DNA of 64,000 nucleotides. Origin: Glycomyces lechevalierae. GTDB lineage: Bacteria > Actinomycetota > Actinomycetes > Mycobacteriales > Micromonosporaceae. Location of the stretch: contig NZ_JAPZVQ010000004.1 of assembly GCF_027622945.1 (NCBI RefSeq), positions 1-64,000 on the forward strand, given 5' to 3'. The notes beneath the pieces were generated by a model that was given only the letters and a program-made list of their open reading frames with translations, ran no database searches and was not told the origin of the DNA. Positions 1-64,000 of the stretch are shown in pieces (position 1 is the stretch's first letter; the number at the start of each line of letters is the position of its first letter). A program made the translations under genes and the position numbers.

Positions 1-434
1 CCCAGGTGAAGAAGGTGTCGTACGTCCAAGCGTCAAGCGGCGCAAGGGAGAGCGACACGATCGCCATGTACAGCAGGAAGCCGATGCCGATCAGCGTGAT
101 CTTGCCCCGCGAGAACGGCTTGTCGCGGTAGTGGACCACGCCGCCGCGCAGCGTGTAGCGGCCGGTCTGCTTCTTGCCCAGCCAGAACAGGCCGAAGAGC
201 AGCGGGAACAGCACGATCATGAGCGCGATGGCCCAGGCGGCGAAGATCGGCGCGCCGACGGCGTGGCTGATCGGGGCGCCGATCCAGGCGTAGGCGGCGA
301 CGATGAGCGCGCCGGGGACGAGGTGGAGGGCGATGGACAGCGGGATCGAGTGCCGGTCGGCGAGGAGCTTCGCGACGAATCCCTTGGTCTGGGGGGCTTC
401 CGCATTGGCGGTGAGCGACTGCGTGTTCTGCATG
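1..434 (-). CDS. Polytopic membrane protein, C-terminus cut by window edge
   Basis: The visible N-terminal 144 residues start at an ATG (complement of 432-434) and run off the left edge. A short hydrophilic head is followed by hydrophobic segments at about residues 30-52, 56-82 and 106-128. The layout (two helices, then a basic GKKQTGRY stretch, then a further helix) resembles the start of CPBP-family intramembrane proteases. The diagnostic EExxxR and HxxxN motifs of that family would lie outside the window, so this is only a suggestion. It is transcribed divergently from the kinase-like gene at 550. Confidence 0.6.
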
Positions 435-549
435 TCGTAGAGCTTCGCCCCGCGAACTGACACGGGCCTGTCACGCCGCTGTCGCGGCTACGGCGGCGCA
501 TGACAGCGCGCTTTGCAGGGGGTTTACCTCCCGCGTGTAGGTTGCCTGG

Positions 550-1449
550 ATGACCGACTTGCAGTTGAGCGACATCGAGATTGACGAAGCCTTCGTGCGG
601 GCGATGCTGCGCGAGCGGCATCCCGATCTGGCTGGGCTGCCTCTTCGGGAGGTCGAGGGTGGTTGGGACAACAAGATGTGGCGGCTCGGCGACGACCTGG
701 CCGTCCGCATCCCGCGCACACCGCGCGGGCCGGACCTGCTCGACCAGGAGTACCGGTGGCTGCCGGACATCGCGGCGCGGCTGCCGCTTCCTGTATCTGC
801 ACCGGTCAGGTTCGGTGCGCCGACTGCGGCGTTCCCCGCGACCTGGCTCGTGACCACTTGGGTCGCAGGCGAACCGATCGACCGCAGGCCGCTCGAACGC
901 GGGCCCGAATCGGCGGCGGCGCTGGCGGGTTTCCTTGCGGCCCTGCACGAGGAGGCGCCCGCGGACGCGCCGATCAACCCGCACCGGAGCCTGCCGCTGC
1001 CCGATCATGCGGCTGATGTGGAGCGGGGGATCGAGGCTTGGTCGACGGCGGGGAACGCCGCGGCGATGCGCGAGATCTGGGCCGACGCGCTTGCTGCAGA
1101 TTCATGGAAGCGTGGTCCTGTGTGGATTCACGGTGACTTGCATCCGGCGAATGCGGTTGGGGCTGAGGGTGTCTTGACAGGTGTCATCGACTTCGGTGAG
1201 CTGTGCGCGGGCGACCCGGCGGCCGATCTGTGCGCCGCTTGGATGCTGCTTCCTGAGGGCGCGGCTGAGTTGTGCCTTGATGCTTATCCCGACGCCGATG
1301 AGTCGACCGTGCTGCGGGCTCGAGGGTGGGCGCTGATGCGGGCGTTTGGCTTGCTGCAGGTCGGCTACGCGGGGGAGCAGGGCTGGGCCGGCGGCAAGGT
1401 GACCTGGAAGGCGGCGGGCGAGGCGACGTTGGCGCGCTTGCTCGCGTAG
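550..1449 (+). CDS. APH-family phosphotransferase (aminoglycoside/macrolide phosphotransferase fold)
   Basis: This 299-aa protein has the APH kinase hallmarks: a catalytic loop HGDLHPAN at residues 194-201 (Asp196 as base, Asn201 for metal) and the metal-binding IDFGE at 213-217, followed by a GDPAADL helix. The beta-3 segment reads AVRIPR, with Arg where classical kinases have Lys, as in many members of this family. The family phosphorylates antibiotics, sugars, choline or other small molecules. The substrate cannot be told from sequence, and nothing adjacent marks it as a resistance gene. It stands alone. Confidence 0.85.
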   Translation: MTDLQLSDIEIDEAFVRAMLRERHPDLAGLPLREVEGGWDNKMWRLGDDLAVRIPRTPRGPDLLDQEYRWLPDIAARLPLPVSAPVRFGAPTAAFPATWLVTTWVAGEPIDRRPLERGPESAAALAGFLAALHEEAPADAPINPHRSLPLPDHAADVERGIEAWSTAGNAAAMREIWADALAADSWKRGPVWIHGDLHPANAVGAEGVLTGVIDFGELCAGDPAADLCAAWMLLPEGAAELCLDAYPDADESTVLRARGWALMRAFGLLQVGYAGEQGWAGGKVTWKAAGEATLARLLA

Positions 1450-1530
1450 CGGCAATGCCTTTCGTGGCGGCAATGCGGCTCGGTCTCCTGGGGCGTCGCG
1501 GACTTTGCGGCCGCGGATTGCTTGCGCTCA

Positions 1531-1954
1531 AGGCGGGCAGCGACGAAGAGGTGGATTCGGGGCGGGGTTCGATTCGGGGTGGCGGGTCTGATGGGGGCGG
1601 CGGACGATGCTCTTGAGGTGTCTTTTCCCTTGGGGCGCAGGTGGGTCGGGCCGAACATGAATGTCTTCTCGCCCTGTGGGTGATGACAGTGGGGTGTGGT
1701 GCGAGGGATGATTGATGTACGCACAGGGATACGGAAAACGTACAGGTGGCGAGTAGGTGCAAGCAGACTACGCCAAGCCTCTGGCCGAAACCCAAACCGG
1801 ACGAGTTTCCGAGATCAGCGCCTTGACGAAGCGGTGGTTTCAGTCCCAGTGCTATCGGGTTCCACAGCGGACCACGGCCCGTATCGGGGGCGTGCTGGGT
1901 GGGAGATCGTTGGTCGGGATCACCTCGGCCGCGGCAGTGCTCTGAACGAGGCAC
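1531..1954 (+). repeat. Dispersed direct repeat, copy 1 (partner at 60769-61212)
   Basis: A block starting AGGCGGGC and ending GAACGAGGCAC is shared, with drift, with 60769-61212 in the same orientation. Similarity is patchy over the first 140 bases (conserved islands around GCGACGAAGAGGTG and TCCCTTGGGG), perfect over 1696-1798 (103 bases identical to 60947-61049), and then diverges while hairpins are kept. The core is annotated separately as a candidate RNA. Bases 1450-1530 and 1955-2118 hold no gene I can support. Confidence 0.85.
1672..1935 (+). ncRNA. Candidate structured RNA, copy 1
   Basis: This is the conserved core of the repeat. Hairpins seen: GTGCG 1699-1703 with CGCAC 1720-1724; TGGC-GA-GTAG 1747-1756 with CTACGCCA 1768-1775; GAGATCAGCG 1811-1820 with CGGTGGTTTC 1832-1841 (two G-U pairs, one G-G mismatch); CCCG 1878-1881 with CGGG 1885-1888; GGTCG 1912-1916 with CGGCC 1926-1930. 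In copy 2 the last three stems have different bases but still pair, including a C-G to U-A double change. The G-U pairs work only on this strand, which fixes the orientation. The next gene downstream is on the other strand, so a cis-regulatory role is unlikely. Short open frames exist across it but are not preserved by the substitutions. The family is not one I recognise. Confidence 0.6.
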
Positions 1955-2118
1955 GCTTGTAAGACCGCCAGCATGAACGGTGATGCCGGCCGGGCAATAG
2001 AGGACCCGGCCTACCCATCACCTGCGTGCACGGCAACACCAGTCGCGTGCTCGCGTGACCGTGATGCGCGCGGGAAGCACCATCCTGGCCGGTTCACTAG
2101 GGTGACCTCCGGGAAGCT

Positions 2119-2230
2119 CGACCCCGCCCATGGACTCATGGCGCGCGGGAGACCACGACCCCGCTCATGGACTTATGGCCCGGGGAACTACGACCCCGCC
2201 CATGGACTCATGATGCGCGGGAGACCACGA
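2119..2230. repeat. Three tandem copies of a ~36-37-bp unit
   Basis: Units begin with CGACCCCGC at 2119, 2156 and 2191, with a truncated fourth at 2228 (spacings 37, 35 and 37). Each contains CATGGACT(C/T)ATG followed by a G-rich stretch; the first and third are nearly identical. There are no unique spacers, so this is not a CRISPR array. It lies in the convergent gap between copy 1 of the RNA candidate and the sigma-factor gene. The surrounding bases 1955-2405 contain no gene I can support. Confidence 0.85.
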
Positions 2231-2405
2231 CCGCAGTCCTGTAGCTGCCGTGCCCATCAGAGGGAATTCCTCCACGGGCGGCACACGGCGGGTCGAGAGA
2301 CTGCGTGGACAGGGCAACAGGTCTGCGCCCGGCGGTGAAACGACACCGCAGGCTGCACTGATCGCGGAGCCGCAGAGACTGGGAAAGGAGGGTTTCCGAT
2401 ATGGC

Positions 2406-3341
2406 TTACCAGGATGCGATGATCGGGTCGCGGTGTTCGCCGCGGCGCCACTGCTCCGTGACGCGGCCGAGCCGGGCCCGGTCGGCGATGCTGTGGAGGG
2501 TGGCGATCTTGTCGCCGCTGGGGTCCAGGACCAGAATGCCGGCCACACTGTCCCCGAGCACGGCGATCATCGCCGGGGCGCCGTTGACGATCCCGGCGTG
2601 GATCGAGGGGCTGCCGCCCGCGAACTTCCGCTTGGCCGGGGTCGGCTTGAACCCCACCCGAATGATGGCGGCGATGCGCGCGGGGGCCGATTCGAGCCAG
2701 AATCTGCCCATGAACCCCGCGCCGTCGGACACGGCTGTCGCGTCATCGGTCAGCAAGGCCACCAGGCGCTCCGTCTCGCCTGAAGCCGCTGCGTCCACAA
2801 AGGCTTCCACGATGCGGCGGGCGGCCTCGCGGTCGACGTGCGCGGCGTTGCGCCCGACGGTGACGTGTCGCCGGGCTCGGAGCGCGTGCTGCTGACTCGC
2901 GGACTCGGTGATGTCGAGGATCCCCGCGATCTCGCTGTGGCTGTAAGCGAACGCCTCGCGGAGGATGTAGACGGCCCGCTCGGTCGGTGAGAGGCGTTCC
3001 AGGAGCATGAGCACCGCGATGCTCACCGATTCGCGCTGCTCGAAGGTCTCGGCGGGGCCGAGCATCGGGTCGCCGTCGAGTAGCGGCTCCGGCAGCCAAT
3101 CGCCGACCGCGCGCTCGCGCCGCGCCTGCGCCGATCGGAGCCGGTCGAGGGCCAGGTTGGTGACCACTTTGGTCAACCATGCTTCGGGCACCTCGATGCG
3201 GTCGCGGTCGGCGGCCTGCCAGCGCAGGAACGCGTCCTGCACGACGTCCTCGGCGTCGGCGGCCGAACCGAGTAGGCGGTACGCCAACGAGGCCAACCGG
3301 GCCCGGCCGGCCTCGAAGCGCTCCACGTTGGCGGTGTCCAT
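2406..3341 (-). CDS. ECF41-type RNA polymerase sigma factor (SigJ-like) with SnoaL-like C-terminal domain
   Basis: This 311-aa protein has sigma-70 region 2 at about residues 8-75 (RLLGSAADAEDVVQDAFLRW), the ECF41 linker signature DWLPEP at 81-86, and region 4 at about 110-165. A SnoaL/NTF2-like C-terminal extension of about 140 residues follows. In studied ECF41 factors this extension replaces a separate anti-sigma factor and tunes activity. ATG 3341 is chosen; a GTG at 3350 three codons upstream is possible. It starts 10 bases after the partner oxidoreductase, so the two are almost certainly one operon. ECF41 genes are typically paired with such an oxidoreductase, a carboxymuconolactone decarboxylase or an epimerase. 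Confidence 0.9.
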   Translation of the reverse strand: MDTANVERFEAGRARLASLAYRLLGSAADAEDVVQDAFLRWQAADRDRIEVPEAWLTKVVTNLALDRLRSAQARRERAVGDWLPEPLLDGDPMLGPAETFEQRESVSIAVLMLLERLSPTERAVYILREAFAYSHSEIAGILDITESASQQHALRARRHVTVGRNAAHVDREAARRIVEAFVDAAASGETERLVALLTDDATAVSDGAGFMGRFWLESAPARIAAIIRVGFKPTPAKRKFAGGSPSIHAGIVNGAPAMIAVLGDSVAGILVLDPSGDKIATLHSIADRARLGRVTEQWRRGEHRDPIIASW

Positions 3342-3351
3342 GAGCGCCACT

Positions 3352-4539
3352 CTAAGCGGGCACCGCCTCGGCGGCGCGCGTGGCGGGGGTGGCCAGTCCG
3401 TGCCTGCGCGAGGGCAGGCCCCAGGTCGGGTTGGCGACGCCCCAGGTCGCAGTCTTGAGGATGCCGTCCTTGAACCCGGCGGCGGTACGGCCGCACATCG
3501 CGCCCTTCGTCCGCACGTCGCCGCCGACGACCTGCAGGATCGCGTCCTTTCGTCCGAGGCTGATGTGGTTGCCCACGTAGATGAGTCCGGTGCGCTTGAC
3601 CGCGCGGCCGGTGAGGTCGCCGATGATCGCGGCGGTCGCCTGCTGGCCGGTGAACCCGGCCGAGGCGCAGGACATCGGGAGCGGCTGCCCGTTCTCGCCG
3701 ATGACGAACACGGCGTCCCCGGCGGCGTAGACGCCCGGGTGGGAGACCGAGCGCATCTGGCGGTCAACGGTGATCTGGCCGTTCGCCTCGACGGCGAGGC
3801 CGCTGGCGGCGGCGATCGGGTGCACGGCGAACCCGGCGGTCCACACGGTGGCGTCGGCGGCCAGGAACTCGCCCTGTGCGGTGAACGCTCCGTCTGCTGC
3901 TACACGGTCGATCGGCGCGTGCTCGTGGATCGCGATGCCGAACCGGTCGAAGGTCCGCAGCAGGTGGCGGCGGGCCTTGGGGCCGAGCCAGCCGCCGAGT
4001 TCGCCGCTGGTGGCGAGCACGATCTTCAGGCTCGGGTTGGTTTCGGCGATCTCGGTGGCGCCTTCGATGGCGGTCAGGTTGCCGCCGACGACGAGCACGG
4101 TGCCGTTGCCGCCCATGGCTTCGAGCCGGTCGCGCAGGCGCAGGGCCGCGGGCCGGGAGGCGATGTGGAAGGCGTGCTCGCCTACGCCGGGCACGCCGTG
4201 GTCGGCGACGGTGCTGCCGAGGGCGTACACGAGCGTGTCGTACTCGAGCTGGTCGGTGCGAGTGCCGTCGGTGACGGCGACGGTCCGCCGGTCGGCGTCG
4301 ACGGCGGTCACGCGGGCGAGTTCGACGCGGACGCCGGTGCCGGCGAAGATCTTCGCGAGCGGCCGGTGCTTGAGCGTCTGCCCGGTGGCGACCTGGTGGA
4401 GGCGGAAGCGCTCGACGAAGTCGGGTTCGGCGTTGACGATCGTGATCGCGAAGTCGTCGCGGTCGAGGTGGCGCGCGAGATATCCGGCGGCGAAGGTCCC
4501 GGCGTAGCCTGCGCCGAGGACGATGATGCGGTGCTGCAT
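3352..4539 (-). CDS. FAD/NAD(P)-dependent oxidoreductase (type II NADH dehydrogenase-like), ECF41 partner
   Basis: This 395-aa flavoprotein has an N-terminal FAD-binding Rossmann motif VLGAGYAG (about residues 7-14), a central NAD-binding motif VLVVGGNLTAIEGA, and the late FAD motif VYAAGDA before a C-terminal domain. The family transfers electrons from NAD(P)H through FAD, to quinone in NDH-2. No clear membrane-anchoring C-terminal helix is seen, so the acceptor is uncertain. It is the first gene of the operon ending in the ECF41 sigma factor, which is expected to activate this promoter. Confidence 0.85.
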   Translation of the reverse strand: MQHRIIVLGAGYAGTFAAGYLARHLDRDDFAITIVNAEPDFVERFRLHQVATGQTLKHRPLAKIFAGTGVRVELARVTAVDADRRTVAVTDGTRTDQLEYDTLVYALGSTVADHGVPGVGEHAFHIASRPAALRLRDRLEAMGGNGTVLVVGGNLTAIEGATEIAETNPSLKIVLATSGELGGWLGPKARRHLLRTFDRFGIAIHEHAPIDRVAADGAFTAQGEFLAADATVWTAGFAVHPIAAASGLAVEANGQITVDRQMRSVSHPGVYAAGDAVFVIGENGQPLPMSCASAGFTGQQATAAIIGDLTGRAVKRTGLIYVGNHISLGRKDAILQVVGGDVRTKGAMCGRTAAGFKDGILKTATWGVANPTWGLPSRRHGLATPATRAAEAVPA

Positions 4540-4574
4540 TGGCTCGCTCCTGTCTGGTTCGTTGACGCCCTTTG

Positions 4575-4601
4575 AACGGGGCAGCGCCGGAATCCATGAC
4601 A
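4575..4601 (-). promoter_or_regulatory. Candidate ECF41-dependent promoter of the oxidoreductase-sigma operon
   Basis: On the minus strand TGTCATG (4595-4601) is followed, after 16 bases, by CGTT (4575-4578). The reported ECF41 target consensus is TGTCACA with a CGTC-like -10. The element lies about 35 bases upstream of the oxidoreductase ATG. The match is partial, and autoregulation is inferred. Confidence 0.45.
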
Positions 4602-4700
4602 GGGGCGGGAGGTGGCTTGCGTCACGGCCGCTGAGCGGGCCTCAGCCAGGAGCGGCGCCGATGCCGGCGGCCGGATCACCCGATGTCGTCCTCGCCGTGG

Positions 4701-5099
4701 TCAGCGTGCCGGAATTCGCGCGGCGATGCGTTGTTGCGCGTGCTCGCATTCGTGGAAGTCGAGCGGGCAGGACAAGGCATGCTCGATCAGCTCCTTGGCC
4801 GCCTGGGCCTGAACGATGCGCCGTTCGAGGTCACGGGCATGTTCGCGCAGCAGTTCAGGCTCGTCCATGGGGCTGCTGGTCGACAACAGCCGCCGCAGTT
4901 GCCCAAGCGTGAAGCCCGCCTCCTTGCCCAAGAGGATCAGCGCCACCTGAGACAAGTGTTCCTCCCGGTACCGGCGGCGGTCGAACGCATCGCGATCCGC
5001 GACGAGCAGTCCAGCCTGTTCCCAGTGCCGCAGCACATGCGTCGCCAATCCGAAACGCTCGGCGACCTCGCCTATCGAGAAATCCGCGCTTGACTTCAT
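4701..5099 (-). CDS. MerR-family transcriptional regulator
   Basis: This 132-aa protein starts MKSSADFSIGEVAERFGL, the typical MerR winged-helix N-terminus, with HVLRHWEQAGLL (recognition region) and DRRRYREEHL. A helical dimerisation segment follows. The C-terminal CPLDFHECEH carries cysteine and histidines, so metal or redox sensing is possible but unproven. ATG 5099 is chosen because upstream codons of the longer frame lie in the divergent gene. Its start is 27 bases from the divergent MBL-fold gene, its likely target. Confidence 0.85.
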   Translation of the reverse strand: MKSSADFSIGEVAERFGLATHVLRHWEQAGLLVADRDAFDRRRYREEHLSQVALILLGKEAGFTLGQLRRLLSTSSPMDEPELLREHARDLERRIVQAQAAKELIEHALSCPLDFHECEHAQQRIAARIPAR

Positions 5100-5126
5100 C
5101 CATACATTAAGCAGGATGCTGGCCGC

Positions 5127-5936
5127 ATGAACACACGCAACCCCGACCCGACCTCCTCCGCCGCACTGTCGATCACCCGGATCGCCAACGCCTGCACGCT
5201 GATCGAACTCGACGGCCGCTCGGTGCTCACCGACCCGTGGCTCACCGAACGCTGGTACCTGCGCCGCGGTGAGCCGCTGGGCATGACGGTCGACGACCTC
5301 CCGGCCCTGGCCGCGATCGTCGCCACCAACTTCGCCCCGAACCACTGGGACCTGCGCGCCCTACGCCGCTACCGGCACAAGGCGACCACCCCGGTCTACG
5401 TCGCCACTGCAAGCATGGCCCGCCAGGCCCGTGCGCTCGGCTACCGGCTGGCCGAACGCCTGCCATGGGGCGCGGTCCGAAACCCGGGTGCCGGACCGCG
5501 CATCGAGGCCGTTCCGGCCGGGCGAATGCTGCGATGGCGGCACAACGCGTATGTCATCTCGGCCCAGGGCATCCGGGTCTATTTCGGAGGCGAGATCCGC
5601 GAGGTCGACCTGCTGCGCGACTACCGCGTCGCCAACCCGCCGGTGGACGTGGCCCTGCTGCCGACCAACGGCCTGGGCCCGGCGATCGGCACGCCGTTCG
5701 TCATGGGCCACAAAGAGGCAGTGGACGGTGCGACCGTGCTGGGAGCCCGGGCGCTGATCGCCATCCACGACGCCCACGCCGCCGACCCGATGTCGCTGAT
5801 CTTCCGACGCCATGGATCGGCGGGACAGGCCAAGGCGCTGGCGGCCGAGCGCGCCCGCGACCTCGACGTGGTCCTGTTGCCGCCAGGGCAGCGGTGGACC
5901 TATCCGCGAGCAGGGGATACGCCATCCTGTGGCTGA
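5127..5936 (+). CDS. MBL-fold metal-dependent hydrolase (UlaG-like)
   Basis: This 269-aa protein opens with ITRIANACTLIELDGRSVLTDPW, the strand-loop pattern that begins beta-lactamase-fold hydrolases of the UlaG/L-ascorbate-6-phosphate lactonase type. The canonical HxHxDH metal site is replaced by NFAPNHWD (about residues 70-77), where only one histidine and the Asp remain. Later metal-site candidates are GHKEAVDG and IAIHDAHAADP. Activity with a reduced metal site is uncertain. It is divergent from the MerR regulator. The intergenic region contains TTGACT (5090-5095), which fits a MerR-type promoter. Confidence 0.75.
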   Translation: MNTRNPDPTSSAALSITRIANACTLIELDGRSVLTDPWLTERWYLRRGEPLGMTVDDLPALAAIVATNFAPNHWDLRALRRYRHKATTPVYVATASMARQARALGYRLAERLPWGAVRNPGAGPRIEAVPAGRMLRWRHNAYVISAQGIRVYFGGEIREVDLLRDYRVANPPVDVALLPTNGLGPAIGTPFVMGHKEAVDGATVLGARALIAIHDAHAADPMSLIFRRHGSAGQAKALAAERARDLDVVLLPPGQRWTYPRAGDTPSCG

Positions 5937-5998
5937 CCTGGCCAGGTCGCCGCCCGGGAGGGTTCGGCGGAACGTTTCGGTCGCGGGCGTCGCTGTGT

Positions 5999-6580
5999 CT
6001 AGGATCGTGGCCGCCCGGGTCCCGCTCGCGTGCCGGTCGCGGTAGCCGGATCTTCGAGCACGGCTTTGATGCCGCCGACGATGATCGCCAGTCCCGCTTC
6101 GAACTGGGCGTCGCGGTCGGCTCGGGCCCGTTGGTCGAGCCGGGCCTGCTCTTCGATGGTGAAGCCGTTGACGTAGGCGAAGACGGTGTCGGCCGCGGCG
6201 GCTGCGGCCTCAGGCGGCAGACCCGCAACGGCCAGAGCGCCGGTGAACCCGCGCCAGCTCGCCACGCCGGCGGGGCCGGGCCGGTCGAAGGTGGCGATGA
6301 GTCGGGCGCCGTCGCGCCGGGCGAGCATCGCCGCGCGCACCGCGCGGGCGATCCAGCGGGCATGCACGTCCCAGGCAAGGCCGGCCTCGGCTTCGGGGAC
6401 ACCGGCCGCGATGCGATCGACCATCGAGTCGAGCAGCGCGGCCTTGCTGGGATAGTGCCGGTAGAGCGCGCCGGGCTGCACACCGAGCTTCGCCGCCAGC
6501 CGCCGGACGGTGAGAGCGTCGAGGCCGACCTCGTCGAGCAGCTCCAGCGCCGCGTCCAAGACCTCGTCGCGTCGGGCCAT
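5999..6580 (-). CDS. TetR-family transcriptional regulator
   Basis: This 193-aa protein has an N-terminal helix-turn-helix: ALELLDEVGLDALTVRRLAAKLGV, then LYRHYPSKAALLD. The C-terminal domain matches the TetR_C layout (HARWIARAVRAAMLARRDGARL). It starts from ATG 6580. It is divergent from the alpha/beta hydrolase at 6662; the 81-base gap holds a palindromic operator, so it probably represses that gene and itself. Confidence 0.9.
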   Translation of the reverse strand: MARRDEVLDAALELLDEVGLDALTVRRLAAKLGVQPGALYRHYPSKAALLDSMVDRIAAGVPEAEAGLAWDVHARWIARAVRAAMLARRDGARLIATFDRPGPAGVASWRGFTGALAVAGLPPEAAAAAADTVFAYVNGFTIEEQARLDQRARADRDAQFEAGLAIIVGGIKAVLEDPATATGTRAGPGRPRS

Positions 6581-6610
6581 GCGAGTCCCCTTTCGTGATC
6601 TCCCTCGAGT

Positions 6611-6640
6611 GTAAACTAAGTTCACGTGAACAAAGTTCAC
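6611..6640. promoter_or_regulatory. TetR operator candidate
   Basis: The perfect palindrome GTTCACGTGAAC lies at 6620-6631, followed by a further GTTCAC half-site at 6635-6640 and preceded by GTAAAC at 6611. It sits between the divergent TetR and hydrolase genes. It covers the in-frame GTG at 6626, which argues for the ATG at 6662 as the hydrolase start. Confidence 0.65.
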
Positions 6641-6661
6641 CTCGGGATTGGGAGTGCGACC

Positions 6662-7522
6662 ATGCACGGATACCGCAAGGGCACCGTCGAATCGGCGGAC
6701 GGCACCGTCATCGGCTACCGGGAGATCGGCGAGGGGCCGGCGGTCATCCTCCTGCACGGCGGCATGCTGGCCGCCCAGCACATGATGACCCTCGCCGAAA
6801 TCCTCGCCGACACCTTCACCGTCTGCGTCCCCGACCGGCGCGGCCGGGGCTTGAGCGGGCCGCACGGCGAGCGCTTCGGCGTCGAGCGCGAGACCGAGGA
6901 CGTTGCAGCGCTCGCCGCGACCACCGGGGCCGCCCGGATCTTCGGACTCAGTTCGGGAGCGCTCGTCGCACTGCGCGCCGCGCTGCACCTGCCCGGCCTG
7001 ACCCGGGTGGCCCTGTACGAGCCGCCGCTGTCGTCGGGCGGCTCCACCCCGCTGGGCTGGACCAACCGCTACGAGCGCGAGATCGCCGCCGGCAAGCGCG
7101 GAGCGGCCATGATCACCGCCCTCAAAGGGCTGCGCGTCGAACCCTCCCTCGCCCGAATCCCACGCTCGGTGCTGGGCGTGCTGATCCCGCTGGCCCTGCG
7201 TGCGCAGGGCGGAGCCGGCGTCGACGACGTGGCCGTCGACGACCTCATTCCGACCCTCCATTACGACATCCAGATCGTGCGCGAGACGGCCGAGACTGCC
7301 GCCGAATACGCCAAGGTCGACGCTCCGGTGCTGCTCATGGGCGGTTCGAAGAGCCCCGACTACCTCCGTACCGCCCTCGACGCCCTCGAAACCACACTGC
7401 CCCATGCCGAACGGGTCACTCTCGCCCGGATGGGCCACGATGGACCGACCGACGATGGCAGCCCCGCTCGCGTCGGCGCGATCCTGCGCGACTTCTTCGG
7501 ACCGAGTGCGAGTCGCGGGTGA
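6662..7522 (+). CDS. Alpha/beta-fold hydrolase
   Basis: This 286-aa protein carries the oxyanion segment LLHGG (about residues 24-28) and the DRRGRGLSG loop of RsbQ/MhpC-like hydrolases. The nucleophile elbow reads GLSSGA, with Ser in the G-x-S-x-G position, and a late RMGHDGP supplies the likely His. The substrate is unknown. The ATG at 6662 is preferred over the GTG at 6626, which lies inside the operator. It is expected to be controlled by the divergent TetR. Confidence 0.8.
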   Translation: MHGYRKGTVESADGTVIGYREIGEGPAVILLHGGMLAAQHMMTLAEILADTFTVCVPDRRGRGLSGPHGERFGVERETEDVAALAATTGAARIFGLSSGALVALRAALHLPGLTRVALYEPPLSSGGSTPLGWTNRYEREIAAGKRGAAMITALKGLRVEPSLARIPRSVLGVLIPLALRAQGGAGVDDVAVDDLIPTLHYDIQIVRETAETAAEYAKVDAPVLLMGGSKSPDYLRTALDALETTLPHAERVTLARMGHDGPTDDGSPARVGAILRDFFGPSASRG

Positions 7523-7610
7523 GTGGCGCAGCGATACGGGAGTGCCTGACCGCCGCGCCGATGAGCCCGCCATGCCGGCAGACGGGTGCTCCTCTCGATG
7601 CGACTGCGGC

Positions 7611-7650
7611 GGAGGGGAACCTGCGGCGTGCAGCCGCCGGGTTCCCCTCC
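7611..7650. terminator. Strong hairpin, bidirectional terminator candidate
   Basis: GGAGGGGAACC (7611-7621) pairs perfectly with GGTTCCCCTCC (7640-7650); an inner GCGGC/GCCGC extends the stem. It lies in the convergent gap between the hydrolase and the NmrA-like gene. There is no U-tract. Confidence 0.7.
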
Positions 7651-7715
7651 ACTGCGAGCGATGGCACCGCTGTGACTGGAGGCCCCGTCGAGTTGTGGCC
7701 GTTCGCGAGCGGTAC

Positions 7716-8534
7716 CTAGCGGAACGCGGGCGCGTTGCGCTTCGCCCAGTCCGCGAACGGCGCGGCGGGGCGGCCGAGGACGCGCTCGATGTCCGGGCTC
7801 GGCGCCTGCTCGGCGGGGGAGGGCTCGCCCAGCACTTGGAGCGTGGCCTCCACGACCCGCTCGGGCATGAAGCCGAGCATCCGGGTCCGCGCCTCTTCGC
7901 GGGTCAGCTCCGTGAAGGCGACCGGTCCGCCGATGGCGTCGGCGATCGCGGCGGCCTGCTGCCTTGGGGCGATCGCGGCCGGTCCGGTCAGGGTGTAGAC
8001 CTCGCCGGCGTGGCCGGGTTCGAGCAGTGCCGCAGCTGCGACGGCGGCGATGTCGGCCGGGTCGACCGCCGGAAGGGCGGTGTCGCCGAACGGCGCTTCC
8101 ACTACCCGCCGGGTGCGGACCGATTCGGCCCAGCCGTACGCGTTGGAGGCGAAGTTGCCCGGGCGCAGCATCGTCCATTCCAGACCGGAGCGTCGCACGG
8201 CCTCTTCGAGGTTCGGGTTGTGGCGTCCGGTGCCGACCCCTTGGGACGAGAGCAGCACGACCTTGCGGATCCCGCTCGCCCGCGCGGCCTCCATGACGGC
8301 GTCCATGTCGCCGTTCACGATGAAATCGCCTGCGGTGAGCACGAAGAGCGCCTCCGCGCCTTCGAAGGCGGGCTTCAGGGTCGCGGGTTCGGCCAGGTCG
8401 GCCTGGACGTGGGTGACGCCAGCGGGGAACTCGGCGGCGTTGCGGGACACGGCGGTGACCTTCTCGCCGGCGGCGACGAGCAGTTCGACGAGCGGGCGGC
8501 CGACGTTTCCGGTGGCTCCGGTGACGGTGATCAT
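7716..8534 (-). CDS. NmrA-like NAD(P)-binding protein (atypical SDR)
   Basis: This 272-aa protein opens with the Rossmann motif ITVTGATGNVGRPLVE (GATGNVG at about residues 6-12) and continues as an NmrA/QOR2-type atypical SDR. It has VLLSSQG and a LRPGNFASN segment typical of the family. Members act as quinone oxidoreductases, isoflavone-reductase-like enzymes or NAD(P)H sensors. It is divergent from an HxlR regulator, a pairing common for redox-responsive quinone reductases, so HxlR control is likely. Confidence 0.85.
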   Translation of the reverse strand: MITVTGATGNVGRPLVELLVAAGEKVTAVSRNAAEFPAGVTHVQADLAEPATLKPAFEGAEALFVLTAGDFIVNGDMDAVMEAARASGIRKVVLLSSQGVGTGRHNPNLEEAVRRSGLEWTMLRPGNFASNAYGWAESVRTRRVVEAPFGDTALPAVDPADIAAVAAAALLEPGHAGEVYTLTGPAAIAPRQQAAAIADAIGGPVAFTELTREEARTRMLGFMPERVVEATLQVLGEPSPAEQAPSPDIERVLGRPAAPFADWAKRNAPAFR

Positions 8535-8602
8535 GCTTGGTTTCTCCTTGTGTCTGTGTTGAAACCAAAGCTAGGAGCCTCGCGGCGGTTCCGGAAGAAC
8601 GC

Positions 8603-8612
8603 ACTTCGAAGT
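8603..8612. promoter_or_regulatory. HxlR operator candidate
   Basis: The perfect palindrome ACTTCGAAGT lies between the divergent NmrA-like and HxlR genes, about 70 bases from the first and 30 from the second. Its placement suggests binding by HxlR; no experiment supports it. Confidence 0.45.
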
Positions 8613-8641
8613 AAGCTCATGTCGTGTTGGTAGGAAATCAG

Positions 8642-9013
8642 GTGGCCTGGCCCGGCGCGACCGGCCCGAGTGAGGTGTTTCACCGCCAGTGCCCGGCCGT
8701 GCAGGTCCTCGACCACATCACGAGCCGCTGGGGCATCTGGGTGCTGCTCGCGCTCAACGACGGCGAGCTGCGGTTCTTCGAGCTGCGCGAGCGGATCGAC
8801 GGCGTGAGCGAGAAGATGCTCTCCCAGACCCTCAAGCACCTCGTCGCGGACGGCCTCGTCTGGCGGCACGTCGAACCCACCGTCCCGCCCCAGGTCACCT
8901 ACGGCCTTACCGAACTCGGTGAAGGCACCGCTCAGCGCCTCGGCGGCATGTTCGACTGGATCCGCGGCAACGCGGACACCATCATGGACGCCCGCGGCAA
9001 AGCCGACGCCTAG
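8642..9013 (+). CDS. HxlR-family transcriptional regulator
   Basis: This protein of about 123 aa has the HxlR pattern CPAVQVLDHITSRWGIWVLLAL, with the conserved Cys near the N-terminus that acts as a redox or quinone sensor in several family members. FFELRERIDGVSEKMLSQTLKHL (helix-turn-helix) and a YGLTELG wing follow. GTG 8642 has an AGGA six bases upstream; GTG 8624 would add six residues. It is divergent from the NmrA-like oxidoreductase, its probable target. Confidence 0.85.
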   Translation: MAWPGATGPSEVFHRQCPAVQVLDHITSRWGIWVLLALNDGELRFFELRERIDGVSEKMLSQTLKHLVADGLVWRHVEPTVPPQVTYGLTELGEGTAQRLGGMFDWIRGNADTIMDARGKADA

Positions 9014-9022
9014 CCGCGCAGA

Positions 9023-9751
9023 CTAGAAGCGCAGTTCGGCCTTGACGATCCGGCCGGGCTCTTCGTCGGCGCGTGCCGCCACCGCGCCGTCCGGGGACCA
9101 GATCGCCGAGTTGCCCGCGGCCGGGAGGTCGCTGCCCGGGCCCGCGGCGCAGGCCTGCACCACCCAGATCCCGTAGCCGCGAGCGAGCTGCGGCATCCGC
9201 TTGTCGCGCTTGGGAAGTCCCTGCGGCGTGTAGAGCGCGCCGGCGATGTACGCGTCGATACCGCCCAGGCCCGAGCGCTTCGCGAACTCGGCAGTCGCCG
9301 GGGCGTGCTCGAACATCATGGTGTCCCGGCAGATCGCCAGGCCGAGCCGCCAGCCGTCCAGTTCCAGGACGACAGGGTCCGTCGCCGCCTGGAAGCGGCG
9401 GCCTTCCTCCTCGTCGGGGTGCATCTTCCGATAGGCGACCGCGACCCCTTGGCCGTCGATCCGCAGCGTCGCGATGTACTCGGCGTCGCCTTCCTTGATC
9501 GGCGCGCCCGCCAGCGCGACCGAACCGGTCTCGGCGCACGCCGCCACGATCTGGTCCAGCTCCGGATCGTCAAGGGCCACACTGGGAGCCGCCATCGCGT
9601 ACGAGGAGAGCGACAGTTCCGGGAACACCACGAGCCGCGCGCCCGCCGCGCGGATCGCCTCGGCGTGCGCGCGGGCGTTGAAGGCGAGGTCGCCGGGGCG
9701 CAGCTCGGGCTGGGCGGCGGCGACGGTCAGGGGCGCGGGGCGATCGCTCAT
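9023..9751 (-). CDS. Carbon-nitrogen hydrolase (nitrilase superfamily)
   Basis: This 242-aa protein carries the complete catalytic triad: Glu45 in VFPELSLSSY, Lys109 in YRKMHP and Cys141 in AICRDTMM. The family cleaves C-N bonds in amides, nitriles or carbamoyl compounds. The length is shorter than for omega-amidases, and the substrate is unknown. ATG 9751 (MSDRPAPL) is preferred because the longer frame reads into the intergenic promoter region. It is convergent with HxlR (9 bases) and divergent from the cupin. Confidence 0.85.
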   Translation of the reverse strand: MSDRPAPLTVAAAQPELRPGDLAFNARAHAEAIRAAGARLVVFPELSLSSYAMAAPSVALDDPELDQIVAACAETGSVALAGAPIKEGDAEYIATLRIDGQGVAVAYRKMHPDEEEGRRFQAATDPVVLELDGWRLGLAICRDTMMFEHAPATAEFAKRSGLGGIDAYIAGALYTPQGLPKRDKRMPQLARGYGIWVVQACAAGPGSDLPAAGNSAIWSPDGAVAARADEEPGRIVKAELRF

Positions 9752-9847
9752 GGCCCGAGCGTAGCCGGGGCTCCCCGATGCGCGCACCTGCAGCGGCAGT
9801 ACGCTCCAGTCACCGTTACGACCCCGCGACCAGAGAGGCCTCCTCGC

Positions 9848-10333
9848 ATGTCATACCCCGAACCGAAGTACTTCGGCGACACCGGTGAGACCAGCGCCGT
9901 CGTGCGCCGCGGCGACGCTCCCGCCGACATCCTCTTCGCGAACGGCCACGCCGACTACCTCGCGAAAGGCGCCGCGACGGGCGGCGAGTTCGGCCTCTAC
10001 CGCTGGAACATGGGCCCCAAGAAGGGCGGCCCGGGCGCGCACTTCCACAAGACGATCTCGGAGTCCTTCTACATCCTCGAAGGCACCGTCACGATCTACA
10101 ACGGCAATGAGTGGGCCCCGATGAGCAAGGGCGACTTCGTGTACGTCCCGCAGGGCGGCCTGCACGGCTTCCGCAACGACACCGACGAGCCCGCCTCGAT
10201 GCTGCTGCTCTTCACCCCGGGCGCGCCGCGCGAGCCCTACTTCGAAGGGCTCGCGACCATCGGCGAGATGACCGAGGAGGAGCGCGCCGCGTTCTTCCTC
10301 GAGCACGACAACTACTGGGTCGAAGAGGCCTAG
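9848..10333 (+). CDS. Cupin-domain protein
   Basis: This 161-aa protein holds a single cupin: motif 1 around GPGAHFHKTISESFYILEG (metal ligands His, His and Glu) and motif 2 PQGGLHGFRN with the fourth ligand His. It is followed by a short helical tail. Such proteins are metal-dependent dioxygenases, isomerases or binding proteins; no specific role can be assigned. It ends convergently with the response regulator, the two stop codons overlapping by four bases. Confidence 0.8.
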   Translation: MSYPEPKYFGDTGETSAVVRRGDAPADILFANGHADYLAKGAATGGEFGLYRWNMGPKKGGPGAHFHKTISESFYILEGTVTIYNGNEWAPMSKGDFVYVPQGGLHGFRNDTDEPASMLLLFTPGAPREPYFEGLATIGEMTEEERAAFFLEHDNYWVEEA

Positions 10334-10977
10334 CGCCTCGGCTGCAGCAGGCCGCGCTCGTACCCGGCGGCCACGGCGGCCGCCCGGTCGTTCACCTCGA
10401 GCTTCGCGTAGACGTGCATGAGATGGGTCTTGACCGTGGCCTCGCTGATGAACAGCTCCGCGGCGGCCTCCCTGTTGTTGCGGCCCTTCGCGATCAGCGC
10501 CAGCACCTCCAGCTCCCGCTCGCTGAGCGGGCCGGTGCTCGGCGCGGGCCGGCGCACCCGGTCCATCAGCAGCGACGCCACCGAAGGGGCCAGGACCGTG
10601 CCGCCCTCGTGCGCGGTCCTGATGGCGCGCTGCAGTTCCGCGGGCGAGGCGTCCTTGAGCAGGTAGCCGCTCGCGCCCGCCTCGATCGCGGGCAGCACGT
10701 CCGAGTCCGTGTCGTACGTGGTCAGCACCAGCACTTTCGCGGCCGCGCCGCGCGCGGCCAGCTCCCGGATCGCGCTCACCCCATCGGTGCCGGGCATCCG
10801 CAGGTCCATGAGCACCACGTCCGGCGCGAGGGCGAGCGCCCGGTCGACGGCCTCCCGGCCGTCGGCGGCCTCGCCCACGACCTCGATGTCCGCGACGCGC
10901 GCGAACATGCCGTGCAGGCCGTCGCGCACCACGGGGTGGTCGTCGACGATGAGCACCCGGATCGGTTCAGGCGGCAT
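10330..10977 (-). CDS. NarL/FixJ-type response regulator
   Basis: This 215-aa protein has a receiver domain with VLIVDDHP at the N-terminus, phospho-acceptor Asp58 in VVLMDLRMPG, and a conserved Lys in YLLKDASP. It ends in a LuxR helix-turn-helix (LSERELEVLALIAKGRNNREAAAELFISEATVKTH). Its start overlaps the kinase stop by 11 bases. Together with the kinase and the ABC-2 exporter upstream it forms one operon, so it may control that exporter. Confidence 0.92.
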   Translation of the reverse strand: MPPEPIRVLIVDDHPVVRDGLHGMFARVADIEVVGEAADGREAVDRALALAPDVVLMDLRMPGTDGVSAIRELAARGAAAKVLVLTTYDTDSDVLPAIEAGASGYLLKDASPAELQRAIRTAHEGGTVLAPSVASLLMDRVRRPAPSTGPLSERELEVLALIAKGRNNREAAAELFISEATVKTHLMHVYAKLEVNDRAAAVAAGYERGLLQPRR

Positions 10978-12226
10978 CGGCCACCGCCTGCGGCACGGCC
11001 GGGACGATCGCCGAGACCACGGTCCCGGCCCCCGGCTCGGACTCGACCGAGAAGCTCCCGGCGAGGCGGCCCACGCGCTGCCGCATCGCCGCGATGCCGT
11101 ACCCGCTCCCCTTGGCGGCCTTCGCCTTCGCCGGTTCAAAACCGACGCCGTCGTCGCGCACGTCGAGCGCCAACTGGTCCTCCATGTAGGAGAGCGTAAT
11201 GCCCACTCTCGCGGCCCCGCTGTGCTTGGCGGCGTTGGTGAGCGCCTCCTGGGTGACGCGCAGGAGCGTCACCTCGACCTCCGGGTGCATCGGCTTCGCG
11301 TCCCCGGTCGTGACGAGCTCGACCGGCACGTCGTGCGCCCGCGACCACTTCGCCGAGACCTCCGCGAGCGCTTCGGGGAGCTGCGCGGCGTCGAGGGTCG
11401 GCGGGCCGATGGCCTGCACGGTGCGGCGGGCCTCGGCCAGGCTCTCGCGGGCGAGGTCCGCGGCGCTGTCGAGATGGCGGCGGCGCTGCGCCTCGTCGTC
11501 CGTGCCGTCGGCGGCGTGGAGCTGCGCGATGATCCCCGCCAGGCCCTGCGCGACGGTGTCGTGGATGTCCCGCGCCATGCGCTGGCGTTCGTCGAGGACG
11601 CCCGCTTCCCTTGCCTGCGTGAGCAACTGCATGTGGAGTCCGGCGTTCTCCTGCAGTGCGGCCTCCCGCGAGAGCAGGGCCTCCTCGCGCTGCTGCCGCA
11701 GTTGCACCAGCCGCTCGTTGAGCAGGAATCCGGAGCTGATCGCGGAGGTCTGGACCAGGAAGATGACCATGTAGACGATGACGGCCTCGGCCTGCGGATC
11801 ACCGAATTCGATCACGCTCGAGTTGACCACGAGGGAGGTCGCGCCGATGCCGGCGACCAGCCCCGGCATCGTCTTCATGTACCCCGCGTGGAAGAACCCG
11901 GTGACCACGAAGATGAAGAACAGCATGTCCCGGCTCATCAGCGCCGCGCCGAACGCGAGCATCACGAACAGGTGCACCGCGAGCCGGGTCCCGGACGCTT
12001 CGGTCTTCGCCGGGATCCGGGTGTACGCGCAGTACACCCACGCGGCCGCGGCGGCCGCGAGGCCCAGCGTGACGAGCTGGTAGTCCCACGGCCGCCGCGT
12101 GACGAGGATGCTCAGCGCCGCGCTGAGCCCGAGCGTCACGTAGGGCAGCCAGTCGAGGAGCCGGTGGTACGTCGACTCGATCCTGGAGTGCCGCTCGGAC
12201 AGCTCCTCAGGCGTCACCGGCTCCAT
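10967..12226 (-). CDS. Sensor histidine kinase (HisKA_3 family)
   Basis: This 419-aa membrane kinase has hydrophobic segments between about residues 27 and 165, a coiled-coil linker (RLVQLRQQREEALL), and the HisKA_3 dimerisation motif RMARDIHDTVAQGL with phospho-acceptor His222. Its ATPase domain has N-box EALTNAAKHS and DVRDDGVGF. The sensor part is membrane-embedded with no large extracellular domain, as in DesK-like sensors. ATG 12226 is chosen, giving a 5-base gap to the permease; GTG 12241 would overlap it. Confidence 0.92.
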   Translation of the reverse strand: MEPVTPEELSERHSRIESTYHRLLDWLPYVTLGLSAALSILVTRRPWDYQLVTLGLAAAAAAWVYCAYTRIPAKTEASGTRLAVHLFVMLAFGAALMSRDMLFFIFVVTGFFHAGYMKTMPGLVAGIGATSLVVNSSVIEFGDPQAEAVIVYMVIFLVQTSAISSGFLLNERLVQLRQQREEALLSREAALQENAGLHMQLLTQAREAGVLDERQRMARDIHDTVAQGLAGIIAQLHAADGTDDEAQRRRHLDSAADLARESLAEARRTVQAIGPPTLDAAQLPEALAEVSAKWSRAHDVPVELVTTGDAKPMHPEVEVTLLRVTQEALTNAAKHSGAARVGITLSYMEDQLALDVRDDGVGFEPAKAKAAKGSGYGIAAMRQRVGRLAGSFSVESEPGAGTVVSAIVPAVPQAVADAA

Positions 12227-12231
12227 GACTG

Positions 12232-12966
12232 CTACTCCCACTTGAAGATCCGGGCCGCGAGCGTCCCGGCGGCGATCGCGGTGGCGGCCATGACGGCCAG
12301 GGGGGCCGCGGCGGGGGCCGTGCCGGTCCAGGCGTCGAGCAGCGACTGCACGCCCGGCGGCACGTAGTCGCCGACGCGGGCGATCGCGTCCGGCAGCATG
12401 AACCGGGGGAGGTACACGCCGCCGAAGAACATCACGGACATGAACAGGACCGTGGTGAGCCCGGAGGCGGCTCGCGAGGTCGGCGCGACGGCCGCCACCA
12501 GCATACCGATCGCGAAGACCGAAGAGATCCCGAGCACGAACGCGATCGCGAAGCCGATGGGGCGCTGGGGCATCGGCACGTCGAAGACGAGCTTCCCGGA
12601 GACGACGACGAGGACCGCGGAGGCGAGCGCGGCCGCGAGGTTCACGATCATCTGCGCGAGCAGGAGTTTCGCGGGGTGGACCGGGGTGGTGCGCATGCGG
12701 CGCAGGACGCCGCGTTCGCGGTACGTGGCAAGGACGGCCGGGAGGTTGGTGAGGCCGACGACGGCCACGGCCATGACGAGCGCGGAGGGCGCGAAGTAGT
12801 CGATGAAGCGCTGCCCGCCCATGTCCGGGGAGGGTTCGCGCAGCGCCGGGATCGCGCCGAGTCCGAGGAGGATGACAGAGGGGAGGAGCAGGCCGATCGT
12901 GAACGACATGGGGTCGCGCAGGAACAGGCGGGCTTCGATCTGGACGAGCTTGCCGAGTGCGGGCAT
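12232..12966 (-). CDS. ABC-2 type transporter permease (DrrB-like)
   Basis: This 244-aa integral membrane protein has six hydrophobic segments, including the family's PSVILLGLG first helix region, a cytoplasmic RERGVLRRMRTTPVHP stretch (the amphipathic ABC-2 signature before the third helix), and a late FFGGVYLPRFMLP. It pairs with the ATPase 19 bases upstream as an exporter of drugs, lipids or polysaccharide precursors. Genetic coupling to the two-component system suggests response to cell-envelope stress or an antibiotic. Confidence 0.9.
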   Translation of the reverse strand: MPALGKLVQIEARLFLRDPMSFTIGLLLPSVILLGLGAIPALREPSPDMGGQRFIDYFAPSALVMAVAVVGLTNLPAVLATYRERGVLRRMRTTPVHPAKLLLAQMIVNLAAALASAVLVVVSGKLVFDVPMPQRPIGFAIAFVLGISSVFAIGMLVAAVAPTSRAASGLTTVLFMSVMFFGGVYLPRFMLPDAIARVGDYVPPGVQSLLDAWTGTAPAAAPLAVMAATAIAAGTLAARIFKWE

Positions 12967-12985
12967 CAGGGTCTCCTTGGGGTGC

Positions 12986-13894
12986 TTAGTGTTCGAGGGA
13001 CTTGCCGGTGAGGGCCACGAACGCGTCGTCGAGGCTGACCTGCTCGACGCGCAGTTCCGCGGCCACGATCTGGTTGCGCGCCAGGACCGAGGCGACGGCC
13101 TGGAGGACGTTCCCGTCGCCGGTGACGACCACGTGCGGGCCGCTGCGCTCGACGCGCGCGACCTCGGGGAGGTCGAGCAGGAGCGCGTCCGCGAACGCGG
13201 CGGAGGGCCGGAACCGCACCCGCTGCTCCTCGCTCACCCGCGCGGTGAGCCCGGCGGGGGTGTCGAGCGCGACGATCTTCCCGGTGTCCACCACCGCGAT
13301 CCGGTCGCAGAGCCGCTCGGCCTCGTCCATGAAGTGCGTGACCAGGATGATCGTCACCCCGGAGTTGCGGACCTGCTCGATGAGGTCCCACGTGTCGCGC
13401 CGCGCCTGCGGGTCGAGGCCGGTCGTCAGCTCGTCGAGCACGGCCACGCGCGGGTTGCCGACGAGCGCGAGCGCGATCGACAGGCGCTGCTGCTGCCCGC
13501 CCGAGAGCTTCCCGAACGGCGTCTTGCGTTTCCTTTCCAGGCCGAGCTTCTCGATCAACCGATCGGTGTTCGCGGGCGAGCGGTAGAACGACGCGTACAG
13601 GTCCAGGGCCTCGCCGACGCGGATGCGGTCGGGCAGGCGGCTCTCCTGCAACTGGATGCCGAGGACCTGCTTGAGCTCCGGGCCGTCGCGCTCGGGGTCG
13701 AGCCCCATCACGCGCACGCTGCCGCCGTCGCGGGACCGCAGCCCCTCGATGCATTCCACAGTGGTCGTCTTACCGGCGCCGTTGGGGCCGAGGATCCCGA
13801 AGATCTCGCCTTCCTCGACTTCGAACGAGATCCCGTCCACGGCACGCATACTGCCGTAATCCTTGACCAGGTCCCGCACTTCGATGATCGCCAT
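12986..13894 (-). CDS. ABC transporter ATP-binding protein (DrrA-like)
   Basis: This 302-aa protein has Walker A GPNGAGKT at residues 36-43, signature LSGGQ at 130-134, Walker B VAVLDE at 150-155 and a switch His in VTHFMDEAE. The C-terminal domain of about 80 residues is typical of DrrA/NodI-type exporters. It is the first gene of the exporter-kinase-regulator operon. A well-placed AAGGAGG precedes its ATG. Confidence 0.93.
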   Translation of the reverse strand: MAIIEVRDLVKDYGSMRAVDGISFEVEEGEIFGILGPNGAGKTTTVECIEGLRSRDGGSVRVMGLDPERDGPELKQVLGIQLQESRLPDRIRVGEALDLYASFYRSPANTDRLIEKLGLERKRKTPFGKLSGGQQQRLSIALALVGNPRVAVLDELTTGLDPQARRDTWDLIEQVRNSGVTIILVTHFMDEAERLCDRIAVVDTGKIVALDTPAGLTARVSEEQRVRFRPSAAFADALLLDLPEVARVERSGPHVVVTGDGNVLQAVASVLARNQIVAAELRVEQVSLDDAFVALTGKSLEH

Positions 13895-13986
13895 GTCGGC
13901 CTCCTTGCTTCGTGTACGTCAACACTCGCAAGAACGGCGCGCGGCGGCATCGGACGCGCGTCTGAGGCACCGGCTGATCCGCGCGG

Positions 13987-14002
13987 TCAACCGATCGGTT
14001 GA
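13987..14002. promoter_or_regulatory. 16-bp perfect palindrome upstream of the ABC exporter operon
   Basis: TCAACCGATCGGTTGA, extended by GCG/CGC on the outside, lies 93 bases upstream of the ATPase start and 10 bases past the stop of the beta-trefoil gene. The AACCG-N2-CGGTT form resembles TetR-type operators. It could also act as the hairpin terminating the upstream gene. No TetR gene is adjacent. Confidence 0.5.
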
Positions 14003-14011
14003 TCGCCTCAC

Positions 14012-14854
14012 TCAGGAGGACAAGGTGAACCGCTGGGTCGCGTCGCCCGCGTCGCAGGAGTCGGTCGCGGTCGGCTCGCCCGAACTGGCGGAGCGCCCGG
14101 CGAGCATCCCGACGCACAGTCCGGAAGCGCTGGTGGCGATCGTGTAGACCCCGCCGCCCTGCGGTTCGAGCTCCCAGAACTGGGTCTCGGTGAACTCGCA
14201 CCCGTAGGCGGCCATGAGGTACCCCTCCCGGTCGGCGGGGGCGTCGGCGCCCATGCAGGCACTCCAGTCGGCGAAGTGCAGGTTGAACACGTACACGCCC
14301 TCGTCCCAGGCCACGACCTGGATCGTGGACGGGTTCGCGGAGCCGCACCCGGCGAGCACGACGACGGTGCGGCCCTCATTGCCCGGCTCGGGCCCGGTGC
14401 TCAGGCACAGGCCGCTGGCCTCCTGCTTCACCTGGTACCAGCCGTCGGCCGGATACGCGGGCGCGGGCGGCGGCGCTTCGGACTCGGTCGCGGCGTCCTG
14501 CGCCGGCTCGTCATCGTCCGCTTCGGACGGTTCGGCGCTCGGCGACTCCGACGGGCTCGCACTGGGACTCGGGCTCGGCGAGGCGGACGGCGTGGAGGTC
14601 GCGGCCATGGAGGTCGCCGCGGGCTCGGTGGCCGCGGCGGGCTCCGGTTCGTCCTCGCCGCCGCCGGCGGTCATCACGGCGGCGACGACGGCGATCGTCA
14701 GGACGAGCGCGACGACCGCCGCGACGCCGGCCATGGCCTGGCCGGTGCCGAGGCGCAGCCGGGCCTTGTCCCAGGTCTCGCGGAGTCGCGCGGGCAGGTC
14801 GGCCCCGGCGGAGTGCCGGGGGGTGTGCGGGTCGCGCGGGTCGCGTGGTGCCAC
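14012..14854 (-). CDS. Single-pass membrane protein with extracellular beta-trefoil (ricin-B-like) domain
   Basis: This 280-aa protein has a cytoplasmic head of about 42 residues and a transmembrane helix at about 43-64 (VAAVVALVLTIAVVAAVM). A Ser/Pro/Glu-rich extracellular linker runs to about 135, and the C-terminal domain carries repeated GLCLS/GLCVG and Q-x-W/F motifs. The repeats YQVKQEASGLCLS, LHFADWSACMG and IATSASGLCVG fit a beta-trefoil, often carbohydrate-binding, with paired cysteines. GTG 14854 has AAGGA seven bases upstream. It is a paralogue of the next gene and the last gene of the operon divergent from the WXG100 genes. Confidence 0.75.
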   Translation of the reverse strand: MAPRDPRDPHTPRHSAGADLPARLRETWDKARLRLGTGQAMAGVAAVVALVLTIAVVAAVMTAGGGEDEPEPAAATEPAATSMAATSTPSASPSPSPSASPSESPSAEPSEADDDEPAQDAATESEAPPPAPAYPADGWYQVKQEASGLCLSTGPEPGNEGRTVVVLAGCGSANPSTIQVVAWDEGVYVFNLHFADWSACMGADAPADREGYLMAAYGCEFTETQFWELEPQGGGVYTIATSASGLCVGMLAGRSASSGEPTATDSCDAGDATQRFTLSS

Positions 14855-14887
14855 CGGTCGTTCCTTTGAGGAGGGGTGAGGGTCGGG

Positions 14888-15583
14888 TCAGGGGACCAGC
14901 AGCGCGAACCGCTGGTTCGGGTCGTCGGGGTCGCACGGCGCGGTCGCGAGGGCAGCGCCGGCTTCGACGGCCGCGCCTTCCAACAGCCCCAGGCAGAGTC
15001 CGGAGGCGACGACGGCGAACGTGTAGGAGTCCGCCCCGGCCCCGGTGAGCTGGAACCGCTGGAGGTCCGAGTCGGCGCAGTCCTGCCCGGCGGTCAGGTA
15101 CCCGGCGTCGTCTGCCGGTTCGTCGGCGCCCCAGCAGGCCTGCCAGTCGTCCTCGGTGAAGTCGAGGCCGACGGTGTACACGCCCGCGCCTTCGGACGCG
15201 AACGCGAGGCTCGCCGGATAGGTTGCGGCGCAGTCGCCCAGGACCATGACGCTGCGCCCGGGGTTGCCCGGCTCGGGCCCGTTCGTGACGCACAGCCCCG
15301 TGGCCTCCTGGCGCGCGAGGTACGCGCCGTCCGCGGGCAGCGTCGGCGCCGGGTCCCCTTCGCTTGCGGCCGAAGAGGTCTCGGCATCGCCGGAGGCGGC
15401 CTGGTCGTCGCCGTTGCTCGAGGCGACGACGGCCGCGACGATCGCGACGAGGAGCACGACCGCGACGACGGCGGCCGTCGCGGCGACGGCCCGGTTCGCG
15501 CCGATGCGGTCGCGCAGGCCTTCGAGGCCGTGCTGGATGCGGTCGGGCAGGTCGCGCTGCTGGCGCGGGTCAGTCTGGGTCAC
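14888..15583 (-). CDS. Second single-pass beta-trefoil membrane protein, paralogue of the neighbour
   Basis: This 231-aa protein has the same architecture as the previous gene: short cytoplasmic head (LPDRIQHGLEGLRDRIGANRAV), helix at about 37-58, short acidic linker, then a trefoil with ARQEATGLCVT, VGLDFTEDDWQACWG and AVVASGLCLG repeats and even cysteine spacing. GTG 15583 gives the best match to the paralogue's N-terminus; an upstream ATG at 15655 would overlap the preceding stop. Its place in the type VII operon suggests an envelope-exposed partner or receptor of the secretion system. Function is unknown. Confidence 0.75.
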   Translation of the reverse strand: MTQTDPRQQRDLPDRIQHGLEGLRDRIGANRAVAATAAVVAVVLLVAIVAAVVASSNGDDQAASGDAETSSAASEGDPAPTLPADGAYLARQEATGLCVTNGPEPGNPGRSVMVLGDCAATYPASLAFASEGAGVYTVGLDFTEDDWQACWGADEPADDAGYLTAGQDCADSDLQRFQLTGAGADSYTFAVVASGLCLGLLEGAAVEAGAALATAPCDPDDPNQRFALLVP

Positions 15584-15651
15584 AGTGGAGGGTTCTCTCG
15601 TGGCTCGGGGGCAATGCGTTCGGGCGGGGCCGTGCGGCCCCGCCCGGGTCG

Positions 15652-18255
15652 TCATCGGGCGTACCGCTCGCGGTACTCCTCGGACATGTCGTCGAGCTCC
15701 GAGGTGTACTCGTTGTACCGGGTCGTGTTGCCCGGCCCCAGGAACGCGCGGTAGGCCTTCAGCGCGTCGTCGAGGTCGTACCTCGGGCCGTTGAGCGGGT
15801 CGTCGCCCTTCTCGATCTCGTCGGGGGTCTTCAGCCGGAGGTCGCCGGTCCTGGGGTCCTCGACGACCAGGTTCGGGCTGAGCTCCGCCAGCTCTTTGAC
15901 CGTGCGCCCGGAGTCGGGGTCGCTGGTGAGGCCGTCGACGACGTTGTAGCCGACCATGACGTCGATGCGCTCCAGCGTCATCGGCCCGTCGCCCTTCCCG
16001 GGGGCGTCGACCCCGCCGAACGCCCAGCCTTGGGACTCGGTGACGTTCGGGCCCCACTTGCCGACCTCGAACGCCTCCTTGACGAGGACGTCCCAGCCGG
16101 CCTTGCCCGGCTTGAGGCCCGGGACGGTGGTCACGATCTCCTTGGCGATGGCGGCGCCGGCGCGCATCCACGCCGACTCCTGCTTGTTGGAGGCCGTGAC
16201 GCCCGCGGCGTCCTCGACGCCGTCGGCGTGGACGGCGTCGTACCCGGCCTGCAGGAAGCCGAGGAGCCGGCCGGTGCGCCGCGCATAGCCTTGGGCGCCT
16301 TCGCCGTCGTTGCCTCCGGGGAGGCCGAAGTCGGCGTGCCCGTCGTCGTCCCGCCAGCCCGGCATGTTGTAGCCGTCGAGGTAGATCTTGGCGTACACGG
16401 CCTCGCCGAGGGTGTTCGCGGCGTCCTTCGAGCCCATGACGAGTTCGAACATGCGGGCCCGGTCGGTCATGTTGAAGTACGCGCCGCGGTCGGCAGGGTC
16501 GATCGCCCAGTTGACGGCGGTGTCCCGCTCGACCATCTCCCCGTCGACCTCGATCTTGGCCTCGGGGTCGGCGAAGTAGTCGAGGAACGGGATGGTGGAG
16601 CTCGCGAGCGCCTTCGCGATGTGCGGGTTCGCCATGCCGATCGGGGCGTTGTCGAAGCCGTTCATCTTCCCGTAGCCGTCCGTGAAGAAGTCGAACGCCG
16701 ACTCCTTCCAGGCCCCGTTGACGTCGCCGCTGGTCATCGTGTTCATCACGGACGCATAGGATTCGGCGGCGTCGCGCTGGAGGAACGGGTCGGCGCCGTT
16801 GAGCGCGCCCGGGATCCAGTCGATGAGCTTGGCGGCGGCCTTGCCGTCGTCCTCCCAGTTGCGGCCGAACACGCCGCGCAGCAGGTGCTCGACGCTGTCG
16901 TCGCCGTAGACCGGGTGCTTCACCTGGCCCGTCAGGAGATCGGCGTTGAGCTCGCGGTCGCGCGTCGCGACCTCCATGACCCCGCCGATGACGTCGTCGA
17001 GCTTGTACATCTCCGTCGGGTGCAGCTTCGGGCCCCACTTCGAGGTGTCCACGATGTCCGCCACCGAGTACACGAGCGCGGTCGAGAACTCGCGTCCCGC
17101 CTTGAGGCCGCCGAGGTCGACCTGCTCGCCGTTGACGGTGACCTTCCGGCCCGTCGCGTCGAGCATCGGCGCGATGCCGGTGAGCATCTCGATGAGCGTC
17201 TTCGGGTGGCGCCCGAACTCCTCGCGGCCCGCGTAGAGATCGACGATCTTCCGCAGCGGGTCGGGCAGCCGGTTCGTGCCGCCGCCGACGGCCGGGTTCG
17301 ACAGGGCGATCAGGCCGCCGCCGAGCGCGGCGAGCGCGAACTGCTGGTCGTCCTTGGAGAATCCCGAGTCCGCGATGAGCCCGGCGATGTCGTACAGCCG
17401 CCCGGGCTCGCCGCCGTCGGTGGTGTCGAGAGCTCCATAGAGGACCTGCAGGAAGCCGAGTTCCCCGGCGGTGAGGTCGGCGTCGTCGAGGTCCTGGAGG
17501 TTCCCGGCGCGCTGGGCGACCATGAACAGGGTCTCGAGCTGCTCGCGCAGTTCGGGGGAGAGCGGTTCGCCGCTCTTGAGCGCGGCGTTGAGGGCGTCGA
17601 CGAGGTCCTGCCCGTCCTGGCCGGTGACCGGGAGCGCCATGTCGAGCCCGAAGACGTTGAAGCCCATCCAGGTCCCGACGCCGCCGGCCGCGAGGGCCCG
17701 CAGGTTCTCCGGGGTGGGGCCGCCCTTGAGCATCCCGCCGATGTCCGCGGCCTGGCCTTTGAACTTCTCGTAGAGGGCGTTGGCCTTCGCGTTCATCTCG
17801 GCGAGCTTGAGCTGCCCGGCGTACCCGGTCGCCTCGGCGGTGGCCTCGGTGCGTTCGGCCGGCGTGAGGTTCGGCGTGCCGCCGCCCACTTCGGACTCGC
17901 GGATGCCGAAGCTGTCGCCAACGGCCGCTTCCCATTCGGCGATGAGGGCGAGGCGCGCGGCCTTGAACTCGGTCACCCATGTGGCCCACTGGTTCGTGAC
18001 CATGGAGCCGTAGACGGCGCCCTGCATCGCGGTGTGGGCCGCGTTCTCGAACTTGCCGCCCTCGCGGGCGAGCGGAGCGGCCACGAGCTCGCTGAACTCG
18101 ACGGCGGAGGTGCGCATCTGGGCGACGACCTCGGTGCCGCGGCCGATGATGCGGCCGCCGTGGGCCTGGATGTAGCCGGACTCCTCGGCGAGCGCGCCTT
18201 CGTCGGCCTTGGTGTCGGGCGGGTCGAAGCTGCCCGCTGTCGGAATGGTCGCCAT
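15652..18255 (-). CDS. 867-aa helical protein of the type VII locus, function unknown
   Basis: The N-terminal region of about 130 residues is helical and WXG-like in flavour (SGYIQAHGGRIIGRGTEVVAQM, TNQWATWVTEFKAARLALIAEW). A long soluble, acidic, mostly helical body with no signal peptide or membrane segment follows. I recognise no toxin nuclease, protease or deaminase motif at the C-terminus. Its position 16 bases after a small helical protein and divergent from the WXG100 pair suggests a large ESX substrate or accessory protein; this rests on context alone. Start ATG 18255. Confidence 0.8.
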   Translation of the reverse strand: MATIPTAGSFDPPDTKADEGALAEESGYIQAHGGRIIGRGTEVVAQMRTSAVEFSELVAAPLAREGGKFENAAHTAMQGAVYGSMVTNQWATWVTEFKAARLALIAEWEAAVGDSFGIRESEVGGGTPNLTPAERTEATAEATGYAGQLKLAEMNAKANALYEKFKGQAADIGGMLKGGPTPENLRALAAGGVGTWMGFNVFGLDMALPVTGQDGQDLVDALNAALKSGEPLSPELREQLETLFMVAQRAGNLQDLDDADLTAGELGFLQVLYGALDTTDGGEPGRLYDIAGLIADSGFSKDDQQFALAALGGGLIALSNPAVGGGTNRLPDPLRKIVDLYAGREEFGRHPKTLIEMLTGIAPMLDATGRKVTVNGEQVDLGGLKAGREFSTALVYSVADIVDTSKWGPKLHPTEMYKLDDVIGGVMEVATRDRELNADLLTGQVKHPVYGDDSVEHLLRGVFGRNWEDDGKAAAKLIDWIPGALNGADPFLQRDAAESYASVMNTMTSGDVNGAWKESAFDFFTDGYGKMNGFDNAPIGMANPHIAKALASSTIPFLDYFADPEAKIEVDGEMVERDTAVNWAIDPADRGAYFNMTDRARMFELVMGSKDAANTLGEAVYAKIYLDGYNMPGWRDDDGHADFGLPGGNDGEGAQGYARRTGRLLGFLQAGYDAVHADGVEDAAGVTASNKQESAWMRAGAAIAKEIVTTVPGLKPGKAGWDVLVKEAFEVGKWGPNVTESQGWAFGGVDAPGKGDGPMTLERIDVMVGYNVVDGLTSDPDSGRTVKELAELSPNLVVEDPRTGDLRLKTPDEIEKGDDPLNGPRYDLDDALKAYRAFLGPGNTTRYNEYTSELDDMSEEYRERYAR

Positions 18256-18271
18256 GGCTGGCCGTCCTCTG

Positions 18272-18604
18272 TCAGTTCGCGGAGATGCCCGCGGGGGAGG
18301 GGCGGGGGGCGGGGATGTCGACGGTGCCGGCGTTCTCGCCGTCCGTCGAGACGCCGTCGGAGACGGAGAGGACCGTGGTGCCGCCGACGCTCTCGCCGTG
18401 CGCCGCAGTGGCGTTGAGGTCGGTCGCCCAGGTCTCGCCGAACTGCTCGTACCCGGCGGTCACCTCGGGCTCGCCGGCGGCGCCGACGCAGCGGCCGACC
18501 GATCCCATGAGATCGGAGCGGAGCGTCCGGTAGCTCTCGGCGAGCGTCATCGTCTCGGCGCCCGAAGCGCTCGCGGGATTGGGGTTGGTGCCGAACTCAT
18601 CCAT
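18272..18604 (-). CDS. Small helical protein of the type VII locus
   Basis: This 110-aa protein has a helical first two-thirds (LAESYRTLRSDLMGSVGRCVGA and YEQFGETWATDLN, with an F-G-x-x-W) and an unstructured Pro/Ser-rich tail. Size and layout are reminiscent of ESX-associated EspC/DUF2580-type secreted proteins, but no signature is clear enough to name it. It is the first gene of the leftward arm; ATG 18604. Confidence 0.65.
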   Translation of the reverse strand: MDEFGTNPNPASASGAETMTLAESYRTLRSDLMGSVGRCVGAAGEPEVTAGYEQFGETWATDLNATAAHGESVGGTTVLSVSDGVSTDGENAGTVDIPAPRPSPAGISAN

Positions 18605-18639
18605 CGGTCCTCCAGGGGGTGCGGACTCGGATTGGCGTC

Positions 18640-18668
18640 AGCGTACCGAAACCCGGTGAGGATTGGAA
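18640..18668 (-). promoter_or_regulatory. Candidate promoter of the leftward type VII arm
   Basis: On the minus strand TTCCAA (18663-18668) and TACGCT (18640-18645) are separated by 17 bases. The -10 matches TANNNT, and it lies 36 bases before the ATG of the 110-aa protein. The -35 is weak. Confidence 0.4.
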
Positions 18669-18696
18669 TAACATCGAGTGAACTGTCTTCATTGCG

Positions 18697-18733
18697 GCGC
18701 AACGGAAGTGGCGAAATGATCTTGCTGTTGCGC
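18697..18733. promoter_or_regulatory. Inverted repeat in the divergent type VII promoter region
   Basis: GCGCAAC (18697-18703) and GTTGCGC (18727-18733) are exact inverted repeats 23 bases apart, midway between the two divergent arms. It is a possible operator co-regulating both; no regulator gene is adjacent. Confidence 0.4.
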
Positions 18734-18855
18734 GGCGGCACCGGCGAGTCCTGAGTGGTTCCTTCCGCCCTTTACTTTCGCTTCACCACCGTGTCAACAT
18801 GAACCGATACGCTCCCCTGCGCACGGGCCGTCCAACACTCCTTAGGAGGCACCCC

Positions 18856-19206
18856 ATGGCCGGAATCGGAACGGAATTCGGGCTCACCACCGCCAACGCC
18901 CTCACCACCAGCGCCAACAACCACGGCATCTCGGTCGAGAGCCTCACCGGCGACCTGCAGTCCCTCATCGCCGAGATGGAGGCCGACGTCGACGCCCAGC
19001 AGGGCGAGTCGCTCGCCGCTTTCCAGCGGGCCAAGGCCGCGTTCATCGAGTCCTACAACGACATGGCCGGCAAGTACGGCCTCAGCGCCCTCGCGCAGGG
19101 CGCCACCAGCGACGACGGCTTCACCACCGACGACCAGAACGTCGGCGGCTACACCGGCGCCGAAGGCAACCTGCCCGGCATCAAGCCGATCACGATCCAG
19201 ATCTAG
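18856..19206 (+). CDS. WXG100-like protein with degenerate WXG turn and YxxxE tail
   Basis: This 116-aa protein has two predicted helices flanking a turn that reads QQG (residues 48-50) where canonical family members have WxG. The tail contains YTGAE at 99-103, matching the YxxxD/E export signal found on one partner of ESX heterodimers. AGGAGG lies upstream of ATG 18856. The next gene carries the intact WxG turn and lacks YxxxD/E, so the two probably form the secreted heterodimer, with this protein carrying the signal. Confidence 0.75.
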   Translation: MAGIGTEFGLTTANALTTSANNHGISVESLTGDLQSLIAEMEADVDAQQGESLAAFQRAKAAFIESYNDMAGKYGLSALAQGATSDDGFTTDDQNVGGYTGAEGNLPGIKPITIQI

Positions 19207-19221
19207 AAGGGACACTCCAAC

Positions 19222-19524
19222 ATGCCCGGTTCAGGATTCGAGCTCTACGGCAACGTCGGCAACCTGCAGGACCTCGCCGGCGTCCAGCACACCTACCGCG
19301 GTCGCTTCGAGGCCATCCTCGGCGAGATCAAGAGCCACGTCGCCACTGTCCAAGGGCAGTGGGTCGGCGCCGGCACCGACGGCTTCGGCACCTTCAACAC
19401 CACCTCCGAAGGCGAGTTCACCGAGATCCAGGCCGCCTTCAACAAGCTCGCCACCGCCACCGAGGACTCCGCCACCAACTGGTCGAGCGCCATGACCCGC
19501 ATCAACTCCCGGTGGGGCGGGTGA
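19222..19524 (+). CDS. WXG100-family protein (EsxA/EsxB-like)
   Basis: This 100-aa protein has helix-turn-helix architecture with the WVG turn at residues 47-49 (QGQWVGAGTDGF) and the length typical of the family. A final NWSSAMTRINSRW segment follows, with no YxxxD/E motif. It is likely exported as a dimer with the preceding protein through the EccC/EccD machinery downstream. Its stop overlaps the GTG start of the next gene (GTGA). Confidence 0.88.
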   Translation: MPGSGFELYGNVGNLQDLAGVQHTYRGRFEAILGEIKSHVATVQGQWVGAGTDGFGTFNTTSEGEFTEIQAAFNKLATATEDSATNWSSAMTRINSRWGG

Positions 19525-19871
19525 CCTCGACCCACCCCGACACCCCGGCGAGGCCCGCCGAACCCGGCACCGACCTCGCCCCGATGGCCATGCGGCGCAC
19601 CGGACAGAGCGAACGCTACGTCCTCCAGGCCGCCGCCCTGCGCCGCCGCCAGCTCCGCGCCGCCGTCCTCTACGGCTCCGCGCGGAGCTGGCGCCAGCGC
19701 CAGCCCCTGTGGCCCGCCGCCCTCATCGGCGCCATCGCCGTCGCCCTCGTCGTGGCCGCCTTCGCCGTCGCCAACGCCTTCGAGAAGCAGCAACAGCGCG
19801 AAGCCGAAGAAGAAGCCGAACGCGCCGCCTTGAGCGCGCCGCCCGCCGCCGTCCAGATCCACCGCCCCTAG
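19521..19871 (+). CDS. Small single-pass membrane protein of the type VII locus
   Basis: This 116-aa protein starts at a GTG overlapping the previous stop. It has a basic cytoplasmic part (RRTGQSERYVLQAAALRRRQLRAAVL), one transmembrane helix at about residues 66-87 (LWPAALIGAIAVALVVAAFAVA), and a charged coiled-coil-like tail rich in Glu and Gln. It has the basic-head/single-helix layout of an EccB N-terminus but lacks the large EccB periplasmic domain. Whether it substitutes for a core ESX component is unknown. Confidence 0.7.
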   Translation: MTSTHPDTPARPAEPGTDLAPMAMRRTGQSERYVLQAAALRRRQLRAAVLYGSARSWRQRQPLWPAALIGAIAVALVVAAFAVANAFEKQQQREAEEEAERAALSAPPAAVQIHRP

Positions 19872-19900
19872 ACTCCACCGCCTCTAGAAATGGGCCCGCC

Positions 19901-21232
19901 TTGCCCGGTCGATACAGCACCGTCACCGTCGTCGGCCCCCGCGCCACCCGCGACCTCGCGCTCCCCGACGACCTGCCCGTCGCCGAACTCCTTCCGCAGC
20001 TCCTGCGGCACACCGGACCCGAGGAACCCGACGAGGACGGCACCGGCTGGGCACTGTCCACCATCGACGGCTCCACCTTCGCGCCCGCCGACACCCTCGC
20101 GGCCCATCCCGTCGCCGACGGCGGCGTGCTCCTCCTCCGCGACGCCACCGCCACCGCCCTCCCCGACACCGTCGAAGACGTCCGCGACGCCGTCGAGGAC
20201 GCGATCGACGCCTCCGGCGCGCGCTGGGACCCCGGCACTGGCCGCCTCCTCGCCATCGGCACCGCCGGCCTCCTCGTCGCCGCCGCCGCGTTCAGCCCCG
20301 GCGCGGACGCCGCGATCCTCCTCACCGGCGGCCTCGTCGGCCTCCTCGCCGTCCTCATGGCCTGGTGGTCGGCCCGCCAGCACGACCTCATGACCCACCT
20401 CGCCCTCACCGGCGGCGCCCTCTGGGCCGGCCGCGTCGGCTACACCGCGGTCGACGTCCTCGCCCCCGACGGCGGCGCCCACCCCGCCACGCGCCTCATC
20501 GGCGCCGGCCTCGCCGCCCTCGTCCTCATCGTCGCCGCCCGTGCCGGCGCTCGCCTCGCCACCGCCTACGCCGTCGGCATCGCCTGCGCACTCGCCTTGG
20601 CCGCCTTCGCATGGGCGCTCTGGGCCCACATGGGACTCACCGCCGTCCGCTCCCAGACCCTCATCATCCTCATCGGACTGTTCGCGCTCGCCCTCGTGCC
20701 CCGCCTCGCCATGGCCTCCGCCGGGCTCTTCGCCCTCGACCGCGACGTCCGCTCCGGCGAACCCACCACCGACGTGCACCTCGCCCGCCGCCTCGAAGCC
20801 ACCGACGCCCGCCTCACCGGCGCCGTCGCCGGCCTCGCCGCGATCACCGCCGCGACCGCCGCGCTCCTCTCCGCGAACGCCGACACCTGGGCCGCGCTCA
20901 TGGGCACCGGCGCCGCGCTCGCCCTCCTCACCCGCTCCCGCATCTTCGAACTCGTCCGGCACGTCGCCCCGCTGCGCCTCACCGGCATGGCCGCACTCGC
21001 CTGGGCTGCATGGCGATGGATCGACCACTCCGCACCGCTCCAGGCCTGGCTTCCGGCGCTGGCGGTGCTGGCCGGGCTCGCGTACGTGTCCGTCGCGTCG
21101 GTGTCGCGCTCGGCCGTGTCGGCCGCGTGGTGGCGGCGGGTCGTGGCCGTCGCGGAGACGATCCTGGTGGCGGCGATGATCGTCCTGGCCGGGCACCTGG
21201 CGGGCCTGTACGCGATGGTCGCGGGGATCTGA
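19901..21232 (+). CDS. eccD: EccD-like type VII secretion integral membrane protein
   Basis: This 443-aa protein has an N-terminal ubiquitin/YukD-like domain at about residues 1-85 (YSTVTVVGPRATRDLALPDDLPVAELLPQLL) followed by about eleven hydrophobic segments, the hallmark of EccD, the channel-forming subunit of ESX systems. The only start that keeps the YukD domain without a long unrelated leader is TTG 19901; a weak GGG precedes it. It sits one base from eccC and is clearly co-translated. Confidence 0.88.
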   Translation: MPGRYSTVTVVGPRATRDLALPDDLPVAELLPQLLRHTGPEEPDEDGTGWALSTIDGSTFAPADTLAAHPVADGGVLLLRDATATALPDTVEDVRDAVEDAIDASGARWDPGTGRLLAIGTAGLLVAAAAFSPGADAAILLTGGLVGLLAVLMAWWSARQHDLMTHLALTGGALWAGRVGYTAVDVLAPDGGAHPATRLIGAGLAALVLIVAARAGARLATAYAVGIACALALAAFAWALWAHMGLTAVRSQTLIILIGLFALALVPRLAMASAGLFALDRDVRSGEPTTDVHLARRLEATDARLTGAVAGLAAITAATAALLSANADTWAALMGTGAALALLTRSRIFELVRHVAPLRLTGMAALAWAAWRWIDHSAPLQAWLPALAVLAGLAYVSVASVSRSAVSAAWWRRVVAVAETILVAAMIVLAGHLAGLYAMVAGI

Positions 21233-21233
21233 C

Positions 21234-24200
21234 ATGGGCACCGACGTCGTCCGCCGCCCCGCGCGCCGCCCCGCCCCCGAGGTCTCCCACGAGCCCATCA
21301 CGCTCGCTTCGCCTCCGGCCCTGGGCGATCCGCCTTCGGCGGCGATGGGCGCGCCGATGCTCATGATGCCGCTCATGTCCGGTTCGGGCGCGATGATCAT
21401 GGTCCTGTCGAACCTGCAGCGGCCCCTGTACGCCACGGCGGGCCTGCTGATGCTCGTCGCGAGCGTCGTCATGGGCATCGTGCTGTTCGCCGCGATGCGT
21501 TCGGGTCCAAGGCGGAAGCTCCGGCAGGAGCGCGAGCGCTACCTCGACTACCTGGAGGACGCCCGGCACGCGATCCGCGAGGCCGTGAAGGCGCAGCGCG
21601 ACCACGCGGCCCGCCGCCACCCGCACCCCGGCCTCCTCCTGGGCCTCGCCTGCGACCCGGGCCGCCGGTGGGAGCGGCGCGGCACGGACGCCGACCTTCT
21701 CACGGTCCGTTGCGGACTCGCGGCGGTCCCGCTCAGCCGCTCGCTCTCCCTGCGGATCGACGAGCAGAACCCGCTCACCGTCTACGACCCGGTGTGCCAG
21801 TCGGGCGCCGAAGAGCTGGTGGACCAGTACGCGCGCCTCGCCGACCAGCCGCTCGCGCTCGACCTCGGCGAGGTCGGCGACACCGCCATCGTCGGCGGGT
21901 ACGCGCACGCCCGCGCGACCGCCCAGGCGATGCTGGCCCAGCTCGCGGTCCTCGTCGCCCCGGAGGACCTGCGCGTCGCGATCGTCGCCCACCCCACGGT
22001 CGCTCCCGAGTGGACGAAACTCTCGTGGCTGCCGCACCTCCTCGCCGACCCCGCGGACAGCGAAGCGCCCGTTCCTCTCATCTGTGCGACCACGGCCGAA
22101 CTCGGCGAACTCCTCAGCGACGACCTCGCCGTCCGCGCCGCCGAACTGCGCCGCCGCCGCGGCGGCCCGCCCGGTCCCGGCTCGCGCCGCCTGCTCGTCA
22201 TCGTCGACGGCGAACACCAGGTCTCCCTGCCCGGCCTCTTGGCGGACTATGAGGCCCCGCAACTCCTCGGCGTCCACATCTGGACCCTCGTGGCCGAGCA
22301 GCGCCAGGAACCCGAGCACACTGCCGCGCGCATCAAAGTGGACGCCGACACCGTCTCGGTCACCCGCGTGGAGCGCAGCGACGGCGGCGTCGCCGAGACC
22401 ACCGCGACCGGACGGCCCGATCGGCTCGACCCGGCCGACCTGGCCGCGATCGCGCGGGCCTTGAGCCCGTGGCGGCTCGCGCTCGACGACGTCTCGCGCG
22501 CGCTCTCTGGCGTGCACGGACTCGCGGACATCCTCGGTGTCGCCGATCCGGCCGAAGTGGACTGGAAGCGCACCTGGGCCCCGCGCGAGGAGTCGGCGCT
22601 GCTGCGCGTCCCGTTCGCCGTCGACGCGGACGGCCGCCCGGTCGAACTGGACCTCAAGGAGTCCGCGCTCGGCGGCATGGGCCCGCACGGCCTCATCGTG
22701 GGCGCCACCGGCTCCGGCAAGTCCGAGGCCCTGCGCACCCTCGTCGCCGCGCTCGCGGTGCGTCACCCGCCCGAACGGCTCGCACTGCTCACTGTGGACT
22801 TCAAGGGCGGCGCCACGTTCGCCGACTGCGACGACCTGCCGCACAACGCGGGCGCGATCACGAACCTCGCAGACGACCTCGGGCTCGTCGACCGGTTCGC
22901 CGAAGCCCTGTACGGCGAGATGAGCCGCCGCCAGCAGCTCCTCAAGGACGCCGGGAACCTCCCGAACGTGCACGCCTACGCCAAACTGCGGCAACAGCAT
23001 CCGGACCTCGAGCCGCTGCCGCACCTGCTCGTCATCATCGACGAGTTCTCCGAACTGCTCACCGCCAAGCCCGACTTCTCGGACCTGTTCGTCGCGGTCG
23101 GCCGCATCGGCCGCTCCATCGGCGTGCACCTGCTGCTCGCCACGCAGCGGCTCGAGTCGGCGCACCTGCGCGGCCTCGAATCGCACCTGTCGTACCGAAT
23201 CGGCCTGCGCACCTTCTCCGAAGCCGAGAGCCGCGAGGCGATCGGCGTGCCCGACGCCTACCGCCTCCCGCCCGAGCCCGGCTCCGGATACCTCAAAGTG
23301 GACACCACGATCTTCACGAGGTTCAAGGCCGCCATGGTCTCCGGCCGGTACACGCCGCCGCGCGAGGAATCCGAGCACACCCTTCCCGTGCTCCCGTGGC
23401 CCGTCCCGCCGGTGGTGAACATGCTCGACACTCTGGCGGGCAGGGCGGCCGCGCGCGGCACGGGGGAGCTGCCGGACGCCGAGCACAGCGTCCTGCGCGT
23501 CCTCGTCGCCTCCCTCGCGGCCGCGACGGCGACCGAGGGCATCGACCGCGTCCGCCCCGTGTGGCTCCCGCCGCTCCCGGAGGCGCTGCCGCTCAACCGC
23601 ATCGACATGGATCCGGCACCCCTCGACGGCACGGTCAAAGCGGTGCTCGGACTCCTCGACCACCCGCGCGAGCAGCGTCAGGGCCCGCTCGAATGGGACC
23701 TCTCGGGGGCCGACGCCAACCTCGTCGTACTCGGCGCGCCCGGCACCGGCAAGTCCACGCTCCTGCGCACCCTCATCGCGAGCCTCGCCCTCCGCTACCC
23801 GCCGAACGCCCTGGCCGCCTTCGCGATCGACTACGGCGGCGGCGCGCTCGGCGGCCTCACCCGGCTCCCGCACGTCGCCGTCGCTGCCGGCCGGGCCGAA
23901 CCCGAACTCGTGGCCCGCACCCTCGCCGAGGTCCGCTCGCTCCTCGACGCCCGCGAGACCCTGATGCGCCGCAAAGGCATCGACTCGGCGGCCGGTCTGC
24001 GACGCGCCGCGACCGAAGGCGGTGTCGACGTGCCGGGCGACATCGTGCTCGCCATCGACGGCTGGGGTGGCCTCACCGAAGCCAACGAAGACGCCAACGA
24101 CCTGCTCATGGAGATCGCCTCGCGCGGACCCGCGCTCGGCGTCCACACGGTGCTCACCGCCGTGAACTCCACGCAGGTGCGCGCCCGCCTCGCCGCGTCG

Positions 24201-25199
24201 TTCTCCGGCCGCATCGAACTGCGCCTCGCGGACGCCTTCGACTCCGGCATCGACCGCAAGCTCATCGAAGAGCTCCCGAAGGAAGTCCCGGGCCGCGTCC
24301 TCACCGCCGACAAGCGCTTCGGCCACATCGCCCTGCCCCGCATCGACGACCTCGACTCCACACAGGACCTCGCGGACGGCTTCGCGGACCTCGCCCGCGA
24401 GACCCGCCGCCGCTGGCCCGGCCCCGGCGTCGCCGCCGTCAAAGCCCTCCCGGTCGACGTCGCCCTGCGGGAACTCCTTCCGCCCGGGACCGCCCCGACC
24501 GGCGACCCCTATGCGCTCGCGCCGGTCGTCGGCATCGCGGAGAGCGACCTCGGCCCGGCCGTCATCGACTTCACCGCCGACCCGCACCTGGTCGTCTTCG
24601 GCGACACGCAGACCGGCAAGACCACGCTCCTGCGCGGCATCATGCGCCAGATCGTGCGCCGCCCTGCCACCGAGGCCGGCATCTTCCTCGTCGACTACCG
24701 CCGGTCGCACCTCGAGGAGGTCCCCGAGGACAGCCTCATCACCTACTGCAACACCGCCGCGCACGCGGCCCAGAACGCCGCCGAGCTCGCCGAGGCCCTG
24801 AAGAAGCGCCTCCCCGGACCGGAGGTCACGCCCCGGCAGCTCCGCGAGCGCGACTGGTGGACCGGCCCCGAGGTCTTCGTGGTCGTCGACGACTACGACC
24901 TCGTCGTCACCAACAGCGGAAACCCCTTGGCGCCCTTGACGGAGCTGGCCGCCCACGGCGCCGACCTCGGCCTCCACCTCATCATCGCCCGCCGCACGGG
25001 CGGCGCGAGCCGCGCCGTCTACGAACCGCTCCTGCGCCAGATCTGCGACATGTCCAGCCCCGGCCTGCTCTTCTCCGGCGACCGCCTCGAAGGCCGCCTG
25101 ATCAACGGCACCGCCAGCCGCCAACTCCCGCCCGGCCGCGCCCTGCTCGCCCGAAGAGGCCAGAACCCCGACCTCATCCAGATCGCCCGCCCGGAGTGA
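21234..25199 (+). CDS. eccC: EccC type VII secretion ATPase, full-length three-domain form
   Basis: This 1321-aa protein has two membrane helices near residues 38-58 and 64-88, then three FtsK/SpoIIIE domains. Walker A motifs are GATGSGKSE (490-498), GAPGTGKST (from 834) and GDTQTGKTT (from 1123). Walker B is LLVIIDEFSELL in domain 1, degenerate IVLAIDGWGG in domain 2 and VFVVVDDYD in domain 3. Domain 1 therefore keeps the Asp-Glu pair, as in characterised EccC, where it is the main ATPase and domain 3 binds the YxxxD/E substrate signal. EccCa and EccCb are fused, as in most non-mycobacterial loci. Confidence 0.95.
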   Translation: MGTDVVRRPARRPAPEVSHEPITLASPPALGDPPSAAMGAPMLMMPLMSGSGAMIMVLSNLQRPLYATAGLLMLVASVVMGIVLFAAMRSGPRRKLRQERERYLDYLEDARHAIREAVKAQRDHAARRHPHPGLLLGLACDPGRRWERRGTDADLLTVRCGLAAVPLSRSLSLRIDEQNPLTVYDPVCQSGAEELVDQYARLADQPLALDLGEVGDTAIVGGYAHARATAQAMLAQLAVLVAPEDLRVAIVAHPTVAPEWTKLSWLPHLLADPADSEAPVPLICATTAELGELLSDDLAVRAAELRRRRGGPPGPGSRRLLVIVDGEHQVSLPGLLADYEAPQLLGVHIWTLVAEQRQEPEHTAARIKVDADTVSVTRVERSDGGVAETTATGRPDRLDPADLAAIARALSPWRLALDDVSRALSGVHGLADILGVADPAEVDWKRTWAPREESALLRVPFAVDADGRPVELDLKESALGGMGPHGLIVGATGSGKSEALRTLVAALAVRHPPERLALLTVDFKGGATFADCDDLPHNAGAITNLADDLGLVDRFAEALYGEMSRRQQLLKDAGNLPNVHAYAKLRQQHPDLEPLPHLLVIIDEFSELLTAKPDFSDLFVAVGRIGRSIGVHLLLATQRLESAHLRGLESHLSYRIGLRTFSEAESREAIGVPDAYRLPPEPGSGYLKVDTTIFTRFKAAMVSGRYTPPREESEHTLPVLPWPVPPVVNMLDTLAGRAAARGTGELPDAEHSVLRVLVASLAAATATEGIDRVRPVWLPPLPEALPLNRIDMDPAPLDGTVKAVLGLLDHPREQRQGPLEWDLSGADANLVVLGAPGTGKSTLLRTLIASLALRYPPNALAAFAIDYGGGALGGLTRLPHVAVAAGRAEPELVARTLAEVRSLLDARETLMRRKGIDSAAGLRRAATEGGVDVPGDIVLAIDGWGGLTEANEDANDLLMEIASRGPALGVHTVLTAVNSTQVRARLAASFSGRIELRLADAFDSGIDRKLIEELPKEVPGRVLTADKRFGHIALPRIDDLDSTQDLADGFADLARETRRRWPGPGVAAVKALPVDVALRELLPPGTAPTGDPYALAPVVGIAESDLGPAVIDFTADPHLVVFGDTQTGKTTLLRGIMRQIVRRPATEAGIFLVDYRRSHLEEVPEDSLITYCNTAAHAAQNAAELAEALKKRLPGPEVTPRQLRERDWWTGPEVFVVVDDYDLVVTNSGNPLAPLTELAAHGADLGLHLIIARRTGGASRAVYEPLLRQICDMSSPGLLFSGDRLEGRLINGTASRQLPPGRALLARRGQNPDLIQIARPE

Positions 25200-25468
25200 G
25201 CATCGTCGGGCGGACCGGCGGCCGGATCGGTGTGGGCGGATGTGCTGGTGCGCAAGTCAGGCGAGCGCGCGGCCGTGCGGTTCGGGCATGTGTTCGGCCG
25301 CGGTGACGACGAACCTCGAACCCGATGCGGAGCTGCTTGACCGGTGCGAATGGGGCCGCTCGACCATCTTCGTACGATCCGGCCCCTGCCCGGCGCTGCG
25401 CCAGGGCCGCGCCGTCTTCCCCTTCCGCGCTAGAGTCGGCGCGGACCCGACTTAAGGAGAAGACCGGC

Positions 25469-26197
25469 ATGAGTCGCACAGTGGTGGTCAGCGGAGGCGG
25501 AACCGGCATCGGACTCGCGGTCGCCGCGCGCTTCGCCAAGGACGACAACGTGATTCTGGTCGGCCGCCGCGAAGACGTCCTGGCCTCAGCGGCAGCCGAA
25601 CTCGGCGCCAACGCCTCCTATGTGGCCGCCGACCTCGCCACCGTCGAAGGCGCCGAACGCCTCGCGTCCTTCACTGCCGACCGGCACGGCTCGGTCGACG
25701 TTATCGCCGCCTGCGCCGGCGGCAACACCCTCCGCTCCGGCGACGGCCTCGCCGCCGTGTCCCAGGCCTGGACCGAGAACCTGCGCCTCAACGTCATGAC
25801 CGCCGTCCACCTCGTCGAAGCGCTCAAACCCCAGCTCAACGACGACGGCCGCGTCCTCCTCTACAGCTCCGTCGCGGCCTACCGCGGCTCCGGCAACGGC
25901 TCCTATGCCGCCTCGAAGGCCGCACTTCACCCCTACGCGATCGACCTCGCGACCGAGTTGGGCCCCAAGCGGATCACCGCCAACGTGATCGCCCCCGGCT
26001 ACATCGAGGACACCGAGTTCTTCGGCGACCGCATGACCGAGACCCGCCGCTCGACCCTCATCGGCCAGACCTTGAACGGCCGTGCGGGCACGCCCGCGGA
26101 CATCGCCGAACTGTCGCACTGGCTCGCCGCCCCCGCAGCCGGACACGTGACGGCGCAGATCATCCAGTCCAACGGCGGCGCGCTGGCCGGGCGCTAG
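25469..26197 (+). CDS. SDR-family oxidoreductase
   Basis: This 242-aa classical short-chain dehydrogenase has the cofactor motif GGGTGIGLAV near the N-terminus, NAG replaced by CAGGN at about residues 84-88, and catalytic Ser in LLYSSVAAYRG, Tyr and Lys in YAASK, with a PGYIEDTEF loop. AAGGAG lies upstream of ATG 25469. It is followed four bases later by the metallophosphoesterase gene. The 269 bases before it (25200-25468) show no gene I can support. Confidence 0.88.
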   Translation: MSRTVVVSGGGTGIGLAVAARFAKDDNVILVGRREDVLASAAAELGANASYVAADLATVEGAERLASFTADRHGSVDVIAACAGGNTLRSGDGLAAVSQAWTENLRLNVMTAVHLVEALKPQLNDDGRVLLYSSVAAYRGSGNGSYAASKAALHPYAIDLATELGPKRITANVIAPGYIEDTEFFGDRMTETRRSTLIGQTLNGRAGTPADIAELSHWLAAPAAGHVTAQIIQSNGGALAGR

Positions 26198-26200
26198 CCG

Positions 26201-27577
26201 ATGGCCTTCGCATGGTTCGTCGTCCGGCTGCTGGCCGTCACGGCCGGGTTCGCGGCCCTGCACTACTACCTGTGGTGGCGGCTGTGCCGCGACACGACCC
26301 GCCAGGGTTCGCGGTGGCGCGTCGCCGGTGCGGTCGTGCTCGGGGTCCTGGCGCTGTTCGGCCTCCTTGCGCGGTTCCTGACGCCCTCGGCCGCTCCCCT
26401 CGATGTCCAAGCGGCCGTCGGCTATCCGGGCCTGATCTGGTTCGGGGTATTCCTGTACCTGTTCGGCCTGCTCCTGGTGGGGGAGGTGCTGCGGTTCCTC
26501 ATCATCCGACGCGCCCGCCGCGGCATGTCGGAATCCGAAGCGGCGGCCGACCGCGCGGACGGCTTCTGGCACCACCTGCGCTCGATCCTCGTCCGGCTCC
26601 GGCTGTGGCCGCGAGCATCGGCCGACGACGCTGAGGCGGACTCCGGGCAGGCGGCGACCGATGCTCGTAATACATCACGTACCACTGCCGCGAACAGGCA
26701 GTCCACTGCCGGCAGCGGCAGTAATGCATCACATGGCACCGGTCCGACGCGGCGGCGCGTGATGTCGCGGGCGATCGGGGTGAGCGCGTCGGCGCTGGCG
26801 GTCGCGACGGTCGGGCACGGCCTGTACGAGGGGTACCGGACGCCGCAACTGAAGCCGGTCACGGTGAACCTGGCCCGGCTCGACCGGCGGTTCGACGGCT
26901 ATCGGATCGCGGTCGTGGGTGACACGCACTTCTCCGCGATCCGCGGGCGCGGCTACTGCGAGCGTGTGGTCGAGCAGATCAATCGGGCCGACGCCGATCT
27001 CATCGCGTTCGTCGGCGACCTCGCCAGCAACGAGGCCGACCAGGTCCGCGACGCCACCGATCCTCTCGCGGACCTCGAGTCCCGCGACGGCACGTTCTTC
27101 GTGGCCGGGAACGCCGAACACTATGTGGGCGCGGACGAGTGGTACGACCGGGTGGCCGAACTCGGCATGACCGGCCTGCCGAACACGCGCGTGGAACTGC
27201 CCGGCTTCGACCTCGCCGGGGTCAACGACCTGGTCGTCGAGGAGCGCCGCTTCAAGGACGAGACCGGCCCCGATTTCGAAGCGGCCCTTGGCGACCGCGA
27301 TCCCGAGCGGCCGGTGATCCTGCTGGCCCACCAGCCGAACGCGGTCGACCGCACCGCCGGCTACGGCGTCGACCTGCAGCTCTCGGGCCACACCCACGGC
27401 GGGCAGATGTGGCCCGTCCACTACGCGTCGCTCATCCGCAGCGGCCAGCTCACGGGGCTCGAACTCCATGGCGACACGCAGGTGTACGTCACGAACGGCG
27501 CCGGCACGAACGGCCCGCCGATCCGCGTGGGCGCCGACGCGGACATCACGGTTATGACCCTCCGCGCGGGCGCCTGA
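26201..27577 (+). CDS. Membrane-anchored metallophosphoesterase (YkuE-like)
   Basis: This 458-aa protein has N-terminal hydrophobic segments (about 2-22, 46-66 and 80-105), a poorly conserved hydrophilic linker at about 120-190, and a further hydrophobic helix. The calcineurin-like domain follows, with metal-binding motifs GDTH, FVGDLAS, GNAEH, LAHQPN and SGHTHGGQ. Homologues such as YkuE hydrolyse phosphoesters outside the membrane. The linker contains the unusual hairpin pair at 26668-26734. It is co-transcribed with the SDR gene. Confidence 0.88.
   Translation: MAFAWFVVRLLAVTAGFAALHYYLWWRLCRDTTRQGSRWRVAGAVVLGVLALFGLLARFLTPSAAPLDVQAAVGYPGLIWFGVFLYLFGLLLVGEVLRFLIIRRARRGMSESEAAADRADGFWHHLRSILVRLRLWPRASADDAEADSGQAATDARNTSRTTAANRQSTAGSGSNASHGTGPTRRRVMSRAIGVSASALAVATVGHGLYEGYRTPQLKPVTVNLARLDRRFDGYRIAVVGDTHFSAIRGRGYCERVVEQINRADADLIAFVGDLASNEADQVRDATDPLADLESRDGTFFVAGNAEHYVGADEWYDRVAELGMTGLPNTRVELPGFDLAGVNDLVVEERRFKDETGPDFEAALGDRDPERPVILLAHQPNAVDRTAGYGVDLQLSGHTHGGQMWPVHYASLIRSGQLTGLELHGDTQVYVTNGAGTNGPPIRVGADADITVMTLRAGA
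26668..26734. repeat. Twin hairpins flanked by near-identical 13-mers inside the metallophosphoesterase linker
   Basis: TAATACATCACGT (26668-26680) and TAATGCATCACAT (26722-26734) bracket two hairpins with the same stem: ACTGCC/GGCAGT at 26684-26702 and again at 26705-26722. The stretch is visibly AT-richer than its surroundings and keeps the frame, encoding a Thr/Ser/Asn-rich linker. It looks like a small in-frame insertion, but mobility is not shown. Confidence 0.6.
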
Positions 27578-27624
27578 GGAGCGATTCCGGCGTGAGTGTC
27601 GGTGGTCGCCGCTAGGGTCGGGCG

Positions 27625-28332
27625 ATGGACATCATTCTCATCCCCGGTTTCTGGCTCGACGCTTCCTCTTGGAGCGAGATCACTCCCGCGCTCGAGAAGG
27701 CCGGGCACCGCACGCACCCGCTCACCTTGCCCGGCATGGAATCCGCTGACGCCGACCGCAGCGGCATCGGCCTGCGCGACCACGTCGACGCGGTCGTCGC
27801 GAAGGTCGACGAGTTCGACGGCCCGGTCGTGCTCGTCGGCCACTCCGGCGGCGGAGCGGTCGCGCACGCGGTCGCCGACGCCCGGCCGGACCGCATCGCC
27901 CGCGTCGTCTACGTCGACTCGGCGCCGCTCGGTCCGGGCGGCGTCATCAACGACGAGCTGCCGGTCGTCGACGGCGAGATCCCGCTGCCGGATTGGAACG
28001 TGTTCGAGGACGAGGACCTGGTGGACCTCGACGACGACCTGCGGACCGCGTTCCGCGCCAAGGCGATCCCGACCCCGAAGGCCGTGGCCTTCGACCAGCA
28101 GGTCCTCGGCGACGAGCGCCGCTTCGACGTGCCGATCACCCTCATCTGCTGCGAGTTCGGCAGCGCCATGGTCCGTGCGTGGATCGAGCAGAAGGTGCCG
28201 TTCGTGAAGGAGCTCGCCGCGATCAAGGACATCTCGTACATCGACCTGCCGACCGGGCACTGGCCGCAGCTCACGAAGCCGGCCGAGCTCGCCGACGCGA
28301 TCGTCTCGGCCGTCGGCCCCGCTGAGGTCTGA
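27625..28332 (+). CDS. Alpha/beta-fold hydrolase
   Basis: This 235-aa protein opens with IILIPGFWLDASSW (oxyanion-hole region), then the nucleophile elbow VGHSGGG with Ser at about residue 74 and a late TGHWPQL supplying His. It belongs to the short hydrolases related to methyl-esterase/HNL-like proteins; the substrate is unknown. A strong hairpin follows nine bases after its stop. Confidence 0.82.
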   Translation: MDIILIPGFWLDASSWSEITPALEKAGHRTHPLTLPGMESADADRSGIGLRDHVDAVVAKVDEFDGPVVLVGHSGGGAVAHAVADARPDRIARVVYVDSAPLGPGGVINDELPVVDGEIPLPDWNVFEDEDLVDLDDDLRTAFRAKAIPTPKAVAFDQQVLGDERRFDVPITLICCEFGSAMVRAWIEQKVPFVKELAAIKDISYIDLPTGHWPQLTKPAELADAIVSAVGPAEV

Positions 28333-28340
28333 GGGACGGT

Positions 28341-28374
28341 GATGTCGTTTCGTGGCCAGACACGAAGCGACATC
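28341..28374. terminator. 14-bp hairpin, terminator candidate
   Basis: GATGTCGTTTCGTG (28341-28354) pairs with CACGAAGCGACATC (28361-28374) with one T-G wobble and a six-base loop, just after the hydrolase stop. It also lies 19 bases upstream of the next gene's ATG, so an attenuating role is conceivable. Confidence 0.65.
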
Positions 28375-28392
28375 GCTGCTTTCATTGAGCGC

Positions 28393-29202
28393 ATGACGAA
28401 TTCGACCGCCGCCCGCTTCCGCGCCCTCCACACCTCCCCGGCCCTGCGCCTCCCGAACTGCTGGGACGCCGCCAGCGCGGCGGTCATCGCCGCAGCCGGC
28501 GCGCCCGCGATCGCCACGACGAGCGCGGGGATCGCGTGGAGCCTCGGCCGCCCCGACGGGGACGCGCTCGACCGCGACGCGGCCGTGGACGCCATCGCCC
28601 GGATCGTGCGCGTGGTGGACGTGCCGGTGACCGCCGACATCGAGTCCGGTTTCGGCGCTACGGCGAAGGACGTGGCCGAGACGCTTGCAGCGGTCGCCGA
28701 GGCGGGCGCGGTCGGCGTCAACATCGAGGACACGACGGCGGAGGCGTCCGGGTCGCTGCGCGCGCTCGCCGACCAGGCCGAGCGCCTGGCCGCCGCCCGC
28801 GAGGGCGCCGGGCCGGACCTGTTCATCAACGCGCGCATCGACATGTACCTGGCCGGCATCGGTGAGGAGTCCGAGCGGTTCGACGCCACGGTCGCCCGCG
28901 CCGAGGCGTACGCGCAGGCCGGCGCGGACGGCATCTTCGTGCCGGGCGTGACCGATCCGGCCGTGATCGCGGCGCTCGTGCAGGCGATCCGGCTGCCGCT
29001 CAACGTGATGGCCGGCCCGGGCGCGCTCGCCCCGTCAGAGCTCGACCGCCTGGGCGTGGCGCGCATCAGCCTGGGTCCGGGACTCGCCACGGCCGCATAC
29101 GAACTGGCCCGCAAGGCGACGATCGGCTTCCTCGAAGCGGACTCGTACGACGCGATCGCGGACGGCATCGGCTACGGCACGATGAACGACCTCCTCGCCT
29201 GA
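28393..29202 (+). CDS. Isocitrate lyase/phosphoenolpyruvate mutase-family protein
   Basis: This 269-aa TIM-barrel protein has LPNCWDAASAAVI near the N-terminus, the metal-binding VTADIESGFG, VGVNIEDTT and FINARIDMYL segments of the carboxyphosphonoenolpyruvate mutase/oxaloacetate-decarboxylase-like branch. The K-K-C-G-H motif of isocitrate lyase is absent, so glyoxylate-shunt activity is unlikely. ATG 28393 is chosen because the longer frame starts inside the hairpin. Confidence 0.85.
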   Translation: MTNSTAARFRALHTSPALRLPNCWDAASAAVIAAAGAPAIATTSAGIAWSLGRPDGDALDRDAAVDAIARIVRVVDVPVTADIESGFGATAKDVAETLAAVAEAGAVGVNIEDTTAEASGSLRALADQAERLAAAREGAGPDLFINARIDMYLAGIGEESERFDATVARAEAYAQAGADGIFVPGVTDPAVIAALVQAIRLPLNVMAGPGALAPSELDRLGVARISLGPGLATAAYELARKATIGFLEADSYDAIADGIGYGTMNDLLA

Positions 29203-29264
29203 GCACGACGCAGGAGCGCGGCGGCGAAGGCACTCCGGCCGCCGCGCCGGTTCCTCGCATGGAC

Positions 29265-29293
29265 ACGGGCGCCTCGTTTACCGAGGCGCCCGT
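29265..29293. terminator. 12-bp perfect hairpin terminator
   Basis: ACGGGCGCCTCG (29265-29276) and CGAGGCGCCCGT (29282-29293) with loop TTTAC, followed by TTCG. It lies 63 bases after the lyase-family gene and is probably its terminator. Confidence 0.75.
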
Positions 29294-29635
29294 TTCGCAT
29301 GCGGCCGCGAATACCGCGACCGCTGCGCGCTTCGGCCGTCTTCCGAGCGCCGCTCCAGCACGCCGATGCGGACGCGGGCGGACGCTGAGACAGCTGAGGG
29401 CTGCTTACGTCGGCGCTTCGCCCGCGCTGCGTGTCCGCCACACGCGCAGCCGATCCGGCCGCCGTTGTACGCGCGAACGCAGATGCGTCGGCCACTGCGC
29501 GACCGTCACGTGCGTTGACGCGAGTCCTCCGAGGCGCTGGTCGAGGCCGGCGGGCGCGTGCTTGGCATGCGGCCGCGAGCGACTTGACCGCTGCGCGTTC
29601 CTCACTTGCGCGGGAACCTCGGCCGCTGGGCGTTC
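29294..29635. other. Gene-free stretch with weak internal repetition
   Basis: About 340 bases between the terminator and the TetR stop. I see no convincing coding frame. The motif GCATGCGGCCGCGA occurs near 29297 and again near 29568, each followed by a similar GACCGCTGCGCG segment, so part may be an old duplication or a decayed gene. Confidence 0.4.
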
Positions 29636-30262
29636 TTACGCGCCCTGTTCCCTCGGCCTCAGCGCCGCCTGCGCGAACGACAGGACGTGGTCGCGCATGA
29701 TCTCGGGGTTCTCGCTCTCCTCAGACCCGAGGATGAGGCGCGCGAGCTGGGGGACGACGCTCGGCCAGGCCGCGAGGCCGATGAGGATGAAGAGAGTCGG
29801 GGCGGCCTGGAGGTGGCCTTCGGCCGCGCCGAGCGACTGTTCGAGGGCCTTGACCTTCTCGCGGTAGCGCACCTGCCGCTCGGCCTCGCCGGGGAGCGGT
29901 TCGGTGCGGTAGTGCAGCGCCTCCCACAGCAGCAGCCGCAGCAGCTGCGGGTGGAGGCGGTGGAACTCGTGGACGCGGTCGACGTACTCGACGAGGTCTT
30001 CGCCGGGGGTGAGCGGGACGGCCTCGGCGAGCTCGTCCAGGGCGTCGTTGACGACGGCGTCGAACAGGCCTTCCTTGCTGCCGAAATAGCCGTAGACCCG
30101 CTCGCGGTTGACCCCGGACCGGGCCGCGATGTCGGAGATGCGGGTATGGGCCAGGCCGTGTTCGGCGAAGACCTCCCGCGCGGCTCGGAGGAGCTTTTCG
30201 CGGGTCGTCAGCGGCGACAGGTCCGCGCTGGTATCGCGTGTGCGAAGTTGTGAATCCGACAT
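29636..30262 (-). CDS. TetR-family transcriptional regulator
   Basis: This 208-aa protein has the helix-turn-helix AREVFAEHGLAHTRISDIAARSGVNRERVYGYFGSKEGLFDAV and a C-terminal ligand-binding domain. ATG 30262 is divergent from the MFS exporter at 30325. The AT-rich 62-base gap between them carries an inverted repeat, so it probably represses the exporter. Confidence 0.9.
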   Translation of the reverse strand: MSDSQLRTRDTSADLSPLTTREKLLRAAREVFAEHGLAHTRISDIAARSGVNRERVYGYFGSKEGLFDAVVNDALDELAEAVPLTPGEDLVEYVDRVHEFHRLHPQLLRLLLWEALHYRTEPLPGEAERQVRYREKVKALEQSLGAAEGHLQAAPTLFILIGLAAWPSVVPQLARLILGSEESENPEIMRDHVLSFAQAALRPREQGA

Positions 30263-30277
30263 GAACGTAATAATACT

Positions 30278-30309
30278 CCAACTCCGATGTTGACCAACAA
30301 ACGAGTTGG
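30278..30309. promoter_or_regulatory. Operator/promoter region between TetR and MFS genes
   Basis: CCAACTC (30278-30284) and GAGTTGG (30303-30309) are exact inverted repeats flanking GTTGACCAAC (30289-30298), which contains a TTGACC -35-like hexamer. It is the probable TetR operator. Confidence 0.6.
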
Positions 30310-30324
30310 TGGTTCAATGAAGGC

Positions 30325-31584
30325 ATGAGCCAGCAAGCCCAGACCCGACCCGTCTCGCCGCCCAGCGAGGACCGCAGCCCTGCCCAGTGGGCCCGCACCG
30401 CCCGCACGATCGTGCCGCTGGCCGCCGCCGGCGTCTTCGTCGTCGGCCAGCTCTACGTGGTCATCCCACTGCTCGGCGAGTTCACCACCGGCTGGCGCGC
30501 GGGCACGTCCCAAGCCGCCTGGATGGTCACCGCCTTCGGCTTCGCGTACGCGACCGGCTTCCTCTTCTCTGGACCGGCCGCCGACCGCTTCGGCCGCCGC
30601 CGCGTGCTCCTCGTCGGCATGGTCGCCTCCGCCCTCGCCACCGCCGCGGTCGGCCTCGCCGGGGGCCTCGCCGCCGGCCTGACCCTGCGCGCGATCCAGG
30701 GCTTCGCCTCGGCGTTCTTCGCACCGGCCGCGCTCGCCTACGTCGCCGAGCGCATCGAGCCGTCCCGCCGCCCGATCGCCATCACGACGATGACCAGCGG
30801 GTTCATCGCCTCCGCGATCATCGCCCAAGCCATCGCGACGCTGCTCCTGCCGACGTTCGGCTGGCAGTCCCCGTTCTTCGGCGGCGCCGTCTGCGTCCTC
30901 GCGCTCGCCGCGATCCTCTTCTTCGTCCTCGAGCCCGACCCGGTCCGCAGCGCCACGGACCGCCCGAACCCGCTGCGCGCCATGGGAACGATGCTCCGCC
31001 GCCGCGACACGATCCTGCTGTACCTGGCGACGGCCACCGTCCTCTCCTCGTTCGTCGCCGTCTACACCGGACTCGAGACCGTCGGGCCCGAAGGCCTGGC
31101 CGGCAACCCCACCGCGATGCTCGCCCTCCGCGCCTCGGCGCTCCCGGCGTTCCTCGCCGCGCCCTGGATCGCGGGACGCCTGCGCAAGTACGCCCCGACC
31201 ACCCGCGTCGTCGGCGCGCTCGCGGTCGCCTCCGCCAGCGCGTTCCTCGCCGCGGCGGTCTCCGGGCTCGGCGTCTGGGCGATCGCGCTGTGCCTGCTCG
31301 AGTTCGTGGGCGGCGTCGCGCTGGCCGCGCCGGGGCTCATCGAAGCCGTCGGCTCGGTCGCCGGCCCGGCCCGGGCCGCCGCCACCGCGCTGTACACGTT
31401 CGTCCTGTTCATCGGGGCGAGTCTCGGTCCCCAGCTCGCGGCCGCCGCGGACGCCGCCGGATTCGTCGGCGTGTGCCTGGCCGCAGGAACGCTGCTCGCC
31501 GTGGGGGCAATGATCGCCCTCGCGGCCCGCCGCACCAGGAACACCATGGCCTTACCGGGCCGCAACACCCAGGAACCCACATGA
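30325..31584 (+). CDS. MFS transporter
   Basis: This 419-aa protein has twelve predicted membrane segments, the MFS motif A-like GPAADRFGRRR after the second helix and a large central loop. The overall pattern matches drug/metabolite:proton antiporters. It is controlled, by position, by the divergent TetR regulator. Its TGA overlaps the ATG of the next gene, so the two are translationally coupled. Confidence 0.9.
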   Translation: MSQQAQTRPVSPPSEDRSPAQWARTARTIVPLAAAGVFVVGQLYVVIPLLGEFTTGWRAGTSQAAWMVTAFGFAYATGFLFSGPAADRFGRRRVLLVGMVASALATAAVGLAGGLAAGLTLRAIQGFASAFFAPAALAYVAERIEPSRRPIAITTMTSGFIASAIIAQAIATLLLPTFGWQSPFFGGAVCVLALAAILFFVLEPDPVRSATDRPNPLRAMGTMLRRRDTILLYLATATVLSSFVAVYTGLETVGPEGLAGNPTAMLALRASALPAFLAAPWIAGRLRKYAPTTRVVGALAVASASAFLAAAVSGLGVWAIALCLLEFVGGVALAAPGLIEAVGSVAGPARAAATALYTFVLFIGASLGPQLAAAADAAGFVGVCLAAGTLLAVGAMIALAARRTRNTMALPGRNTQEPT

Positions 31585-32195
31585 TGCGAGCCAACACCAT
31601 CGACTCCGCAACCGCACTCAACCTCGAAGCCCAGGCCCTCTTCGGGACCGGCCTGGCCACACCGTCCGATTGGGACATCGTGGACGTCCGGGCGGGCGAC
31701 CACGACGGCCTCCCGGTGACGGTGATCCGCCGCCAGCCGGGCGGCTACCGCCTCGGCGGGCCGCACACCACCGTGGTCGCCGACCGGGACGGGCGCCTCC
31801 TCGGCTACACGAGCCTCCGTCCGGGCGGGCCGACGCGCCTGCCGGACCGGGCCGAGAGCCGCAAGGCGGCGTTCGACCTGATCCGCCGGGCCGCCGGCGC
31901 CTACGCCGACGACCTGGTCGTGCAGTGGATCAAACCGCACGACGAGACCGTGACCGACGACGGCGGCCAGGTCCGCACCGTCACCGGCATGAAGGTCAAG
32001 ACCCGCCACGCCGACGGCCGCTACACCTGGGCGGTCGTCGGACCCGGCGGGGTCTGCCTCACCTACGAACGCGGAATCCACTGGGACGCCGCCCGCTCGC
32101 GGCGCGGCACCCCCATGTGGCTCCACGACGGCTGGATCGCCGCCCACGACGGCGTCGGTCCCCAACTCGATCCGCCTTACGCGATCGCCTCCTAG
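31581..32195 (+). CDS. Hypothetical protein coupled to the MFS gene
   Basis: This 204-aa soluble protein starts at the ATGA overlap with the MFS stop. It begins with a helix (ATALNLEAQALFG) and continues as a beta-rich domain (VDVRAGDHDGLPVTVIRR, LGYTSLRPGG, YTWAVVGPGGVCLTYERG). There is no signal peptide and no motif I can name. Coupling to the exporter suggests a related job. Confidence 0.75.
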   Translation: MMRANTIDSATALNLEAQALFGTGLATPSDWDIVDVRAGDHDGLPVTVIRRQPGGYRLGGPHTTVVADRDGRLLGYTSLRPGGPTRLPDRAESRKAAFDLIRRAAGAYADDLVVQWIKPHDETVTDDGGQVRTVTGMKVKTRHADGRYTWAVVGPGGVCLTYERGIHWDAARSRRGTPMWLHDGWIAAHDGVGPQLDPPYAIAS

Positions 32196-32209
32196 AAAGG
32201 TTCACTCCT

Positions 32210-32782
32210 GTGTCCACCCCCACGGCAAACCACACTGAAGCGCCCCTGCGCGTCGTCCCCGAACCCGAGCGCTCCGGCCCCACCGGGATCCTCCTGTTCC
32301 AGACGCTGATCCTCACCTGGGCCGCGGCCTGGCTGACCCTCGTGGTCACCAACAACATCAACGACTTCGGCACGAACCGCTCGCTCATCGCGGCCATGCT
32401 CTCGATGGACGAGCTCTCCGCGGACGCGGTGCTGGGCAACGGCATCGAGTGGCGGGCCATGCCCGAGGGCCTGGCCGTGCCGGCGCTGATCGGCGTGATC
32501 GCCTACCAGCTCCTGTCCATCACGCTGCTGTGGCGCGGCGCGGTCTTCGCGATCAAGACCCTGCTGCGGCGCGAACCCGTCCTCCCGGCCCGGGCACTCC
32601 GCGCGGCCAACCTCGGCCTCACCGCGTTCGCCGGCCTCTTCGTCGTGTTCCTCTGCGGCGGCATGTGGTTCGGCTACTGGATGAAGATGGGCCCGGTCCA
32701 GATGGTCCACCTCACCGGGTTGATCATCGCGCTCCTCGCGGCCATCGTGGTCAACCTCCCCGTGGCCCGCGACCGGTCGTAG
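32210..32782 (+). CDS. DUF2165-family small integral membrane protein
   Basis: This 190-aa protein has four predicted helices. It starts with an FQTLILTWAAAWLTLVVTNNINDF helix-loop typical of DUF2165, then ITLLWRGAVFAIKTLL and a GGMWFGYWMKMG segment. Start GTG 32210 has GAAAGG upstream. Function is unknown. It is probably the last gene of the MFS operon. Confidence 0.78.
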   Translation: MSTPTANHTEAPLRVVPEPERSGPTGILLFQTLILTWAAAWLTLVVTNNINDFGTNRSLIAAMLSMDELSADAVLGNGIEWRAMPEGLAVPALIGVIAYQLLSITLLWRGAVFAIKTLLRREPVLPARALRAANLGLTAFAGLFVVFLCGGMWFGYWMKMGPVQMVHLTGLIIALLAAIVVNLPVARDRS

Positions 32783-32910
32783 CGCGGGAGCGCTCCGCCC
32801 GGAGGCGCCGCGGCCCCCTGCTCCGGCAGGAGGCCGCGGCGCACGGACATCGGTCGCCGGCAGTCGAAACGCGCGGTTTCCGTCTTATTCGGATTTGGCG
32901 CGCCGAATGT

Positions 32911-33249
32911 TCAAGGCGTACCGGATGCCCTGTTCCTCCGATTGAACGCCTCGGTCAGGAGTTCATGGGCGGGCGTATTCGCGGGGACCGCCTTCGGGTT
33001 GACATCACCGTAGAGTGTGGCCATTACCACCATTTGCAGCGTCGTCTCGGCACCGAATCGACGCATGATCGAATCGACCCTCCGCCGTAGATGCCGGTCG
33101 GTGATTCCGAGCCATTCAGCGGCCGTCTGCTGGTCGGGAGCGGCGATGAGGTGCGCGATGACCTCTCTGTCGCGAGGAGACGAACTCGGCGTGCTCGGGT
33201 GTTCTGCCGGGGGTGTCAAGGTGATGACCTTCCTTGTCGCATAGAGCAT
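32911..33249 (-). CDS. Small LuxR-type helix-turn-helix regulator
   Basis: This 112-aa protein is essentially one DNA-binding domain: PRDREVIAHLIAAPDQQTAAEWLGITDRHLRRRVDSIMRRFGAET, a LuxR/GerE-like arrangement without a receiver domain. Start ATG 33249 lacks a clear ribosome site; ATG 33303 would give 130 aa. It is divergent from the longer LuxR-type gene at the left border of the biosynthetic cluster, so it may regulate it. Confidence 0.65.
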   Translation of the reverse strand: MLYATRKVITLTPPAEHPSTPSSSPRDREVIAHLIAAPDQQTAAEWLGITDRHLRRRVDSIMRRFGAETTLQMVVMATLYGDVNPKAVPANTPAHELLTEAFNRRNRASGTP

Positions 33250-33601
33250 CTGACTGTGCGGTGGGGACGGAAGTTCCTCAAGATGATACGGGGAGGCGCA
33301 CATGCCCCGTGGTTCCCGAGTGATGCGCGCACGCTGAGTGTCCGATTCCGGACCTCCGGTGTTGACATTCGAAAAAGGCCGGGCAACGATGGTCTGCGGC
33401 AGCGTCGCCACCACTGTCGACCGGGCGCACTCACCCCGATCCGTACCCCCGCGAACATCGGGAATCAACGCTCCGAGTGCCGAACTCCCTCGCATCGAGG
33501 TCCCGGAAGCCGCTGCGGTACCACCGGTCCAGCGGCCAAGACACCTCCGCTCGACCCGGCTTCTCCACCAGTGCCGCGGCGGTCGGCGTCGCAAACACCC
33601 A
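33250..33601. promoter_or_regulatory. Divergent regulatory gap between two HTH genes
   Basis: About 350 bases with lower GC content. A clean TTGACA (33362-33367) is followed 17 bases later by AACGAT (33385-33390), a possible rightward promoter with a poor -10. No coding frame is convincing. Confidence 0.35.
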
Positions 33602-34399
33602 ATGACCGAGTCCCCCGAGACCAGAGACAGGAGTCGGGCAGACATGCTGGACAGACCACCAGGGCAGGGTTGGGCCGAAGCAGTGTTCAACGTGGCCATC
33701 GGCATCGGCGGGCATCAGCTCCGCACCGAACTCGAACGCATCCTCACCAGACTCGACCTCGTGCGCACGGTGACCTCCCACGAGAGCCCCGAAATGGCCA
33801 TCCACACCGCGGCCGGCCGCGCCGACCCCCTCGGACCCGCGCTCGTCTTCCTCGTCCTCGACGAGCTCCGCCCGTCGGCGCTCGCGATGCTCGGCGAGAC
33901 GGACCTGCGCTCCGTCCTCCTCGTCACCCGCACCGCCGAGGTCGACCTCTCCCAGATCGTGCGCGTCCCCAGCGCCGGCATCCTCGACGCCGAGGACCTC
34001 ACCACCTACGCCGTCCGCGACTGCCTCGAACGCGTCGCCATCGGCGAGGTCCCGATCCCCGCGCGGCTCGCGCAGCGCCTGCTCACCTCCCGGCCCGCCG
34101 ACACCCGGCGCCCGCCGCGGCTCACCGCCCGCGAACGGGAGGTCGTGCCGCTCCTCGTGGAAGGCATGAGCAACAAGCAGATCGCCCGCCGCCTCGCCAT
34201 CTCCCCGCACGGCGCCAAACGCCTCGTCGGCAGCATCCTCGCCAAACTCGACTCTCCGAACAGGACGTTCGCCGTCACCCGCATCCTCCGCGAGGGCCTG
34301 CACACCTCCCGCGCCCCCGCACCCGACCCGCGCCCCGACGAGGAACCGCACCTAGCGGCGCGCCGCCACGACCTCCTCGAATGCCAGCACACCACCTGA
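33602..34399 (+). CDS. LuxR C-terminal regulator with atypical N-terminal domain (cluster regulator)
   Basis: This protein of about 265 aa starts at ATG 33602 (alternative ATG 33644). The N-terminal region has receiver-like secondary structure (VFNVAIGIGGHQLRTELERIL, ALVFLVLDEL, VLLVTRTAEVD) but lacks a clear phospho-acceptor pocket. The C-terminal LuxR HTH is canonical (LTAREREVVPLLVEGMSNKQIARRLAISPHGAKRLV). It is an orphan, probably phosphorylation-independent regulator placed immediately upstream of the phosphatase gene and likely pathway-specific. Confidence 0.8.
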   Translation: MTESPETRDRSRADMLDRPPGQGWAEAVFNVAIGIGGHQLRTELERILTRLDLVRTVTSHESPEMAIHTAAGRADPLGPALVFLVLDELRPSALAMLGETDLRSVLLVTRTAEVDLSQIVRVPSAGILDAEDLTTYAVRDCLERVAIGEVPIPARLAQRLLTSRPADTRRPPRLTAREREVVPLLVEGMSNKQIARRLAISPHGAKRLVGSILAKLDSPNRTFAVTRILREGLHTSRAPAPDPRPDEEPHLAARRHDLLECQHTT

Positions 34400-34412
34400 G
34401 ACTGGAGCCGGA

Positions 34413-35114
34413 ATGAGCCACGGAACCCGACGAGCCGCCTTCTTCGACGTCGACGAGACCGTGATCGCGGTCAAGAGCATGTTCGACTTCCTGCGCCACT
34501 GGCTCGAACGCGGCGGCGACGACCGGACCTACGAAGAGGCCGCCGGCGAACTGCACGCGCTGGCCGCCTCGGGCGCGCCGCGCTCGGCGGTCAACCGCGC
34601 CTACTACCGGGGGTTCGCCGGGACCTCCTACGAGCAGCTGCTGGAGGAGGGCCGCAAATGGTACGCGTCCTACCGCCTGCGGCCCGACGCCTTCATCACG
34701 GCCACATCGGACGCCATCGCGTCGCACAGGCGGGACGGCGACCTCGTCGTCTTCGTCTCCGGGTCCTTCGCGGCCTGCCTCGACCCGCTCGCCGAGGAGC
34801 TGGGCGCGGACCTGGCGCTCGGCTCGATCCCGATCGTCGGCGACGACGGGCGGCTCACCGGCGACATCGTGCGACCGATGATCGGCGAGGTCAAGGCCCT
34901 CGCGGTGCGCGAGACCATCGCCGCACGCGGCCTGGACGCGGCCGACTGCCGCTGCTACGGCGACCACATGAGCGACCTCGACATGCTCCAGCAGGTCGGC
35001 CACCCGTGCGTGGTCGGCACCGACCCGGTGCTCACCGAGCACGCCGACCGCCTCGGCTGGCGGCGGCTCCCGGCGACGCCGGGCCCGCTGCCCGCGCCGC
35101 TCGACCCGCGGTGA
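34413..35114 (+). CDS. HAD-IB family phosphatase (SerB-like)
   Basis: This 233-aa protein has complete HAD motifs: FFDVDET (nucleophile and acid Asp residues 11 and 13), VSGSF with Ser/Thr motif II, a conserved Lys in GEVKAL and YGDHMSDLDML as motif III. A helical cap lies between motifs I and II, as in SerB/HAD-IB enzymes. In methylenomycin-furan clusters a HAD phosphatase (MmfP) removes the phosphate from the AfsA-type product. The same step is plausible here given the AfsA-like gene downstream. Confidence 0.88.
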   Translation: MSHGTRRAAFFDVDETVIAVKSMFDFLRHWLERGGDDRTYEEAAGELHALAASGAPRSAVNRAYYRGFAGTSYEQLLEEGRKWYASYRLRPDAFITATSDAIASHRRDGDLVVFVSGSFAACLDPLAEELGADLALGSIPIVGDDGRLTGDIVRPMIGEVKALAVRETIAARGLDAADCRCYGDHMSDLDMLQQVGHPCVVGTDPVLTEHADRLGWRRLPATPGPLPAPLDPR

Positions 35115-35187
35115 CCCGTCCGGCGCCGGGACCTCCGCCGGTCCCGGCGCCCGGCATTCCCACGCGCGCAACCGGACGGGGGCCCCG

Positions 35188-35847
35188 GTGATCGAGCGCG
35201 TCCTCCCGCCCGAGGTCGCGACGGCCTGGACCACCGGCGATCCCGACGTGCCGCTCTTCCCCGAAGAGGCGGCGCTCGTCGCCGGAGCCGTGCCCTCCCG
35301 CAGACGCGAGTTCGCCACCGGGCGCCACTGCGCCCGCCTGGCCCTCGCGCGCCTCGGCGTGCCCGCCACCGCGATCACCACCGGCGACCGCGGACAACCC
35401 GTGTGGCCCAACGGGATCGTCGGCAGCATCACGCACTGCGCCGGCTACCGAGCCGCCGCGGCCGCACGCCGCGACCGCCTCCGGGCCGTCGGGATCGACG
35501 CCGAACCGCACCGCCCGCTGCCGGCGGAGGTCACGGACATGGTGCTCCTCCCCGAGGAGCAGGCCGACCTCGCGCGCCTGGCCGCCGCCGACCCCGCCGT
35601 CCACTGGCCCGCGATCGCGTTCAGCGCCAAGGAATCCCTCTACAAGGCCTGGTTCACCCTCACCGAGCGCTGGCTCGGCTTCCACGACGCGCGCCTGCGC
35701 TTCGACCGCAGCTTCGACCGCGGCGGCTCGTTCACCGCCGAGATCGGGATCGCGGCTCACACGATCGAGGGAACGCGGGTTCCGCCATTCGCCGGGAACT
35801 GGCATACTGACGGATCTGTCATCGTCACGGCAGTGACCGCCGAATAG
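35188..35847 (+). CDS. Sfp/EntD-type 4'-phosphopantetheinyl transferase
   Basis: This 219-aa protein has the signature motifs GSITHCAGY, GIDAEPHRP (Mg-binding Asp and Glu) and FSAKESLYKAW, as in EntD/PptT. It converts apo- to holo-carrier proteins with coenzyme A. Start GTG 35188. The obvious substrate is the acyl carrier protein 2.3 kb downstream, with Ser42 as acceptor. Its presence inside the cluster suggests a self-sufficient pathway. Confidence 0.92.
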   Translation: MIERVLPPEVATAWTTGDPDVPLFPEEAALVAGAVPSRRREFATGRHCARLALARLGVPATAITTGDRGQPVWPNGIVGSITHCAGYRAAAAARRDRLRAVGIDAEPHRPLPAEVTDMVLLPEEQADLARLAAADPAVHWPAIAFSAKESLYKAWFTLTERWLGFHDARLRFDRSFDRGGSFTAEIGIAAHTIEGTRVPPFAGNWHTDGSVIVTAVTAE

Positions 35848-35919
35848 CGCGCACGCTTTCGCGGAGAAAGCGGGTATACCCATTCGGGCTCGCCGATCGC
35901 ACCGCCCCGAAAGTGGATA

Positions 35920-35948
35920 TTGCGCCTGGCCGGAGCCGTGCATAGGCT
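35920..35948 (+). promoter_or_regulatory. Candidate promoter of the ligase-reductase-ACP operon
   Basis: TTGCGC (35920-35925), a 17-base spacer and TAGGCT (35943-35948), matching TANNNT. Transcription would begin near 35955, just before the leader hairpin. Confidence 0.5.
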
Positions 35949-35957
35949 TCTCCCCAA

Positions 35958-36012
35958 TGGAACGCGAACCATCCTCGCCCGGCCGTTCGGGCCGGTGAGC
36001 AGGCGCGTTCCA
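35958..36012 (+). promoter_or_regulatory. Structured 5' leader hairpin of the biosynthetic operon
   Basis: TGGAACGCG (35958-35966) pairs exactly with CGCGTTCCA (36004-36012). Inside, CCGGCC (35979-35984) pairs with GGCCGG (35990-35995) around loop GTTCG. The structure would form at the very 5' end of a transcript of about 130 nt before the ATG. It could be a regulatory leader or a protein-binding site on DNA; no known riboswitch class is recognised. Confidence 0.5.
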
Positions 36013-36083
36013 CCTGTACCCGTCATGCGGCACCGCCACTGCGGTCGGATCCCGTCTGCATTCCTTTCTTACAGGGAGGCGTC

Positions 36084-37433
36084 ATGAGCATTGCCATCGT
36101 GAAACAATTCGCGGAACACGGTGACAGCGAGGCGATCGTATTCCACGGCCACGGCACCACTTATCGGCAACTGGTCGCAATGGTCGGCGACTGGCTGCGG
36201 TTCCTCGACGAGCACGACGTTCCTCCGGGAGCGGTCGTCGCTCTGGAAGGGACGTACTCGCCGCTGCTGTGCGCGGGCCTGCTGGCGCTCATCGAGCGCC
36301 GCGTGGTCGTCGTGCCGCTGAGCACGCTGCCGCCGGCCAAGCGCGCCGAGTTCCTCGAGGTGGCCGAGGTCGAGATCGTCGTCTCGGTCGAGGAGAACGG
36401 CGTCCGGGGCCTGCAGCGCACCGGTACCCGCGCCCGGCACGCCTACTACGGGCAGCTGCGCGAGGCCCGCCACCCCGGCCTGGTCCTCTTCAGCTCGGGC
36501 ACGACCGGCCGCAGCAAGGCCTCCGTGCTCGACTTCCAGAAGGTCCTCGGCCGCTACCAGGCGAAGGGCCGCGACCAGCGGATCCTGTCGTTCCTCAGCA
36601 TCGACCACATCGGAGGGATCAACACCCTCCTGCACACGCTCGTCCAGGGCGGCACCGTGATCACGATCGCGAACCGCAGCCCCGAGGCCGTGTTCGCCGC
36701 GGTCGAGCGCCACCAGGTCGAGGTCCTGCCGACGACCCCCACGTTCCTCAACATGGTGCTCATCTCCGGCGTGCTCGACCGGTTCGACTGCACCTCTTTG
36801 GGTCTGGTCACCTACGGCACCGAGCCGATGCCGATCCAGACGCTGAAGCGCCTGGCCGCCGCGCTGCCGCGCGTCCGCTTCAAGCAGACGTACGGCCTCT
36901 CGGAGCTCGGCATCCTCCCGACGAAGTCCCGCGGCGACGACACGCTGTGGGTCAAGCTCGGCGACGCCGGCTTCGAGCACAAGATCATCGACGACGTGCT
37001 GTGGATCCGCTCGGACATGGCGATGCTCGGCTACCTCAACGCGGACGCGCCGTTCGACGACGAGGGGTTCTTCAACACGCAGGACGTGGTCGAGACCGAC
37101 GGCGAGTGGATCAGGATCCTCGGCCGCCGCTCGGAGATCATCAACGTGGGCGGGGAGAAGGTCTACCCCAGCGAGGTCGAGAACACGATCCTCGAGGTGC
37201 CGGGCGTCGCCGAGGTGACCGTGAGCGGGCACCCGAGCCACGTGATGGGCATGGTCGTCAAGGCCACGGTCCTGCTGAGCCCCGAGTCCACCGAGGACCC
37301 GGCGGCCGTGCAGCGCCTGGTGCGCGCCCACTGCCGGTCCAAACTGGAGCCGTTCAAGATCCCCGCGGTCGTGGAGGTCTCCCAGAATCGTCAGCACTCG
37401 GACCGCTTCAAGAAGATCCGGGGCGCGGCGTGA
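36084..37433 (+). CDS. AMP-dependent acyl ligase (acyl-ACP/acyl-CoA ligase)
   Basis: This 449-aa ANL-superfamily enzyme has the P-loop motif SSGTTGRSK (about residues 137-145), a YGLSELG motif, GRRSEIINVGGEKVYPSEVE (hinge and A8) and a C-terminal Lys-containing HSDRFKKIRG (A10). It is shorter than typical 500-550-aa members, mostly through a compact N-terminus. It probably activates a carboxylic acid and loads it on the carrier protein encoded two genes later. GGAGG lies before ATG 36084. Its stop overlaps the reductase start (GTGA). Confidence 0.9.
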   Translation: MSIAIVKQFAEHGDSEAIVFHGHGTTYRQLVAMVGDWLRFLDEHDVPPGAVVALEGTYSPLLCAGLLALIERRVVVVPLSTLPPAKRAEFLEVAEVEIVVSVEENGVRGLQRTGTRARHAYYGQLREARHPGLVLFSSGTTGRSKASVLDFQKVLGRYQAKGRDQRILSFLSIDHIGGINTLLHTLVQGGTVITIANRSPEAVFAAVERHQVEVLPTTPTFLNMVLISGVLDRFDCTSLGLVTYGTEPMPIQTLKRLAAALPRVRFKQTYGLSELGILPTKSRGDDTLWVKLGDAGFEHKIIDDVLWIRSDMAMLGYLNADAPFDDEGFFNTQDVVETDGEWIRILGRRSEIINVGGEKVYPSEVENTILEVPGVAEVTVSGHPSHVMGMVVKATVLLSPESTEDPAAVQRLVRAHCRSKLEPFKIPAVVEVSQNRQHSDRFKKIRGAA

Positions 37434-38161
37434 ACGCCCCGGTCGCCGTCATCAGCGGCGGCAGCCGCGGCCTCGGCATGGTCCTCGTCGAGCGGCTGCT
37501 CGACCAGGGCTGGCAGGTGGCGACGTTCAGCCGCAACGCCAGCGAGTTCACGGAGGCGATGGCCGAGAAGCACCCCGAGGACTTCCACTGGGCCTCAGTG
37601 GATCTCGCCGACACGGCCGGTCTGCGGGCGTTCGCGACGGCGGCCCGGCGCCGCTTCGGCAGGATCGACCTGCTGGTGAACAACGCCGGCGTCCTGACCG
37701 ACCAGGAGCTGTTCCTCACGGTGCCCGGCCGGCGCATCGAGGACCTGATCGCCCAGAACCTCATCGCCCCGATCACGCTCACCCAGGCCTGCGCGAAGGT
37801 CATGAGCGCCCAGCGCAGCGGCCAGATCGTCAACATCTCGTCGATCAACGCCGTCCGCGGCTTCCGCGGGGTCGCGGTGTACGCCGCCGCGAAGGCCGGG
37901 CTCGACGGCTTCAGCCGCAGCCTGGCCCGCGAACTGGGGCCGCTGAACATCCGCGTCAACTCCGTGGTCCCCGGCTTCTTCGACAGCGGCATGACCGCCG
38001 CGGTCACCGCCGAGAACCGCGAGCGCATCCAGAAGCGCACCCCGCTGGGCCGGCTCGCCGACATCGAGGAGATCGCGAACAGCGTCTTGTTCGTGATCTC
38101 GCCCAGCGCCTCGTTCATCACCGGACAGACCATCATCGTCGACGGAGGAATCACATGCTAG
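37430..38161 (+). CDS. FabG-like SDR (3-oxoacyl reductase type)
   Basis: This 243-aa classical SDR has the NADPH motif GGSRGLG, NNAG, catalytic Ser in ISSINA, Tyr and Lys in YAAAK, and the PGFFDSGMT loop and C-terminal IIVDGG typical of FabG. It starts at GTG 37430 overlapping the ligase stop and overlaps the ACP start by seven bases. It probably reduces a keto group on the ACP-bound or butenolide-type intermediate. Confidence 0.9.
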   Translation: MNAPVAVISGGSRGLGMVLVERLLDQGWQVATFSRNASEFTEAMAEKHPEDFHWASVDLADTAGLRAFATAARRRFGRIDLLVNNAGVLTDQELFLTVPGRRIEDLIAQNLIAPITLTQACAKVMSAQRSGQIVNISSINAVRGFRGVAVYAAAKAGLDGFSRSLARELGPLNIRVNSVVPGFFDSGMTAAVTAENRERIQKRTPLGRLADIEEIANSVLFVISPSASFITGQTIIVDGGITC

Positions 38162-38430
38162 ACAAGATCGAAGCCCTGAACACCGTCCGCAACCACATCA
38201 TCGACCTCCTCGCGGAAGCGGAGATCGAGCACGGTGCCATCGACGGCTCGGAGGCGCTGAACGCGGTGGGGCTCAACTCGCTCCTGCTCGCGCGCCTCAT
38301 CATCCAGCTCGAGATCGAGTTCGGCGCCGACCCGTTCGCCGAGGGCGACCTGGTCATCTCGGACGTCCGCACGATCGCGGGGCTCGCGGACGCGTACGTG
38401 GCCGCGATGCACCAGGAGGTGGCGGTATGA
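38155..38430 (+). CDS. Acyl carrier protein
   Basis: This 91-aa acidic helical protein has phosphopantetheine attachment Ser42 in GLNSLLLARL. The usual Asp before the Ser (DSL) is Asn here. Size and helix pattern fit a discrete ACP. Translational overlaps on both sides (reductase and hotdog protein) indicate fixed stoichiometry with those enzymes. Activation is expected by the cluster's own phosphopantetheinyl transferase. Confidence 0.9.
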   Translation: MLDKIEALNTVRNHIIDLLAEAEIEHGAIDGSEALNAVGLNSLLLARLIIQLEIEFGADPFAEGDLVISDVRTIAGLADAYVAAMHQEVAV

Positions 38431-39191
38431 GCGAGGCCCATGAGCGGTCGGTCATGGTCGTCGGCGACCGGTTCGAGGAGTTCCTGACGCATCCGGGCAC
38501 CATCTCGGTGTCCGCGCTCCTGGAGTACCTGCGGTCCGGCGGCGGCGAGGGCCCGCCGAAGATCACCGTCGGCCAAGGCCTCACGGGGGAGCAGCTCGCC
38601 GAGCTCGACAAGTTCGCCGTCACCGGCCGGTGCGTGCTGGCCACCCAGGAGCGGGTCCCGCTCCCGGTGGAGCGCGACGTGACCCACAAGGTCTACGAGA
38701 AGAACGTGCTCATCGGCGAGATCGAGGACCTCGGCGAGGGCCGCTACCGGACACCGCTGGTCCTCGACGAACGCGTCGAGGTCCTGGAGGACCACTTGAC
38801 GGGCCTGCACATCCCGGCGGTCACCCTGCTCGAGGCCGCGCGGCAGACGTGGACGGCCGTCACCGAGCGGCACCTGATCAGCCCCGAGCCGCGCTCGCGG
38901 TTCGTGATCAGCCACGTGAACTCGACGTTCCTCAACTTCGTGTTCCCCATTCCGGCGCACCTGGAGTACCGGCTGCGCCGCCGCGAGGAGGGCCCGGTCG
39001 GGGAGGTCATCGCCTTCACCGTCGAAGTGCAGCAGACCGGCCGGATCGCGGCCCGCTTCGAGGCCGAGATCCGGGTGATCCCGGTGCGGTTCGCGGAGAA
39101 GCAGGAGGCGATGGCCGCGCGCCAGACGCTCCGGGACGAGACCACGCCGCGGCCGCGTGCCGCCCTCGACGCGATGGGGGCTTTAATCTGA
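38427..39191 (+). CDS. AfsA-type (A-factor biosynthesis) hotdog-domain protein
   Basis: This 254-aa protein contains the AfsA hotdog signature: TGLHIPAVTLLEAARQ at about residues 125-140, corresponding to the DHVPGMVLLEAARQ of ScbA/BarX proteins, and an upstream HKVYEKNVLIG strand. AfsA proteins condense beta-ketoacyl-ACP with dihydroxyacetone phosphate to start gamma-butyrolactone synthesis. Here only one recognisable hotdog unit follows an N-terminal helical region of about 80 residues, whereas typical AfsA proteins carry two. It might therefore instead be a dehydratase or thioesterase-like variant. It starts at ATGA with the ACP stop. Confidence 0.75.
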   Translation: MSEAHERSVMVVGDRFEEFLTHPGTISVSALLEYLRSGGGEGPPKITVGQGLTGEQLAELDKFAVTGRCVLATQERVPLPVERDVTHKVYEKNVLIGEIEDLGEGRYRTPLVLDERVEVLEDHLTGLHIPAVTLLEAARQTWTAVTERHLISPEPRSRFVISHVNSTFLNFVFPIPAHLEYRLRRREEGPVGEVIAFTVEVQQTGRIAARFEAEIRVIPVRFAEKQEAMAARQTLRDETTPRPRAALDAMGALI

Positions 39192-39499
39192 TGCTCTTCG
39201 TCCTCCACTGCCTGGACGGCGTCGACGGGACCGGGCGCCGACCCGCGCTGATGGCCGAGCACTCGGCCCGTCTGCGCACCGCTTCGCCGAAGCCGCTGGT
39301 CTACGGGCCGCTGCTCTCGGATGACGGCGAAAGCGGCATCGGCAGCCTCTTCATCATCGACGTCCCCGACCGCGCCGCCGCCGAAGCATGGGCGGACGCC
39401 GATCCGTTCCGGACCGGCGGCGTGTGGCAGGAGGTGCGCGTCCACCGGTTCCGGCAGTCGGCGAACGCGCCCGTGCAGCTCCCGGTCGAGAACGCCTGA
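39191..39499 (+). CDS. YciI-family protein
   Basis: This 102-aa ferredoxin-like alpha/beta protein has the YCII pattern: LFVLHCLDG, RPALMAEHSARL with the conserved His, GPLLSDDGE and AEAWADADPFRTGGVW. Some relatives have lyase or dehydrochlorinase activity; most have no assigned role. It starts at TGATG with the hotdog gene and ends the operon before a strong terminator. It may catalyse a late isomerisation or elimination. Confidence 0.85.
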   Translation: MLFVLHCLDGVDGTGRRPALMAEHSARLRTASPKPLVYGPLLSDDGESGIGSLFIIDVPDRAAAEAWADADPFRTGGVWQEVRVHRFRQSANAPVQLPVENA

Positions 39500-39513
39500 G
39501 CCGCACGGACACC

Positions 39514-39559
39514 GGCGCTTCGCGTGCCGCCGCAGAGGGGCCGCGGCACGCGAAGCGCC
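39514..39559. terminator. 17-bp perfect hairpin, bidirectional terminator
   Basis: GGCGCTTCGCGTGCCGC (39514-39530) pairs exactly with its complement at 39543-39559, loop of 12, followed by TTGTT. It closes the biosynthetic operon and the convergent thioesterase gene. Confidence 0.85.
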
Positions 39560-39563
39560 TTGT

Positions 39564-40013
39564 TCAGCGCTCGGTCGGGGCGTCCCGGATCAGGCATGTC
39601 AAGCGGCCGGTGCACACGCGCCGGCCTTCGTCGTCGCTCACGACGATCTCGTACGTCGCCGTCGACCGTCCACGGTGGATCGGGGTGGCGACGCCGGTGA
39701 CGGACCCCGAGCGGACCGCCCGGTGGTGCGTCACGTTCAAGTCCACGCCCACCGCGATCTTCTCCGGCCCGCCGTGGAGCATCGCGCCGATCGAGCCGAG
39801 GGTCTCGGCCAGGACCGCCGAAGCGCCGCCGTGCAGCAGCCCGTACGGCTGCCGGTTCCCTTCCACGGCCATGCGCGCCACGACCCGCTCGGGGGCGGCC
39901 TCGAGCACGTCGACGCCCATGCGGGCGCCCAGCTCGCCGGCGGAGAACAGCTCGTCCAGGTCCATGCCCGCACCGGCGAACCGGTCGCGGACCTCGGCGG
40001 GAAACTCGGTCAT
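39564..40013 (-). CDS. PaaI-type hotdog thioesterase
   Basis: This 149-aa protein has the PaaI/4HBT pattern: RQPYGLLHGGASAVLAETLGSIGA (with catalytic Glu in the helix) and a VDLNVTHHRAVRSG strand. It hydrolyses acyl-CoA thioesters in the phenylacetate-type family. ATG 40013 (MTEFPAEV) is chosen over the longer frame, which overlaps the TetR gene. It lies at the border of the biosynthetic cluster on the opposite strand, so a proof-reading role there is possible but unproven. Confidence 0.85.
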   Translation of the reverse strand: MTEFPAEVRDRFAGAGMDLDELFSAGELGARMGVDVLEAAPERVVARMAVEGNRQPYGLLHGGASAVLAETLGSIGAMLHGGPEKIAVGVDLNVTHHRAVRSGSVTGVATPIHRGRSTATYEIVVSDDEGRRVCTGRLTCLIRDAPTER

Positions 40014-40078
40014 CTCAAGCGCTCCGTTCCTGTCCTGCACAGCGTCGTGCCCGCCCAGTCTAGGGCGGCGCGCGCCGC

Positions 40079-40633
40079 TCAGCGGAAGACGCCGATGACC
40101 ATCGCGATGAGCGCTTCGACGTCGTCCTCGGCCATCGGCTCGCCCGAGATCCCCATGCGGTGCAGCAGCGTGCCCATGACGACGTCGATGACGAACCGCA
40201 CCCGCTGCTCGGACTCGCCGAGCGCGTCCTGCAGCACCCGCAGGTAGGGCGCCTGCAGCTCGTTCGTCAGGATCTCCCGCAGCGCCGGGTCGCTCACTGC
40301 GTCGGTGAACACGCCCGCGAAGGCCGCGCCGACGCCCGGATCGCCGATCCGCGCCGCGCCCCAGCGGATCGCGGTGGTCAGCACCGCCTCCCGGTCCTCG
40401 CCCAGGAGCGGCGCGGGACCGAACGCGTCCACCAAGCACGCGGTGATCAACGCACCCTTCGACGGCCAGCGCCGGTACAGCGTCGTCTTCGCGACGCCCG
40501 CCGCGACCGCGATCCGGTCCATCGTCGCGCCCGCGTACCCGAACTCGTGCACCGAGCGCAGGGTCGCGGCGAACACCTCGGCGGTGACGTCCGCGCGCGG
40601 CCGCCCCGCCCCGGGGGAAGTGGATTCCTGCAC
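40079..40633 (-). CDS. TetR-family transcriptional regulator
   Basis: This 184-aa protein has the HTH segment FGYAGATMDRIAVAAGVAKTTLYRRWPSKGALITA and a TetR_C-like ligand domain. It is divergent from the esterase gene at 40692 across a gap with a palindromic operator. The preceding thioesterase is 65 bases downstream and may be co-transcribed. Confidence 0.9.
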   Translation of the reverse strand: MQESTSPGAGRPRADVTAEVFAATLRSVHEFGYAGATMDRIAVAAGVAKTTLYRRWPSKGALITACLVDAFGPAPLLGEDREAVLTTAIRWGAARIGDPGVGAAFAGVFTDAVSDPALREILTNELQAPYLRVLQDALGESEQRVRFVIDVVMGTLLHRMGISGEPMAEDDVEALIAMVIGVFR

Positions 40634-40654
40634 GGAGACAGGCTATCCTGCTAA

Positions 40655-40677
40655 TTATGCTACTGCAAGTAGCGTAA
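40655..40677. promoter_or_regulatory. TetR operator candidate
   Basis: TTATGCTACT (40655-40664), GCA, AGTAGCGTAA (40668-40677): a 10-bp inverted repeat with one mismatch, in the 58-base gap between the TetR gene and the esterase. Confidence 0.65.
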
Positions 40678-40691
40678 TTTAGGAGGACACC

Positions 40692-41660
40692 ATGACCACC
40701 AGAGCCCCGCTCGGCGCCCGCCTCTTCCTCAAGGACCGCCCCGACTGGGACGCCGTCACCGCAGACGACATCGCCGCCGGGCGCGCCGAACTCGCGCGCA
40801 TGCTCCGCTCACCCGTCATGCGCCCCATCGCCGGCCGCCCCGACCGCGGCGCCCGCATCGAGGAGCACGTCCTCGACCTGCCCGGCCGCCGCCTCACCCT
40901 CCGCGTCCACCGCCCCGAACGCGGCCACGACCGGCTCCCGCTCGTCCTCTCCTTCCACGGCGGCGGCTTCATCACCGGCACCGCCGCCCAGAACGACTGG
41001 CTCAACAGCGGACTCGCCGCCGCGCTCCCCGCCGTCGTCGTGGCCGTGGAATACCGCCTCGCCCCCGAGCACCCGCTTCCCGCTCCCGTCGACGACGGCC
41101 GCGACACCCTCGACCGCCTCGCCGCCGACCCTTTCGGCTGGGGCATCGACCCCGCCCGCATCGCCGTCGTCGGCGAGAGCGCCGGCGGCACCATCGCCGC
41201 GCTCCTCGCCCAGCGCTCCCGCACGACCGGCCCGGCCGTCGCCGCGCAGGTCCTCCTCTACGCCGCCCTCGACTGGACCGCGGCCATGACCGACTACCCC
41301 TCGGTCGCAAGGAACATCGGCCAGCCCGGCCTCTCCGCGGGCGAACTCCACCTCGCGCGCAGGACCGCCCTCCCGCCCGGTTTCGACCCGGACTCCGTGT
41401 CCCCCTTGCGGACCGCGGACCTCCACGGCCTCCCGCCCGCGCTGGCGGTCGCGGGGGAGCTCGACCCGGCGTGCGACCACGCCCGCGAATACGTGCGGCG
41501 CCTGCGTGAAGCCGGGAACGACGCCCGCTACGTCGGGTACCCGAACGCGGTCCACAAGTTCATGAGCGTCCCCGGCCTGGTCCGGGCCGCCCGGCCCGCG
41601 CGCCGCGAGATCGTCGACTTCCTGCGCGCACACTTGCACGCGAAGACCGTGGCCCGCTGA
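40692..41660 (+). CDS. Alpha/beta hydrolase of the hormone-sensitive-lipase type
   Basis: This 322-aa protein has the family's oxyanion motif FHGGGF, the nucleophile elbow GESAGG, acid Asp in AGELDPACD and His in YPNAVHKFMS. It is likely a carboxylesterase on short acyl esters. AGGAGG lies upstream of ATG 40692. It is expected to be repressed by the divergent TetR protein. The sequence just after its stop becomes a poly-G tract. Confidence 0.9.
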   Translation: MTTRAPLGARLFLKDRPDWDAVTADDIAAGRAELARMLRSPVMRPIAGRPDRGARIEEHVLDLPGRRLTLRVHRPERGHDRLPLVLSFHGGGFITGTAAQNDWLNSGLAAALPAVVVAVEYRLAPEHPLPAPVDDGRDTLDRLAADPFGWGIDPARIAVVGESAGGTIAALLAQRSRTTGPAVAAQVLLYAALDWTAAMTDYPSVARNIGQPGLSAGELHLARRTALPPGFDPDSVSPLRTADLHGLPPALAVAGELDPACDHAREYVRRLREAGNDARYVGYPNAVHKFMSVPGLVRAARPARREIVDFLRAHLHAKTVAR

Positions 41661-41664
41661 AGCG

Positions 41665-41826
41665 AAGGGGCGGCGGGGCGGGGGGGGGGGGGGGCCCCCG
41701 GGGGGGGGGGGGGGGGGGGGGGACCGGGGGGGGGGGGGCCCCCCGGGGGGGGCGCCGGGGCCCGGATTCCGCGCGGGGCCCCCGGGGTTCCCCGGGGGGC
41801 GGCCCCAGGGTGGGGTGGGGTGGAAG
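41665..41826. other. Extreme G-rich low-complexity tract, possible sequence artefact
   Basis: About 160 bases consist almost entirely of G runs (up to about 24 in a row) broken by short C runs such as CCCCCC. It sits exactly in the convergent gap where a GC-rich terminator hairpin would be expected. The true sequence may be a strong hairpin miscalled as G; otherwise it would be a massive G-quadruplex tract. No feature should be read from it. Confidence 0.8.
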
Positions 41827-41828
41827 GG

Positions 41829-43154
41829 CTAACTCGGGGTGCATGTCACCGCGGGCGTGGCAGCCGTGCCGCTGCCGATGAAGCCCCAGGTGGACGTCCG
41901 GGTCTGGCCCGCGGCGACCGAGCCGTTCCAGCCCACGTCCTCGGCCGTGACCGAGGAGCCGGAGGAGGTCACGTCGGCGTTCCAGGAACTGGTGATGGTC
42001 TGGCCGCCCGGCCAGGTCCACTTCAGCGTCCAGCCCGAGATCGCGGCGCTGCCCGCCGTCACGTCCACATTGGCCTGCCAGCCGGAGTTCCAGGTGCTGA
42101 CCACCTTGATCGCCGCCGAGCATCCGCCCGCCGGGCCGCCAGTGGGGCTCGAGGTCGGGTCGGTCGGGCCGGCGGTGGGAGAGCTCGTGGGCGAGGTCGT
42201 GGGGTCGACCGGCGTGGTCAGGCCGAAGAACTCGAGCGCCTTGGCCGCCATGCCGTTCGTGTACAGGTTGTGGCCCACGCCCTGGAGGCTGATCGCCTCG
42301 ACCGCGGCCTGGGCCCCGGTGCCGCCGTAGCGGGTCCGGTTCCAGTTCGCCTGCGGCGTGTCGGAGAAGTCAGGCGTCTGGTCGGTGCCGTTGACGTTCG
42401 TCCACTGGTCGATCTGCTCCTGGAAGTTCGGGTAGCGCAGGACGTTGTCGTTGGTGCCGTGCCAGATCTGCATGCGCGGCCACGGCCCGGTGTAGCCCGG
42501 GTTGGTCGCGCGGACCTCGTCGCCCCACTGCTGCGGGGTGCGGTCGATCTCGCCGCCGGAGCACTGCGAGTTCCACTCCGAGCTGCTGCCGGTCCGGAAG
42601 CACGTGTACGGCACGCCCGAGAAGGAGGCGCCCGCTTCGAAGACCTCGGGGTAGACGCCGAGCATCACGTTGGTCATCATCGCGCCGGAGGAGGTGCCGG
42701 TCGAGAAGATCTTGTCGGTGTCGACGCCGTACCGGCTGATCGTCCAGTCCATCATGGACTTGATGCCGACGGAGTCGGAGCCGGTGCCCGACAGCGAGGC
42801 CTCCGAGGCCACGTCCCAGCACTTGCTCGCGCGCGTCACCGACGGGTAGATCACGATGAAGCCGTACTGGTCGGCCAGGCGGGCCCACTCGGTGCCGGTG
42901 TAGAACGCGTTGGCGGAGCCGCCGCACCAGTGGATGCCGAGCACGAGCGCCGGTTCGGGCGCGAGGTTGTCGGGGACGTAGAGGTACATCTCGATGTTGC
43001 TCGGGTTGTTCCCGAAGTTCGTGACCTGGGTGAGGGTCGCCGCGCTGGCGGGTTTGGGGATCATGACCGCGACGAGCGCGACCGCGGCGACGAACACCGC
43101 GGCCGCCGCGGCGATCAGGCCTCTGCGCAGGCGGGGAAGGGCGGAGGTTGACAT
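41829..43154 (-). CDS. Secreted PHB-depolymerase/feruloyl-esterase-type esterase with CBM2
   Basis: This 441-aa protein has a signal peptide at about residues 1-39 (basic start, hydrophobic core, ASA cleavage). The catalytic domain carries the elbow GTSSGA (Ser156), LGIHWCGG and a late GVGHNLYTNG supplying His. A Pro/Thr/Ser linker leads to a C-terminal family-2 carbohydrate-binding module (SAAIKVVSTWNSGWQAN, WNADVTSSG, GFIGSG). It probably de-esterifies plant cell-wall polysaccharide. ATG 43154. A LacI/CebR-like box overlaps its promoter. Confidence 0.88.
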   Translation of the reverse strand: MSTSALPRLRRGLIAAAAAVFVAAVALVAVMIPKPASAATLTQVTNFGNNPSNIEMYLYVPDNLAPEPALVLGIHWCGGSANAFYTGTEWARLADQYGFIVIYPSVTRASKCWDVASEASLSGTGSDSVGIKSMMDWTISRYGVDTDKIFSTGTSSGAMMTNVMLGVYPEVFEAGASFSGVPYTCFRTGSSSEWNSQCSGGEIDRTPQQWGDEVRATNPGYTGPWPRMQIWHGTNDNVLRYPNFQEQIDQWTNVNGTDQTPDFSDTPQANWNRTRYGGTGAQAAVEAISLQGVGHNLYTNGMAAKALEFFGLTTPVDPTTSPTSSPTAGPTDPTSSPTGGPAGGCSAAIKVVSTWNSGWQANVDVTAGSAAISGWTLKWTWPGGQTITSSWNADVTSSGSSVTAEDVGWNGSVAAGQTRTSTWGFIGSGTAATPAVTCTPS

Positions 43155-43252
43155 GGGGTCCTCTCTTGACGCTGCCGGAGGCGTCGTGACGGCCCCGGGG
43201 GAGGAGGGCCGTGCGAGCCGGTTACACGATGGGATCGCGCGAGGGTCCACAC

Positions 43253-43290
43253 ACTATATATCCATGATCTTCGATATGCAAGCGCTCCCA
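43253..43290 (-). promoter_or_regulatory. Promoter with CebR-like operator for the CBM2 esterase
   Basis: On the minus strand TTGCAT (43276-43281), a 17-base spacer and TATAGT (43253-43258) form a good sigma-70 promoter. TGGGAGCGCTTGCA (43277-43290) overlaps the -35 and matches most of the Streptomyces CebR box TGGGAGCGCTCCCA, which responds to cello-oligosaccharides. Confidence 0.7.
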
Positions 43291-43481
43291 ACGGGATCCG
43301 GCCCCCGAGGTCGGGAGTGCCGCGGTGCAGCGCCCCCGAATCTCAAGGGTTGCCGAGGGGTGCGACATCGCTTGGCGTGCTCCGCTACCCGGGGTCGGGT
43401 GTGTCGGTCGGCAGGCCCCCCGAATCGATCATCGCTCCGCGCTCTGACAGTCCGGCGGGCTCACGATTCGAACGGCGCGGT

Positions 43482-44117
43482 TCAGGACCGTTCGCCGGCG
43501 GCTGCCGCGATGCCGAGGCCGATGAGGGCGGTGCCGCCGGTGCGGGCGAGGATCAGCTTCGGGCGCGGGCGGCGGAGCACGTCGCGGGCGGCCGCGGCCA
43601 CCACGCCCCAGACCGTGTCGCAGACCGCCGCGAGACCCGCGAAGGTCGCGCCGAGCACCAGCATCTGCACCGTGGCCGACCCGGCCTCGGTGTTGATGAA
43701 CTGGGGGAGGATCGCCAGGTAGAACAGGATCGTCTTCGGGTTGAGCAGCCCCACCAGGAAGCCTTCGCCCATGGTCGCCAGCGCCCGCTTCGGGCTCCCG
43801 CCCTCGTCCTCGGGCGCCGCCATCAGGCCCTTGCGGTCGCGCAGCGCCTTCACCCCCAGATACACCAGGTACGCCGCGCCCGCGTACTTCACGATCGCGA
43901 ACGCCAGCGCCGACTCCTGGATGAGCGCGCCCAGCCCGACCGCCGCGAGCGCCGAGGCGACGAACGTCCCGGTCGCGTTGCCCCATGCGGTGAGCACGGC
44001 CTGCTTGCGGCCGTAGGCGAGCGCCCGGCTGACGGTGAACATGACCGACGGCCCGGGGATCAGGATCAGGATGAGGGACGCGACGATGAAAGCCAGGTAC
44101 TGCGCGATGCTCGGCAT
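43482..44117 (-). CDS. LysE/RhtB-family exporter
   Basis: This 211-aa protein has six hydrophobic segments. The family signature IPGPSVMFTVSRALAYGRKQAVLTAWGNATG follows the first helix, and FLVGLLNPKTILFYLAILPQF lies in the middle. The family exports amino acids or homoserine lactones. ATG 44117 (MPSIAQYL) is chosen over longer frames without membrane character. It stands alone. Confidence 0.88.
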   Translation of the reverse strand: MPSIAQYLAFIVASLILILIPGPSVMFTVSRALAYGRKQAVLTAWGNATGTFVASALAAVGLGALIQESALAFAIVKYAGAAYLVYLGVKALRDRKGLMAAPEDEGGSPKRALATMGEGFLVGLLNPKTILFYLAILPQFINTEAGSATVQMLVLGATFAGLAAVCDTVWGVVAAAARDVLRRPRPKLILARTGGTALIGLGIAAAAGERS

Positions 44118-44526
44118 AACCCCGATCCAAGCATTCGACGGCCCCGGCGGCAACCTCATTCGAGGCGGGCCCGGCTCCGGGAACCGGGAGCGCCCGCTCG
44201 AACCGACCGATGCCCTGCGTCGACCCGGCGGCGGCTCTGTGTCCAGCCAGGTGTCGCGCCGGCCTGCGCGCCACTCCTCGCACCGGCGCCCGCGCCGTTT
44301 CCCGGCGCCGGCCGATGCCGCGCCCCGGACCCTCATTGCGGAAGTCGACCCGCGCTCCGGGTGCAGATTCCTTGCGCCGATGAATGGCGCGTCATGCGTG
44401 ACATGTGATGTACTACTGCGCTCGTATTCGCCCCCGCTCCCAGCGCTGGTGCCCGCTTGATTTCCGGCAGGTGACGTGGAGCATAATTTTCATGACCTCC
44501 CACCCTTTATCCACACAGGAGTGTTC
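44118..44526. other. Intergenic region upstream of the ABC-permease-like gene
   Basis: About 400 bases with no supported gene. A CATAAT -10-like hexamer at 44482-44487 lies 39 bases before the next ATG, with a loosely placed TTGATT (44457-44462) 19 bases upstream of it. Confidence 0.35.
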
Positions 44527-46284
44527 ATGGACCACCCGCCCCGAGCCGGCGGACCGCCCCCGTCGTCCCGCTCCGCGCCCGCCCGCATCGCCCCGCAGTT
44601 CCTGCCCGCCCCGAACCGCACCCCGTCCGCCGGCATCAAGACCACCGGCGGCATCCGCCCCGAGCCCGGCACTCCAACCGCCCCAAGCACTCCCAGCCCG
44701 ACCTCGACCGGCCGCACCGACCTCGACCCGTCGTACTCCACGCTCCTCCAGACGCAGAGCGACACCGCCCGCATCGCCCTCGCCGTGGTGCTCCTCGCCG
44801 CCCCCGTGATCGCCGCGATCAGCGCCTACCTCCTGCCGACCCTCCGCACGATCCAGTTGAGCCGCATCGAAGGCCTCAGCGTCTTCGGCTCCGCCGAGAC
44901 CGTCGGCCCCGCCAACTACGACCAGGTGTTCGCCGAAGGCGCCTTCGCCGACAGCCTCACCGCGCTCGCCGGCCCGATCGCCGCCATGGTCCTCACCGGC
45001 ACCGTGCTCGCCCCGCTCGCCGCCTGGCTCCTCCACCGCTCCGGCCCCCGCGTGCGCGCCATCGCCGCCGTCGTCTGGAGCCTCGCCGCGATCTCCTTCG
45101 CCCCGGCCGCCCTCACCGTCGCCTCGCTCATCGACCGCGTCGTCTCCGAGTCCGATCGCGAAGCGAGCCTGTACGACTGGCCCGTCCTCATCGCGGGCGT
45201 CGTCCTCGGCCTCGGCATCCTCGCGGGCCTCGCCGCCATGCGCGGCAACACGACCGGCAAGCACACCGGCCTCGTCGTCACCGCCGCCCTCACCGCGTTC
45301 GCGCTGATCGCGGCCGGCCTCCAGACCTTCGCCTACAGCTTCATCAGCGGCGTGCCGAAAGACGTCGAGACCCCCGTCTCCCAGATCTTCGACGGCCTCT
45401 ACTCCGGCATCTCCCCGGGCCTGTCCACCGCGAAGTCCGTGCTGCTCATGGCGATCCTCGCCGCGCTCGGCCTCGGCGCCGCCCTCGTGTTCATCACCGC
45501 CCGCACCAGGATCGACGTCGAACCCCGCACCGCCGACGCCCCCGCGCCCGGGAACACCGTGCTCGGCGTCGTCGCGCTCGTGCTCCTCCTCGCCGCCGCC
45601 GTCTACGCCCTCCTGCCGTGGCTCGCCCGCCTCGGCGAGGACACCAGCGAAGGCGCGGACCTGTGGCTCGCGATCCGCCGCACGTGGGGCCCGCCGCTCA
45701 TCACCACGGCCGTCGCGCTGCCCGTCGCGGTGCTCGGCGGCTACGCCATCGGTGTGCTGCGGCCCTTGGGGAACGCCTCGCGCTGGCTGCTGCTCCTGTT
45801 CGCGCCCTGGCTGTTCGTCGGCTCCGGTCCGCTCGGCGCGGCGAACCTCGAAGCGGTAGCGGGCGAAGGGGAGTACATGGTCATCGGGTCGTTCCCGGCG
45901 CGCGCATGGGTGGCGATCCCGCTCCTGTTCGTCTTCGCGGCGCTGTTCTGGGGCTTGGAGGACCGCCGCCGCGCGGCCCTCATCGAAGGCGCCGAACCGC
46001 GCGAGGCCCGCCTCGCGTTCTTCAAGGCCGCCTGGCCGATGATCGTCCTCATGGGACTCGCGCTGCTGCTCGTCAACGCCCAGGACCTGTTCTGGCAGCA
46101 GCTGACGTTCCAGGACATGCTGTCCTCGGGCCCGATGATCTCGGCCCTGGAGAACCTGGAGTTCGAGCAGTCCGGTGTGGCCCTTGGCTTCCCGATCCCG
46201 CTCCTGGTCGTGTACGCGCTCGCCGCGACCGCCGCGGCGATCTGGTACCTGCCGCGCCTCGCCGTCAGGACCGGCGGCGACTGA
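44527..46284 (+). CDS. Orphan fused ABC sugar-permease-like membrane protein
   Basis: This 585-aa protein has a Pro-rich cytoplasmic head of about 80 residues and then about twelve membrane segments in two halves. The first half has a GPANYDQVFAEGAFADSL stretch like the MalF-type EENYxxLFxDPxF segment. The second contains an EAA-loop-like RRRAALIEGAEPREARLAFFKAAWP, the contact to the ATPase in MalG-type permeases. It looks like MalF and MalG halves in one chain. No ATPase or binding protein is near, so a partner elsewhere or a changed role must be assumed. AGGAG lies upstream of ATG 44527. Confidence 0.7.
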   Translation: MDHPPRAGGPPPSSRSAPARIAPQFLPAPNRTPSAGIKTTGGIRPEPGTPTAPSTPSPTSTGRTDLDPSYSTLLQTQSDTARIALAVVLLAAPVIAAISAYLLPTLRTIQLSRIEGLSVFGSAETVGPANYDQVFAEGAFADSLTALAGPIAAMVLTGTVLAPLAAWLLHRSGPRVRAIAAVVWSLAAISFAPAALTVASLIDRVVSESDREASLYDWPVLIAGVVLGLGILAGLAAMRGNTTGKHTGLVVTAALTAFALIAAGLQTFAYSFISGVPKDVETPVSQIFDGLYSGISPGLSTAKSVLLMAILAALGLGAALVFITARTRIDVEPRTADAPAPGNTVLGVVALVLLLAAAVYALLPWLARLGEDTSEGADLWLAIRRTWGPPLITTAVALPVAVLGGYAIGVLRPLGNASRWLLLLFAPWLFVGSGPLGAANLEAVAGEGEYMVIGSFPARAWVAIPLLFVFAALFWGLEDRRRAALIEGAEPREARLAFFKAAWPMIVLMGLALLLVNAQDLFWQQLTFQDMLSSGPMISALENLEFEQSGVALGFPIPLLVVYALAATAAAIWYLPRLAVRTGGD

Positions 46285-46286
46285 AA

Positions 46287-46309
46287 GGGGCCGGCGAGAA
46301 GCCGGCCCC
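46287..46309. terminator. Bidirectional terminator hairpin
   Basis: GGGGCCGGC (46287-46295) and GCCGGCCCC (46301-46309) with loop GAGAA lie between the convergent permease and histidine phosphatase genes. Confidence 0.75.
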
Positions 46310-46323
46310 CGTCACCCTATTCC

Positions 46324-46866
46324 TCAGCTGCGTACGAACTCGATGTCGTGGAATCGCCGCGCGGCCGCGTCGTAGTGCAGCCGTGCGCCTTCCATGTACC
46401 CGAACAGCGCGCCCCAGTCGTCGTGGTTCGCCTCCGGGAACAGCGTCACGAGCCCGCATTCGATGTGGCCGCCGTGGCCGATCACCAGGGCCGCGTCGCC
46501 CGGGCCGAGCGGGGCCATGAGGTCCGACCACTGCCGGGCGAGGGCGTGCGCGTAGTCGGACGCGACGCTGCCGCGCCGGTTGACGAGCCGGGCGAGCCGC
46601 GTGAACGGCGCGCCGACGTCGTACGAGGCGGCCTGCGACTCCTGCAGGAACCCGTTCACGTTGGGGAGCGTGGGGAGCTCCAAGGTCACCGCGAACCCCA
46701 TCGCGATCGCCGTCTCTCTGGCGCGGGGCGCGACGCTGGTGGCGACGGTCTCGAAGGGCCCCATGAGCGTTCCCGACCAGCGGGCCAGCTCGACTCCCTC
46801 TTGAGAGAGGTGGACGGCCTCGTCTCCATTGCGCTTGCTGTGGCGGCGGATCTCGAGCATGGGCAT
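46324..46866 (-). CDS. Histidine phosphatase-superfamily protein
   Basis: This 180-aa protein starts with MLEIRRHSKR, the RHG-type motif with the catalytic His in RRHS. It has APRARETAIAMG (a second Arg) and VIGHGGHIECG with the second conserved His. It is compact, like the SixA/phosphoglycerate-mutase-like branch. The substrate is unknown. Confidence 0.82.
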   Translation of the reverse strand: MPMLEIRRHSKRNGDEAVHLSQEGVELARWSGTLMGPFETVATSVAPRARETAIAMGFAVTLELPTLPNVNGFLQESQAASYDVGAPFTRLARLVNRRGSVASDYAHALARQWSDLMAPLGPGDAALVIGHGGHIECGLVTLFPEANHDDWGALFGYMEGARLHYDAAARRFHDIEFVRS

Positions 46867-46936
46867 TGGCGGTCTCTTCTCTTCTCGAACACGCTGCGCG
46901 GTACCAATCTACGGCTCGGCCCGCGCCGCCTCCCCG

Positions 46937-47764
46937 TCAGGGTTTGACCGCGATACCGGCCATCTGGGTGTGCTCGTACGGCTCGAAGTCGGCGAGCTCG
47001 GGGACGGTCCGGTCCGGGTCCTCGGGATACCAGCGGGACACGTATTCGAGGCCGGGCGGGACCATCGGCATGCCTTGGAAGTGCCCTTCGAGCCGCTCGA
47101 TCGGTCGGATCCAGCCGTTCCCGAGCGTCTCGAGGCACGCCTGCGAGAGCCCGTGCTGGGCCGGGTCGCCGGTGTCGGGCCAGGCGGTGAGGAGCAGGTG
47201 CGAGCCGGACGCGAGGGGCTTCATGAGTTCGGCGATGATCGCGTCGGGGTCCTCGTCGTCGGAGATCTGCATGATCATGCCGACGATCACGACGCCGATG
47301 GGCCGGTCGAAGTCGAGGTGGTCCCGCACCTCGGGGTGCTCGAGGATCCGCGCCGGGTCGCGCAGGTCGGCGGTGACCACTGTGGTCGTGCGGTTGTCGG
47401 CGAGGAGCGCGCGGCCGTGCGAGAGCACCATGGGGTCGTTGTCCACGTAGACGACCCGCGTGTCCGGGTTGATGTCCTGGGCGGCCTCGTGGGTGTTCTG
47501 CTCGGTCGGGAGGCCGCAGCCGATGTCCAGGATCTGGTCGATGCCGCCGCGGCGGACCATGTACTGGACGCCGCGGATCAGGGCCGAGCGGTTGAGCCTG
47601 GCCGCCTCGCGCACCTGGGGGATCAGGTGGGCGAAGACCTCGGCGGCCTCGCGGTCGGCCTTGAAGTTGTCCCGGCCGCCGAGGAGCGCGTCGTACACGC
47701 GGGCGGTCGACGGGACGTCGGGGTTGATGCCCGGCACCGGCCATTCAGGGTCTGCGTCGTTCAC
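46937..47764 (-). CDS. SAM-dependent methyltransferase, DUF574 family
   Basis: This 275-aa actinobacterial protein begins INPDVPSTARVYDALLGGRDNF, the fixed start of the DUF574/Methyltransf_19 family. It has a SAM-binding ILDIGCGLPTEQNTHE, a VVYVDNDPMVL acidic loop and LASGSHLLLT. The family is highly expanded in actinomycetes and its substrates are mostly unknown. A LacI-type box lies about 200 bases upstream, at 47960. Confidence 0.9.
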   Translation of the reverse strand: MNDADPEWPVPGINPDVPSTARVYDALLGGRDNFKADREAAEVFAHLIPQVREAARLNRSALIRGVQYMVRRGGIDQILDIGCGLPTEQNTHEAAQDINPDTRVVYVDNDPMVLSHGRALLADNRTTTVVTADLRDPARILEHPEVRDHLDFDRPIGVVIVGMIMQISDDEDPDAIIAELMKPLASGSHLLLTAWPDTGDPAQHGLSQACLETLGNGWIRPIERLEGHFQGMPMVPPGLEYVSRWYPEDPDRTVPELADFEPYEHTQMAGIAVKP

Positions 47765-47959
47765 GGTTGTCCAATCGGCACTGAATGGGCGGTCACAAGG
47801 GGAGCGGGGGCGCGCGGGGGCGGTCGCGCCGGGCTCGGCGCTGGAGCGCGCGAGCGGTCCCTCACCGGTGCGGGACGTCGCTCCAGACTAGCCCATGGGG
47901 CCGTCGAACACGAGCGTGCGCACACCGGTCGTGTCGCACCGTTTCGCCTTCGCACGCTG

Positions 47960-47973
47960 GGGAAACGCTCCCA
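47960..47973. promoter_or_regulatory. CebR/LacI-like box
   Basis: GGGAAACGCTCCCA (complement TGGGAGCGTTTCCC) matches 11 of 14 positions of the CebR consensus. It shares GAAACGCTCC with the box upstream of the GH5 gene. It lies between the methyltransferase promoter region and the GH5 terminator; the target is uncertain. Confidence 0.5.
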
Positions 47974-47987
47974 GCGGGGGTGCGGAA

Positions 47988-48014
47988 CGGGGCGCCCGGC
48001 AACCGGGCGCCCCG
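47988..48014 (-). terminator. Terminator of the GH5 gene
   Basis: CGGGGCGCCCGG (47988-47999) pairs exactly with CCGGGCGCCCCG (48003-48014) around loop CAA, 31 bases past the GH5 stop. Confidence 0.75.
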
Positions 48015-48044
48015 CGTGCGCTGTTGTTTATATAGGGCGAGTCG

Positions 48045-49766
48045 CTATGCGGCGCTGCCGGTTACGGCAGTGCCGGAACGCTCCAGGGTGTACTCGAGCG
48101 TCTTCCCGCTCCAGAAGTGGATCGTGAGGTTCACGGTCGAATTGTCGTTCACCGCCGCGAAGAACGCCTCCGGGAAGACGATGGTCCCGGCCTCGTAGTC
48201 CGGCGTGAACGCGGTGCCGAACTCCTTGAACTCGGTCCAGTCGGCCGGACCCGCGGCGGTCCCGTCCGGGTAGACCGCCTCGATGGTCGCGAGCTGGTCC
48301 CCGTTGAACGCCACCGGGACGGCGAGCTCGGTCGTGGTCCCGGTCGCGTCCTCCGCGACCGGCGCGGTCGAGGACACGACATGGAGCTTCCACGGCACGC
48401 CCGCGGAGTACCGGACTTCGAGCACGGCCTGCTCGCCCAGCTCGTCGCCGCCGGCGAGCCCGCCGAGCAGTTCGGCGCTGAGGGTCAGGTCGTCACCGTC
48501 CAACGTGTAGTCGGTGCCTTCGGCGAGTTCGGTGTCGCCGTTCCACAGTCCGGCGAACTCGAGGCCGTTCGGGTTGAGCGCGACGGTCTGCGCGGCCGGG
48601 GCCTCGCCCGCCGGCACGTACACGAGGTCGGAGGCGGCGGTGCCGGAGCGGCCTTCCCACGCGCCCGAGACGTGCGCCCACAGGTCCGGGTCCTGCCAGG
48701 TGTGGGACTCGCGGTCGAAGTGCTGGCCGTTGTCCCACCACATGGTGGTCATGCCGACCTGGTCGGCGTAGTGGCCGAGGTACTCGAAGAACTTGAGCTT
48801 CTCGCCCTGCTCGATCACGCCGGTGTGCTTGTCGAAGCCGAGGAGGCCCCACTCGCCGAGGATGACCGGGACGCCCTGGTCGATGAAGGTGGCCTTGACG
48901 CGGTCGAAGGTCGCCTCGATGTCGCCGCGCACCTCGTCGTTGAACGTGGTGTAGCCGGCGATGTTGACGCTGAAGGGCCAGAACCCGTAGTAGTGCACGG
49001 TGGCGGCGATCATCGGGTCGTTCAGGGACGCGATGCTCGCGGCGGCCGCGTCGAGGCGGGCCTGGTCGCTGCTGGTGTGCAGGGTCGGGATCACGAGCAG
49101 CCGCTCGGCGTTGACGCCGCCGGAGCCGCGCACGATCTCGTGGAAGGACTCGTTGAGCTCGGCGAGCAGCGCGTCGCCCTCTTCCTCGCTCACGTCGGCG
49201 AACTGCGGTTCGTTGATGTTCTCGAACACGAGTTCCGGCGGCGCGTCCGCGAAGGCCGCGGCGATCTGGGTCCAGGCCGCGTTGTACCGCGCGAGCACGG
49301 CGTCGTGCTGCGTGGGCATCTGGTTGACCCACTGCCACGAGTCGTGGTGCACGTTGATGAGCACGTAGAAGCCGTCTTCGAGCGCGAGGTCGACGACCTC
49401 TTTGACGCGCGCCATGTACTCGGCGTCGATCGCGTAGTCGCCGTCCTCGGCCTGGTGGGCCGACCACGTGACGGGGATGCGGATGGAGTTGAAGCCCTGG
49501 GCCCGAACCGATTCGAGCAGTTCAGGGGTGATCCGCGGGTTGCCCCAGGCGGTCTCGTCCTCGCCGACGGCGTCGAGCGAGTTGCCGAGGTTCCAGCCGG
49601 GCTGCATGGCCGCGACGGTCTCCTCGGCGCTGAGCTGGGCGGCGTCGGCGCCGTCCGCCTGCGGGTCTTCGGGTTCGGCGAAGGCGGTCCTGACGGTGAG
49701 CGCGGCGGCTACCGCCGCCGCCACCGCAACCAGGGCTGCGATGAGCCTGATCGGTTTGCGTCGCAA
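48045..49766 (-). CDS. Secreted GH5 endoglucanase/xyloglucanase with X2 and CBM46-like modules
   Basis: This 573-aa protein has a signal peptide at about residues 1-30. The GH5 domain (about 45-375) has catalytic acid/base Glu186 in NINEP and nucleophile Glu305 in LGEWG, plus RIPVTW and HHDSWQW subsite residues. An X2 Ig-like module (about 380-465, NPNGLEFAGLWNG) and a final domain of about 100 residues resembling CBM46 (STVNLTIHFWSGKTLEY) follow. GH5_4-X2-CBM46 enzymes attack beta-1,4-glucans and xyloglucan. The start is TTG 49766. A LacI-type box lies about 100 bases upstream. Confidence 0.9.
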   Translation of the reverse strand: MRRKPIRLIAALVAVAAAVAAALTVRTAFAEPEDPQADGADAAQLSAEETVAAMQPGWNLGNSLDAVGEDETAWGNPRITPELLESVRAQGFNSIRIPVTWSAHQAEDGDYAIDAEYMARVKEVVDLALEDGFYVLINVHHDSWQWVNQMPTQHDAVLARYNAAWTQIAAAFADAPPELVFENINEPQFADVSEEEGDALLAELNESFHEIVRGSGGVNAERLLVIPTLHTSSDQARLDAAAASIASLNDPMIAATVHYYGFWPFSVNIAGYTTFNDEVRGDIEATFDRVKATFIDQGVPVILGEWGLLGFDKHTGVIEQGEKLKFFEYLGHYADQVGMTTMWWDNGQHFDRESHTWQDPDLWAHVSGAWEGRSGTAASDLVYVPAGEAPAAQTVALNPNGLEFAGLWNGDTELAEGTDYTLDGDDLTLSAELLGGLAGGDELGEQAVLEVRYSAGVPWKLHVVSSTAPVAEDATGTTTELAVPVAFNGDQLATIEAVYPDGTAAGPADWTEFKEFGTAFTPDYEAGTIVFPEAFFAAVNDNSTVNLTIHFWSGKTLEYTLERSGTAVTGSAA

Positions 49767-49869
49767 GGGTGATCACTCTTTCTGTGCGCCGCGGGAGGGC
49801 ATGCCGGGTCGGCCTCCCATGCTGGCGCGTCGGATGACGAATTTGCCGGGATGATCCCGTATTGCGGGG

Positions 49870-49883
49870 TCGAAACGCTCCGG
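49870..49883 (-). promoter_or_regulatory. CebR/LacI-like box upstream of GH5
   Basis: On the minus strand CCGGAGCGTTTCGA lies about 105 bases before the GH5 start. Its core GGAGCGTTTC is identical to the box at 47960. Glucan-dependent induction is inferred. Confidence 0.5.
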
Positions 49884-49936
49884 CAATGATTCCAGGGCCA
49901 TTCGTGCATGTCAACCTTTTGATCGCCCGAGGCAAC

Positions 49937-49973
49937 AAAAAAACTCCCTGTCACGAGGGGTGTGACAGAGAGT
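49937..49973 (-). terminator. Canonical Rho-independent terminator of the ArsR gene
   Basis: On the minus strand a 12-bp stem with one mismatch (ACTCTCTGTCAC with GTGACAGGGAGT) is followed directly by seven T residues, starting 15 bases after the ArsR stop. It is the clearest intrinsic terminator in the window. Confidence 0.9.
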
Positions 49974-49987
49974 GCTGGCGACGCTGG

Positions 49988-50311
49988 CTAGGCGGCCAGG
50001 GCCTTCAGGACCGAGTCGAGGAGCCCGGGGAAGCGTTCGTCGAGCGCTTCGCGCCGGATCTGGACGTAGCGGTTCCGTCCGTCCACTCTGGTGGAGGTGA
50101 TCCCTGATTCGCGGAGCACGCGGAAGTGGTGGGACACCGTCGACTTGTGGATCGTGATGCCGTCGGTGACCCCGATGCAGTTCTCGTCCCCGGTGTTCTC
50201 GGCGAGCCGCTGGACCATCTCCAGCCGCACGGGGTCGGCGAGGGCGTGCAGGACCTCCGGCAGTCGGATGTCCGCCACCGCAGGGTGAGGCAGCTCACGC
50301 ATGGTCGTCAC
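49988..50311 (-). CDS. ArsR-family transcriptional regulator
   Basis: This 107-aa winged-helix protein has EVLHALADPVRLEMVQRLAENTG and the recognition segment GITIHKSTVSHHFRVLRESGITSTRVDGRNRYVQI. No metal-binding ELCVCDL motif is present, so it is not a classical arsenic or zinc sensor; a thiol or ligand sensor is more likely. GTG 50311 has AAAGG upstream; ATG 50302 is possible. It is divergent from the MFS gene across a near-perfect palindrome. Confidence 0.88.
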   Translation of the reverse strand: MTTMRELPHPAVADIRLPEVLHALADPVRLEMVQRLAENTGDENCIGVTDGITIHKSTVSHHFRVLRESGITSTRVDGRNRYVQIRREALDERFPGLLDSVLKALAA

Positions 50312-50378
50312 CTGGCCTTTCCTTCCGCCCCATGATATCCCTCAGTCGGATTGTTGCGCAACTATCGAACCATCACAT

Positions 50379-50406
50379 AGTTTGATGTTTGCCAAACAAT
50401 CAAACT
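50379..50406. promoter_or_regulatory. ArsR operator between the divergent ArsR and MFS genes
   Basis: AGTTTGAT (50379-50386) and ATCAAACT (50399-50406) are exact inverted repeats, with GTTTG/CAAAC nested inside. It lies 11 bases before the MFS ATG, so binding would block both promoter and initiation region. Confidence 0.75.
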
Positions 50407-50417
50407 GAAAGGACGCC

Positions 50418-51575
50418 ATGGACCGCCGACTCCTTCCCCTGGCCGCCTCCGCGTTCGCCATCGGCACTGACGCCTTCGTCATCGCCGGACTCCTACCCGA
50501 GGTCGGCGCCGACCTCGACATCACCACCGCCGCCGCCGGGCAGCTCATCACCGTCTTCTCCCTCACCTACGCCCTCGCCGCGCCGGTGATCGGCACCCTG
50601 ACCTCCTCCTTCGATCGGCGCAAGGTCATCCTGTTCGGGCTCGCGGTCTTCGTCGCCGGGAACGTCGTCACCGCGGTGGCGGACTCCTTCGCGCTGGCCC
50701 TCGTAGCCCGTGTCGTCACCGGTCTCGGCGCGGCCACCGCCTCCCCGCAGGGCACGGCGATCGCCGCCGCGATCGCCCCTCCGGAGCGGCGCGGCCGCTA
50801 CCTCGCCGTCGTCACCGGCGGCCTCACCGTCGCGAGCGTGCTCGGCGTGCCGCTCGGCACGCTCATCGGCGCGGCGGACTGGAGGTTGACACTGTGGACG
50901 GTGGCCGGGCTCGGTGTCCTGGCCGCGATCGGGATCGCGGTCTGGCTCCCGCCGACGTCCGCGCCGGCGATCAGCCTCGCCGCGCGCCTGGCACCGCTGC
51001 GCGACCGGACCGCACTGGGCATCCTCGCCACCACTGCGCTCGTCCTGGCCGCCGGATACACCTTCAACACGTACGTGGGCGCGATTCTGGAGGAGGCCAC
51101 CGGCGGTTCCGAGGCGCTGCTGACCGTGGTGCTCTTCGCTTCCGGGGTCGGGGCGCTGGTCGGGAACCTCCTGGCCGGGCGCCTCGTCGACCGGCTCGGG
51201 CCCGAACGGCTGCTGCTCGCCGCGCAGATCGCCACCACGGTCCTGCTGGTGGCCACGCCGCTCGCCGTCCACAGTCTGGCCGTGGCGATCCCCTTCTCGG
51301 CGGTCTTCGGGGCCGTCGGCTGGATGATGATCGTGCCGCAGCAGCACCGGCTCGTCACCCGCTTCCCCGAGGCGGTCTCGGTACTGATCGGCCTGAACGC
51401 CTCGGCGCTGTACGGCGGCGTGGCGCTCGGCGGCTTCATCGGCGGGGCGGCGCTCAACTGGGTCCCGGTCACCGGCCTCGGCCTCGTGGGGGCCGTGATC
51501 AGCCTGGCCGGGATCGTCGTCACGGCGGCGATGATCCGCGCGCCGAAGCCCGTGCCGAGTCCGGCGGCCGTCTGA
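50418..51575 (+). CDS. MFS transporter (DHA1-type efflux)
   Basis: This 385-aa protein has twelve predicted helices; FAIGTDAFVIAGLLPEVGADL in helix 1 and the motif GTLTSSFDRRKVILFG after helix 2 resemble AraJ/YdhP-type efflux pumps. GAAAGGA lies before ATG 50418. It is controlled, by position, by the divergent ArsR protein. Confidence 0.9.
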   Translation: MDRRLLPLAASAFAIGTDAFVIAGLLPEVGADLDITTAAAGQLITVFSLTYALAAPVIGTLTSSFDRRKVILFGLAVFVAGNVVTAVADSFALALVARVVTGLGAATASPQGTAIAAAIAPPERRGRYLAVVTGGLTVASVLGVPLGTLIGAADWRLTLWTVAGLGVLAAIGIAVWLPPTSAPAISLAARLAPLRDRTALGILATTALVLAAGYTFNTYVGAILEEATGGSEALLTVVLFASGVGALVGNLLAGRLVDRLGPERLLLAAQIATTVLLVATPLAVHSLAVAIPFSAVFGAVGWMMIVPQQHRLVTRFPEAVSVLIGLNASALYGGVALGGFIGGAALNWVPVTGLGLVGAVISLAGIVVTAAMIRAPKPVPSPAAV

Positions 51576-51631
51576 GGCCCGGTGGCAGATCACACGGGAC
51601 GATGGCCGTGTGCAGGCAGTATGCTTGCTGG

Positions 51632-52105
51632 ATGGAGGAGTACGCGGGTGAGCCGATGGGCATGGGCACCGCTCTGGTGCGCACCGCGTTCCTGGTGGAC
51701 GCGGTGTACGCGGACTCGGTCCGCGAGTTCGACCTCACCGTCCCGCAGGCGCAGCTGCTGTGCGTCCTCATCGCCAGGCCGTACGGCATGTTCGAGCTCG
51801 CGAAGACCCTGGGTCTCGCCAAGTCGAGCATCTCGGGGCTCGTGGACCGCTCGGAGAAGCGGGGCCTGGTGCGCCGCGAGGCCGATCCGGGGGACGGCCG
51901 GGCGTTCCGGGTCGCGCTCACGGACAAGGGCGCGCAGCTGGCCGAGCAGTTCCACGAGGAGACCACGAAGCGGGTGGCCGAGCTGCCGCTGGGGCTGAGC
52001 GCCGCCGAGCAGGAAGTCCTGGTCGGCCTGCTCACCCGGGTGATCGCGGACAACCACGTGCCGGCGGTCTTCACCGACTCGGGCTGCCCGTCCGCGAAGT
52101 GCTAA
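51632..52105 (+). CDS. MarR-family transcriptional regulator
   Basis: This protein of about 157 aa has winged-helix segments VPQAQLLCVLIARPYGMFELAKTLGLAKSSISGLVDRSEKRGLVRREADPGDGRAFRVALT. ATG 51632 is chosen because TATGCT (51620-51625) sits seven bases upstream as a -10, suggesting a leaderless transcript; no ribosome site is seen. It is convergent with the FAD oxidoreductase, whose promoter carries two operator-like palindromes that a MarR dimer could bind. Confidence 0.85.
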   Translation: MEEYAGEPMGMGTALVRTAFLVDAVYADSVREFDLTVPQAQLLCVLIARPYGMFELAKTLGLAKSSISGLVDRSEKRGLVRREADPGDGRAFRVALTDKGAQLAEQFHEETTKRVAELPLGLSAAEQEVLVGLLTRVIADNHVPAVFTDSGCPSAKC

Positions 52106-52133
52106 GGCCCGCAAACGTTCCGGAGACAGCGAA

Positions 52134-52161
52134 GCCCCCGCCGTCGGCTGACGGCGGGGGC
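52134..52161. terminator. Bidirectional terminator hairpin
   Basis: GCCCCCGCCGTC (52134-52145) pairs exactly with GACGGCGGGGGC (52150-52161), with loop GGCT and flanking AA/TT, between the convergent MarR and oxidoreductase genes. Confidence 0.85.
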
Positions 52162-52202
52162 CTTCCCGTTCCGGTGACGATCAGGCGGAACGGGGAGCCT
52201 GG

Positions 52203-53306
52203 TCAGGCCGAGGCGAGTCGGAACGCCTGGTCGAAGTAGCCGGTCATGAGGTCGCGGCCCTTCCATTCGATGACGGACTCGAGCGGCAGCTGCACGGGGC
52301 CGTTCTCGGAGGGCATCTGGCCGACGCCGAGCTCGGGGCCGAGCGGGACGATCGCGACGCGCACGGGGGAGGGCTCGTACACCGATGCCGGGGTCTCGCC
52401 GTTGATCTGCGCGATGATGTTGGCGGCCACCACTTCCGCGTGCTTGCCGGCGGAGGAGGCCCGCTTCTCCTCGTTGACGTTCGTGACGTCGCCGATGGCG
52501 TACACGTGCCCGTGTCCCTCCACATTGAGCGTGGAGGTGACGGGCACCTGCCCGCGCCGGTTGAGCGGCGCGAGGCCGTCCTCCAGGTACCCGGTGTTGG
52601 TGCTGACCCCGAAGGCGCGGAACCAGATGTCGGCCTCGATCGGCTCGCCGTCCACAGTGGTGGAGACGGTGCCGGCGCGGCCGGGCTCGACCGCCGGCTC
52701 GTCGTCGAGGGTGACGCCGAGGCGCACTTTGACGCCGAGCTTCTCGAGCTGCGCATGGAGTTCGGTGCGCAGTTCCGGCTCGTAGCCGGGCATCAGCTCT
52801 TCGGACGGGTCCACAATGGTGACGTGCTTCTCGGGCCAGACGGCCTTGATCTCGCCGGCCAGTTCCAGGCCCACCGGTCCGGCCCCGGCGATGAGCACGC
52901 GCTCGGCCCCGGCCAGTTCGGCGTGGGTCTCCTTGAAGTGCGCCAAGGCTTCCGCGGTGGAGTCGGTGCGGGTCTTGGCCGGGTACGGGTAGCCCGAGCC
53001 GGTGGCCAGCACGATGTAGTCGGCCGCGACGCGCTCGCCGGAGGCGAGGGTGACGCCCTTGGCGTCCACGCCCGCCGCGTACTCGCGGATCTGCTTGCCG
53101 CGCTTGATGAACCCGTCGTACGGGTAGAACATGCGCTCGGCCCACTGCTCGGGCTGCGTCAGCGCCCGGAGCGATCCGGCGGCGTGGACGAACGCGTCCT
53201 TCGGCTCGATCAGGACCACGTCGGCGTGCTCGTCCAGCGCCTTGGCGAGGGCGGCCCCGCCGTACCCGCCGCCGACGATCGCCACGGTCTTCCCCTGCTG
53301 CGTCAT
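52203..53306 (-). CDS. NAD(P)/FAD-dependent oxidoreductase (AIF/NDH-2-like)
   Basis: This 367-aa flavoprotein has VAIVGGGYGGAALA near the N-terminus (FAD), VLIAGAGPVGLELAGEI in the centre (NAD) and VYAIGDVTNV late (FAD). It resembles AMID/ferroptosis-suppressor-like and NDH-2-like quinone reductases. ATG 53306. The promoter region contains two palindromes spaced two helical turns apart, so tight repression is likely. Confidence 0.87.
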   Translation of the reverse strand: MTQQGKTVAIVGGGYGGAALAKALDEHADVVLIEPKDAFVHAAGSLRALTQPEQWAERMFYPYDGFIKRGKQIREYAAGVDAKGVTLASGERVAADYIVLATGSGYPYPAKTRTDSTAEALAHFKETHAELAGAERVLIAGAGPVGLELAGEIKAVWPEKHVTIVDPSEELMPGYEPELRTELHAQLEKLGVKVRLGVTLDDEPAVEPGRAGTVSTTVDGEPIEADIWFRAFGVSTNTGYLEDGLAPLNRRGQVPVTSTLNVEGHGHVYAIGDVTNVNEEKRASSAGKHAEVVAANIIAQINGETPASVYEPSPVRVAIVPLGPELGVGQMPSENGPVQLPLESVIEWKGRDLMTGYFDQAFRLASA

Positions 53307-53329
53307 GTCGTTCCCTCTCCGAAAAACTA

Positions 53330-53367
53330 GTTCGTTATACGAACCATAATAGTTCGCACTACGAACT
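53330..53367. promoter_or_regulatory. Twin palindromic operators upstream of the FAD oxidoreductase
   Basis: GTTCGTTATACGAAC (53330-53344) is a perfect palindrome around TAT. AGTTCG/CGAACT (53351-53367) is a second site. Their centres are 22 bp apart, on the same DNA face. The form is typical of MarR-family sites; the convergent MarR gene at 51632 is the nearest candidate. Confidence 0.7.
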
Positions 53368-53567
53368 ACAAGGGGCGCGGCCGACCGATCCCGTGACGCC
53401 CCTCACCCGTGAGACCGCATTCGCGACCGCATAAGTCCTGCTATGGACGCAGGATCCTCGCCGAAGCCTTAAAATCTGAGGTTGGCTCAGCCGGTGGTCG
53501 GAACGCCGATCCGCCCGGTCCGGGCCGCGTCATAGCGTCGGTACGAGCAGCTTCGGAGGCGCATTCC

Positions 53568-54689
53568 TTGAACGCCTCGCTTCGCCGCCTCGCCATGACG
53601 ATGCCCGCCGCCGCGGCCGTACTGGTCCTGGCGGTCGTCGGCGGACCGGTCTCGCCCCGGATCGAAACGTCCTGGCGGAACGCCACCGCGACCGCGGGCG
53701 GCGGGGACTACGAATGCACCGTCGCCGACCCCGGTGCGCTGCGCTCGGCCGTCTTCGGCACCTCCGGCTGGGACGAGGCCCAGATCGACAACGCCACCGC
53801 CGTCTATCTCGCCGCCGCCGAACGCGGGCTCGGCGACCAGGCGGCGATCATCGGTCTCATCACCGCCTACCAGGAATCGCGGCTGTTCAACTACGCGAAC
53901 TTCAACGTCGAGGAGAGCCTCGAGCTCGACCACGACAAGATCGGCGACGACCACCGTGATGTCGGGATCTTCCAGCGGTCGCCGAGTTCGGGCTGGGGTT
54001 CGGTCAGTGACCTGATGGATCCTGAACGTGCCGCTCGCGCGTTCTATGACGAACTCGTCGCCGTCGACGGCTGGGAGCGCATGACGCCCGTCGAGGCCGC
54101 TCGGGCCGTGCCGGGCTCGGCAACCAGGGACGCCTACCCCCGATGGGAGGGCTACGCGGAGAGCGCCGTCGGCCAGTTCACCGACCACACCCGCTGCATT
54201 CCGGTCGGCGACGAATGGGCCTGGACCCACCCGGTTCCCGACGGGGTCTTCTGGGGCGGCTTCAGGACCGCCGACCGGCCCGGTCACGACGGCGTGGACA
54301 TCGGCGCCGAGGACGGCGGTAAGGGCGCCGAGATCGTCGCCGCCAGCGCCGGCGTGGTCGCGCGCGTCCGGTGCGATGCCCAACTGGGCGAGCGGGACTA
54401 CTCGTGCGATGTCGACGGCGCGGCGGAGGTGTCGGGCTGCGGCTGGTACGTGGATATCGAGCATCCGGACAATGCGGTGACCCGCTACTGCCACATGATG
54501 AGCCGGCCGCTGGTGGCCGTGGGCGACGTGGTGTTGCCCGGAGAGGTCATCGGGTACCTCGGCAGTTCAGGGAACTCCGGCGCCCCGCATCTGCATTTCG
54601 AGACACATGTCGGCAGCCCGCCCGCCACCTCGGCGAACGCGGTGTCGCCGGTCGAATTCATGGCCGAGCGAGGCGTGAGCATCGAGTAG
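53568..54689 (+). CDS. Secreted cell-wall hydrolase: lytic-transglycosylase-like domain plus M23 endopeptidase
   Basis: This 373-aa protein has a signal/anchor helix at about residues 10-28. A lysozyme-like domain (about 65-205) carries Glu103 in ITAYQESRL and DVGIFQRSPSSGWG. The M23 domain has metal ligands His240 and Asp244 (GHDGVDIG) and HLH at 341-343 (HLHFETH), the third ligand and catalytic site. The start is TTG 53568 with GGAGG upstream. One chain could cut both glycan and peptide bonds of peptidoglycan, probably in growth or spore/hyphal remodelling. Confidence 0.82.
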   Translation: MNASLRRLAMTMPAAAAVLVLAVVGGPVSPRIETSWRNATATAGGGDYECTVADPGALRSAVFGTSGWDEAQIDNATAVYLAAAERGLGDQAAIIGLITAYQESRLFNYANFNVEESLELDHDKIGDDHRDVGIFQRSPSSGWGSVSDLMDPERAARAFYDELVAVDGWERMTPVEAARAVPGSATRDAYPRWEGYAESAVGQFTDHTRCIPVGDEWAWTHPVPDGVFWGGFRTADRPGHDGVDIGAEDGGKGAEIVAASAGVVARVRCDAQLGERDYSCDVDGAAEVSGCGWYVDIEHPDNAVTRYCHMMSRPLVAVGDVVLPGEVIGYLGSSGNSGAPHLHFETHVGSPPATSANAVSPVEFMAERGVSIE

Positions 54690-54995
54690 CGGCCGCCCGC
54701 CGTCGCCGGGGTGTCGTACTTCCGGCCGCGGCGGATCACCACGATCACGCTGCCAGCCGCGTTCGGGCGAGGGGCGTTCTCGGTCGGCCGTCCGTCTACG
54801 GATCTTGCGTATCCGCCGGTCGGTGCTCTATCGGGCCAGCGGATGCGGTCGGGCGGCGAACGCCGTTGAGCCATGGTGGGAAAACCCCGGCCGGCATCCT
54901 CGAATCCAACGCTCCCGGTCGCGCTTCCGCTGCGGCCCAGACTCATCGGACCGCGCTCAGGTGACACAACGGAAAAACTTCGCTACCTTCCTTCC
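54690..54995. other. Intergenic region, nothing recognised
   Basis: About 300 bases between the wall hydrolase and the aminotransferase. No coding frame, clear hairpin or repeat was found. Confidence 0.4.
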
Positions 54996-56180
54996 ATGAG
55001 CGCCGCCACCCATGCCTCGGACGACCTGCCCGGCAACCCGCTCCGGGAACTCCACCTCGATCAGCTCCGCCGGCGCACCAGCGCCAAATGGCGGACCCAC
55101 CCCGCCGACGTGCTGCCCCTCTGGGTCGCCGAGATGGACGTCCCCCTCGCCGCACCGATCACCAAGGCCGTCACCGACGCCCTGGCCGCCGGCGACACCG
55201 GCTACCCCGCCGGGACCGCCTACGCAGAGTCCTTCGCCGAGTTCGCCGCCGCCCGCTGGGACTGGGAGGACCTCACCCCCGCTCGCATCAGGCCCGTCCC
55301 CGACGTCATGCTCGGCGTCGTCGAAATGCTCGACCTCGTCACCGCCCCCGGCGACGCCGTCATCGTCAACAGCCCCGTCTACACGCCCTTCTACGACTTC
55401 TGCGCCTTCAACGGCCGCAAGGTCATCGAAGCCCCGCTGGGCCCCGACCACCGCATCGACTTCGCCGCCCTCGCCGAAGCCTGCGAACTCGCCCTCGGCC
55501 GCGGACGACGCGCCGCCTACCTCCTCTGCAGTCCTCATAACCCGACTGGCACTGTCCACAGTGCTGCCGAGCTCGCGCGCGTCGCCCGAGTCGCCGCCAG
55601 CTACGGCGTCCGCGTCATCGCCGACGAGGCCCACGCGCCTCTGTGCGATCCCGGCACCGCCTTCACTCCGTACCTCACCGTCCCGGGCGGCGAGAACGGC
55701 CTCGCCCTCACCTCCGCCGCCAAGGCCTGGAACCTCCCGGGCCTGCGTGCCGCCCTCGCGATCGCCGGACCTGACGCCGCCGTCGAACTCGCCCGCATGC
55801 CCGAGCAGATGAGCGGCAGCACCAGCCACCTCGGCGCCATCGCCCAGACCGCCGCCTTCCGCGAAGGCGGCGCCTGGCTCGACGCCCTCCTCGCCGGGCT
55901 CGCCGAGAACCGCAAGATCCTCGCCGACGAGCTTGGAACCCAACTGCCGCAAGTGGTCTACCGGCCCCAGCCCGGCACCTACCTCGCCTGGCTCGACTGC
56001 CGCCCCCTGGGCCTCGGCGACGACCCCGCCGCGCACTTCCTCGAACACGGCCGCGTCGCCCTCAACGCCGGCCACCGCTTCGGCACCGGCGGCGCAGGCC
56101 ACGTGCGCCTCAACTACGCCACCTCGCCCGAGATCCTGACCGAGGCCGTCTCCCGCATGGCCGCCTCCCTGCAGAGTTGA
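54996..56180 (+). CDS. PatB/MalY-like PLP-dependent aminotransferase or C-S lyase
   Basis: This 394-aa fold-type-I PLP enzyme has [13 protein letters not shown] near the N-terminus (MalY/PatB hallmark), [33 protein letters not shown] and the PLP lysine in [14 protein letters not shown]-terminal Arg is in HVRLNYA. Relatives act as cystathionine beta-lyases or aminotransferases. ATG 54996. Its last codons overlap the -35 of the following MarR gene. Confidence 0.9.
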
Positions 56181-56206
56181 CAGGTACCTGTCAAACGACG
56201 TAGCCT
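56177..56206 (+). promoter_or_regulatory. MarR promoter with an 18-bp palindrome over the -35
   Basis: TTGACAGGTACCTGTCAA (56177-56194) is a perfect palindrome whose left arm is a consensus -35 TTGACA. After an 18-base spacer comes TAGCCT (56201-56206). Initiation would be at or next to the GTG at 56214, giving a leaderless mRNA and direct autorepression. Confidence 0.7.
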
Positions 56207-56213
56207 CGGGGAC

Positions 56214-56663
56214 GTGCAGCTCACGCCCCGCGGCCTCGCCGTGTCCGAACTCGCCATCGCGGTCTTCCGCGCCAACGGCGCCCTGATGGCCGCGGGTGAC
56301 GCTCTCACTCGCCCGGCAGGACTCACCAGCGCCCGCTGGCAGGTCCTCGGCGTCATCGACCACGCCCCGGCCACCGTCGCGGACATCGCCCGCACGATGG
56401 GACTGCGCCGCCAGAGCGTGCAGCAGACCGCCGACGCACTGGTCGCCGACGGGCTTGCGCTTCTTGCGGAGAATCCGCGCCATCGGCGGGCGAAGCTCCT
56501 GGAACCGACCGGGGAAGGGCGCACTGCTCTGGCGGAAGTCGAACGCGCCCACGCCGAGTGGGCCGACGCGCTGGCGGCGCAGCTGCAGCCGTCCCAGATC
56601 GAGGCCGCCACGGCCGCCCTGCGCGCGCTCACCGACGCGCTCGAACCGGAAGGAAGCCGATGA
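56214..56663 (+). CDS. MarR-family transcriptional regulator
   Basis: This 149-aa protein has a winged helix: LTSARWQVLGVIDHAPATVADIARTMGLRRQSVQQTADALVADGLALLAENPRHRRAKLLEPT. GTG 56214 is supported by the promoter just upstream. Its stop overlaps the ATG of the VOC protein (ATGA), so both are co-translated and probably autoregulated through the palindrome. Confidence 0.88.
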   Translation: MQLTPRGLAVSELAIAVFRANGALMAAGDALTRPAGLTSARWQVLGVIDHAPATVADIARTMGLRRQSVQQTADALVADGLALLAENPRHRRAKLLEPTGEGRTALAEVERAHAEWADALAAQLQPSQIEAATAALRALTDALEPEGSR

Positions 56664-57373
56664 CCGGCGCGTTCACCATCCCCTTGCTGCCGTGCAACTC
56701 CATCGACGAGACGAGCGAGTTCTACCGGATGCTCGGCTTCACCATGACCCACCACCAGACCCGCCCGAACCCCTACATCGTGATGGCCCGCGACGACTGG
56801 CAGCTCCACTTCTTCGGCGTCGACGGCCTCGATCCTGAAGCCACGTACGGGACCTGCCTGGTCTTCGTGCCGGACACGGGGGTGCTCTGGGACGAATTCG
56901 CAGCCGGGATGCGGGAAGCACACGGCAAGGTGCTCGTCTCCGGGATACCGCGGGTCACGCGCCCGCGCAAGCGCGCGAACACCGGGAACCGGGCCGGGTT
57001 CTCGCTGACCGACCCGAGCGGGAACGTCATCCGGTTCTTCCCGCAAGCGGAGGATTCCGAGGAATCCGAAGCGCCGCAGAGCAAGCTGGGCAAGACGCTT
57101 GAGAGGGCGATCGTCTTCGGGGAGGCCAAGGGGGACACGGCGCAGGCGATCAAGCTGCTCGATTCGACCCTGGCGCGGAGTGGCGGGGAGGCTCCCAAGT
57201 CGGAGCTCATTGACGCACTGGTCTATCGGGCTGAGCTCGCACTGCGGGAGGGGGACGGCGACAAGGCTGCCGAGGTGTTGCAGCGGGTCGAGGGGACCGC
57301 GCTTTCGGACGCTGAACGAAAGGCGGCTGCGGGCGCGCTGGCGACCGCCGAGGATCTGGCGAAGCAGCTCTGA
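56660..57373 (+). CDS. VOC-fold (glyoxalase/bleomycin-resistance-like) protein with helical C-terminal extension
   Basis: This 237-aa protein has residues 1-130 forming one VOC unit (PLLPCNSIDETSEFYRMLGF, LHFFGVDG, GFSLTDPSGNVIRFF), as in bleomycin-binding resistance proteins. The unusual part is a further region of about 100 residues with two TPR-like helical pairs (LERAIVFGEAKGDTAQAIKLLDSTLA, DALVYRAELALREGDGDKAAEVL). Co-translation with a MarR regulator suggests drug binding or sequestration. Confidence 0.82.
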   Translation: MTGAFTIPLLPCNSIDETSEFYRMLGFTMTHHQTRPNPYIVMARDDWQLHFFGVDGLDPEATYGTCLVFVPDTGVLWDEFAAGMREAHGKVLVSGIPRVTRPRKRANTGNRAGFSLTDPSGNVIRFFPQAEDSEESEAPQSKLGKTLERAIVFGEAKGDTAQAIKLLDSTLARSGGEAPKSELIDALVYRAELALREGDGDKAAEVLQRVEGTALSDAERKAAAGALATAEDLAKQL

Positions 57374-57412
57374 GGCAGGATGATCCTCGGGCCGACTTGA
57401 AGGAGCCGATTC

Positions 57413-58171
57413 ATGCCGATCCGGGGCGTGCTGTTCGACATCGACGAAACCCTGTTCGACGCCTCCGGCGCGCAGGGAGTCGCCCTCGCCGCGCACCTGC
57501 GGGCGGAAGGACTCCTCGAGCGTTTCGCGAATGTGGATGCGGCAGTTGAGCTCTGGCAGGAAGTGCTCGACGCCGAGTACGAACGGTTCCTCGCCGGGGA
57601 ACTCACCTTCGTCGAGCAGCGCCGGGCGCGGGCGAGGAGCTTCATGGCCCGCGTGGGGGACTCGACCCCGATGTCCGATGAGGACGCGACGGCTTGGTTC
57701 GGCCGCTTCCAGTCCCATCGCCATGCACTCCGGGTGGCGTTCCCGGACGCCGATCCTGTGCTCGGCAGGCTCAAGCCTGCATTCCGGTTGGGCGTCGTCT
57801 CCAATTCCGAGCTCGAACATCAGCGGGCGAAGCTGGAGCAGATCGGTCTGCTGCACTACTTCGGCGACGCGATGGTCTGTTCACAGCAGCACGGCGAGCC
57901 GAAGCCGGCGGCGAGCATCTTCCATGCCGGGTGCGCAGTCATCGGTCTGGAGCCGGGTGAGGTGGCCTACGTCGGGGACAACTATCTGCTCGATGGCTTG
58001 GGCGCCAAGGAAGCCGGACTCGCGGCGTTCTGGCTCGACCGGGCTCGCACTGGGAAGGCCGTCGATCCCGGAGTTCGCGTGATCCATTCGCTTGACGAAC
58101 TCCCGGGAGCGCTCGGCGAGTGCCACCGCCCTGCGCCCGCTTCGGTGCCACCGGGATCAGCTGCTCAGTGA
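57413..58171 (+). CDS. HAD-superfamily hydrolase
   Basis: This 252-aa protein has FDIDETLFD (motif I), VVSNSE (motif II), Lys in HGEPKPAASIF and YVGDNYLLDGLGA (motif III), with a helical cap, as in phosphoglycolate-phosphatase/HAD-IA enzymes. AAGGAG lies upstream of ATG 57413. The substrate is unknown. Confidence 0.87.
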   Translation: MPIRGVLFDIDETLFDASGAQGVALAAHLRAEGLLERFANVDAAVELWQEVLDAEYERFLAGELTFVEQRRARARSFMARVGDSTPMSDEDATAWFGRFQSHRHALRVAFPDADPVLGRLKPAFRLGVVSNSELEHQRAKLEQIGLLHYFGDAMVCSQQHGEPKPAASIFHAGCAVIGLEPGEVAYVGDNYLLDGLGAKEAGLAAFWLDRARTGKAVDPGVRVIHSLDELPGALGECHRPAPASVPPGSAAQ

Positions 58172-58338
58172 TCTCCCACAGCCCTGCTGACACCGAGCGT
58201 GATGACCGGAGAAGGCCAGTGCCGCTGCGAGTCCGTCGGTGCGACGGTGACTTTGACCCACGCGGAAACCGCCGCCGGTCCTTAGGCTCACGGCATGGCC
58301 GCCACACCTCCTCTCCCGCCGCTGCCCCGGAGCTGCGC

Positions 58339-60585
58339 ATGAAGTTCTTCCCGCTCTCGCGCGTGCGACTGCTGGAGAGCCCGTTCTCGCGGGCGGTGCG
58401 CACGGATCTCGATTACGTCCTGTCCTGGGAGCCCGACCGCCTGCTTGCGCCGTTCCTGCGCGAAGCCGGCCTCGAGCCCCGCGCCGAGAACTACGGCAGC
58501 TGGGAGAGCACCGCCCTGGCCGGGCACATCGGCGGCCACTGCCTCTCTGCGCTCGCACTCCTCGCAGCCGCCACCGGTGGGGCGGAGCCGCGCCGACGCC
58601 TCGACTACATGGTCGCCGAACTCGCCCGAGCCCAGACCCATTGCGGCACTGGCTATCTCGGCGGCGTCCCCGGGGGCGTGGCCCTGTTCGAGGATCTGCG
58701 CGGCGGCGGCGTCGAGGCGGCGCGCGAGCTCGGCCGCCACTGGGCGCCCTGGTACAGCGTGCACAAGGCCTTCGCCGGCCTGATCGACGCGCACCGCCTC
58801 CTCGGCCACGAGCAGGCGCTCGACGTGGTCGTCCGCCTCGCCGACTGGTGGCTGGACATCGCGGCGGGAATCGACGACGAGGCCTTCGAGGCGATGCTCG
58901 GCACCGAGTTCGGCGGCATGAACGAGGCCTTCGCCGATCTGGCCGCCGTCACCGGGCGCCGCGCCTACGCGGACATGGCCATGCGGTTCTCCCACCGTGT
59001 GATCCTGGACCCGCTGCTGAAAGGCCGCGACGAGCTGACGGGGCAGCACGCCAACACGCAGATCCCCAAAGCCGTCGGATACGCGGCAGCGGCCGCCGTC
59101 CGCGGCGACGGGGAACTGCTCGCCGCCGCCCAGTGCTTCTGGCGCGCAGTCGTGGAGCACCGCACGGTCGCCAACGGCGGCAACAGCGTCCGCGAGCACT
59201 TCCACGCCCGCGACGACTTCGCGCCGATGATCGAGGACCGCACGGGCCCCGAGACCTGCAACACCTACAACATGCTCAAGCTGACGAAGGCGCTCGCCGA
59301 GGCCGCCTTCGATCCGTCGCAACTGGACTACGCGGAGCGCGCGGTCTACAACCACCAGTTGGCATCGCAGCATCCCGAGCACGGCGGCCTGGTCTACCAC
59401 ACCTCCATGCGGCCGCGCCACTACCGCGTCTACTCCCAGCCGGAGCGCAATATGTGGTGCTGCGTGGGCACCGGCATCGAGATGCAGGCGAAGTACGGCG
59501 AGTTCGTCTTCGGCGAGCACGACGGCGCCCTCGCGGTCAACCTGTACACCCCCGCCGTCCTCGACGCGCCCGAGTTCGGCGGCCGCTTCCGTCTGGAGAC
59601 CGGCTTCCCCGCCGACGACCCTCACGTCAGCCTCACCCTGGACATTGACGAGCCGCGCACCTTCCCGCTGCGGCTGCGCGTGCCTGTTGGATGCGACGGC
59701 CCGGCTGGCCTCGCGGTCAACGGCCGGTCGGTCGAGGGAGAACCCGCTCCGGGCGCGGTCGTGCTCGAACGGGAATGGCGGCCCGGGGATGCGGTCACTT
59801 TCCTTCTCCCGCTGCGACTTCGGGCCGAGCGACTGCCTGACGGCTCTCCGTGGCAGGCATACTTCGCCGGTCCCGTCCTGCTCGCTTCCCGGGAGGGCAC
59901 GGCACACCTCGCGGGATTGCGCGCAGACGAAGCGGACTGGTCGCAGATCGCTCACGGGGCCCTGGTCGGTTTCGCCGACCTCCCGATCATCACGGACACG
60001 GCCGCTGAGGACGTCCTCAGCCGCGAGGCGCCGCTGCGCTACCGCCTCCGATTCGCCGATCCCGCAAGCGAAGCCGAGCTCGTGCCGTTCTACGAGGTGC
60101 ACGACAGCCGCTACACCCTCTACTGGCCCGTCGCCGCACCCGACGAGGTGGCCCGGCGCCGCACTGCGCTGGTCGAGGCCGACCGCGGGTCTCTCGCCCT
60201 CGACGCCGCGACCCTCGACACGGTCGTCTTCGGCGAACAGCAGTCCGAGACCGACCACGGCTTCCGCGGCGAAGCGGCCGTCGTCGCTGTCGACGCCCAG
60301 GGCCGCCGTGCCCGCACCACGGCTGCCCGCATGTCGGTCGTGCTCAACGACCCGGAAGGGGCCGGGCGCGTGTTGCGCATCGGTTTCCGCCACGCGGGAG
60401 GGTCCACCGGGGTCACCGTGCGCTTCAACGGCATACGCATCGCCGAGGAGGCCTGGGACGACCGACACGGCGACACCGAACTCGACTACGCCCTGCCGCA
60501 GTCGCTCCCCGCCTGCACGCTCGAGTTCGCCGCGCCGGACGGCAAGGCCACACCCGGCATCACCACTGTGCGCCTCCTCCGCTGA
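58339..60585 (+). CDS. GH127/GH146-like beta-L-arabinofuranosidase (DUF1680)
   Basis: This 748-aa protein has an alpha-barrel catalytic domain with the zinc/thiol site of this clan: ETCNTYNMLKL (Glu305, Cys307) and WCCVGTG (Cys374, Cys375), followed by beta-sandwich domains. In characterised enzymes a cysteine is the nucleophile and zinc is held by Glu and Cys. There is no signal peptide, so it probably acts inside the cell on imported arabino-oligosaccharides. ATG 58339 with GGAG upstream. Confidence 0.88.
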   Translation: MKFFPLSRVRLLESPFSRAVRTDLDYVLSWEPDRLLAPFLREAGLEPRAENYGSWESTALAGHIGGHCLSALALLAAATGGAEPRRRLDYMVAELARAQTHCGTGYLGGVPGGVALFEDLRGGGVEAARELGRHWAPWYSVHKAFAGLIDAHRLLGHEQALDVVVRLADWWLDIAAGIDDEAFEAMLGTEFGGMNEAFADLAAVTGRRAYADMAMRFSHRVILDPLLKGRDELTGQHANTQIPKAVGYAAAAAVRGDGELLAAAQCFWRAVVEHRTVANGGNSVREHFHARDDFAPMIEDRTGPETCNTYNMLKLTKALAEAAFDPSQLDYAERAVYNHQLASQHPEHGGLVYHTSMRPRHYRVYSQPERNMWCCVGTGIEMQAKYGEFVFGEHDGALAVNLYTPAVLDAPEFGGRFRLETGFPADDPHVSLTLDIDEPRTFPLRLRVPVGCDGPAGLAVNGRSVEGEPAPGAVVLEREWRPGDAVTFLLPLRLRAERLPDGSPWQAYFAGPVLLASREGTAHLAGLRADEADWSQIAHGALVGFADLPIITDTAAEDVLSREAPLRYRLRFADPASEAELVPFYEVHDSRYTLYWPVAAPDEVARRRTALVEADRGSLALDAATLDTVVFGEQQSETDHGFRGEAAVVAVDAQGRRARTTAARMSVVLNDPEGAGRVLRIGFRHAGGSTGVTVRFNGIRIAEEAWDDRHGDTELDYALPQSLPACTLEFAAPDGKATPGITTVRLLR

Positions 60586-60768
60586 GAGGCACTGGACCGG
60601 GGGTTTGAACGCCGTTCGCGGTCGCCTTCAGCCCGGCGCCGGGCGCGGCGAGGAGCGACGACTCGTCGAGCGGTTTCGGGCACCGCGACACGATCTCATG
60701 CCTTTTTTGGAGGGGGGTGTGGGAACGCCAGCGGATTGTCTGCGGAGTGTGTGCGTGGGTTGCGGTTC

Positions 60769-61212
60769 AGGCGGGCGGCGACGAAGAGGTGAGTTGATGG
60801 GTGCGGTCGCTGGCGGGGTGCGGGTTTGTTTTGGGGTGGGCGACACTCCCGGCCGCGGGGGCCGGTGTTGGCTGTTCCCTTGGGGTGCAGGGGGTTTGGG
60901 GCGAAACGTGAGGGTCTTGTACCCCTGTGGGTGATGACAGTGTGGGGTGGTGCGAGGGATGATTGATGTACGCACAGGGATACGGAAAACGTACAGGTGG
61001 CGAGTAGGTGCAAGCAGACTACGCCAAGCCTCTGGCCGAAACCCAAACCAGACGCTTTTCCGAAACCACTGCCTTGACGAAACAGTGGTTTCAGTCCCCT
61101 TGGTGCTATCGGGATCCGCAGCGGACCACGGCCTCTTCAAAGGAGGGCGTGCTGGGTGGGAGATCGCCGGTCGGGATCACCTCGACCGGAGGCAGTGTCC
61201 GGAACGAGGCAC
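60769..61212 (+). repeat. Dispersed direct repeat, copy 2 (partner at 1531-1954)
   Basis: Same orientation and same order of conserved islands as copy 1, offset by 59,251 bases over the identical 103-base core (60947-61049). Like copy 1 it lies after the stop of a rightward gene and before a leftward gene. Confidence 0.85.
60923..61192 (+). ncRNA. Candidate structured RNA, copy 2
   Basis: The 5' half is identical to copy 1, including both 5' hairpins. Three 3' hairpins are kept with changed bases: GAAACCACTG (61062-61071) with CAGTGGTTTC (61083-61092), now a perfect 10-bp stem around the conserved loop CCTTGACGAA; CCTCTT (61132-61137) with AGGAGG (61141-61146); and CCGGTCG (61167-61173) with CGACCGG (61183-61189) around the conserved loop GGATCACCT. 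Keeping loops while exchanging paired bases is what selection on RNA structure produces. No downstream sense gene exists within reach. Confidence 0.6.
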
Positions 61213-61842
61213 ACGAAGACGTCTGGTGTGACCGCGAGGCCTGCAAGGCCTGAGCGAGGTCTCTGAGGCCTGCACGGGAGACCAGACGAGCACGGACCCG
61301 CCCACCAGCCAGGCCCGCGCACCCCGAACACACAGGCATGGCCTGTCCGACCGACATCTCCACGCGCGAGCGTGCTCGGTCAGACCGCTGCATCGCCACG
61401 ACGCCGGCATCGTCTGGGCTGCGGCGATGCGCTGAGGAGGTAAGGGCCTCCAAGACAGGCGCTCGCTCGGTAAGGACGGGAGTGTGCCCGGACTGATGTG
61501 GCAGGCCAGGAATCTGGCCGGGTTGCCGCAGAAGCAGAAGCAGAAGCAGAAGCAGAAGCAGAAGCAGACGGCGGTGTGTCTGGGTTGGAGTTAGTAAGGC
61601 CGGGAAGTGGAAAGGTGCTTCCCGGGTGAGGCGCCAGACGCAAGATCGAGAGCGAAGCTGAGGAAGGAGGCGGCAGGACATGACGACGCTCGACCCTGGG
61701 GTGTGCGAGCCGCACCTGTGGCGCTCTGGCGTTGCCCGCTCGATAGCGGAACCGAGCCTTCGGGCCCCGGTGGCGGGGCGGCGGAGCTTCTATGCCTGCT
61801 TGTTGCTGATCGGGTGACGGCTGGCTGTGGAGCCTTGTGCGG
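61213..61842. other. Gene-free stretch after RNA copy 2
   Basis: About 630 bases without a convincing coding frame on either strand. It contains the hexanucleotide repeat at 61528-61567 and otherwise ordinary GC-rich sequence. Confidence 0.5.
61528..61567. repeat. Hexanucleotide microsatellite (GCAGAA)n
   Basis: About 6.7 uninterrupted copies of GCAGAA. It lies outside any supported gene. Such tracts change length by slippage and can vary between strains. Confidence 0.9.
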
Positions 61843-62259
61843 CTATCGGGTTGGTAGGCCTGCGAGGCGGCAGAGGACTTCGAAGCCGTCTTCGGTGCCC
61901 GGCCAGTGGGCGCGGACTGCTTCGATGCCTGCGCGGCGGACTACTGACCGCAGTACGAGGGCGACGATGATCGCGTCGTCGGCGTAGCCGAGGACCGGGA
62001 TGAAGTCCGGGACTAGGTCGAAGGGGAGCGCCAGATAGGCGAAGAGCAGGACCAGGCGGACGCGGACGCCGCGTGGCAGGTCCGGGTCGGCTGTGAGGCG
62101 CTTCAGGAGCCGGAGGAGGTCCGGGAGGAGGCGCAGTGCTTCGCGCAGGAGCGGGCCGCGTGGGCCGGCGATTGCGAGGGCGATGATCAGAGCGAGCCAG
62201 AGCAGCACCAGGCCCCCGGCGATCGCCAGTAGGAGGTCGAGCCACCACCAGTCGGTCAT
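61843..62259 (-). CDS. DUF1232/YkvA-family membrane protein
   Basis: This 138-aa protein has an N-terminal transmembrane helix at about residues 6-32 and then the DUF1232 core: RLVLLFAYLALPFDLVPDFIPVLGYADDAIIVALVLR. Function is unknown throughout the family. It is preceded by a gap of 82 bases from the acetyltransferase gene. Confidence 0.88.
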   Translation of the reverse strand: MTDWWWLDLLLAIAGGLVLLWLALIIALAIAGPRGPLLREALRLLPDLLRLLKRLTADPDLPRGVRVRLVLLFAYLALPFDLVPDFIPVLGYADDAIIVALVLRSVVRRAGIEAVRAHWPGTEDGFEVLCRLAGLPTR

Positions 62260-62341
62260 CGGACGCTCCCAAGGGCGGCCGGGCCGCCTCGCCGTCGAAG
62301 TGTCATCGGATGCGACTCTAGGTCGACGGCGAGGCGCGTGT

Positions 62342-62923
62342 TCACGGGTGGGGGCGGTGTGTCACCTGGTGGGCGGGCCGCCACATCGGGTAGAGCGGCG
62401 GGCCGCCCTCGCCGATGCGGAAGGGTTCGCCGTGACGCTGGTATCCAAGGGACGCATAGAGGTTCGCGGTCTGCAACGAGACTGCTTCCAGGTATGCGGG
62501 GGTCCCGGTGGCGTCGAGGCGTTCGTGGTGTCGACGGAGCATCGCGCTGGCGAGGCCGCGTCCGCGGGCATCTTCGCGGACCCCGACGAGGGCCACATAG
62601 TTGTGCGGTTCGGCCGGGTGATGCTCGTCCATGATGCGGTCGAGCTCGGCGAACGCCTCGTAGTGCTTCCCGCAGGCCTCGCGGAGGCGCTCGTCGTAGC
62701 CGGGGATCGGCGGTTCGTCTTTCGTCCGGTCGAACCAGACGACCGCGCCGTCGAGGCCTTCGGTGATGACGCCGCCGTGGGCGAGGGCGTGCTCGACGAG
62801 GATCGTGAACTGGCCCGCGACGGCCGCGACGCGTTCCTCCGGGTCGTCGATGAGCCAGACCGCGGTCGGCACGTCCCGGAACGCCTCGCCGAGCAGGCCC
62901 GCCACGTGATCGGCGCTAGACAC
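62342..62923 (-). CDS. GNAT-family N-acetyltransferase
   Basis: This 193-aa protein has acetyl-CoA-binding motif A in YVALVGVREDARGRGLASAMLRRH and motif B in TPAYLEAVSLQTANLYASLGYQRHG. GTG 62923 overlaps the permease stop and has GGAGG eight bases upstream, so the two are translationally coupled. The substrate is unknown; the coupling suggests an amine or amino acid imported by the permease. Confidence 0.87.
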   Translation of the reverse strand: MSSADHVAGLLGEAFRDVPTAVWLIDDPEERVAAVAGQFTILVEHALAHGGVITEGLDGAVVWFDRTKDEPPIPGYDERLREACGKHYEAFAELDRIMDEHHPAEPHNYVALVGVREDARGRGLASAMLRRHHERLDATGTPAYLEAVSLQTANLYASLGYQRHGEPFRIGEGGPPLYPMWRPAHQVTHRPHP

Positions 62924-64000
62924 CGGCGACCTCCGCCGGTTCGGCCTTGGCTGTAATGAGCGCGGCCTTCGCGCCGTGGCCGATGCCCGCGTACACCTGC
63001 GGGCGGGCCGATTTGAGGAACGCGCCCCAGCCCGCGCCGAGGATCGCCAGGCCCGCGAAGAGGATCGGTACGAGCACGGGCAGCGTTGATCCCTTCTCGA
63101 CACCCAGGAGGGTGTGGAAGTGCAGGATCGACAGGTACAGCACCCACAGGAGTGCGATGACCGAGAGGATCGGGGCGATCCTGCTGGCCCACAGGGATTC
63201 TCCGCGCCGGTCGCGGGCGAAGTACACGACCACGGCGACCGCGCACGTGGCGATCAGGGCGAGCAGGCCGATCCCCGCCGACGTGCTCATGTAGTAGAAC
63301 AGGTGCACGCGCGGGTCGAGGCCCAGGGCCGCCCAGGCGATGATGACCGCGCCGCTGACGGCGGTCTGGGTGAGCGAGGCGGCCACGGGGGCGGAGGTGC
63401 GCGGGGAGGTGCGGCCCAGCCACGCGGGTGCGACGTGCTCGCGGCCGAGCGCGAACAGGTAGCGCGCGGTCGTGTTGTGGAAGCTCAAGGCGGCGGCGGT
63501 GACCGAGGTCAGCAGCATCACCTCGCCGATGATCGCCCACGGGGCGCCGAGCTGGTCGCCGGCGAGGGTGAACATGAGCGAGGGGTCCGCGATCGCGGCA
63601 TCCACGACGCCGTCCGCGCCGACGGCGGCGATGATCGACCACGACGAGGCGATGTAGATGAACGCGAGGATGCCGACGGTGGCGAGGGTGGCCCGTGCAA
63701 CCGTGCGCCGCCGGTCCTTCGCCTCCTCGCCGTAGACGGTGGGCGACTCGAACCCGATGAAGCCGGTGACCGCCAGCGCCAGCATGGCCCCGGCCGCCTC
63801 GCCGCCGAGCGTGGACGGCGACATCGCCGCGAGCGGGACGCCGTCGGCGGCGTTGGCGAAGTTCGAGGCGCTGAACAGCAGGATCACGGCGATCTCGATG
63901 GTGAGGAGGATCGCGAGCACCTTCGCGTTGATGTCGACCGCGCGCGTGCCCAGAAGTCCGATGAGGAGCCACGCGGCGAGTGCGCAAACCCACCAGGGCC
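62916..64000 (-). CDS. APC-superfamily amino-acid permease, N-terminus beyond window
   Basis: About 360 residues are visible, entering in frame from the right edge. At least eight membrane segments are seen, with the APC landmarks ALAVTGFIGFESPTVYGEEAKDRRRTV (helix 6 region), LGREHVAPAWLGRTSPRTSAPVAA (a loop typical of APC transporters) and a final pair of helices. The C-terminal tail is cytoplasmic. It overlaps the acetyltransferase start. Confidence 0.9.
   Translation of the reverse strand, partial: PWWVCALAAWLLIGLLGTRAVDINAKVLAILLTIEIAVILLFSASNFANAADGVPLAAMSPSTLGGEAAGAMLALAVTGFIGFESPTVYGEEAKDRRRTVARATLATVGILAFIYIASSWSIIAAVGADGVVDAAIADPSLMFTLAGDQLGAPWAIIGEVMLLTSVTAAALSFHNTTARYLFALGREHVAPAWLGRTSPRTSAPVAASLTQTAVSGAVIIAWAALGLDPRVHLFYYMSTSAGIGLLALIATCAVAVVVYFARDRRGESLWASRIAPILSVIALLWVLYLSILHFHTLLGVEKGSTLPVLVPILFAGLAILGAGWGAFLKSARPQVYAGIGHGAKAALITAKAEPAEVAGV

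Follow-up and report, generated by a model that had tools for sequence, protein, structure and literature searches.

A dispersed Glycomyces element that probably carries a folded noncoding RNA and shares its ends and leader with DUF222-HNH repeats

Two stretches of the window (the 64,000 nt of Glycomyces lechevalierae DNA analysed here) are probably copies of a non-autonomous mobile element of Glycomyces, whose cargo would be a folded noncoding RNA of ~260 nt and whose mobilization would occur in trans via ends shared with another repeat class; a probability of roughly 0.6 is given to this reading. The element is dispersed, has its ends and leader in common with DUF222-HNH repeats, lies between convergent genes in excess of background, keeps its fold through compensatory changes, and is present in some species and absent from others at the same site. 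Because the ends and leader are those of the DUF222-HNH element as well, the RNA is more likely to be the cargo of a mobile element than a host gene. A sister element that agrees with them in ends and leader but has a highly structured RNA as its cargo provides a concrete handle on the DUF222-HNH repeats, a little-understood family that thereby gains a possible RNA partner; the common ends predict the recognition target of the DUF222-HNH protein, and a transcript, perhaps in the form of a ribonucleoprotein, would be expected from the RNA. It would also exemplify a noncoding mobile element with an RNA on which selection seems to act.

The initial annotation had described the stretches at 1672-1935 (copy 1) and 60923-61192 (copy 2) as a duplicated structured-RNA candidate. 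The resemblance is indeed more than chance would give, but the element is present in 20 copies in its own genome and not in two, and the limits first proposed, although real, fall short of the conserved unit, which extends from ~1521 (copy 1) or 60758 (copy 2) to beyond 1960 or 61218, with a tail that runs to ~2169, perhaps 2410, in copy 1 and to ~61767 in copy 2 (Table 1). The longest run of identity between the two copies is, as had been reported, exactly 103 bases (1696-1798 / 60947-61049), after which the sequences diverge and the hairpins are kept. When the pairs were checked by eye, the base changes that had been named for the hairpin at 1811-1841 (GAGATCAGCGC-CTTGACGAA-GCGGTGGTTTC) relative to 61062-61092 (GAAACCACTGC-CTTGACGAA-ACAGTGGTTTC) were all present, as was the change in the GGTCGGGATCACCTCGGCC / CCGGTCGGGATCACCTCGACCGG stem (1912-1930 / 61167-61189), the loop of which is unaltered. 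The statement that no sense gene lies downstream is true of ordinary genes for either copy, but copy 2 has a Shine-Dalgarno-like sequence and an ATG, both of which also occur in copies L011, L015, L016 and L019. As an example of the tail that these copies have in common, positions 421-764 of L011 align with positions 486-845 of copy 2, numbered from the element start. The 6-nt tandem repeats AGCACG, GACATG and GCAGAA are found near the Shine-Dalgarno-like sequence and ATG, 3' of the RNA core, and vary by copy (L068, L073, L079 and other copies in genome G005); with a unit of 6 nt, the frame would stay open while the repeat number changes. On the 3' side of copy 1, the stretch at 2180-2410 extends as far as the 3' end of the gene on the opposite strand, and so the element may occupy the gap entirely.

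Table 1. Features of the two element copies in the window, with the evidence for each
Feature	Coordinates	Strand	Basis or remark
5' terminal motif, copy 1	1521..1560	+	around GCTCAAGGCGGGCAGCGACGAAGAGGTGG (1526-1554); HMM of 73 copies
Conserved leader, copy 1 (approximate limits)	1621..1739	+	alignment and leader HMM; homologous to leader of DUF222-HNH genes
Predicted structured RNA core, copy 1	1711..1960	+	model R1, 236.5 bits; closing helix and hairpins 1811-1841, 1912-1930
Less conserved 3' tail, copy 1	1961..2169	+	common to other copies, e.g. L018, L020 (pairwise extents, alignment)
37-nt tandem repeat, 3.1 copies, copy 1 tail	2119..2232	+	uncertain whether part of the element
Stretch like tail of copy L018	2180..2410	+	73 % over 237 aligned columns
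5' terminal motif, copy 2	60758..60797	+	motif HMM, E 1.8e-9
Conserved leader, copy 2 (approximate limits)	60872..60990	+	alignment and leader HMM
Predicted structured RNA core, copy 2	60962..61218	+	model R1, 245.5 bits; hairpins 61062-61092, 61167-61189 inside
3' tail, copy 2	61219..61767	+	parts common to L011, L015, L016, L019
6-nt tandem repeat GCAGAA, 6.8 copies, copy 2 tail	61528..61568	+	copies in another genome have other 6-nt repeats
Short frame of 45 codons (MTTLDPGVCEPHL...) with Shine-Dalgarno-like sequence, possibly vestigial	61680..61817	+	

The link to the DUF222-HNH repeats came from the ends of the element. A motif like GGTTCAGGCGGGCAGCGACGAAGAGG was found upstream of 73 of the 100 RNA copies with enough upstream sequence (and not in the other 27), and in the longer copies its reverse complement recurs at the 3' side with a period of ~76 nt; these 3' arrays are absent from many, shorter, RNA copies. 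A search of the own genome with the end motif yielded 61 places, versus 3 for a backward control, and led to other repeats (L085-L097) that have the same inverted arrays around one gene, the product of which matches the Pfam families DUF222 (E 8.7e-10) and HNH (6.9e-6). This DUF222 plus HNH make-up is that of the 13E12/REP13E12 family. Since the motif itself had led to these 13 HNH loci, a further 20 (L186-L205) were taken by protein similarity as an independent test, and an HMM built from the 5' motifs of 73 RNA elements was run on all 33. Among the independent 20, 18 have the motif ahead of the gene on the + strand and 15 have it downstream on the - strand; for all HNH loci together, the upstream motif is present in 26 of the 28 that hold the 5' end of the gene and the downstream motif in 28 of 33. 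Within the 64-kb window, the only hits of the motif HMM at E <= 0.05 are the two RNA elements, at 1521 and 60758.

The leader, too, is held in common. An HMM of 100 RNA leaders matches 20 of the 28 HNH loci that include the gene 5' end at E <= 1, with 17 below 0.01 and the best at 5e-10, and gives no match in the other 8; 13 of the independent 20 match at E <= 1, 10 of them below 0.01. Every such match is on the + strand and directly upstream of the gene, and the common leader region takes in the stretch from which the 5' strands of the RNA's outer helices would be formed. In 14 of 29 HNH loci (L085-L088, L090, L095, L096, L186-L188 and L190-L193), the gene is preceded, ~50-115 nt ahead of the aligned start of the DUF222-HNH protein, by a perfect inverted repeat (TGATGACA-N14-TGTCATCA), possibly an operator or protein-binding site; the RNA leaders keep only its left arm. 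In locus L086 (1297-1454 and 2193-2418), the ~76-nt repeats also form a second array beyond the HNH element, with another open frame in between, and thus such arrays may exist apart from both element classes.

The further homologues that the initial annotation had suggested looking for, in the host genome and in other actinomycetes, were found in both the own genome and other Glycomyces. With 1672-1935 as query, the own genome (5.62 Mb, 33 contigs) gave 20 matches with identities of 73-100 %, the weakest at E 2.9e-22, and an alignment of the 20 copies is conserved from up to ~165 nt upstream of 1672 and, depending on the pair, for ~280 to 1,000 nt past that position. Among 41 genomes searched, 18 matched at E <= 0.001, including 17 of 22 from the same genus (own genome included), although the match in G007 is weak and covers only 37 nt and the sole match in another genus covers 24 nt (G037); five of the 22 Glycomyces genomes had no match to the element, with 18 candidates scored per genome. 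A degenerate core pattern recovered 78 stretches from genome contigs, all of them from Glycomyces (11 named species and Glycomyces sp. YM15). Of 61 family genomes searched with covariance model R1, 32 candidates being scored per genome, 3 have the RNA, each of them from the genus of the window; the model detected it, across the phylum and with strict filters, in 1 of 296 genomes, namely the own genome, with 6 candidates scored per genome. Because only some candidates were scored in each genome, these counts are lower bounds and weak relatives may be missed. Searches of phages, plasmids and viral contigs for the element gave no match, and on this showing the RNA element appears so far in one genus, Glycomyces.

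As for where the element sits, convergent genes flank 38 of the 80 RNA copies for which both neighbours were called, as opposed to 69 of 470 background gene pairs, a set in which overlapping loci were counted more than once. The HNH elements exhibit a similar site preference (15 of 26 with convergent neighbours). The gene calls behind these counts were made with a simple codon score, by which some genes were missed, such as the APH gene that precedes copy 1 and the frame that follows L078. A strong orientation rule, by which the next gene was on the opposite strand for 19 of the 20 own copies, was weakened to 65 versus 17 on 101 copies, and the orientation bias is mostly a preference for convergent pairs. 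That preference may reflect selection against harmful insertions rather than targeting.

Comparison of orthologous sites revealed both presence and absence. Copy L078 of G005 lies between two convergent frames, where the stretch left over by homology is 1,888 nt long, compared with 7 nt in the own genome (G000), in which both frames end with stop codons 1 nt apart; G014 and G002, which are without the element at this site, are also without a further stretch of ~2 kb. At the site of L068, the own genome has ~180 nt versus ~1,850, an intervening piece of 71 nt being alignable as well, and at the site of copy 1, G005 is without the equivalent of window positions 487-2433, a phosphotransferase-family (APH) gene included, and has ~68 nt instead. 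Gain and loss cannot be told apart from the sequence of these absent sites; no target-site duplication was found at those compared, where the exact outer boundary was not definable. Copies L024, L063 and L064 occupy a position between the same genes in three species, and this insertion is old and useful for dating.

The retention of L024, L063 and L064 is one of several facts that would also suit a host regulatory RNA, e.g. an sRNA that acts on mRNAs or an RNA that binds a protein, that has gone multi-copy, with its mobility incidental and its copies kept by the host; the others are the maintenance of the helices over many Glycomyces species and the very high conservation of GGTGCAAGCAGACT and CAAGCCTCTGGCC, in copies that were picked by likeness to that stretch. 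Such a host function is nevertheless unlikely, in that the five genomes of the genus without a match imply that the element is dispensable, its copy number varies widely (G005 has 33 places that match the element, by a hand count that includes some at contig ends), and its ends belong to another repeat class. Moreover, among 41 loci and beyond the L024/L063/L064 set, no protein family recurs next to the copies in a constant position and orientation, the few neighbour families that are common to 3 to 8 of the 41 loci being differently placed.

The earlier proposal of a structured plus-strand RNA is borne out by covariation across 37 copies and by folding energy. Two alignments were used: A1, with 26 hand-picked copies, and A2, in which 96 core matches were reduced to 62 distinct ones and then to 37 below 93 % identity, leaving out copies with a 3' domain that did not fit two short patterns, among them copies of the Glycomyces sp. 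YM15 subfamily, e.g. L068. Covariation, which the initial annotation had proposed to seek in a larger alignment, is present in both. With the 59-pair model, 92.1 % of the pair cells in A2 are standard, and both-side changes are present in 24 of the 59 pairs (87 cells); not one of 500 shuffles came up to the observed value by any of five measures, and slid controls gave 34-45 % standard cells and 5-11 pairs with both-side changes, an excess that is partly expected since the structure was derived from A2 itself. In A1, both-side changes occur in 7 of 39 pairs and four of the five measures are above all 500 shuffles; the measure of 'further pair types' is unsupported there, as 161 of the 500 shuffles were as high. 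RNAalifold gave -98.1 for the plus strand, -86.4 for the minus strand and -75.8 (sd 6.6) for 30 column shuffles, with covariation terms near equal on the two strands (62.5 and 61.6). The two top column pairs by corrected mutual information, among those at least 85 % paired, are both in helices, i.e. 17-183 (GC 23, AU 12) and 26-107 (AU 27, GC 6, CG 2), and the 45 highest mutual-information pairs listed comprise 6 in the model and 39 outside it.

As modelled, the RNA core of ~260 nt has about 12 helices. The consensus closing helix pairs GGUA.GCAC.AGG with CCU..GUGC.UAUC and contains GGAA paired with UUCC, the near-invariant GGTGCAAGCAGACT..CAAGCCTCTGGCC (to which the copies were chosen for their likeness) and the variable hairpin described in the initial annotation; 3' of the closing helix come a hairpin of UCC.C with GUGGGA, then GGUCGGGAUCACCUCGACC, and then GUGCUC..GAGGCAC. 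GGATCACC is present in 36 of the 37 copies of A2. The apical loop GGATCACCT (1917-1925, 61174-61182 and other copies) is identical to the 3'-end sequence of 16S rRNA, which carries the anti-Shine-Dalgarno. For a candidate pseudoknot between GGUG and a CACC loop, the evidence points neither way, both sides being near-invariant. Folding of single sequences was set aside as evidence of structure, being uninformative alone (against shuffles, copy 1 shows no gain, z = -0.58, and copy 2 a modest one, z = -1.95), and the lowest-energy fold of copy 1 by itself differs from the consensus. That the RNA could not earlier be matched to a known family agrees with the Rfam 15 covariance models, which gave no match in the window at the gathering score, none at E <= 1 in six loci that contain RNA copies, and none in six HNH loci. 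The alignments therefore support a plus-strand structured RNA of ~260 nt with a predicted fold that is kept by compensatory changes, and that fold, with its covariation support, would lie outside all Rfam families.

Another reading, less probable than a host RNA, is that the stretches are a passive repeat, i.e. an old element whose copies are kept alike by recombination or gene conversion, with a functionless RNA and a fold that amounts to DNA hairpins. Copy L012 is the same as copy 2 over all 270 nt of the core and 92 % identical over 662 nt, as conversion would give, and the REP13E12 loci of M. tuberculosis are described in passages of a preprint as gene-conversion hotspots (PMC13061034). 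However, conversion alone does not make compensatory changes in 24 of 59 pairs, the model holds 217 G-U cells versus 34 A-C cells, a disparity that is partly built in, since RNA pairing rules guided the choice of fold, and folding is more favourable on the plus strand than on the minus.

The distribution of the nuclease bears upon a further possibility, i.e. that the DUF222-HNH nucleases work with the RNA in trans, as a guide, scaffold or cofactor, much as IscB or TnpB does with omega RNA. When the DUF222-HNH protein was used in tblastn, 13 of the 176 loci examined had matches, none of them with an RNA core. All 11 genomes with firm RNA matches, among those searched for the protein, have DUF222-HNH matches; however, the protein is also matched in four genomes without an RNA match, G001 (12 matches), G003 (11), G012 (2) and G015 (5), and hence the nuclease does not need the RNA. 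G007, with its weak 37-nt RNA match, has no nuclease match, and several genomes of other genera have 9 to 45 DUF222-HNH matches, i.e. the gene is multi-copy in actinobacteria. The common leader and ends, the leader including the 5' strands of the outer RNA helices, would suit such a partnership, but it is doubtful given the nuclease matches in genomes without RNA matches, the fact that the nuclease is never beside the RNA in the loci examined, the lack of a recognisable guide-like variable segment at a fixed place in a non-systematic look, and a best E of 0.4 in a sequence search against solved structures. It is improbable that DUF222-HNH proteins are RNA-dependent, with the Glycomyces RNA elements as free-standing partner-RNA genes and the nuclease-RNA system divided between two mobile elements whose ends are alike.

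Among known systems, the REP13E12/DUF222-HNH repeats (13E12 family) are alike in being multi-copy and dispersed, and their coding form in Glycomyces shares the terminal motif and leader with the RNA element, whereas the RNA element is without a DUF222-HNH gene and has as its cargo a putative folded RNA with, at most, a short frame. MITE-like elements such as RUP and BOX of pneumococcus resemble it in that no transposase was found, ends are shared with a coding element, and presence and absence are seen at orthologous sites; inverted terminal repeats are indeed common to the RNA element and the coding DUF222-HNH element. Unlike them, the RNA element has a long internal RNA with ~12 helices that evolves by compensatory change, target duplication was not seen, and its proposed partner is an HNH nuclease and no known transposase. 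HEARO and the omega RNA of IscB and TnpB similarly combine a structured RNA within a mobile element with a nuclease family, but here the RNA and nuclease are in separate elements, the protein family is another one and Rfam has no match; no neighbour family is fixed beside the 41 loci in a comparison of neighbours that was done without IscB/TnpB models. Group II introns are mobile structured RNAs, some without an open frame, and were suggested by the GTGCG start and the downstream Shine-Dalgarno sequence and ATG; this candidate was dropped, as there is no Rfam match (domain V) and conservation begins ~175 nt upstream of GUGCG. The neighbours of the RNA copies, compared without an RT model, include no common protein family.

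In print, REP13E12 is paired with an HNH endonuclease and DUF222 in passages of one paper (PMC10589994), and REP13E12 regions are said to be without a defined biological function in parts of a preprint (PMC13061034). According to sections of a survey of M. tuberculosis small RNAs, intergenic regions with REP13E12 were left out (PMC7029489), and so an RNA tied to such repeats would be missed there. Within the parts of the literature covered, works on DUF222-HNH, REP13E12 or 13E12 repeats name no RNA partner, and print may hold more; likewise, those on Glycomyces and noncoding RNA describe no RNA tied to such elements.

Under the preferred reading of a non-autonomous mobile element with RNA cargo, the common ends would be recognised, and the RNA elements moved in trans, by the DUF222-HNH protein or by the machinery responsible for its own movement; the movement of DNA by DUF222-HNH proteins is only a proposed role. 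The element would be transcribed from its own leader, and the fold of the RNA might be needed for movement, e.g. in a ribonucleoprotein that joins nuclease and element. Alternatively, the RNA might serve in the protection or timing of the element's own copying.

Two protein-based explanations were also considered and set aside. A cis-encoded partner protein was discounted, as no family recurs at a fixed place beside the 41 loci. An open frame behind the conservation was judged unlikely, since indels of many sizes separate the copies; similar minus-strand frames cover the element in 33 loci, as is expected of similar DNA. Elsewhere in the window, positions 41667-41752 are nearly pure G with few C and A, perhaps an assembly problem or a real G-run.
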